A DNA stretch of 36,112 nt from an uncultured Clostridia bacterium. GTDB lineage: Bacteria > Bacillota > Clostridia > Oscillospirales > Oscillospiraceae. Both the position numbers and the translations under genes were made by a program. The DNA lies in the NCBI GenBank assembly GCA_945486035.1, contig CALYTB010000006.1, forward strand, positions 1 to 36,112, given 5' to 3'. The notes under the pieces were generated by a model. The model made no database searches, had not been told where the DNA came from, and saw only the letters and a program-made list of their open reading frames with translations. Every line of letters starts with the position of its first letter. Within the stretch, counting starts at the first letter, position 1. Shown here one piece after another: positions 1 to 36,112 of the stretch.

Positions 1-407
1 CATTCGCTTCCTGTCCCATCTGCTTCGATTAAAATCGTTCCATCCTGATCGTATGAATTTGTAAAAGCTAACCATTCAGCAAGTGCTTCCATGTTTGTGC
101 CTTGCAAAGAAAGCAATGTAATCGGTTCCTGAGTTTCTACTGGAATTACATTGCGGTTCTCGTCATACTCCGTGGGAACATAGAAGCTGTATTCACCCAC
201 CTTCATATCCTGCATTCTCAGGACATAGATAACTGCGCAGCCCACCAGCAGGAGCATCAACGCAATCACTGCAGCGATCAACCACATCTTCCGCGTGGAC
301 AGGCGCTTAATCTGTGCTTCCTTCTTCCCCTGACGGAATTCCTCCGCACTGATCACATACGAATCCTTTACGCTTCCAAAGCCAACCAGCAAATCCATTG
401 CTTTCAT
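1..407 (-). CDS. Membrane-anchored anti-sigma-like protein (partial, runs off the left edge)
   Basis: Manual reverse-strand translation from ATG at 407: MKAMDLLVGFGSVKDSYVISAEEFRQGKKEAQIKRLSTRKMWLIAAVIALMLLLVGCAVIYVLRMQDMKVGEYSFYVPTEYDENRNVIPVETQEPITLLSLQGTNMEALAEWLAFTNSYDQDGTILIEADGTGSE. One TM helix. Start overlaps the stop of the ECF sigma gene (ATGA). Missing from the ORF track because it has no stop in the window. Confidence 0.75.
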   Translation of the reverse strand, partial: MKAMDLLVGFGSVKDSYVISAEEFRQGKKEAQIKRLSTRKMWLIAAVIALMLLLVGCAVIYVLRMQDMKVGEYSFYVPTEYDENRNVIPVETQEPITLLSLQGTNMEALAEWLAFTNSYDQDGTILIEADGTGSE

Positions 408-958
408 ACATATCCCTCCTCACTGAGCTTTTTCCGCAGTTTTCCACGCAGCCGATGGAGCATGGAAGTCACCTTGCTCTGGCTGAAACCGGAAACCTCA
501 GAAATGGTCTGGATGGAATCCAGATACCAGTACCGGCACAGAAACACATTCCGTTCTGTCTCCGGCAGGGAAGAAAGGAACGCATTGAGAATCCGTGTCA
601 ATTCCTTTTTCGCCAGCTCGGTTTCCACATTGTGTGTGTCCACGCATTCTTCCAATTCATCAAGTGCGAGAATGATTTCTCCACCGCCCCGCTTTTTTGC
701 GCTGCGCTTCCGCCAGCGGTCAATGGAAATGTGCCGGGTCATTTTGGCAAGAAAAGCGTTCAGAAAGTTGGGACGCCGGGGCGGAATCGTATTCCACGCC
801 GCCAGATATGTATCGCTGACGCTTTCCTCCGAATCCTCCCGGTTGGAAAGAATGTTGTAGGCAATGCTGTAGCAGTACCCACCGTACTTTTTGTCTGTTT
901 CTTCAATCGCTTGCTCTGACCGCTTGAAGAACAAGGCAATGATATCCTGATCCTCCAA
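404..958 (-). CDS. RNA polymerase sigma-70 family (ECF-type) sigma factor
   Basis: 184 aa with region 2 (YSIAYNILSNREDSEESVSDTYLAAWNTIPP) and region 4 (LPETERNVFLCRYWYLDSIQTISEVSGFSQSKVTSMLHRLRGKL). TTG start preceded by GGAGGTGATT. Confidence 0.9.
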   Translation of the reverse strand: MEDQDIIALFFKRSEQAIEETDKKYGGYCYSIAYNILSNREDSEESVSDTYLAAWNTIPPRRPNFLNAFLAKMTRHISIDRWRKRSAKKRGGGEIILALDELEECVDTHNVETELAKKELTRILNAFLSSLPETERNVFLCRYWYLDSIQTISEVSGFSQSKVTSMLHRLRGKLRKKLSEEGYV

Positions 959-1152
959 GGAATCACCTCCAGTTGTATGTTCATTTTATAACAAAGGGTT
1001 TCACTTGTATAGGCGCAAAATGGTGCGGGTATATTGCATCTGTTTCAAAGATTATTTCTATTCAGTCTATACTGAATTTCCACTTAACAAAAATTAACCG
1101 GGGACGGTGTAAATCAGTTATTTCAAAAAATTCACAAATTTTTATGGAAATA

Positions 1153-1181
1153 TTGAAATCATCACCAGGAAGAGATATACT
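1153..1181 (+). promoter_or_regulatory. Predicted sigma-A promoter for the GGDEF/HD-GYP gene
   Basis: TTGAAA (1153-1158), 17-nt spacer, TATACT (1176-1181). Confidence 0.6.
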
Positions 1182-1273
1182 ATAAAAAACAATCTTTGAC
1201 ATTATCCCATTTTTTGAAATGGTAATGAAGAACTGAGTATCACATTTGCGGGAAAACTGCCGTTGAGAAGGGG

Positions 1274-4270
1274 ATGACCAATTTGAGTGCCGTGTTTCTT
1301 GACTGCTATATCATTATTTCCATCCTGATTGCTTTGGCCGACGGAATTCTTGCGATGAAATCTTTTCTTAAGAAAACGCCCGCCGGACGGTTTCTTGGGT
1401 TTGCGTGCGTTGGTGCAGCCGTGGTGGATATCAGCTATCTGATCAGCATCCTGAGCGACAACTATTTGTGCATGTCCGTGATGTCCAGCATTTATTTCGT
1501 CACCATTGATCTGATGCTGATCTGTCTGCTTGCTTTTTCTGTATATTTCACGAAAGGCAGATTTACGAAGATCGGAAAGAATTTTATCAGGTTTTGCTGT
1601 TTGTATACCCTGTTTGAAATCATTATCTTTTCAATCAATCCCTTCCGGGAAATTGCGGTCCATTATATTCCAAGAAATACAGTCATAGCAAAATATTCTT
1701 ACCAGATGCAGCCTCTGTATAAGGCGCACCTTGTGTTCACCTATACGATGGTAGCAATGGTTCTGGGTATGCTGACCCGGAAAATGTGCATTATTCCAAA
1801 GGAATACCGGGCGCAATACCGTTATGTTATTTTCGGAATTCTGACAATTGTGGGTGTGAACGGTGTGTTCCTGTTCTGGCCCACAGAAACGGTATACAGC
1901 CTGTTGGATTACTCCATTTGCGGATACAGTCTCACAGCGTTTCTTCTGTACTGGAGCTGCTTTGACTACTCTACTCACGGTATGCTGAACTGCCTGAAAA
2001 CCAGCATTTTTGAGAATATCGGACAGGGAATTGTCCTGTTTGACTATAATGACAATCTGATTCTTCACAACAAAAGAGCTGATGACCTTCTGGGAGAGAT
2101 TCAGCCGGAAAAATGCTCCGTTCTGGAGGACTTTCTGGGCTGCTACGATCTTCCCATAAACTCCGCAAGAGAGGACGATAGTATTTCGTTACAGTGCTAC
2201 GTTAAAAAGGACGGAGAAGAAAGACCACTGCGCTGCGACATTCGCAGTCTGAAAAATGAAGCGGGCCAACGGTTGGGGCAGCTGTTTGTCTTTTCGGATG
2301 CCGCACTGGAAACGGACTTGCTGACAGGATTTCAGGATTGGCAAAGCTTTCAGATGTTTGCGGGCAGAAACCAGACCGGATTTCCCGTTCCAACAGGTGT
2401 TGCAATCTGCGACATCAACAGCCTGTCGGTGATTAACAGCACGATGGGCAACCAGACCGGGAACCAGAAGATTCGGATGCTTGCGGATGTAATGAGGCAG
2501 TCCTTTCCGAAGCAGACCTACTATGTCCGTGGACTGGAAGCCAATCTGATTGCACTGTGCGGTCACTGCGGTGAAGCTGAAATGCAGGAATACATGGAGG
2601 AGGTAAAAACACGTTTTACCGGAAAGATGCAGTATGCAGTCTGCGTTACCTCTGAGAAGTCTCCGGATATTCTTCAGGCAATTCAGGTCGCTTCAAAGTC
2701 CATGCGGGCAAAGAAGCTCCTCGACCGGGAGTCCATTCACTCCGAGATGCTTACATCCTTGATTCGGGCGCTCCAGGAATGCGACAGTGATACGGAGCAC
2801 CATGTTTGCCGCACGCAGTTGATGGGCGCGGAGCTGGGGAAAAGAATCGAATTGACGGACAGCCAGCAAAGCAATCTGTCACTGCTTTGCTTACTGCACG
2901 ATATCGGCAAGATAGGAATCCCTTTGGAAATCCTGAATAAGCCGGGCAAGCTTTCTGAAGAGGAATGGAGAATTCTTCAGTCTCACACGGAAAAGGGATA
3001 CGAAATCGCCAACAGCAATAACGAACTCAGAGGAATTGCGGATGAGATTCGCCATCATCATGAACGTTGGGATGGAAAAGGATACCCGGATGGACTGAGC
3101 CGGGAGAGCATCCCAATCCTGTCCAGAGTAATTGCGGTAGTAGATGCCTTTGACGCAATGACCAACAACCGCTCGTACAGACACGCAATGTCTGTTTCCG
3201 ATGCGACAGCGGAATTGAAAAAATGTGCCGGAAGCCAATTTGATCCGCATATTGTATCCGAATTCCTCAGAATGCTTAAGGAGAATCCGCCGGAGGAAAA
3301 ACGGAACTCTGTCTCGACAGAAGGAGCCAAGACAGTGCAAGTTCAGCTGGCTGAGATTACCGGGAAAGAGACGGAGACAAGCAATCTTGTGCATAATGTA
3401 CCGTACAGTCGCTATATTCTGGATGCGTTTATGCGAATTGTGAGCGTGGATGATAACTTCGAGAAGTTTACCGGATACTCAGCGGAGGATATTCGTAATA
3501 ATGCAATCTATCAGGCTGACCTGATCCCGGAGGAGGAACGTACGGAGTACCTTTGTCATACAAATTCCTGCCTTGCCAAGAGTCCGTTGGTGTTCCAGGA
3601 GCACAAAGTCCGCCGAAAAGATGGGTCGGTTATCTACGTATTTTGTTTTGGAAGGGTGTATTATGACTCAGTAGTCCGTAGTGAGCGTTCGGAGATCATC
3701 ATTGCGGATATTACGAAAACCTATTCCATGAAAATGATGGCGGATGAGGAGCAGAATAAGGCGCAGATCCGGCTGAAACACTGGGAAAACACCTACCGCA
3801 GGGATTCTCTCACAGGACTTCTCAATCACGCGGCATTCCGCAGTGATGTGGAACTGAAGCTTCTGGAAGGGAAATCCAAAGTGATGATGCTGATGATGGA
3901 CATCGACAAATTCAAGGAGTATAACGATACATACGGACACCATAACGGGGACAAATTCCTCATTCTTGTCGCTCAGGCACTGAATCAGGCTTTGAGGAAA
4001 GAGGACTGTGCTTGCCGAATGGGTGGTGATGAGTTTGCCGCAGCGCTCTGTTTCGAAGCGAATACACCGGAAACAGCGATTCGTGCCCGTGCGCAGCAGA
4101 TCTTTGACAAAGTCAGCCTGACCCTGAAAGGTACAGATGGAGGTACAGGTGTGTCCGTAGGCATGGCGATCTCTCAGGCGGATACCACATTCACGCAGCT
4201 GTATGAGGAATCGGACAAAGCGCTGTACCAAGCGAAGCAAAACGGCCGTGACAGGCTTGTAATCCGCTGA
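1274..4270 (+). CDS. Membrane c-di-GMP signalling protein: 7TM-like sensor, degenerate GGDEF-like, HD-GYP, PAS, GGDEF
   Basis: N-terminal hydrophobic helices; HD-GYP motifs (LLHDIGKIGIP, HHERWDGKGYP); C-terminal MMDIDKFKEYNDTYGHHNGD...CRMGGDEF with RKED in the RxxD I-site position. Confidence 0.92.
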   Translation: MTNLSAVFLDCYIIISILIALADGILAMKSFLKKTPAGRFLGFACVGAAVVDISYLISILSDNYLCMSVMSSIYFVTIDLMLICLLAFSVYFTKGRFTKIGKNFIRFCCLYTLFEIIIFSINPFREIAVHYIPRNTVIAKYSYQMQPLYKAHLVFTYTMVAMVLGMLTRKMCIIPKEYRAQYRYVIFGILTIVGVNGVFLFWPTETVYSLLDYSICGYSLTAFLLYWSCFDYSTHGMLNCLKTSIFENIGQGIVLFDYNDNLILHNKRADDLLGEIQPEKCSVLEDFLGCYDLPINSAREDDSISLQCYVKKDGEERPLRCDIRSLKNEAGQRLGQLFVFSDAALETDLLTGFQDWQSFQMFAGRNQTGFPVPTGVAICDINSLSVINSTMGNQTGNQKIRMLADVMRQSFPKQTYYVRGLEANLIALCGHCGEAEMQEYMEEVKTRFTGKMQYAVCVTSEKSPDILQAIQVASKSMRAKKLLDRESIHSEMLTSLIRALQECDSDTEHHVCRTQLMGAELGKRIELTDSQQSNLSLLCLLHDIGKIGIPLEILNKPGKLSEEEWRILQSHTEKGYEIANSNNELRGIADEIRHHHERWDGKGYPDGLSRESIPILSRVIAVVDAFDAMTNNRSYRHAMSVSDATAELKKCAGSQFDPHIVSEFLRMLKENPPEEKRNSVSTEGAKTVQVQLAEITGKETETSNLVHNVPYSRYILDAFMRIVSVDDNFEKFTGYSAEDIRNNAIYQADLIPEEERTEYLCHTNSCLAKSPLVFQEHKVRRKDGSVIYVFCFGRVYYDSVVRSERSEIIIADITKTYSMKMMADEEQNKAQIRLKHWENTYRRDSLTGLLNHAAFRSDVELKLLEGKSKVMMLMMDIDKFKEYNDTYGHHNGDKFLILVAQALNQALRKEDCACRMGGDEFAAALCFEANTPETAIRARAQQIFDKVSLTLKGTDGGTGVSVGMAISQADTTFTQLYEESDKALYQAKQNGRDRLVIR

Positions 4271-4284
4271 AATGAAATTTTGAA

Positions 4285-4327
4285 ATAATTCCGGGATCCC
4301 ATAGGGTTCCCGGAATTATGATTTTTT
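4285..4327 (+). terminator. Rho-independent terminator
   Basis: ATAATTCCGGGA...TCCCGGAATTAT hairpin followed by a T-run. Confidence 0.8.
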
Positions 4328-4359
4328 GATTCTATAAGTTTTGGGAGGGACATACTGGG

Positions 4360-5223
4360 ATGCACTTTGTAAAGGCGAAAGGGGTCCTTTCTTCTCACAA
4401 TGGAATGAACCTGTATCGTGGCTGTCAGCATGGGTGCATATACTGTGATTCCAGGAGTCGATGCTATCAAATGACGCATGCTTTTGAGGATATCGAGGTC
4501 AAAGAAAACGCTATAGTCCTGCTGGAACAAGCTTTGCGATCCAAGCGAAAACCCTGCATGATCGGAACGGGTTCTATGTCTGATCCATATATTCCGCTGG
4601 AATCCCAACTGGGGCTGACCAGACAAGCACTGGAGGTAATTGAAAAATACGGCTTCGGTGTCGCCATTCAGACCAAATCAGACAGAATATTGAGAGATCT
4701 GGATCTGCTGAGCAGTATTCATTTCAAAACAAAAGCTGTGGTTCAGATGACCCTGACGACCATTGATGATGGCCTTTGCCATATTATCGAGCCCAATGTG
4801 TGCGTAACATCCCGGCGTGTGGAAGCCCTGAAGAAATTCCGGGATGCCGAGGTCCCAACGGTGGTATGGCTCTGTCCAATCCTCCCTTTTATCAATGACA
4901 CACCGGACAACATCCTGGGGCTTTTGGATGCCTGTACGGAGGCTGGGGTGAAGGGGATTATCCATTTCGGCATGGGCCTGACTCTGCGGGAAGGGAACCG
5001 GGAATACTTCTATGAAAAGCTTGACCGGTATTTTCCGGGATTGAAGCAGCGATACAAGGATACCTATGGGAATGCCTATGAGCTTCCAAGTCCACGGTAT
5101 CGCGAACTTTTGGAGCTATTTCATGCAACCTGTGAAAAACGGGGAATCTGGCATCACAACGAACAGATTTTCTCCTACTTAACCAGGCTGGAGGAGGAAA
5201 CGCAGTTGAGCTTCTTCCGGTGA
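4360..5223 (+). CDS. Radical SAM protein, SPL/Rv2578c-like family
   Basis: CxxxCxxC (CQHGCIYC), N-terminal GMNLYRGCQHGCIYCDSRSRCY, GTGSMSDPYIPLE. Confidence 0.85.
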   Translation: MHFVKAKGVLSSHNGMNLYRGCQHGCIYCDSRSRCYQMTHAFEDIEVKENAIVLLEQALRSKRKPCMIGTGSMSDPYIPLESQLGLTRQALEVIEKYGFGVAIQTKSDRILRDLDLLSSIHFKTKAVVQMTLTTIDDGLCHIIEPNVCVTSRRVEALKKFRDAEVPTVVWLCPILPFINDTPDNILGLLDACTEAGVKGIIHFGMGLTLREGNREYFYEKLDRYFPGLKQRYKDTYGNAYELPSPRYRELLELFHATCEKRGIWHHNEQIFSYLTRLEEETQLSFFR

Positions 5224-5444
5224 ATTCGTTTCGGAAGGGGGATGGGATTCCCTTGAAAGGAAAGGATTCAGAATTCTTTCTGCCCGAGCGAGACAATTGG
5301 GTGCAACGGTTTCAAACAAATCAATTGCCGCGGAAGCGTTCCATGAAGATAGCGAAACGATTTGCAGAAAACGCTCCCTGATGCCTTCAAATCTCCCACG
5401 ATAGATACCATCGGTTTGGTCGGGCCGGTATCTTGGGTCCTACC

Positions 5445-5474
5445 CAAAAATAATGGGACCGCAAAAGCGGTCCC
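5445..5474 (-). terminator. Terminator of tRNA-Pro(CGG)
   Basis: Perfect hairpin GGGACCGC-TTTT-GCGGTCCC followed on the minus strand by ATTATTTTT. Confidence 0.8.
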
Positions 5475-5482
5475 AAAAATTA

Positions 5483-5559
5483 TGGTCGGAGTGGCGGGAT
5501 TCGAACCCGCGGCCTCTTGGACCCGAACCAAGCGCGATACCAAGCTTCGCCACACCCCG
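5483..5559 (-). tRNA. tRNA-Pro (anticodon CGG), CCA encoded
   Basis: CGGGGTG TG GCGAAGCTTGGTATCGC G CTTGG TTCGGGT CCAAG AGGCC GCGGGTTCGAATCCCGC CACTCCG A CCA; complete cloverleaf. Confidence 0.95.
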
Positions 5560-5570
5560 ATAGCCTTGCT

Positions 5571-5599
5571 ATTATAATGAATAATTTGAATAATGTCAA
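5571..5599 (-). promoter_or_regulatory. Consensus sigma-A promoter of tRNA-Pro(CGG)
   Basis: Minus strand TTGACA-17 nt-TATAAT. Confidence 0.85.
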
Positions 5600-5674
5600 G
5601 TCCATTCCGGTGGCTTTTTCAGTTTAGGTGAATGCCAAAAGCTCTGATAGCATAGGATTGTCAGAGGTGATGAA

Positions 5675-5953
5675 ATGGGGTATCGGATTGATTATGGAGC
5701 CGGAAAAGCGCAAGCAGGAAAAAGCCATAAGATTTGGCTTTGGTTTGTAGATTTGACACTCTTGTTTACGGCGGTGATCTGTCTATGGCCGGAGGCGAGG
5801 ACGGCGGCTGCAAAGATTCTGCTGTCTGGGAGTGCGGAGAAGATTGTTCTGGCAGCGGAAGCTTTTGCTCAGGAGCTGCGCGGGGGAACATCGGTTCTGG
5901 AAGCGGTGGAAGTGTTCTGCCAGGGAATTCTGGCGGAGGTTGGATACCCATGA
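5675..5953 (+). CDS. Small single-TM protein encoded directly upstream of a SpoIVFB-like protease
   Basis: 92 aa; AGAGGTGATG Shine-Dalgarno; TM segment IWLWFVDLTLLFTAVICLW; ATGA overlap with the next gene. Confidence 0.7.
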   Translation: MGYRIDYGAGKAQAGKSHKIWLWFVDLTLLFTAVICLWPEARTAAAKILLSGSAEKIVLAAEAFAQELRGGTSVLEAVEVFCQGILAEVGYP

Positions 5954-6513
5954 AGGTTGATTGGATCGCCTGTGTACTGGCAGCAATTGCAATTCTCATT
6001 CTGCCGTTAAACTGGATTTTAGCGGGAATGCTTGCCGCGGCATTTCACGAGCTGTGTCATTACCTGGCAGTGAAAGCTATGGGAGCCAGCGTTTTGGGGG
6101 TTCGGATCATTGCGTGGGGAGCGGTCATAGAGACCTCTTCCATGTCCCCGGGCAGGGAGCTGTTTTGCGTGCTTGCCGGACCTGTGGGTGGGCTCCTGCT
6201 GCTGCTGGTTTCCCGGTGGGCCCCCAGAGTGGCCATCTGTGGTGTACTGCAATCGGCGTACAATATACTTCCCGTCTACCCGTTGGATGGAGGACGGGCT
6301 GTGGGGTGCGTTGTGGAGCTTCTTCCCGAAAGGTACAGAAAGTATGGACGAGAGTTTCAGTACGGAATCTCCGTTGCGATCTCCTCTGCAGCTGTCCTTG
6401 CGGCGTTGGTTCTGAGGCTTCCGGCACTGGTTTTCCCATTTCTTCCGATTATGAGGGAAAATTTCCTTGCAAAGAAGGGAAAGAAGGGGTACAATATCGT
6501 TACCCTGAAATAA
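5950..6513 (+). CDS. Site-2 protease family (M50) protein, SpoIVFB-like, short form
   Basis: HELCHY (HExxH) and NILPVYPLDGGR (LDG) motifs with multiple TM helices. Start corrected from the ORF track (5734) to ATG at 5950. Confidence 0.85.
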   Translation: MKVDWIACVLAAIAILILPLNWILAGMLAAAFHELCHYLAVKAMGASVLGVRIIAWGAVIETSSMSPGRELFCVLAGPVGGLLLLLVSRWAPRVAICGVLQSAYNILPVYPLDGGRAVGCVVELLPERYRKYGREFQYGISVAISSAAVLAALVLRLPALVFPFLPIMRENFLAKKGKKGYNIVTLK

Positions 6514-6524
6514 GAGGTAGCAAC

Positions 6525-8360
6525 ATGACTGAACTGAAGCAGAGAATTCTCCCCACAGTACAGAAGCCAGCTCGCTACACCGGCGGCGAGTGGGGAGAGA
6601 TTCGGAAAGAAAAAGAGAATGTTCGGGTCCGGGTGGCGTTCTGCTTCCCGGATACTTATGAGATTGGCATGTCCAACGTAGGAATGCGGATTCTTTACGG
6701 CGTTATGAACCGGATGGACGGAGTTTGGTGCGAGCGAGTGTTCGCTCCTTGGGGAGACATGGAGAAAGCCATGCGCACCCATAACATCCCGCTGTGGGCT
6801 CTGGAGAGTCAGGACCCTGTAAAAAACTTTGACATGATTGCCTTTACCATTGGGTATGAAATGTCTTACTCCAATATCCTGAATATGCTGCTGCTGGCGG
6901 GTGTTCCGCTTCATGCCAGCGAGCGACAGGGACTTGAGAACATTGTGTTTGGTGGCGGTGTCTGTACCTTTAACCCTGAGCCCCTGGCGGACTTTTTTGA
7001 CTTTTTCTCCCTGGGCGAGGGAGAGGAGAGTACGGTAGAAATTGTGTCGCTATACGACCGCGCTAAGGCAGAGAGCTGGAGCAAGGAACGGTTCCTGAGG
7101 GAAGTATCAAAAATACCCGGTGTGTACGTTCCTTCCTTCTATCGTCACGAATACAACCCGGACGGAACCTTAAAGGCAATCATCCCCCTGGACGGAGCGC
7201 CCCACATGGTTACAAAGCGGATTGTTGAGGATTTGGACAGTGCCTTCTTCCCGACGGAAATGATTGTTCCCTCCACGGAAATTGTCCATGATCGGGCGAA
7301 TCTGGAGGTATTCCGGGGTTGCATCCGGGGTTGTCGGTTCTGTCAAGCAGGCTTCAGCTGCCGGCCGGTACGGAAAAAAAGCCCTGATGTGCTCTACCGT
7401 CAGGCAGAACAGACACTGGAACACTCCGGAAACAATGAATTAACCCTGTCCAGCCTTTCAACCTCTGACTATCGGGGCTTGAAAGAGCTTACCGATCGGC
7501 TGATTCCTTACTGTGCCGACCAGCATATCAGCCTGTCGGTGCCGTCCCTGCGGGCGGATAATTTCTCCCGGGAGCTGATGGAGAAGCTTCAGGCTGTCAG
7601 AAAGAGCGGTCTGACCTTCGCACCCGAGGCGGGTACACAGCGCCTGCGGGATGTGATCAACAAGAATCTTACGGAAGAGGAGATCCTAAGCACCTGCTCG
7701 CAGGCTTTTTCCGGCGGTTGGAGCAATGTAAAGTTATATTTTATGCTGGGACTGCCTACGGAAACCGATGAGGATGTTCTGGGAATCGCGGAGCTGGTTT
7801 ACAGGATCATCCAGAAGTGGAAGGAGCTTGGATCCAACAAAAAGAGGGGACTCCGGGTCCATGTGGCGACGGCGTATTTTGTGCCAAAGCCGCACACACC
7901 ATTCCAGTGGGAGAAGCAGATTACTCCCCAGGAGTATCTGCGCAGATGTAAGCTGCTCAAGGATCATTTCTATTCCAAGTCTATTGAATATGATTACCAC
8001 AGCCCGGATCTCAGCCGGCTGGAAGCAGTGTTTGCCCGGGGCGACCGCCGTTTGGGCCCCGTGATTGAAACGGCTGTACGAAGCGGTGCAATGCTCGATG
8101 GCTGGGATGAATATTTCAACTACGCCAAGTGGTATGCCGCCTTCCGGCAATGCGGAATCGAAGAAGACTTCTATACCGTGCGCGGATATGGTGAGGAGGA
8201 GATTCTCCCCTGGGACACCATTGATGTGGGTGTGAAAAAGAAATTCCTGCTCAGAGAGCGCAGACGGGCCTATGAAGGTGTCGTCACACCAGACTGCCGC
8301 CACGGCTGCGCCGGTTGCGGTGCGAACGCTCTGCTCAAGGAGGTGGAATGCGATGCCTAG
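6525..8360 (+). CDS. B12-binding-type radical SAM protein (TIGR03960-like)
   Basis: MTELKQRILPTVQKPARYTGGEWG start; CIRGCRFC cluster motif; about 611 aa. Start corrected from the ORF track (5961). Confidence 0.88.
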   Translation: MTELKQRILPTVQKPARYTGGEWGEIRKEKENVRVRVAFCFPDTYEIGMSNVGMRILYGVMNRMDGVWCERVFAPWGDMEKAMRTHNIPLWALESQDPVKNFDMIAFTIGYEMSYSNILNMLLLAGVPLHASERQGLENIVFGGGVCTFNPEPLADFFDFFSLGEGEESTVEIVSLYDRAKAESWSKERFLREVSKIPGVYVPSFYRHEYNPDGTLKAIIPLDGAPHMVTKRIVEDLDSAFFPTEMIVPSTEIVHDRANLEVFRGCIRGCRFCQAGFSCRPVRKKSPDVLYRQAEQTLEHSGNNELTLSSLSTSDYRGLKELTDRLIPYCADQHISLSVPSLRADNFSRELMEKLQAVRKSGLTFAPEAGTQRLRDVINKNLTEEEILSTCSQAFSGGWSNVKLYFMLGLPTETDEDVLGIAELVYRIIQKWKELGSNKKRGLRVHVATAYFVPKPHTPFQWEKQITPQEYLRRCKLLKDHFYSKSIEYDYHSPDLSRLEAVFARGDRRLGPVIETAVRSGAMLDGWDEYFNYAKWYAAFRQCGIEEDFYTVRGYGEEEILPWDTIDVGVKKKFLLRERRRAYEGVVTPDCRHGCAGCGANALLKEVECDA

Positions 8361-9012
8361 AGCCTTGTTTGAGAAAACGGGGAATGCGGTATGGATTTCC
8401 CACCTGGATCTGATGCGCGTATTCCAGCGGGCCTTCAAGCGGGCAGGTCTTCCTCTGACCCATACAAAAGGCTTTAACCCCAGGCCGTCGGTGTCCATTG
8501 CACTGCCGATGAGTGTTGGAATTGAGAGCTGCTGTGAGCTTCTGGATTTTGAGCTGGAAGGAGATCCTATTCCCAATGAGGAGATCCTGAAACGCCTGAA
8601 TGAAAAGCTGATCTGCGGTGTGCGCGTGTTGGAAATCTACAATGAGGGAAGCAAGCTCAAAAACCTTGCCCTGATGGACTGCGTACTGACATTGGAATAT
8701 GATTCAGGACTTCCGCAGGGTGTGTGCGAAGAAATTAGACGATTATTCTGCGCGGAATCCTTGTTTGTTGAGAAACGTGGTAAAAACGGAACTACACAGC
8801 AGGACATCATCCCACTGATTCGCCGGTTGGAGATTGGGGAAGGGGATTCTCAAACCGTCAGTATTTCTGCGCGGATTTGCTGCCAGAATCCAACGCTGAA
8901 TCCCATGCAGCTGTACAGTGCAGTGGAAGCTTATCGACCGGATCTTCGGGCGGATTATGTGTCTTGCTGTCGGAAAGAGCTTTACGATTTACAGGAAAAA
9001 ATTTTCAGATAG
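8353..9012 (+). CDS. TIGR03936/DUF2344-like radical SAM-associated protein
   Basis: WISHLDLMRVFQRAFKRAGLPLTHTKGFNPRPSVSIALPMSVGIES; overlaps the preceding radical SAM stop. Confidence 0.87.
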   Translation: MPRALFEKTGNAVWISHLDLMRVFQRAFKRAGLPLTHTKGFNPRPSVSIALPMSVGIESCCELLDFELEGDPIPNEEILKRLNEKLICGVRVLEIYNEGSKLKNLALMDCVLTLEYDSGLPQGVCEEIRRLFCAESLFVEKRGKNGTTQQDIIPLIRRLEIGEGDSQTVSISARICCQNPTLNPMQLYSAVEAYRPDLRADYVSCCRKELYDLQEKIFR

Positions 9013-9021
9013 GAGTTAAAA

Positions 9022-9240
9022 ATGGAACAGATGATTTTACTGGAGGATTGCCCCATCTGCCGGGGGGCCGGAATGATTACCCATGAGGGCGGCTGGAGCG
9101 TTCAGGTGGAGTGCGCGGATTGCAGTGCGCATACCGTCTATATGGAGTATTCCAATGACGAGGAAAAAGCTGCCGCGGAACAGGCGGTTGCCCATCTGTG
9201 GAACATCGGCAAAGTTGTGAGCAGCGAGCGAGGCGAATGA
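9022..9240 (+). CDS. Small zinc-ribbon protein, Lar-like
   Basis: 72 aa: CPICRGAGMITHEGGWSVQVECADC...EKAAAEQAVAHLWN resembles the CxxC...CxxC...A...WN layout of Lar-type proteins. Confidence 0.6.
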   Translation: MEQMILLEDCPICRGAGMITHEGGWSVQVECADCSAHTVYMEYSNDEEKAAAEQAVAHLWNIGKVVSSERGE

Positions 9241-9246
9241 TTCAAA

Positions 9247-9699
9247 ATGGAAACAGCATGCACGCTTGAAGAAAGCATCCGCAGACGGTTGTCAGAAATA
9301 CACACAGCAGCTCCGGATTCCATTGGTGCCATCATGGATTATGAGCTTCTTTCGTGTGACCGGGAAACAGGGGAGTATGTGTTTCGCTGCAAAACTATGC
9401 CGTGGATGCGGAATATCCCGGGTACCCTGCACGGAGGAATCTGTGCGACCGTACTGGATCAGGCAATGGGCTTTGTGGCCTATTGTATCAAGCCGGGTGA
9501 TGGCATCGCACCCACTATTCAGATGCAGGTCAGCTACCATCGGGCCTTAATCCCCGGGGAGGATGTCATTGTCAAAGTGTGGGTGGTTTCCACCACAAAA
9601 AGTCTGATGAGCTTCCGCTCGGAAGCGGTCCAGGCAACAAATCCGCAGAAGCTTTGCCTGTCTGGAAGCGCAACCTATTTTTATAAGCCGGCACGTTAG
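9247..9699 (+). CDS. PaaI-family (hotdog-fold) thioesterase
   Basis: MRNIPGTLHGGICATVLDQAMGFVAYC and the following beta strands typical of PaaI hotdog proteins. Confidence 0.8.
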   Translation: METACTLEESIRRRLSEIHTAAPDSIGAIMDYELLSCDRETGEYVFRCKTMPWMRNIPGTLHGGICATVLDQAMGFVAYCIKPGDGIAPTIQMQVSYHRALIPGEDVIVKVWVVSTTKSLMSFRSEAVQATNPQKLCLSGSATYFYKPAR

Positions 9700-9707
9700 C
9701 TTTTACG

Positions 9708-9738
9708 CGAAGGCCTGCGGTCATGCCGCAGGTCTTCG
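9708..9738. terminator. Hairpin after the thioesterase gene
   Basis: CGAAGGCCTGCGG-TCATG-CCGCAGGTCTTCG; strong stem but no clear T-run. Confidence 0.4.
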
Positions 9739-9794
9739 ATTGCCCGGGTGAAGCAGTGGGACGTAAAAAATTTTGAAAAAAGAAAAAATAATGC

Positions 9795-9823
9795 TTGCTT
9801 TTTTTGGAAAGGTGTGCTAATAT
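9795..9823 (+). promoter_or_regulatory. Predicted promoter of tRNA-Pro(GGG)
   Basis: TTGCTT-17 nt-TAATAT upstream of the tRNA. Confidence 0.6.
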
Positions 9824-9854
9824 ACTCAGGCAGTCGAGAGACGCAAGTAAATAT

Positions 9855-9931
9855 CCGGGTGTGGCGAAGTTTGGTATCGCGCTTGAATGGGGTTCAAGAG
9901 GCCGCTGGTTCGAATCCAGTCACTCGGACCA
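9855..9931 (+). tRNA. tRNA-Pro (anticodon GGG), CCA encoded
   Basis: CCGGGTG TG GCGAAGTTTGGTATCGC G CTTGA ATGGGGT TCAAG AGGCC GCTGGTTCGAATCCAGT CACTCGG A CCA. Confidence 0.93.
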
Positions 9932-9938
9932 AGTGAAA

Positions 9939-9969
9939 AACCTGAAATCGAAAGATTTCAGGTTTTTTT
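9939..9969 (+). terminator. Terminator of tRNA-Pro(GGG)
   Basis: AACCTGAAATC-GAAA-GATTTCAGGTTTTTTT. Confidence 0.85.
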
Positions 9970-9992
9970 GTGCCCTTATTGGTATTTATCAC

Positions 9993-10726
9993 CAAGGCAG
10001 ACGATCCATTATGAGAACGGGGCAGGGAATTACCTCACCTATCAGATTTTCCTGGGTGGCCCCGGGGAAACGGTGGATATCCTGGAGATTGAAAAGGAAG
10101 AGGCGGTGGATATCAACGGAATCCAGGGTGTGTGGTATATCCAAAATAGCGGAGATCAGATTATCCTTTGGGCTGATGAAGCCCAGGGCTTTGGATTCAT
10201 GATTATGACGGATGATCCCCAGGTGGATCTGGCAGCATTGGCCAGAAGTGTGGCGGAAGGGGACCCGCTGACACCCACGCGCTCCGATTCAACAGGAAAA
10301 GCGCTGGAGGAGCTGGGAGACTATGTTCCGTCTGTGCTCCCGGATGGCTTTGAGGAGGAAACCGTTCTCGGATGCCCGCTGGAGGAGGGCGGCGGTTGGT
10401 ACTCCTATGTCAGGAAGTTTTATGTTAACAAAGCGGAGAATACCCGTATTTATTTTGAATACGAAACCTATGCCATTGACACGGAATCCGGCTATGTTGA
10501 CAATGCGGAAACTGCCTGCAGCTTCTATATTCCGGGGTGTGATGTGCTGAACGGGAATGTAGTCGGTGAACGGGTGGAGATTAATGGAATGTTCGCGCTC
10601 TCTTCCGGTTCGGATATTGCCTGGGCGGACACGGAGCGCCATGTGGTATTCCATCTTTCTTCTGAGGATATCACCCCTGAGCAGCTGCTGGAGATTGCCA
10701 GAAGCATTCGGCGTGCGGATTCCTGA
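9993..10726 (+). pseudogene. 5'-truncated DUF4367-like protein, possibly anti-sigma-associated
   Basis: Coding-like frame (IHYENGAGNYLTYQIFLGG...LEELGDYVPSVLPDGFEEETV...ITPEQLLEIARSIRRADS) enters directly from the tRNA terminator. No start codon/RBS or membrane anchor at the 5' end; first in-frame ATG after the tRNA is at 10199. The ORF-track start (9887) lies inside the tRNA. Confidence 0.6.
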
Positions 10727-10733
10727 CAAAATG

Positions 10734-10767
10734 TCCCGGTCTTGCTCCGAAAGCGCAAGGCCGGGAT
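10734..10767 (+). terminator. Weak terminator-like hairpin
   Basis: TCCCGGTCTTGC-loop-GCAAGGCCGGGA, short T-stretch. Confidence 0.4.
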
Positions 10768-10936
10768 TTAAGGCAACACCGCATAATGGGGCAAGGAGAT
10801 TCGGCGAGAGTTTTTGACCCAAGCGAAAGTATGGAAAATGCGGGAATACTGGATGTATTCCCCATTTTTCATACTGCACGATTGGGTCAAAAGATCCGCC
10901 GAAGCCCGCAGCTCCCATTGTGCGGTGTTGCCTTAA
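10768..10936. mobile_element. MITE-like 169-bp near-palindromic element
   Basis: 16-bp perfect terminal inverted repeats TTAAGGCAACACCGCA...TGCGGTGTTGCCTTAA; two 82-bp arms that are largely complementary around a TGGAT loop; no ORF. Confidence 0.75.
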
Positions 10937-10939
10937 TAA

Positions 10940-11734
10940 TCAGAAGAGCTCATCCAAAAGCAGATAATACCGGATCTTCTCCCAATCCGGCTCGATCCCG
11001 AGGGCGGTGAAGAGGGAACTGGGGTTAAAGTCAGGGTACGCTCTGCCGCCATAGACTCCGCTGTAGTTATCCCTCAAGCTGCGGTAGCAAATGGCGATAT
11101 CCACCCACCGGTCCGCAACACCGGATCTTCCCAGATCAATGAGCCCGGAGAGCTTTCCGTTTTCAAAAAAGATATTGGGCAGACAGAAATCACCGTGGGT
11201 GAGGACGGGATCCAGCTCCGGCTTGTGGGAAGCAAGCCAGGTGAGCAAATGCCGGGGGCTCTGAAACCCGTCAGGGCCAAAGGTGCTGGGTTCCACATTT
11301 TCCAGATCAACGGTTCCCCGCTCTACAGCGGTTTGGGCAAGGGACAATTTGCTGTCCGGGGACCAGATGACCGGGCAATCGGAAATGTCAATCTGCCACA
11401 GACTCCTGAGGATATCTGCCAGGTTCTGAACAAGGATTTCTGGCGTTTGCATATTGGATTCACTGCATGCCATTGCGCCATGAATCCTGGACATGAGCAG
11501 ATAATCCAGACCGTTTTCCACAGCGTGATACAGGCATTCGGGAACCGGCAGTTTATCGGACATCCAGGTCATCATTGCGTACTCCGCTTTGGATTCCGGG
11601 GAATCCGTCTGGATTTTTAGCACGCGGTCATCAAAAAGTAATACATGGGAACCGGAGAGCCCTACGGAATCTACATGAAAAGGAGAATTGCCAAGGATGT
11701 TTCTCAGTTCCTGGGGCAATGGAATACTTTGCAT
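10940..11734 (-). CDS. APH(3')-like aminoglycoside phosphotransferase family protein
   Basis: LTHGDFCLPNIFF catalytic motif, SGLIDLGRSGVADRWVDIAICYRSLR, C-terminus LGIEPDWEKIRYYLLLDELF; closely resembles the APH(3')-III type. ORF-track start (11899) reads through a tRNA; ATG at 11734 gives 264 aa. Confidence 0.88.
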   Translation of the reverse strand: MQSIPLPQELRNILGNSPFHVDSVGLSGSHVLLFDDRVLKIQTDSPESKAEYAMMTWMSDKLPVPECLYHAVENGLDYLLMSRIHGAMACSESNMQTPEILVQNLADILRSLWQIDISDCPVIWSPDSKLSLAQTAVERGTVDLENVEPSTFGPDGFQSPRHLLTWLASHKPELDPVLTHGDFCLPNIFFENGKLSGLIDLGRSGVADRWVDIAICYRSLRDNYSGVYGGRAYPDFNPSSLFTALGIEPDWEKIRYYLLLDELF

Positions 11735-11765
11735 ACCGCATACCTGCCTTTCTGTATACAAGCAT

Positions 11766-11805
11766 AAGAAAAGCACCTTTGCCCCCAAAGACAAAGGTGC
11801 TTTTT
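11766..11805. terminator. Bidirectional hairpin downstream of tRNA-Ser
   Basis: AAGCACCTTTG...CAAAGGTGCTTTTTT; minus-strand read also ends in TTTTCTT. Confidence 0.75.
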
Positions 11806-11897
11806 TGGCGGAGAAGGAGGGATTTGAACCCTCGATACCCTTTTGGGGTATACACGATTTCCAATCGTGCGCGCTCGGCCAGCTACGCGACTTCTCC
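11806..11897 (-). tRNA. tRNA-Ser (anticodon GGA), CCA encoded
   Basis: GGAGAAGTCGCGTAGCTGGCCGAGCGCGCACGATTGGAAATCGTGTATACCCCAAAAGGGTATCGAGGGTTCAAATCCCTCCTTCTCCGCCA; long variable arm. Confidence 0.95.
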
Positions 11898-11925
11898 ATG
11901 TCTTGGCTCCACTGCCAGCCCGGTT

Positions 11926-11954
11926 ATAATACAATATTCTCGTCATTTTGTCAA
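11926..11954 (-). promoter_or_regulatory. Promoter of tRNA-Ser(GGA)
   Basis: Minus strand TTGACA-17 nt-TATTAT. Confidence 0.8.
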
Positions 11955-11999
11955 CTACTAATTTCGGTTTTTCCTGCTTTTTTCCGGGGGAATCTTTGG

Positions 12000-12028
12000 T
12001 TGACATTTCCTTGGGGATCTAATAATAT
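12000..12028 (+). promoter_or_regulatory. Predicted promoter for the acyltransferase gene
   Basis: TTGACA-17 nt-TAATAT. Confidence 0.65.
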
Positions 12029-12054
12029 ATTACAGAAGAAAAGAGGTAACGCAG

Positions 12055-13098
12055 ATGAAAAGAATGTATTCATTGGATCTTCTGAAGCTGCTGCTTGCGT
12101 ATGTGGTGGCTTTTTTTCATGTGGGTATCCTGATCCCGCCCGGGCCAACGGTGGCTGTGCAGATATTCTTTATTATTTCGGGCTTTTTCCTTGGAAGAAA
12201 ATTCTATACAAACCGGCAGCCGGATTACAACCAGTGGGATTATACACTTGATCACGTGAGGAGCTTATACCCGCATTACCTGTTCTCCATGATTGTGTTG
12301 TTCCTGTATTTGACAATGCGGGAAATCGTATACCTGGTGAAGGAGCCTGGGTGGAGTCAGGTTGGCGCTTTGCTGCGAAGTGTGTATAATCAGATTCCGG
12401 ATATTCTGCTGCTGCAGAGTGCATACCATTTCCATGACAGCATGAATTATCCCCTTTGGCAGATTTCCGCTTTGTTGATTGCCGGATATTTTGTATTCGG
12501 ATTGCTTTGCTATAACGAGAAGCTGTCCCGAATGCTGGTTTTTCCGGCTGCGATCCTGATGATTCAGTCGCTGCTGAATACGGGTGTGGATCTGTGGGCG
12601 AATTACGGTCCGTTTTATATGCCGCTGCTGCGGGCCTTTTCACCGCTCTGCATCGGTGTGCTTACATACTATTTTACTGTCACTGCGTACTGGGCCAAAC
12701 TGAAGGAAAAAACCGTTTTCTTCAACGTAATCTCCATTCTGGCGCTGTTCAGTATAGTGGCTTTCGGAGATTACGATATCATTTTTCTGATGACCACACC
12801 TATTGTGCTGCTGGCCTGCTTCGAGGAGCATTCCTGGATGAATCGTGTTCTTAATCGGAGTCTCTTCCGGGGCTGTGGGAAATTGTCCTTTGCAGTGTAT
12901 CTGAATCACGCGCTCATTCAGCGTTTCCTGTATGCGGTGTGCTTTACCCGGTTGGAGCGACTGGGCATTTCTCTGAACGATTATCAGCGGGGGGTCGTAT
13001 ACGGGGTTATACTTACTGCTTACTCAGTATTCACGCTGTACCTTGTGGAGAAACTGAAGAATAATTACACAGAAAGATCCAAAGCGGCGGTTCGGTAA
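12055..13098 (+). CDS. Membrane acyltransferase (acyltransferase-3 family)
   Basis: SLDLLKLLLAYVVAFFHVGI...VQIFFIISGFFLGRKFY and about 10 TM helices. Confidence 0.82.
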   Translation: MKRMYSLDLLKLLLAYVVAFFHVGILIPPGPTVAVQIFFIISGFFLGRKFYTNRQPDYNQWDYTLDHVRSLYPHYLFSMIVLFLYLTMREIVYLVKEPGWSQVGALLRSVYNQIPDILLLQSAYHFHDSMNYPLWQISALLIAGYFVFGLLCYNEKLSRMLVFPAAILMIQSLLNTGVDLWANYGPFYMPLLRAFSPLCIGVLTYYFTVTAYWAKLKEKTVFFNVISILALFSIVAFGDYDIIFLMTTPIVLLACFEEHSWMNRVLNRSLFRGCGKLSFAVYLNHALIQRFLYAVCFTRLERLGISLNDYQRGVVYGVILTAYSVFTLYLVEKLKNNYTERSKAAVR

Positions 13099-13116
13099 CG
13101 GACTGCCGCTTTTGCC
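13082..13116 (+). terminator. Terminator overlapping the acyltransferase stop
   Basis: AAGCGGCGGTTC...GGACTGCCGCTTTT. Confidence 0.6.
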
Positions 13117-13236
13117 ATTATTTGGACTATTCCGAAAATCCTGGTCCCATGGTATACTTTATCCAGCAGCCACGGTGAAATCCGTGTCCAGGGAGGTGAA
13201 ACCACATAACACTGATGGCTGATCAATCCATGTGAG

Positions 13237-14205
13237 GTGAGGACCATTCATAGAAACACAATCAGATTCTGCATTGCGCTTTGCCTGTCTTTCATGATTC
13301 TTACATTCGGAAAGGTTCCGGCGGCTGCGGCCAATGAACAGGCTGGCATTGTAAAGATTTCCGGCGGATGGCTGAATGTCAGAAGCAGCCCGTCAACCAC
13401 GGCGGGGACAATCGCTCAGCTTCAAAAGGGGAGCTATGTGACACTGATATCCAAAAGTAACGGGTGGTGGAAGGTGGAGTACGGGAAGGGGAAGTTCGGA
13501 TATTGCCATGGAGATTACATAACCGTAGTCGGAGGCACTCCGTCCACGGTGGCCACCCAGTCCGGATCCCTGAATGTCAGAAGCGGAGCGGGTACGTCGT
13601 ATTCCAGAATCGGGTATCTGACCAAAGGGGAACAGGTGATTGTTCTGTCGAATACAAACGGGTGGAGCCGTGTCCTTTTCCACGGAACCAGGATCGGTTA
13701 TGTAAGCAGCCAGTATTTGTCGGGCGGATACCGGAAAATATCCATCGATGTTCCGAATCTGAAGCAGATGGATGCCCGGTGGGCGGACAAGCCGGTGGGA
13801 AATTCCGGTAAACCCTTCTCTCAGATTGGATGCGCTACCACCGCCATTGCGATGGTGGAATCCCATCGGAGAGGGTACACGGTTTATCCGGATGTCATGG
13901 CTTCCGAGCTTCGTTATACCCCCTCGGGAAGCGTGTATTGGCCTGAAGATTATATCCCTGTCACCCAAAGCAGCGGCTATCTGCAACGGCTTTACCAGGA
14001 GCTGCTGGAAAGAAGGGTGGTTCTGTTCGGTGCGCAGAATGCCGCGGGGAAGCAGCACTGGGTAGTCATCAACGGCTTTACGGGAGGAATCCAATTGACA
14101 CCTGCCGGTTTTTCCATTCAGGACCCGGGAAGCAATTCAAGAGGGAATCTTCAGCAGCTCATGAACGAGTATCCCACGTTTTATAAATTCTTCTGCTACA
14201 AATAA
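13237..14205 (+). CDS. Secreted protein with two SH3b domains and a C39-like peptidase domain
   Basis: Signal peptide; two LNVRSxxxT repeats (LNVRSSPSTTAGTIAQLQKG, LNVRSGAGTSYSRIGYLTKG); FSQIGCATTAIAMV and KQHWVVINGF peptidase motifs. GTG start. Confidence 0.85.
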   Translation: MRTIHRNTIRFCIALCLSFMILTFGKVPAAAANEQAGIVKISGGWLNVRSSPSTTAGTIAQLQKGSYVTLISKSNGWWKVEYGKGKFGYCHGDYITVVGGTPSTVATQSGSLNVRSGAGTSYSRIGYLTKGEQVIVLSNTNGWSRVLFHGTRIGYVSSQYLSGGYRKISIDVPNLKQMDARWADKPVGNSGKPFSQIGCATTAIAMVESHRRGYTVYPDVMASELRYTPSGSVYWPEDYIPVTQSSGYLQRLYQELLERRVVLFGAQNAAGKQHWVVINGFTGGIQLTPAGFSIQDPGSNSRGNLQQLMNEYPTFYKFFCYK

Positions 14206-14223
14206 CCCAAGCATCCCAAAATG

Positions 14224-14264
14224 AAAGGCCATGGAATCTGCGCAACCGGGTTTCATGGCCTTTT
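14224..14264 (+). terminator. Rho-independent terminator
   Basis: AAAGGCCATGGAA...TTTCATGGCCTTTT. Confidence 0.7.
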
Positions 14265-14327
14265 GCTGCGTGATTCATTTCTTCTCTATATGCAGTCTTA
14301 TACAGATCATTCGCAAAGTATATCATA

Positions 14328-14356
14328 TTGACAATACCTAACATCTCAATTACAAT
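14328..14356 (+). promoter_or_regulatory. Near-consensus sigma-A promoter of the GNAT-NTase/NUDIX operon
   Basis: TTGACA-17 nt-TACAAT, about 40 bp before the ATG. Confidence 0.8.
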
Positions 14357-14399
14357 TACAGACAAAACTGACTGACATATTTTAGAATGAGAGACTAAT

Positions 14400-15662
14400 A
14401 TGAGAGTTGAATATGGCAAGCCGCAGGATATAGATGTCTGGATGGCTTTGGTGGAAGAGGTACGCTGGAATTTCCCGGGACTGGAAACGCAGGAGAAGCT
14501 GGATGATCACAGGGAAACTGTCCTGAAGTTTATGCGCAAACGGCAGGCCATCTGTGTAAAGGAAGGAAACGGGATTGCGGGTGTGATGCTGTTCTCCCGG
14601 GGATACAATATGATTTGCTGTCTTGCCGTTTCTCCAGCTTATCGCCGGCGTCATGCAGCATCCATGCTCATGGAGGAAGCCCTCCGCAATCTGGACCGGA
14701 CAAGGGAAATCTCCGTCTCCACCTTTCGGGCGGATGACGAAAAAGGAGTTGCTCCGAGAGCATTCTATGAAAAATTCGGGTTTATCGAGGATGCTCTTAT
14801 AGAAGAAATGGACTACCCGAATCAGAAGTATGTGATGCACCCCGAAAATTCGGAACGGAAGTTCAGACAAATTTCTGTCAACAAAATGGTGCGGGAAATC
14901 AGCGGCATTCTTTCGGATTGCGAACCGACAATTTATGTGTATGGCTCCTCCGCTCTGAACGACTTTCAATTGGGATGGAGCGACATTGATATCTTGGTTC
15001 TCACCGAAAGGAAGATTACAGAAAAACAGGCGCAAATGCTTGTGGGACTCCGGCAGACAATGCTTGAAAAAGAGCCTGGGAATCCTTATTATCGCTGCTT
15101 TGAGGGAGGAATGCTAACATTGGACGCTTTCCTTCGAAGGGGAACGGACACAGTGGTATATTGGGGGACAAGCGGAGAGCGTATTACAGATGGCTACTTG
15201 TTTGACAGCTTTTGCATGACAGAGCTGATTGAGAGCGGCGTACTGCTTTTGGGGAAGGATATCCGGCCGCAGCTGAAAGTACCCACTTTTGACGATCTGT
15301 ATGCTGATGTAAGGCACCATTACGGAACCATAAGAAAGCACGCGCAGAAAACAGGACGCAGCTTCTATTCCTTCGGGTGGATGCTGGATATCGCCAGATG
15401 TATCTATACACTGCGTACCGGCAGGATTCTCGCAAAGACGGAAGCCGGTAAATGGGCATTGGAAAACAACCTCTGCTCCGATCCGGATGCCCTTGAATTT
15501 GCCCTGAAGGTCCGCAGGAATCCTCTGGATTACAAAGATAATAGTCAGGTTTTTGACTACGCAGAAACGCTTGCGGAACCAATCCAACGCTTTGCGGATA
15601 TTTTGGAAAAAGAATTGATTTTGATTGGGGAACAGAAGGATGTCAAGAACGGAAGAGGTTGA
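14400..15662 (+). CDS. Fusion protein: N-terminal GNAT acetyltransferase + C-terminal aminoglycoside-adenylyltransferase-like nucleotidyltransferase
   Basis: GNAT part: MICCLAVSPAYRRRHAASMLMEEAL...FYEKFGF. NTase part: VYGSSALNDFQLGWSDIDILVL (GS...DxD) followed by an AadA/DUF4111-like C-terminal helical domain (IARCIYTLRTGRILAKTEAGKWALE). Confidence 0.82.
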   Translation: MRVEYGKPQDIDVWMALVEEVRWNFPGLETQEKLDDHRETVLKFMRKRQAICVKEGNGIAGVMLFSRGYNMICCLAVSPAYRRRHAASMLMEEALRNLDRTREISVSTFRADDEKGVAPRAFYEKFGFIEDALIEEMDYPNQKYVMHPENSERKFRQISVNKMVREISGILSDCEPTIYVYGSSALNDFQLGWSDIDILVLTERKITEKQAQMLVGLRQTMLEKEPGNPYYRCFEGGMLTLDAFLRRGTDTVVYWGTSGERITDGYLFDSFCMTELIESGVLLLGKDIRPQLKVPTFDDLYADVRHHYGTIRKHAQKTGRSFYSFGWMLDIARCIYTLRTGRILAKTEAGKWALENNLCSDPDALEFALKVRRNPLDYKDNSQVFDYAETLAEPIQRFADILEKELILIGEQKDVKNGRG

Positions 15663-16104
15663 ACTCACCAATATGTGCATGATCTGCGACGGCAGGGGGA
15701 ATGTGCTTGTGCAGGACAAGAAGAATCATCCCACATGGCACGGATGGAATTTTCCCGGCGGTCATGTGGAAATGGGCGAATATGTAACGCCGTCGGTCAT
15801 CCGGGAAATGCGGGAAGAAACGGGACTGACCATCCAGGCGCCAAGGCTTTGCGGCATCAAAGAGTTCCATAAAACCAAGGAAGGAAAGCGGTATATCGTC
15901 TTTCTGTACATTGCGGAAAAATTCTCCGGAGAACTCAAATCCTCAAACGAGGGAGAAATCTTTTGGTATCCTCTGTGCAAATTGTCTTCATCAGACAAAC
16001 TGATAGACGGATTCGGCGAGATGCTTCAGGTCTTCACAAATGATTATATCAGTGAGATTTATTATGATCGGCAGGGGGATGACTTGAAGACAGTTTATTG
16101 CTGA
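15640..16104 (+). CDS. NUDIX hydrolase (MutT/8-oxo-dGTP diphosphatase-like)
   Basis: NUDIX box GGHVEMGEYVTPSVIREMREETGL; overlaps the preceding gene by 23 nt. Confidence 0.9.
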   Translation: MSRTEEVELTNMCMICDGRGNVLVQDKKNHPTWHGWNFPGGHVEMGEYVTPSVIREMREETGLTIQAPRLCGIKEFHKTKEGKRYIVFLYIAEKFSGELKSSNEGEIFWYPLCKLSSSDKLIDGFGEMLQVFTNDYISEIYYDRQGDDLKTVYC

Positions 16105-16197
16105 CAGAGAATGCGAAACAGGGATAAATGTGAGCTGGTCTTCCGCAAGAAACAAAAGACACTGCCGGATGGTACATGAAAAAATGGAAACGAGAAA

Positions 16198-16229
16198 CGG
16201 CCACGGATCTTTTGGGGAGTCCGTGGCCG
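16198..16229 (-). terminator. Terminator of the glycosyltransferase gene
   Basis: CGGCCACGGA...TCCGTGGCCG followed on the minus strand by TTTCTCGTTT. Confidence 0.6.
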
Positions 16230-16234
16230 AATGT

Positions 16235-17167
16235 TTATTTGTAGTCTAGAATCGTCTTGGCAATATAGATGGGGCGATTTTTGGATTGCTCAAAGATCCG
16301 GCCCACATATTCCCCCACAATTCCAATGCAGAACAGTTCAACGCAGCCGAAGAAGAGAATTAAGACGATGATGGTGGTATAGCCGGGGATGGGGATGTCC
16401 CAGATCAGTTTTTCCAGGACCACCCAGATCAGATAAAATACAGCCGCGACACCGCTGACGGTGCCCAGGCAGGTGGCCAGCCGCAAGGGCGCGGTGGAAT
16501 AGCCGATGATTCCTTCCACGGCGTAGTTCAGCAGCTTCCAGAAATTCCACTTGGAAGCGCCGTTGGCCCGGGGACAGGCGGTGTAGGGGATGAAGCAGGT
16601 ATCGTATCCCACCCAGGCAAAAATTCCCTTGGAAAAGCGGTGATATTCTGTCAGCTCCAGGATGCTGTCTCGGACACTGCGGCGGAAGGTGCGGAAATCG
16701 CTGGCATCGCTCTGGAGCGAAACTCGGGACAGCTTGTTGATGATGGCGTAAAAGCATTTTTTGAAGAAGGACAGAACCTTTCCCTCTCTGCGGCGGTCCT
16801 GGTAGGCGGCCACAACGTCATACTGGGGCTGTTCGTCCAGAATCTTTACCATTTCCCGGACGATCTCCGGTCGCTGCTGAAGATCCGCATCGATGAGGGC
16901 AATGTACTCCCCGTCGGCGTGCTGAAGTCCTGCGTACAATCCGGCTTCCTTCCCAAAATTCCGGGAGAAGGAGATCACCTTTACGGGGCACTTCTGAGCG
17001 GCATGGAGCTTCTTAAGATTATGAAGTGTTGCATCCTTGGAGCCGTCATCAACAAACACGATTTCGTAATCATAGCCGCAGCCATCAAAGGCGGACAGAA
17101 CCGCATCCTGGAAAGGAGCTACATTCTCTGCTTCGTTATAGCAAGGGACAACAAGGGACAGCTTCAT
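16235..17167 (-). CDS. GT2-family glycosyltransferase, polyprenyl-phosphate sugar transferase (GtrB/DPM1-like)
   Basis: LSLVVPCYNEAENV, IVFVDDGSKDAT, GEYIALIDADLQQRPE, two C-terminal TM helices, YVGRIFEQSKNRPIYI. Confidence 0.92.
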   Translation of the reverse strand: MKLSLVVPCYNEAENVAPFQDAVLSAFDGCGYDYEIVFVDDGSKDATLHNLKKLHAAQKCPVKVISFSRNFGKEAGLYAGLQHADGEYIALIDADLQQRPEIVREMVKILDEQPQYDVVAAYQDRRREGKVLSFFKKCFYAIINKLSRVSLQSDASDFRTFRRSVRDSILELTEYHRFSKGIFAWVGYDTCFIPYTACPRANGASKWNFWKLLNYAVEGIIGYSTAPLRLATCLGTVSGVAAVFYLIWVVLEKLIWDIPIPGYTTIIVLILFFGCVELFCIGIVGEYVGRIFEQSKNRPIYIAKTILDYK

Positions 17168-17221
17168 GGGAATCACCTCAAAATGAATGTAACCCTATTA
17201 TATGTGTGTCAATTCCGGCTG

Positions 17222-18619
17222 TCAAGACAGTTTCAGGGAGGACTTATACAGCCATTTCCTGCCGCGGAAGCGAATGAAGAAGCCAACATCCCGCACTGCC
17301 CAGGAAATCCATGTGGCAATCCACACGCCCCACAACCCCAAACCGGCTGGAATGGCCAGGAAGTATCCAAGCGCGATGGTAATCAGCCACAGAACGCTGA
17401 GGGACAGCACGGTGGGGTACACCGTATCGCTGGCAGCCCGAAGCGTATTGGGCAGGGTATTGGAGCTTGGCCAGAACAGCATCAGGGCAGGGAGGGTAGC
17501 GTACAGGATTTTTCGGGCAGAGGCATAGGCCTCCGGCGAAGGGTTGTATTGCTTCAGAAGTACCGGGAGCAGCGGGAAAACAATGACTACGGTCGCTACA
17601 AGAAGAATCAGAGCAATCTGGTTGCAGCGCCGGCCATACTGGTAGGCTTCCTCGTATTTCCGCGCGCCGATGCAGCGGCCCACCACGGTAACCGTAAGGG
17701 CGCAGGCGGCGGAAGCGGGTGCGTAGAGCAGGCTGAGCAGAGAATTTGTAATGGCCTGGGTCGCGATTGCAGTCGTGCCGAGATGAATCATGTACATCTG
17801 GGCCACGATGGCCCCAAGGCAGGAGCATATCTGCTCCATGCCAAGGGGAATGCTGATGTGGAGGGTCTCACGGAGTACCGACCGGTCATACACAAATACC
17901 TCCCGCGGACGCAGCCTTACGGGCGGGCGCCAGGCAAGCAAAAGAACAACAGAGACGGCTGCTCCCAGGAACCGTGCCAGGATCAGCGCCGCCGCGCTTC
18001 CCTTGATGTCCAGGTGGAGAATATTCAGAAACAGAATGCTGAATACAAGGTAGGCGGCATTGATGATAATGCTCAGCACCAGGCAGCGCCTGGATTCCCC
18101 AAGCCCCCGCAAAATGGCAAAGGAGGCGGTATATACCGTAAAAATCAGGTTTGACCATGCGCTTCCGGTGAGAAAGGCACAGGCTTTTTCCATAACCTCC
18201 GGCTGGGCATCCGGATAGATAAGACGCAGAATCGGACCGGGCATCAGCAGAAACGGCAGGCATACCGCCGCGCCGATTCCGACGGTCAGCCAGAGAGTCA
18301 TGCCAATGGATTTTCTCAAAAGAGCGGAATCCTTCTTCCCACAGCACTGGGCGACAATAACCGTGCCGCCGGAGCTGATTCCGCTGAAAAGACATACAAC
18401 CAGGTTGTTAATCGGGCCGACAAGGGATGTTGCTGCCACTGAAGTTTCGCCGTTTTTGCTGATCAGAGCAGTAATCAGCACACCAATGAAGGTGATGGAC
18501 ATTGCGTCCAGGACTCCGGGGATGATGAGATTCAGAATTTCCTGCCAGGTAAACACGGAACCGGACAGTGTCCGGGTTAGATAACGGTCCAAACAGCGCT
18601 GGACCTGTTTCTGACTCAT
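17222..18619 (-). CDS. MATE family efflux transporter
   Basis: 12-TM MatE architecture (IPGVLDAMSITFIGVLITALIS..., VAATSLVGPINNLV). Start corrected to ATG at 18619 with a GGAGG Shine-Dalgarno. Confidence 0.88.
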   Translation of the reverse strand: MSQKQVQRCLDRYLTRTLSGSVFTWQEILNLIIPGVLDAMSITFIGVLITALISKNGETSVAATSLVGPINNLVVCLFSGISSGGTVIVAQCCGKKDSALLRKSIGMTLWLTVGIGAAVCLPFLLMPGPILRLIYPDAQPEVMEKACAFLTGSAWSNLIFTVYTASFAILRGLGESRRCLVLSIIINAAYLVFSILFLNILHLDIKGSAAALILARFLGAAVSVVLLLAWRPPVRLRPREVFVYDRSVLRETLHISIPLGMEQICSCLGAIVAQMYMIHLGTTAIATQAITNSLLSLLYAPASAACALTVTVVGRCIGARKYEEAYQYGRRCNQIALILLVATVVIVFPLLPVLLKQYNPSPEAYASARKILYATLPALMLFWPSSNTLPNTLRAASDTVYPTVLSLSVLWLITIALGYFLAIPAGLGLWGVWIATWISWAVRDVGFFIRFRGRKWLYKSSLKLS

Positions 18620-18848
18620 TTTGATGCAGCCTCCAATTGCTTGGGAAGCTCTGATTCGTTTGGGTTTCGCTGTGGCAGCCATACATCGCCCACAGCTCCC
18701 GCTGGTGGAATCAGGGCATCCTGTGATGTCCCGAAGAGGATAGCACGGTTTGGATGCTTTGTCAATTCGGTACATTCTTAAATATTCCTTGTGTTTTTCT
18801 TCCGAACATTGTTCATTATTTGAGGGTAAAATCATTAGGCACTTGGAG

Positions 18849-18877
18849 TTGACATCCGGGAAAAACTGTGATATCTT
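18849..18877 (+). promoter_or_regulatory. Promoter of the valS T-box transcript
   Basis: TTGACA-17 nt-TATCTT. Confidence 0.75.
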
Positions 18878-18883
18878 ATGAAT

Positions 18884-19117
18884 ATTAATGTGAGGAAGGG
18901 GAGGTTCCGCTCCCGATCCCAGTCAGAGAGTGCGCGTTTGGTGCGAGCGCATGTGGGTAGAAGCGGATGGTCGCCCTGGAGCAGCCGTTCCTGAAGGTAC
19001 AGTAGGGAGGCCGGGTCAGCCCGATACAGCTTTTTGAGTGCCCCAAGGGGAATTCAGGTGGTACCGCGGAAATGTAGTTTTCGCCCTGAACACGGCTTCG
19101 TGTTCAGGGCGTTTTTT
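18884..19117 (+). ncRNA. T-box leader upstream of valS
   Basis: AGAGAG / GGTGCGAG Stem I elements, T-box sequence AATTCAGGTGGTACCGCGGA (19051-19070), terminator CGCCCTGAACACGGCTTCGTGTTCAGGGCGTTTTTT. Confidence 0.92.
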
Positions 19118-19137
19118 CATAAAAAGGAGTGAAGGAA

Positions 19138-21780
19138 ATGACAAGAGAATTGCCGAAGGTGTATGAGCCTCAGCAGGTTGAGTCCAGAATCTACGATATG
19201 TGGATGGAGGGAGGCTATTTCCACGCGGAAAAGGATGTGAGCAAGAAGCCCTTTACCATTGTGATGCCGCCTCCCAATGTTACCGGACAGCTTCACATGG
19301 GCCATGCCATGGACGCGACCTTGCAGGATACCCTGATCCGCTTTAAGCGGATGCAGGGCTACAACGCCCTGTGGCTTCCCGGTGTTGACCATGCCGGTAT
19401 CGCTACGCAGATCAAGGTGGAAGAGGAGCTGCGCAAGGATGGGCTGACCCGCTATGATCTGGGACGGGAAAAGTTCCTGGAGCGTGTTTGGGACTGGAAG
19501 CACAAGTACGGCAACCGAATTGTGGAACAGCAGAAGAAGCTGGGAGCCAGTTGTGATTGGGACCGGGCCCGGTTTACCATGGACGAGGGCTGTTCCAAGG
19601 CTGTCCGGGAAGTGTTTGTCTCCCTGTACGAAAAGGGCCTAATCTACAAGGGCAGCCGGATCATCAACTGGTGCCCCCACTGTGTTACCGCCCTGTCCGA
19701 TGCCGAGGTGGAATATGTGGATAAGCCTGGCCACCTGTGGCATATTCGCTATCCTCTGGCGGACGGCAGTGGGGATGTGGTGGTGGCCACAACCCGGCCG
19801 GAAACCATGCTGGGCGATACCGGTGTCTGCGTCAACCCCAACGACGAGCGTTACAAGGACATCGTGGGAAAGAATGTGATCCTGCCTCTTGTGAATAAGG
19901 AGATTCCCGTGGTGGCCGACGATTACGCCGAGATGGAATTCGGCACCGGCTGCGTGAAGATGACCCCTGCCCATGATCCCAACGACTTTGAGGTGGGTCT
20001 GCGCCACAACCTGGAGGTCATCCGTGTGCTCGATGACAACGGTAAGGTCAATGAGTTTGGCGGAAAATATCAGGGTATGGACCGCTATGATGCCCGGAAG
20101 GCCATTGTGGCCGATCTGGAAGCCGGCGGATATCTGGTAAAGGTGGACGATTACAGCCACAACGTGGGCACCTGCTATCGCTGCCACCGGGATGTGGAGC
20201 CTATCATCTCCGCTCAGTGGTTTGTGAAGATGAAGCCCCTGGCCGAAGAGGCCATCCGTGTGGTGAAGGAGGGGGAGACCAGGTTTGTCCCCGACCGATT
20301 CAGCAAGACCTATCTGAACTGGATGGAGAACGTCCGCGATTGGTGCATTTCCCGTCAGCTGTGGTGGGGCCACCAGATTCCCGCCTGGACCTGTGCGGAT
20401 TGCGGTCATATTACGGTGTCCCGGGAGGATGTGTGCCGCTGCGGGAAGTGCGGCAGCGAAAAGATCGAACGGGATCCCGATGTGCTGGACACCTGGTTCT
20501 CTTCCGCCCTCTGGCCCTTTGAAACCTTGGGCTGGCCCGAAAAGACGGAAGACCTGGACTATTTCTATCCTACGGATGTTTTGGTCACCGGCTACGATAT
20601 TATTTTCTTCTGGGTAGCGAGAATGATCTTCTCCGGCTGTGAGCACACCGGGAAAACGCCTTTCCACACGGTTCTGATTCATGGCCTGGTTCGGGATGAC
20701 AAGGGCCGGAAGATGAGTAAATCCCTTGGAAACGGCATCGATCCGCTGGAAATGATCGAAAAGTATGGTTGCGATGCCCTGCGGATGAACATGGTCACCG
20801 GCAATTCTCCCGGAAATGATATGCGTTTCTACGTGGAGCGCTGTGAGGCCATGCGCAATTTCGCCAACAAGCTCTGGAATGCCTCCCGTTATGTGATGAT
20901 GAACCTCCATGAGGATGCGGTGAATGCGCTTCCTCCTATGGAGAAGCTGGAAATTGCGGACAAGTGGGTGCTTTCCAAGCTGAACACCCTGATTTCCGAG
21001 GTCACCGATAATCTGGAGCGGTATGAGTTGGGCGTGGCTGTCCAGAAGGTGTACGACTTTATCTGGGACACCTACTGCGATTGGTATATTGAGCTGACCA
21101 AGGCGCGGCTGTACTCTGAGGATGACGGCCGGAAGCAAACAGCGATTCAGGTTCTGGTGTATGTACTGGATCAGGTGCTGCGGCTTCTGCACCCGTTTAT
21201 GCCCTTCATCACCGAGGAAATCTGGCAGAGTCTGCCCCATGACGGAAGCGCTCTGATCGCGGCAAAGTGGCCGGAGTATCGGGAGGATTTGGCATTCAAG
21301 ACCGAGGAAGCTCACATGGAATCCGTGATGAACGCCATCCGTGCCATCCGCAACCGCAGAGCGGATATGAATGTGCCGCCTTCCAAAAAGGCCGCGCTGT
21401 ATGTGCTGACCTCCAAGCCTCAGGTCTTTACCGAGGGGGAAGGCTTTATTCAGAGACTGGCTTATGCGGACTGCGTTACGCTGCTGGAGCGGGAACCCGA
21501 AAACCTGGACGGTATGGTGACCTGTGCCACTGCGGATGCCAAGCTCTATATCCCCATGGGACAGCTGGTGGATGTGGCCAAGGAGCTGGAACGGATCGGC
21601 AAGGAACTGGAAAAGGCCCGGAAAAACCTTCAGTCCCTGGAGGGCAAGCTCTCCAACGAGAAGTTCGTGTCCCGCGCTCCCGAAGCGGTGGTGAACGCCG
21701 AACGGGAGAAGGCCCAGAAGGCCCGTGACCTGATTGACAGCCTGGAGCAGAGCGAGGAAGCACTGAAAAAGCTGGGGTAA
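19138..21780 (+). CDS. valS: Valyl-tRNA synthetase
   Basis: [16 protein letters not shown] (HIGH), [14 protein letters not shown] (KMSKS), C-terminal coiled coil; T-box leader. Confidence 0.98.
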
Positions 21781-21804
21781 TCTTCTCCGAAAATTGAAAA
21801 GCCC

Positions 21805-21850
21805 GCACAGCGGCAGATACATCCGTATCCGCTGCTGTGCGGTTTTTTAT
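21805..21850 (+). terminator. Terminator downstream of valS
   Basis: CCGCACAGCGGCAGATAC...GTATCCGCTGCTGTGCGGTTTTTT. Confidence 0.85.
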
Positions 21851-21862
21851 TCAGGAGAGCTG

Positions 21863-22717
21863 TTATGCGCCCTTGCGGATGGTGATGTCTCCGGAGGCGG
21901 CGCTGAAGTCAATACGGCAGTACCCATTGCCGCAGATATACTTCCTATCCTGATTTGTGGTCGGGAAGTCGGAGAAGAAATCCCCGCTCAAGGTGGATTT
22001 GTCCAGGGTAAATCCGGCATCGGCAGGAAGTGTCAAATCCAGGCCCCCGGAGGCGCTGTCCATGGAGATCCGGCTGGGGCAATTGTCCAGAATCCCACGG
22101 AAGCTGGCGGAGGCGGCATCACATTCCAATGTATCCAGCGTTCCGGTGAAGCGGATATCCCCGGACGCGGTATCCACATCCAGATCGGTTACCTGACAGT
22201 TTTCAAAAGTACACACACCGCTGGCACTGTTAAAGTCTGCCTCCCGGATCGTAAGATCCGAAATCGTAACATCTGCAGAGGCTACGTTCAGTTTTAATTC
22301 ATCGCAGCTCCAATCTCTGGGTACGGTGATTTCCAGATTCTTCCGCAGATTCCCGGATAATCCAAAGCTGGGAAAATTGCTGGTTTTGGTGTAGCGGATA
22401 GTGAGCTTACCGCCGGATTCTGATACCACCATCTGGTATTTGCTGTCTGTTACGCCGGTTTCCTGATAGGAAATGGAATCTGTATCACCGAGTTGGATGG
22501 TAATGCTTCCGGATACCCAGTCAATATCCAGCTCCCGGATACCGGAGGCGCTGGTACTACCGCTGCTGGTTACGGTGGCGGCAGTGTCGACATTATATAA
22601 CGAAAGACTTCTTCTCCCGGAAAAGAGGCCGAAAGAAAGACCGCATACCAGGATTCCCACCAGGACAAGAATGACAGCGCAGTACAGAACAATTCGGATG
22701 ATTGCGTTAGCTTTCAT
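21863..22717 (-). CDS. DUF4097-family beta-strand repeat membrane protein
   Basis: N-terminal TM then repeats such as VASADVTISDLTIREADFNSASGVCTFENCQVTDLDVDTASGDIRFTGTLDTLECDAASASFRG. Confidence 0.85.
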   Translation of the reverse strand: MKANAIIRIVLYCAVILVLVGILVCGLSFGLFSGRRSLSLYNVDTAATVTSSGSTSASGIRELDIDWVSGSITIQLGDTDSISYQETGVTDSKYQMVVSESGGKLTIRYTKTSNFPSFGLSGNLRKNLEITVPRDWSCDELKLNVASADVTISDLTIREADFNSASGVCTFENCQVTDLDVDTASGDIRFTGTLDTLECDAASASFRGILDNCPSRISMDSASGGLDLTLPADAGFTLDKSTLSGDFFSDFPTTNQDRKYICGNGYCRIDFSAASGDITIRKGA

Positions 22718-23360
22718 GATGATTTACCTCCACCAAATCGAGAATCGCTCTAACAAGTCCCTGAATTGCCGCAATGATGGGGAAGATAACCCAGGTAACG
22801 TACCAAGCCATTGTAGCAAAGCTGATGATGAAATATACCGCCAGTCCGATGGCCCAGATCAGACTGTTCACGCCTTTGCGAAGCTCCTGCCGGGGAGAGC
22901 GTTGGACACTGTCATCCTCTTCCTTCCGTTCTATCACGGCGGCCTTTTTTCTCCCCAGAAGAATCAAAATCGTCGCAATCGCCACAAGACTGATGGTTCC
23001 GCACAGACCTATGGTATCCATACCCATCTCACTGAGGATAATCAACGGAATGGGGCAGAGGATATACAGACCGATGGCCACTGCCCGGATAATCTTTTTG
23101 AAGGACGAATCACCAGTATCCGTTTCTTCCGGGGTGGGAGATTGCATGACAGCGGCGTACTCGGGTTTTCCACCAAGAATCTCGTTGATGTCGCCTATCC
23201 CACTCATGGCAAGCCGGTAAGCGGCTTCGGGGGGTTTCCCCTGGGCAATCAGATCATCGTAGCGATCCAGGGTGTTCTGAAGAATCTCCTGCTGGGTATC
23301 CGCGCAGTCCTGGGCACCCGCGAACAGAAGATTTACGTATTGAATCAATTGCTCTCTCAT
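22707..23360 (-). CDS. DUF1700-like membrane protein (permease-prefix type)
   Basis: MREQLIQYVNLLFAGAQDCADTQQEILQNTLDRYDDLIAQGKPPEAAYRLAMSGIGDINEILGG, then TM helices; ATGA overlap with padR. Confidence 0.8.
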   Translation of the reverse strand: MREQLIQYVNLLFAGAQDCADTQQEILQNTLDRYDDLIAQGKPPEAAYRLAMSGIGDINEILGGKPEYAAVMQSPTPEETDTGDSSFKKIIRAVAIGLYILCPIPLIILSEMGMDTIGLCGTISLVAIATILILLGRKKAAVIERKEEDDSVQRSPRQELRKGVNSLIWAIGLAVYFIISFATMAWYVTWVIFPIIAAIQGLVRAILDLVEVNHHES

Positions 23361-23695
23361 ATTCTTTCCTCCGTTTTCAAAAGTTGATTCATGATTTCCT
23401 TTGTTTCTTCCCATTCCCGCATCAGCTGATGGCAGGCATCCCGTCCGGCGGGGGTGATGGTATAGTACCTTCTCCGGGCTCCGGCTCCGCTGTCGCCCCA
23501 GTAGGATGCGATGCAGCCCTGCTCTTCCAACCGCTTAAACGCGGTGTAGAGCGTGGCCTCCTTCAGCTCAAACCGTCCATGGGATAGGGTGGAGATTGTT
23601 TTGTTGATTTCGTATCCGTAGCTGTCCGATTGGAGCAGCCGCGCCAGAATAATGGCATCCGTGTGCCCTCGAATCAGATCTCCGGCGATGGACAT
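23357..23695 (-). CDS. PadR family transcriptional regulator
   Basis: GDLIRGHTDAIILARLLQSDSYGYEINKTIS...LKEATLYTAFKRLEEQGCIASYWG...RRRYYTITPAGR. Confidence 0.93.
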   Translation of the reverse strand: MSIAGDLIRGHTDAIILARLLQSDSYGYEINKTISTLSHGRFELKEATLYTAFKRLEEQGCIASYWGDSGAGARRRYYTITPAGRDACHQLMREWEETKEIMNQLLKTEERI

Positions 23696-23717
23696 GCTGA
23701 CCCCTCCTTTCAAGCGG

Positions 23718-23746
23718 ATAATAACACAAGATACCTCACCTGTCAA
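23718..23746 (-). promoter_or_regulatory. Promoter of the padR-DUF1700-DUF4097 operon
   Basis: Minus strand TTGACA-17 nt-TATTAT. Confidence 0.8.
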
Positions 23747-23891
23747 GGTATATCAGAATTATTGACACATCCTGATAAAAAACCGACACATGGCTTCTAA
23801 ATAGGCTTTTTTTGAGATTACCTTATTCCGACTGAAAATGTAAAATGGAAGAATTATACTGAAAGACAGCAAAAATAAAGGAGGATGCTCT

Positions 23892-24209
23892 ATGCACTTT
23901 ACCAGCTTTCTGGAGGAGGGCCGCCTCACAGTGGCCCTCAACGGAGAAATTGACCACCACTGCGCAAAGGCCTATATTCAGGCCATTGCCGCGAAAATCG
24001 AAGCATACACTCCGGATGTCTGCATTCTGGATTTTCAGGATGTTTCCTTTGTGGATTCTTCCGGGATTGCGGTGGTGATCAACGCTCTGAGGAGCATGAC
24101 ACAAATCGAAGGGAAACTTCTGCTCACGGGTATTTCGCCCCAACCAATGCGGGTTTTCCGTGCATCCGGAATTGATAAACTTGTAGATATCAAGGAGGCG
24201 GTATCATGA
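23892..24209 (+). CDS. spoIIAA: Anti-sigma F factor antagonist SpoIIAA
   Basis: STAS domain with DVSFVDSSGIAVVI; first gene of a sigF operon. Confidence 0.93.
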   Translation: MHFTSFLEEGRLTVALNGEIDHHCAKAYIQAIAAKIEAYTPDVCILDFQDVSFVDSSGIAVVINALRSMTQIEGKLLLTGISPQPMRVFRASGIDKLVDIKEAVS

Positions 24210-24637
24210 AATTCAGCAATTATATGATTTTGGAATTTCCGAGTAAATCCACCAATGAAGCCTTTGCGCGTAGTGCGGTTGCCTGCTTTGCAGCACAGCT
24301 GGATCCAACATTGGAAGAACTGGGGGATATTCGGACAGCGGTTTCCGAGGCCGTTACCAACTGCATTGTTCACGCATACCCCGAGGAGCTGGGAACCATC
24401 ATCCTGCGATGCAGAATTCTGAAGGACAACACGCTGGACATCGTTGTGAAGGATAAAGGGGTTGGGATTGCGGATATTGAGCAGGCCCGAAGGCCCTCCT
24501 ACACCACGGGTGGCAGTGAGCGAAGCGGAATGGGATTTACCATTATGGAAAGCTTTATGTCCAGCCTGGAGATATCCTCCTGCCCGGGAAAAGGCACTAC
24601 GGTACATATGCGGCGAAAGCTATCAAGACGCCAATGA
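24206..24637 (+). CDS. spoIIAB: Anti-sigma F factor / serine kinase SpoIIAB
   Basis: GHKL kinase motifs AVSEAVTNCIVHAYP, VKDKGVGIADIEQAR, GMGFTIMESFM. Confidence 0.95.
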   Translation: MKFSNYMILEFPSKSTNEAFARSAVACFAAQLDPTLEELGDIRTAVSEAVTNCIVHAYPEELGTIILRCRILKDNTLDIVVKDKGVGIADIEQARRPSYTTGGSERSGMGFTIMESFMSSLEISSCPGKGTTVHMRRKLSRRQ

Positions 24638-25338
24638 GCAGCACGCTGGAGTTGATTGCAAGCGCGCAGGCGGGGGATGCAGAGGCATCGGAGAAATTGG
24701 TAACCGAGAATTCCGGACTGATTTGGTCCGTCACGCGCAGATTCATTGGCAGGGGAGTGGAACCGGATGATCTGTATCAGCTGGGGTGCCTGGGTTTTTT
24801 AAAGGCTGTTGAGGGTTTCGACTGTTCCTACGGCACCCAATTCTCGACCTACGCCGTGCCGAAGATCGCAGGAGAGATTCGCCGGTTTCTCCGGGATGAC
24901 GGTACGGTAAAGGTATCCAGAGGCCTGAAGGAGCAAGCCCTCACGATCCGCACGGCCAGGAATCGATTGACCGGCGCCCTCGGAAGAGAGCCAACGATTC
25001 AGGAAATCTCCAGACAGACAGGGCTGTCCCCGGAGGAAATCGCCCTGGCGGAGACTGCAACCTCCGCAACCGAATCCATCCAGCGGGAATCCGGGGATGA
25101 TGGCTTCTGCCTGGAGGATGTTTTGACGGATACCGAATCCGAGGAGCGGATGGTTGAGAAGATTTCCCTGCGGCAGGCAATTGATGGGCTGCCAGAACGG
25201 GAGCGTCTTGTGATTCGCCTGCGGTATTTTCATGGCCTGACCCAGCAGCGGGTTGCTAAGGTAATGTCAGTGAGTCAGGTTCAGGTTTCCAGGATTGAGA
25301 AAAAGGCGCTGGTTTTACTTCGGGAGCTGATGCAATAA
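24634..25338 (+). CDS. sigF: RNA polymerase sporulation sigma factor SigF
   Basis: DDLYQLGCLGFLKAVEGFDCSYGTQFSTYAVPKIAGEIRRFLRDDG; co-operonic with spoIIAA-spoIIAB. Confidence 0.95.
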   Translation: MSSTLELIASAQAGDAEASEKLVTENSGLIWSVTRRFIGRGVEPDDLYQLGCLGFLKAVEGFDCSYGTQFSTYAVPKIAGEIRRFLRDDGTVKVSRGLKEQALTIRTARNRLTGALGREPTIQEISRQTGLSPEEIALAETATSATESIQRESGDDGFCLEDVLTDTESEERMVEKISLRQAIDGLPERERLVIRLRYFHGLTQQRVAKVMSVSQVQVSRIEKKALVLLRELMQ

Positions 25339-25410
25339 ATTGTTCTTTACCTTTTGAGGAAAATGAAGTAAAATGGATGCATCCTCGATAAGACAAAGAC
25401 AGGTGAAGCT

Positions 25411-27804
25411 ATGACAGATCTTTTGAAATCCAGATTTCTTTCCGCCAGACAACGCTATATTGCCGCTCAGTTTTCGCAGCTGAATGACATGCAGCAGGAG
25501 GCCGTCATGACAACCGAGGGCCCTCTGCTGCTTCTTGCGGGAGCCGGCAGCGGAAAAACAACTGTGTTGATCAACCGAATTGCCAACATTCTCCGTTTCG
25601 GAAAAGGGAGCGGCGGAAATGCTGTCCCGGAGGATATCTCCGAGGAGGATGTAACCTTTCTGGAAGAGCTTTGTGAGTTCCCCTCTGAGGAGGATACCGC
25701 CCGGGCGGACAGGCTTTGCGCGGTGGACCCGGCTGCCCCGTGGTCGATTATTGCCATCACCTTTACAAACAAGGCTGCCAATGAGCTGAAGGAACGTCTG
25801 TCGGTTCTGCTGGGTCCGGAGGCCCAGGATATCTGGGCAATGACCTTTCACTCTGCTTGCTGCCGGATTCTCCGGCGGGAGATTGAGCGGATGGGATACA
25901 CAAGGAGCTTTACGATTTACGATTCCTCGGATTCCGAACGGGTGATGAAAGAGATCGTAAAGGATATGGGCTTGGATGAGAAAACCTTCCCTGCGAAATA
26001 TGTACTGGCCGCCATCGGCAGGGAAAAGGATAAGCTTCGTACCCCCCAGGACTGCCTTGTCCGGGCAGAGGTAAACGGAGATCTTCGGGCACTTTCCGTC
26101 GCAAAGGCCTACGGACGGTACCAGAAGCAGCTGAAGGATAACAATGCGCTGGATTTTGACGACCTGATTCTGGTGACGGTGCAGCTGCTTCAGCAGTACG
26201 AGGATGTGCGGCATTATTACCAACATAAGTTTAAGTATGTTCTGGTGGACGAGTATCAGGATACGAATCATCTGCAATATCTTCTGACTGCGCTTCTGGC
26301 GGGAGGCAGCGGGAATATCTGCGTGGTTGGAGATGATGACCAGAGCATTTACCGATTCCGGGGTGCAACCATTGAGAACATTCTGAATTTTGAGAACCAG
26401 TACCCCGGAGTACGTACAATCCGCCTGGAGCAGAATTACCGATCTACTCAAGCAATTCTGAATGCAGCCAATGCGGTAATTGCCCACAATGTGGGGAGGA
26501 AGGGAAAGCGGCTCTGGACGGCTAACGGTCAGGGCGATCCCATCACAGTCTATGAGGCTTCGGATGAAGGCTCGGAGGGTAACTTTGTAGCAAGTAAAAT
26601 TCTGTCCGGCTCCAGAGGGAAGTACTTCCGTGATTACGCAATTCTGTACCGCACCAATGCCCAGTCGAACGCATTGGAATATGCCCTGAAGCGAAACGGG
26701 ATTCCGTACCGGGTCATCGGAGGCACCAGATTCTTTGACCGGGCCGAAGTAAAGGATATGCTTTCCTATCTGTGTGTAATCAATAACAGGGCGGATGATT
26801 TGCGGCTCAAACGGATTATCAATAATCCTCCCAGAGGCTTGGGCGCGAAAACATTGGAGACCGCCCAACGGCTGGCGCAGGCAGAGGGGAAACCACTGTA
26901 CCAGGTGATTTCGGATCCTTATTCCTATGCTCCGCTGGAAAAATCGGCGCTGAAGATGCTGCAGTTTTCCGCATTGATTGAGGAATTGGCCCAATTGGCA
27001 GAAAGCGGAATGAGTCTGCCGGATTTTTATGACGAGGTTCTGACAAGAACCGGTTATGAACAGATGCTCTCTTCCAAGGATACGGAAGAGAACAAGACCA
27101 GACTGGAGAACATTCACGAACTGAAATCCAGTATCCACGCGTATATGGACAATTCGGAGGATCCGTCTCTTGCGGGATTCCTGGAGGAAATTGCCCTGTA
27201 CACGGATCTGGAGCAGTATAATGAGAGCGATGAAGCGGTGGTCATGATGACCATGCACTCTGCCAAGGGCCTTGAGTTTCCCAATGTGTTTTTGGTTGGA
27301 TTTGAAGATGGCCTGTTTCCCGGAATGCGTGCGATTGGAGATACGCAGGAGATGGAAGAGGAACGCAGGTTATGCTATGTTGCCATCACGCGGGCCAAAG
27401 AGCATCTGACCATATCCTATGCAAGGCGGCGTATGATTTACGGTCGAACAGCGGCGGCCATGCCATCCAGATTCCTCAAGGAGATCCCGGAGGAGTGCAT
27501 TGTCCGCCGGGGAATCAGCCAACCCAGGCAGGAAAGCGCATGGAGTGCACCATCCCCCGGATACGCTTCTTCGAGAGCCCGCCAGAGCTGGCACAGCGAA
27601 AGCTCCATGCTTCCGAAAACCGGGAACGCATCCTATCTGGAGCTGAACAAGGGGGATATGGTTCTTCATGGAGCGTTCGGCAGGGGAATGGTACTCTCCG
27701 TTATGAAGATGGGGGGCGATGCCCTGCTGGAAATCGCTTTTGACGATATCGGAACGAGGAAGTTAATGGCAAAAGCCGCATCTGCCCATATGAAAAAGCT
27801 GTAA
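25411..27804 (+). CDS. pcrA: UvrD/PcrA-type ATP-dependent DNA helicase
   Basis: [83 protein letters not shown], Tudor-like C-terminus. Confidence 0.93.
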   Translation: [797 protein letters not shown]

Positions 27805-27849
27805 TATCCGCCTGTGCCCATGCATATCCTTTTCAGAGGAGGGGTGGGC

Positions 27850-30448
<2,599 letters not shown>

Positions 30449-30452
30449 TTCT

Positions 30453-30499
30453 CTGTAAAAACACATCCACCGGCTTTTCCGGTGGATGTGTTTTTACAG
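30453..30499. terminator. Bidirectional terminator, near-perfect 21-bp stem
   Basis: CTGTAAAAACACATCCACCGG-loop-CCGGTGGATGTGTTTTTACAG between convergent genes. Confidence 0.85.
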
Positions 30500-30703
30500 G
30501 GAGAAATCCTGATTTTCGTATTTGGAGAAATCCAAAGCCTTTGCTTTGGAGGGAACACGTTTGCACGGATCATAACGGAAGCGGCGGCAACTGTCCTCCA
30601 GCGTGCGCATCCCCGATTTGCTGCACAGGACCTGTCCATCCTCAAGTTGTACGCCAAAAGCGCAGTATGTACAGGAACGGGGGATTCTTTTGCGAAATAG
30701 CAT
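30494..30703 (-). CDS. Small Cys-rich (possible zinc-binding) protein
   Basis: 69 aa: MLFRKRIPRSCTYCAFGVQLEDGQVLCSKSGMRTLEDSCRRFRYDPCKRVPSKAKALDFSKYENQDFSL; GGGCAGGAGG... upstream. Confidence 0.7.
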   Translation of the reverse strand: MLFRKRIPRSCTYCAFGVQLEDGQVLCSKSGMRTLEDSCRRFRYDPCKRVPSKAKALDFSKYENQDFSL

Positions 30704-30732
30704 TCTTTTTCCTCCTGGGCTGTTTTCTTGCA

Positions 30733-31710
30733 TTATACACGAGTTGGTACGGAATTACCACATATTTTTTTGCTTCTCCCCGTGAAAAGATACACGATAA
30801 CCCCAAACACGGGGAAAAACCACCAAAAATGAAAAACGGCTGCTGCGGAAAGCAAAATTGAGCAGACAAATTGCAGTATTTTTCCGAGATAATACTGATT
30901 CATTTTCAACCCTCTTACGCTGGACACGGTCTGCATGGTGACGCATAGTCCGCCTAAAGCAAGCATACCGGAGCAAAGGATCAGCCTCATACGCACGTCG
31001 TTTACCAGTGTCAGCGAGCAGCACCCGTTGGACAGCTCCAGAACCCCAATTACAGCAACCCTGACTTCAGGCGGGAGGAGCCACAGTATCCATCGATCCA
31101 AAAAAGCGATGATGATCCGAAACAGGATCACCCATGCGCATACGGTTGCCATAACGGTTATTGCTTTTTTGATTACGCCTATCGACGATCCTCCCTTTTT
31201 CAGTTTCACCGGGGAGGATTCTTTTCCGGGAATCAGAATACCAACAGCTAACGCGCTGAGAATGTGAATCCCCCATAGGAGCCAAGCAGCCCCTGCGTCC
31301 GGAAACAGGGAAAGGGTCATTCCGAACAGAAATGCGGGGCCAGCGTTATTGCAGAAGGAAAGCAGACGTTCCGCAGCGCCTTTGGAAAGGGAGCCTGCCC
31401 GGAAGGCCTCGGAGACAGCGACGGCCCCCGAGGGGTATCCCCCCAGAAAGGCGCAGAGCAGCAGCGATTCCGTTCCCGCCGGCATTTTCAGAATTTTCCC
31501 AACCGGACGCAGCGGCGGGATGGATGCGCCCAGAAGCGCACCAGACAGGAGAACGCTCAGTACAATGAAGGGGAAGAGCGTTGGGATCACCGTCATCAGG
31601 CAAAGCGCAATCCCGCTGCGCGCCCCGGCAAGGGCTGTTTTCCCGTCCAGAATCAGGACAAGCATCCCAGCCGCAGCTCCGATACCGTAAAGATATTTTC
31701 TTCTCTCCAT
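30733..31710 (-). CDS. YlbJ-like sporulation integral membrane protein
   Basis: CAFLGGYPSGAVAVSEAFRAGSLSKGAAERLLSFCNNAGPAFLFGM; multi-TM. Confidence 0.75.
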   Translation of the reverse strand: MERRKYLYGIGAAAGMLVLILDGKTALAGARSGIALCLMTVIPTLFPFIVLSVLLSGALLGASIPPLRPVGKILKMPAGTESLLLCAFLGGYPSGAVAVSEAFRAGSLSKGAAERLLSFCNNAGPAFLFGMTLSLFPDAGAAWLLWGIHILSALAVGILIPGKESSPVKLKKGGSSIGVIKKAITVMATVCAWVILFRIIIAFLDRWILWLLPPEVRVAVIGVLELSNGCCSLTLVNDVRMRLILCSGMLALGGLCVTMQTVSSVRGLKMNQYYLGKILQFVCSILLSAAAVFHFWWFFPVFGVIVYLFTGRSKKICGNSVPTRV

Positions 31711-31783
31711 GATCCGTCACCTCGGAAGAATCTATGCAATTCAATCCGGGAGCATTCATACAATCAGGGTAAGGAGTGATCGT

Positions 31784-32068
31784 ATGAAGAAGGAGCGAAA
31801 CATCCTGCAGTGGCTGGCGGAGGGGGCGGATCTGGCCGGGGAACCGCTTCCTGGACAGAGCCTTGTGGAGATATCCGGGGATTGCCGCGTCTTAATCGAA
31901 AACCATGCCGGGGTGATTGAATACAGCAGGGAGCGGATTGGCGTGGGTGTGAAATTTGGGCAGGTCACCATCTGCGGATGCGGGCTGGAGCTTTGCAGAA
32001 TGACACGGGAACAGTTGATCATTCGCGGACGCATTGACGCGGTATCTCTGACGCGGAGGAGGAGCTGA
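31784..32068 (+). CDS. yqfC: YqfC-like (YabP/YqfC family) sporulation protein
   Basis: VEISGDCRVLIENHAGVIEYSRERIGVGVKFGQVTICGCGLELCRMTREQLIIRGRIDAVSL; directly upstream of yqfD. Confidence 0.88.
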   Translation: MKKERNILQWLAEGADLAGEPLPGQSLVEISGDCRVLIENHAGVIEYSRERIGVGVKFGQVTICGCGLELCRMTREQLIIRGRIDAVSLTRRRS

Positions 32069-33282
32069 TGGGTTTCTGGAGCGCTTTGGCCGGGCAGATG
32101 GTCGTGGAGCTGACAAGCGCGGATCTCCCCGGCGCATATTCCGCCATCAACGCCAGGAGGATTCCGCTGTTTTCTGTACGGCAGTCCGATTTATTTACGG
32201 CACAATTTACCATTTACCGAAGGGATTATAAGCAGCTGTCCGCATTGGCGGAGGAAAGAAGTGAAACACTGAAGCTGATTACGAAAAAGGGCGTTTATTG
32301 GAGCCTGCTTTCCCTCTGCAAACGGCCAGTCCTGCTGTGCGGCGTGACGGCCCTGCTGATTCTAACCCTGTTTCTTCCGACCAGGGTTTTGTTTGTCCGG
32401 GTTATCGGGAACCGGATCATTCCGGAGAGAGCAATTACCGAGGCAGCGGAAAACTGCGGAATCCGTTTCGGCGCGTCAAGACGTCAGGTGCGAAGCGAGA
32501 AGGTCAAAAACAATCTGCTTTCCCTTCTCCCGGAGCTGAAATGGGCAGGGGTTAACACCTATGGCTGTGTGGCGGTTATCTCCGTTACGGAGCGGGAAAT
32601 ACAGGAAGCGGCGGATGAAGAAGGGGTTAGCAGCATCGTTGCCTGCAGGGACGGAATTATTGAGGAGTGTACCGTCACCAGGGGAACCGCGCTGTGCGCG
32701 GTTGGCCAGGCGGTTACACAGGGGCAGACGCTGATCTCCGGATATACCGACTGCGGAATTACCATTCTGGCAACCCGTGCCCGGGGAGAGGTGTATGCGC
32801 AGACCATCCGGCAGATTTCCGCAGTAACTCCGGCTTCCAGTCAGGTGAAAACCGGAATCACGGAGACGGAATATCGATTCAGCCTGCTCCTTGGAAAAAA
32901 ACGAATAAATTTATGGAAAGGTAGTGGAATTTACCAGGGGAGTTGTGATAGAATGTATCGGGAATATCGCATCACTCTGCCGGGTGGTTTTCAGCTTCCC
33001 ATCGCACTCGCTGTTGAGGAAATCACCTATTACACCAGTGCAGCACAGCTGCAGCCATCTCAGGAAGAAATGCTGACTGCTTTCGCGGAAAAGTATCTTT
33101 CCGAACAAATGACTGCCGGAACCATTCTGGAAAGAGACGCGTCGGTATCCCGGCAGCAGGATGTCTGGCTTCTGGAGGGCAGGTATGTGTGCCGGGAGAT
33201 GATCGGCAGAGAAATGCGGGAACAGATAGGAGTAGAGCATGGGAAAAATAGTAGAACGAATGGTCAACGCGGAGCGGGTTGA
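32068..33282 (+). CDS. yqfD: Sporulation protein YqfD
   Basis: 404 aa; RRDYKQLSALAEERSETLKLITKKGVYW, VRVIGNRIIPERAI; operon position between yqfC and phoH. Confidence 0.9.
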   Translation: MGFWSALAGQMVVELTSADLPGAYSAINARRIPLFSVRQSDLFTAQFTIYRRDYKQLSALAEERSETLKLITKKGVYWSLLSLCKRPVLLCGVTALLILTLFLPTRVLFVRVIGNRIIPERAITEAAENCGIRFGASRRQVRSEKVKNNLLSLLPELKWAGVNTYGCVAVISVTEREIQEAADEEGVSSIVACRDGIIEECTVTRGTALCAVGQAVTQGQTLISGYTDCGITILATRARGEVYAQTIRQISAVTPASSQVKTGITETEYRFSLLLGKKRINLWKGSGIYQGSCDRMYREYRITLPGGFQLPIALAVEEITYYTSAAQLQPSQEEMLTAFAEKYLSEQMTAGTILERDASVSRQQDVWLLEGRYVCREMIGREMREQIGVEHGKNSRTNGQRGAG

Positions 33283-34255
33283 GGATTTAATCGCCGTGTT
33301 TGGCTCCTTTGATGAGAATATTAAGAGAATCGAGCAGGCATTGAGTGTCCAGATCGTCAACCGGGGCACCGACCTGAAGGTATCCGGCGAGGAGGAGATG
33401 GCAGACAAAGCCGTCCGGACGCTGGAGGGACTGCTGTGCCTTGCCTCCAAAGGGGAGACCATCGATGAGCAGCGGGTGCGCTACCTGATAACCCTTGTCA
33501 ACGAAGGCAATGACCATCAGGTTGCCCAGATGGCCAAGGATGTGGTCTGCATTACCGCAAAGGGGAAACCCATCAAGGCGAAAACCGTGGGCCAGCAGAA
33601 CTATATGAAGGCCATTATGAAGAATACAATCACCATCGGCGTGGGGCCTGCCGGCACGGGAAAAACCTACCTGGCGGTTGCGGCCGCAGTGGCCGCCTTC
33701 CGGGAGCGTACTGTGAACAGGATCATTCTGACCCGGCCCGCAGTAGAAGCAGGGGAGCGGCTGGGATTTCTTCCGGGCGACCTTCAGACGAAGGTAGATC
33801 CGTATCTTCGGCCGCTGTACGACGCACTGTATGATATGCTGGGGGCAGAAACCTTCCAAAAGTACCAGGAGCGGGGGGCTATTGAGGTGGCACCGCTGGC
33901 CTATATGCGAGGACGTACCCTGGATGACAGCTTTATCATTCTGGATGAAGCCCAGAATACCACAAAAGAGCAGATGAAAATGTTCCTTACCCGTCTGGGC
34001 TTCGGTTCCAAAATTGTCATCACCGGCGACGTAACCCAAATTGATCTGCCGGATGACAAGGTTTCGGGCCTGAAGGACGCGGTTCGGGTTCTGGACGGAA
34101 TCAAGGATATCGCCATCTGCCGTTTGACCTCAGCAGACGTGGTTCGTCATGCCCTCGTTCAGGAGATCATCAACGCCTACGAAAAGAAAGCGCAGAAAAC
34201 CGATTTTCAGAAACCTTCCCAACAGTTTAAAGGAAGATATCAGAGGAAGAAATAA
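33239..34255 (+). CDS. phoH: PhoH family protein
   Basis: GPAGTGKTYLAVAAAVAAF, RPAVEAGERLGFLPGDLQTKVDPYLRPLYDAL, IILDEAQNTTKEQMKMFLTRLGFGSKIVITGD. Confidence 0.95.
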   Translation: MGKIVERMVNAERVEDLIAVFGSFDENIKRIEQALSVQIVNRGTDLKVSGEEEMADKAVRTLEGLLCLASKGETIDEQRVRYLITLVNEGNDHQVAQMAKDVVCITAKGKPIKAKTVGQQNYMKAIMKNTITIGVGPAGTGKTYLAVAAAVAAFRERTVNRIILTRPAVEAGERLGFLPGDLQTKVDPYLRPLYDALYDMLGAETFQKYQERGAIEVAPLAYMRGRTLDDSFIILDEAQNTTKEQMKMFLTRLGFGSKIVITGDVTQIDLPDDKVSGLKDAVRVLDGIKDIAICRLTSADVVRHALVQEIINAYEKKAQKTDFQKPSQQFKGRYQRKK

Positions 34256-34257
34256 TT

Positions 34258-34758
34258 ATGAAGCATTCCATCAGAATTGTATTTGAACAGCTCAGTCTGC
34301 AGAAATTTACCGTTAGCTCTATTATTCGCAGGTGCATTCATGCCGCTTTGGACGCAGAGGGCATTTGCGTGCCATGTGAAATCAATGTGCTGGTCACCGA
34401 TGATGCGGGGATCCAGATCGTCAACCGGGAGAGCCGGAATCTGAACAAACCCACAGATGTGCTGAGTTTCCCTATGTTCCAGCTGGAGGCCGGAAATCCT
34501 CCTCAGGACTGGACTGAGTATCAGGATCCTGAAACCGGTCTGGTTCCTCTTGGGGATATGTGCATCAGCCTGGAGCGGGCCATTGCTCAGGCCAAGGAGT
34601 TCGGTCACTCCCCCCGGCGGGAGGTGGGATATCTGACCATTCATTCCGTCCTCCACCTGCTGGGCTACGACCACCTGGACGAGGGCGAGCAGAAGCGTCA
34701 GATGCGCGCCAGGGAGGAGGCCATCGCCGCCCGGGTCGGAGGTATGCAGCGCAGCTGA
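34258..34758 (+). CDS. ybeY: Endoribonuclease YbeY (rRNA maturation factor)
   Basis: HSVLHLLGYDHLDEGE (HxxxHxxGYDH) and NKPTDVLSFP. Confidence 0.97.
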   Translation: MKHSIRIVFEQLSLQKFTVSSIIRRCIHAALDAEGICVPCEINVLVTDDAGIQIVNRESRNLNKPTDVLSFPMFQLEAGNPPQDWTEYQDPETGLVPLGDMCISLERAIAQAKEFGHSPRREVGYLTIHSVLHLLGYDHLDEGEQKRQMRAREEAIAARVGGMQRS

Positions 34759-34798
34759 ACGCAACGATCAATCCAATTGTGTACAAAAGGAGTAGAAC

Positions 34799-35686
34799 AT
34801 GGCTACCAAAACCGCTATGATTACCATTGCGGGACGGCCCAATGTGGGCAAGTCTACGCTGACAAATTATCTGGTTGGCGAGAAAATCGCTATTGTATCC
34901 AACAAGCCCCAGACCACCCGGAACCGCATCTGCGGAATTGTCACTCGGGGGGACACCCAATTCGTGTTCGTGGACACGCCGGGATATCACCGCGCCCGGA
35001 CAAAGCTGGGAGACTTCATGGTTAACGTTGTCCGGGAGTCCATCGCCGATGTGGATCTGACCATCCTGGTGGTGGAGCCCGTGGCCTCCATTGGCCCTCA
35101 GGAGGAAGGATTACTGGAGAAAATCAGGGGCACCCGGTGCCCTGCGGTGCTGGCAATCAACAAAATAGACACTGTGGAGAAGGAGAAGCTGCTGGAGGTC
35201 ATGGCGGTTTATGCCCAGGCGGCGGACTTTGACGCCATCGTTCCCATTTCCGCAAAAACCGGAGACGGTGTGGAGGAGCTCCTGAAGGTTTGCGGGAAAT
35301 ACGCCCAGGAGGGCCCGTTCCTGTTCCCCGAGGATGTCACTACTGACCAGCCCGAGCGGCAGGTCATGGCGGAAATCATCCGGGAGAAGCTCCTGTGGTG
35401 TCTGGACCGGGAAATTCCCCACGGAACCGCTGTGGAAATCACAAAATTCTCCGAGCGGGCCAATGGCATCATCGATATCGATGCAACGATCTACTGTGAA
35501 AAGGCCAGCCATAAGGGAATCATTATCGGAAAGCACGGAGATATGCTGAAGAAGATTTCTTCTCTTGCCAGAACCGACTGTGAGAAGTTTATGGGCACCA
35601 AGGTTTACCTGACTACCTGGGTTAAGGTAAAGGAAAACTGGCGGGACAGCGATTTTCTGATCCGCAACTTCGGCTACAGTGAATAA
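34799..35686 (+). CDS. era: GTPase Era
   Basis: GRPNVGKSTLTNYLVGEKIAIVSNKPQTTRN, DTPGYH, NKID, C-terminal KH domain (IIGKHGDMLKKI). Confidence 0.98.
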   Translation: MATKTAMITIAGRPNVGKSTLTNYLVGEKIAIVSNKPQTTRNRICGIVTRGDTQFVFVDTPGYHRARTKLGDFMVNVVRESIADVDLTILVVEPVASIGPQEEGLLEKIRGTRCPAVLAINKIDTVEKEKLLEVMAVYAQAADFDAIVPISAKTGDGVEELLKVCGKYAQEGPFLFPEDVTTDQPERQVMAEIIREKLLWCLDREIPHGTAVEITKFSERANGIIDIDATIYCEKASHKGIIIGKHGDMLKKISSLARTDCEKFMGTKVYLTTWVKVKENWRDSDFLIRNFGYSE

Positions 35687-35740
35687 TTTCCGGGGGTAAT
35701 TCTCTTCTCCCTGCAAATCCTACTCCCGGGAGGGATGCGG

Positions 35741-35884
35741 ATGAATGCCATTGACTATTGGCAGCTGTTTCTGGAAACCGGAGCTCCGGAAGCGTATCTG
35801 ATGTACAGCAAACAGCTGAAATTGGAGGGAAAGTATGTATCTGACCATCCAGGGCATTGTTCTGAGAGTTACGGATTACAATGA
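35741..35884 (+). CDS. YqzL-like 47-aa protein between era and recO
   Basis: MNAIDYWQLFLETGAPEAYLMYSKQLKLEGKYVSDHPGHCSESYGLQ; GGAGGG Shine-Dalgarno; era-yqzL-recO gene order. Below the ORF-track length cutoff. Confidence 0.65.
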   Translation: MNAIDYWQLFLETGAPEAYLMYSKQLKLEGKYVSDHPGHCSESYGLQ

Positions 35885-36112
35885 CCGGGACGCATTGCTG
35901 ACTGTTCTGAGCCGTAGTTACGGAAAGCTGACGCTGAAAGCCAGGGGGCTTCGCCGGAAGAACAGTCCGTTGATCGCCCCCTGTCAACTCCTGGCTTATG
36001 GGGAGTTCACCTTGTTTGAGTACCGAGGTCAGTATACGATCAACGAGGCACACTCCATCGAACTGTTTCAGGGGCTCCGCCGGGATTTGACAAAGCTGTC
36101 CCTGGGAACCTA
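35835..36112 (+). CDS. recO: DNA repair protein RecO (partial, runs off the right edge)
   Basis: MYLTIQGIVLRVTDYNDRDALLTVLSRSYGKLTLKARGLRRKNSPLIAPCQLLAYGEFTLFEYRGQYTINEAHSIELFQGLRRDLTKLSLGT. Confidence 0.93.
   Translation, partial: MYLTIQGIVLRVTDYNDRDALLTVLSRSYGKLTLKARGLRRKNSPLIAPCQLLAYGEFTLFEYRGQYTINEAHSIELFQGLRRDLTKLSLGT

Follow-up and report, generated by a model that had tools for sequence, protein, structure and literature searches.

The locus and its surroundings

The gene discussed here, aph, is carried on contig CALYTB010000006.1 of an uncultured bacterium of the Clostridia, and the whole stretch of DNA that was analysed, 36,112 nucleotides, is referred to as the window. The reading frame opens with an ATG at 11734, closes with a TGA at 10942-10940 and codes for 264 amino acids with 0 internal stops. 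The genome that the window comes from is a draft, 78% complete with 4.9% contamination. An earlier note on this DNA had assigned the gene to a chromosome, and the assignment holds, as radical-SAM and DUF2344 genes, valS, ligA, era and three tRNA genes are located on the same contig. The contig is taken to be native to the organism because the DUF2344 gene, a neighbour of aph, is found in 105 of the 136 genomes of the genus. The features of the locus are listed in Table 1.

Table 1. Genes and other features at the aph locus, in window positions
Feature	Position	Strand	Description
tRNA-Pro(GGG)	9855..9931	+	last item of the gene order conserved in the genus; variable afterwards, aph included
162-bp near-palindromic MITE	10771..10932	none	ends AGGCAACACCGC / GCGGTGTTGCC; 7 bp past the stop codon of aph
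aph(3')-like gene, 264 aa	10940..11734	minus	G25-x-S27 nucleotide loop, K40, H180-G-D182-F-C-L-P-N187, D200, R218, C-terminal D261-E262-L-F264
intrinsic-terminator-like hairpin	11769..11804	minus	16-pair stem and T-rich tail (consensus scan); between tRNA-Ser and the aph ATG, about 35 nt upstream
tRNA-Ser(GGA)	11806..11897	minus	directly upstream of aph, same direction
best promoter-like site	11926..11954	minus	TTGACA-17-TATTAT, 11/12 (consensus scan); precedes tRNA-Ser
GNAT acetyltransferase fused to ANT/AadA-like nucleotidyltransferase	14400..15662	+	2.7 kb from aph

The gene order conserved in the genus consists of a radical SAM gene, the DUF2344 gene, a short conserved segment, sometimes a thioesterase gene, and tRNA-Pro(GGG). 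The aph gene lies past this tRNA; it is absent from the relatives whose loci extend beyond tRNA-Pro, and almost nothing of what they have there is shared with the window. The acyltransferase gene that adjoins aph has matches in 7/136 genomes of the genus. This rarity and the unshared region after tRNA-Pro therefore place aph in a variable chromosomal stretch. The GC content of aph, 52.5%, is that of its neighbours, so composition gives no hint of a recent transfer. The ORFs scanned near aph include no transposase, integrase, conjugation or plasmid gene and no second resistance gene of a known cassette. A tRNA gene as an integration site was also considered and rejected, as no tRNA recurs beside aph in the other loci.

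The consensus scan scored no promoter between tRNA-Ser and aph, where the terminator-like hairpin is a strong one; on the minus strand the site ahead of the tRNA is the sole promoter-like sequence that scored well. The simplest guess is that aph may be transcribed by low-level read-through from the tRNA-Ser promoter. The MITE on the other side of the gene is flanked by 3-bp target duplications (TTA at 10768-10770 and 10933-10935), and TGA, CTA and CAA are found at other copies. It folds with a z of -14; the window genome has about 16 copies of full or nearly full length, and 71 of the 136 genomes of the genus have matches. The MITE is a neighbour and is no evidence that aph is mobile. A mobile unit bounded by two MITEs is excluded, since the contig has a single copy, on one side of the gene only.

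The fusion gene 2.7 kb away has a second half that weakly resembles ANT(9)/AadA and has relatives in 11 other genomes of the 401 in the family. The fusion is a possible functional companion of aph, since relatives of its two halves are found beside aph(3') genes in other genomes. In one locus (L206) a relative of the second half overlaps the start of aph(3') by 4 bp, and a GNAT gene lies beyond aph(3'); in another (L058) aph(3') is followed directly by a relative (57%) of the first half. The first of these loci (L206:4591-7377), from another genus of the same family, has a nucleotidyltransferase, aph(3'), a GNAT gene that is weakly AAC(6')-like and a HAD hydrolase, which overlap or lie close together. 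As a possible relative of Sat4, the GNAT half of the fusion was rejected, as the similarity is not significant. The clade of aph genes described below has no conserved gene neighbourhood, and elsewhere its members adjoin unrelated single genes. Among 135 near neighbours of these genes, the 25 commonest Pfam families include no transposase or integrase family. An enrichment of GNAT genes beside aph(3') (23/135 near against 11/135 distant neighbours from the same loci, Fisher p = 0.04) is too weak to be retained.

Family assignment and active site

The window protein matches the NCBIfam model NF033068 ("APH(3') family aminoglycoside O-phosphotransferase") with 242.1 bits and E = 6.6e-72 over residues 6-264; this is the APH(3') equivalog model, with a curated cut-off of 205 bits. 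Its sole Pfam match is APH, PF01636. When the protein was compared with solved structures by phmmer, APH(3')-IIIa chains came out on top with an E of about 1e-45, ahead of other APH(3') and APH(3'') chains. Given these two E values, the similarity to APH(3') is not due to chance. The AlphaFold model of the protein (36 input sequences) has a mean pLDDT of 94, and its top Foldseek match is the APH(3')-IIIa structure 1j7l with an E of 4e-23 and a TM of 0.85. APH(3') structures fill ranks 1-11, and the APH(2'') entries come far lower. Macrolide, fructosamine, homoserine and APH(2'') kinase identities are excluded by the profile scores and the fold ranking. The earlier note had named placement outside the APH(3') clade, for example with macrolide or fructosamine kinases, as the outcome that would overturn its proposal; profiles, fold and tree all place the protein inside.

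The same note had regarded type III as the closest named subclass, which agrees with the tree, the fold ranking and the subclass profiles, where IIIa scores highest (163 bits, against 136 for IVa, 136 for II and 115 for I). The protein is not itself a member of the IIIa subclass. The cut-off of the IIIa model is 530 bits, and in the tree the protein falls in a different, fully supported clade. It is also far under every cut-off of the models for subclasses I, II, IV, V, VI, VII, VIII, XV and A16. The motifs quoted in the note, HGDFCLPN, IDLGRSGVADRWVDIA and LGIEPDWEKIRYYLLLDELF, are all found in the translation, and the ending that it gave for APH(3')-IIIa, LGIKPDWEKIKYYILLDELF, is correct. 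It was also right that the N-terminal half is the more divergent. Over its whole length the protein is 39% identical to APH(3')-IIIa, with 28% in the N-lobe (residues 1-84), 45% over residues 85-264 and 57% over the last 89 residues (176-264).

The active-site residues that were checked are retained. The equivalents of IIIa K44, D190, N195, D208, R226, D261, E262 and F264 are present in the window protein and are invariant in 63/63 clade members compared. The Brenner motif HxDxxxxN corresponds to H180-G-D182-F-C-L-P-N187, the metal-binding Asp lies in D200-L-G and the catalytic Lys is K40, all conserved in the clade. The drug-binding D-E-x-F is found at the C-terminus as D261-E262-L-F264 and the conserved Arg is R218; the row for APH(3'')-Ib differs at these positions. 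Structural and mutational work has assigned ATP binding, catalysis and drug binding to the conserved APH(3') residues (PMC3691515, PMC13148043).

Other positions set the clade apart. Tyr42 of IIIa, part of an F/Y-x-K motif, is replaced by Val in 60/63 clade members, and the window protein has V38-L-K40 in place of F/Y-x-K. Asp193 of IIIa is replaced by Leu in 62/63; Leu is also found at this position in APH(3')-IIa, and in APH(3')-IVb Asp192 is required (PMC13148043). Glu230 of IIIa is His in 47/63 members and Asp in the window protein. Glu60 is kept in the window protein and varies in the clade, in a part of the alignment that is possibly uncertain. In the clade the loop following the catalytic Lys is shortened and there is an insertion ahead of LGIEPDWEK. 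In view of the V-x-K motif and the Leu at the Asp193 position, the substrate spectrum and the nucleotide preference of the clade may differ from those of IIIa.

The clade and its distribution

In a careful tree of 55 sequences, from which VIa and APH(3'')-Ib were omitted for their very long branches, the window protein and the gut proteins form one clade with a support of 100/100. This clade adjoins the IIIa group (support 92/73), and IIa and Ia are further out. Subclasses IVa, V, VII, VIII and XV were judged through profile models alone. The gut and rumen clade is probably the sister of the IIIa group, and judged from its sequence the window protein is an APH(3') of a separate clade and not a divergent IIIa. 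Its closest companions in the tree are two proteins of the same genus at about 50-52% identity (support 90/88), and the nearest relative found is 55% identical. Clade members are about 50% identical to one another and belong to gut and rumen Lachnospiraceae, other Clostridia and Treponema. The Treponema (Spirochaetota) sequences are interleaved with those of Clostridia in the tree, which points to transfer across phyla.

A search of 84,980 species genomes, with patterns derived from the window protein and thus no census, gave 55 loci, mostly 46-55% identical and nearly all from gut or rumen samples. The hosts are again Lachnospiraceae, other Clostridia and rumen Treponema. The earlier note had suggested a gut anaerobe as the host of the gene, and the gut and rumen MAGs that carry the named homologues make this probable. 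Within the genus of the window, a clade member occurs in 6/136 genomes, the window's own counted; one further genome encodes a protein with 100% identity to the plasmid-borne APH(3')-IIIa, and 23 more have a more distant homologue, mostly at about 30% identity. A match above the APH(3') cut-off occurs in 15/401 genomes of the family and 9/399 of the phylum. Many genomes are incomplete, and the counts for genus, family and phylum are lower bounds.

Three side observations were made during these searches. A second APH-like family (L008-L020, L147-L149, L151-L160 and L169) is common in the same genus and family; it is about 30% identical to the window protein and under the APH(3') cut-off, and the members that were extracted do not have the DELF C-terminus. 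Exact APH(3')-IIIa occurs in MAGs of the genus and family (L007 and L132-L134, with 100% identity checked for L007 and L132), therefore the mobile gene has entered such gut Clostridia. Clostridium simiarum MSJ-4 (L070:9944-10738) has a protein 79% identical to APH(3')-IIIa, encoded on a 1.7-Mb contig among ordinary neighbour genes. It is the closest non-identical relative of IIIa that was seen, in a search that was not aimed at IIIa, and it offers a clue to where aph(3')-IIIa came from.

Function, alternatives and known systems

The window gene is predicted to encode a functional aminoglycoside 3'-O-phosphotransferase of a deep clade that has no named subclass and is probably sister to the APH(3')-III group. 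The prediction of 3'-O-phosphorylation is based on family membership and the intact active site. MgATP would be bound through three conserved residues, K40, N187 and D200, and D182 would act as the catalytic base. Drugs of the kanamycin or neomycin type would be held at their neamine core by the C-terminal D261, E262 and F264. Phosphorylation at the 3'-hydroxyl, at the expense of ATP, would inactivate the drug, and resistance is predicted to result. Precedents for activity exist. Of the new aminoglycoside-modifying enzymes tested by Lund et al. (2023), 24/28, across all models, gave resistance in E. coli (PMC10400643), and APH(3')-IVb is active though it is 39.9% identical to its nearest named relative (PMC13148043). 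As to its history, we infer an accessory chromosomal gene that Clostridia and Treponema of the gut and rumen have repeatedly acquired or lost, with past horizontal transfer. Together with this account, the conclusion that the window gene is neither a core gene of the genus nor the source of mobile aph(3')-IIIa is given a probability of roughly 0.85.

The earlier note had considered the gene as possibly intrinsic or a progenitor, and neither term is supported. The fuller form of this idea, a vertically inherited resistance gene of the genus that represents the ancestral pool of the mobilised aph(3')-III, is very improbable. The chromosomal setting, the GC content shared with the neighbours, the probable sister relation to the IIIa group and the further clade members within the genus are all consistent with it. 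Against it, the few genus genomes with a clade member (6/136) have proteins of about 50% mutual identity that do not all fall together on the tree, and each relative examined lacks a member at this position. Genome G122, the nearest relative when ranked on DUF2344 (76% identity), has no match. The genus has a single IIIa, which is 100% identical to the one on plasmids and was therefore imported. A progenitor is also hard to reconcile with 39% identity to IIIa and a place in a sister clade, whereas the C. simiarum protein is far closer. The accessory gene described above is also set against a copy that is silent or in decay, with the terminator ahead of it and the MITE inserted behind it as the blocks. 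Such a copy would fit the roughly 35 nt from the tRNA-Ser terminator to the start codon, in which no promoter was scored, and the MITE 7 bp past the stop codon, but the reading frame is full length with its active-site residues retained, and read-through from the tRNA-Ser promoter, or a promoter missed by the scan, is possible. Silencing is highly unlikely on this evidence.

Could the APH fold have been kept for another purpose? It has to be considered that the physiological substrate is another amino sugar or gut metabolite and that phosphorylation of aminoglycosides is incidental. The enzyme is widely present in anaerobes that are poorly susceptible to aminoglycosides, and the changes of Y42 to Val, D193 to Leu and often E230 to His are specific to the clade. 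The drug-contacting D261, E262, F264 and R226 are nevertheless invariant in the clade, the patchy spread across phyla suits a resistance gene better than a metabolic one, and an adjoining conserved metabolic partner was not found in the clade loci. This makes a different substrate very unlikely. A bolder reading, also unlikely, is that the clade represents a large separate APH(3') subclass (V-x-K, HGDxCLPN, E230 often His and an extra C-terminal loop) with altered nucleotide and drug specificity, which would defend anaerobes against aminoglycoside-like compounds of the gut, often with a companion nucleotidyltransferase and acetyltransferase. If true, it would be a chromosomal parallel to the ant(6)-sat4-aph(3')-III cassette.

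As a putative APH(3') enzyme of its own clade, the window protein is a previously unnamed but ordinary addition to a well-known enzyme class. It is regarded as an added member because of its 39% identity to IIIa and 55% identity to its nearest relative, given the precedents in PMC10400643 and PMC13148043. Thousands of comparable predicted aminoglycoside-modifying enzymes have been catalogued already (PMC10400643). In the open-licence papers searched, no description of the gut clade was found. The finding of interest is that APH(3') enzymes far removed from the named subclasses occur as single chromosomal genes across Clostridia and Treponema of the gut and rumen. Models of known subclasses label this reservoir just 'APH(3') family'. 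Anaerobes take up aminoglycosides poorly and are poorly susceptible to them (PMC12188727), so the benefit of aph to such a host is uncertain, and the clade bears on the reason why organisms with scant uptake retain aph genes. Resistance is predicted, and no new risk is shown.

Among the known systems, APH(3')-IIIa (aph(3')-IIIa; PDB 1J7L, 1L8T), which is mobile in Staphylococcus, Enterococcus and Campylobacter, is the closest in several respects. Both proteins have 264 residues, the same fold and the equivalents of D190, N195, D208 and K44, the IIIa subclass model gives the top score, and the C-terminus PDWEKIxYYxLLDELF is near-identical. However, the window protein has a gap of 5 residues behind its catalytic Lys, about 8 extra residues ahead of LGIEPDWEK, HGDFCLPN in place of the HGDLGDSN of IIIa, and Val in place of Y42. 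The window gene is also chromosomal and outside any ant(6)-sat4-aph cassette. The H-G-D-x-C-L-P-N catalytic loop is shared with APH(3')-IIa and the APH(3')-II family, but identity to IIa is 33% and the branch is separate and fully supported. Likened by description, the gene resembles APH(3')-IVb of Riemerella anatipestifer (PMC13148043), which is chromosomal, has no mobile-element genes around it and is about 40% identical to its nearest named enzyme. APH(3')-IVb is acquired, its authors assign it to the type IV clade, and it has been tested experimentally (PMC13148043). Also by description, the window gene is of the same kind as the families predicted by Lund et al., who reported 1,146 new families with <70% identity under their APH(3')/APH(3'') model (PMC10400643).
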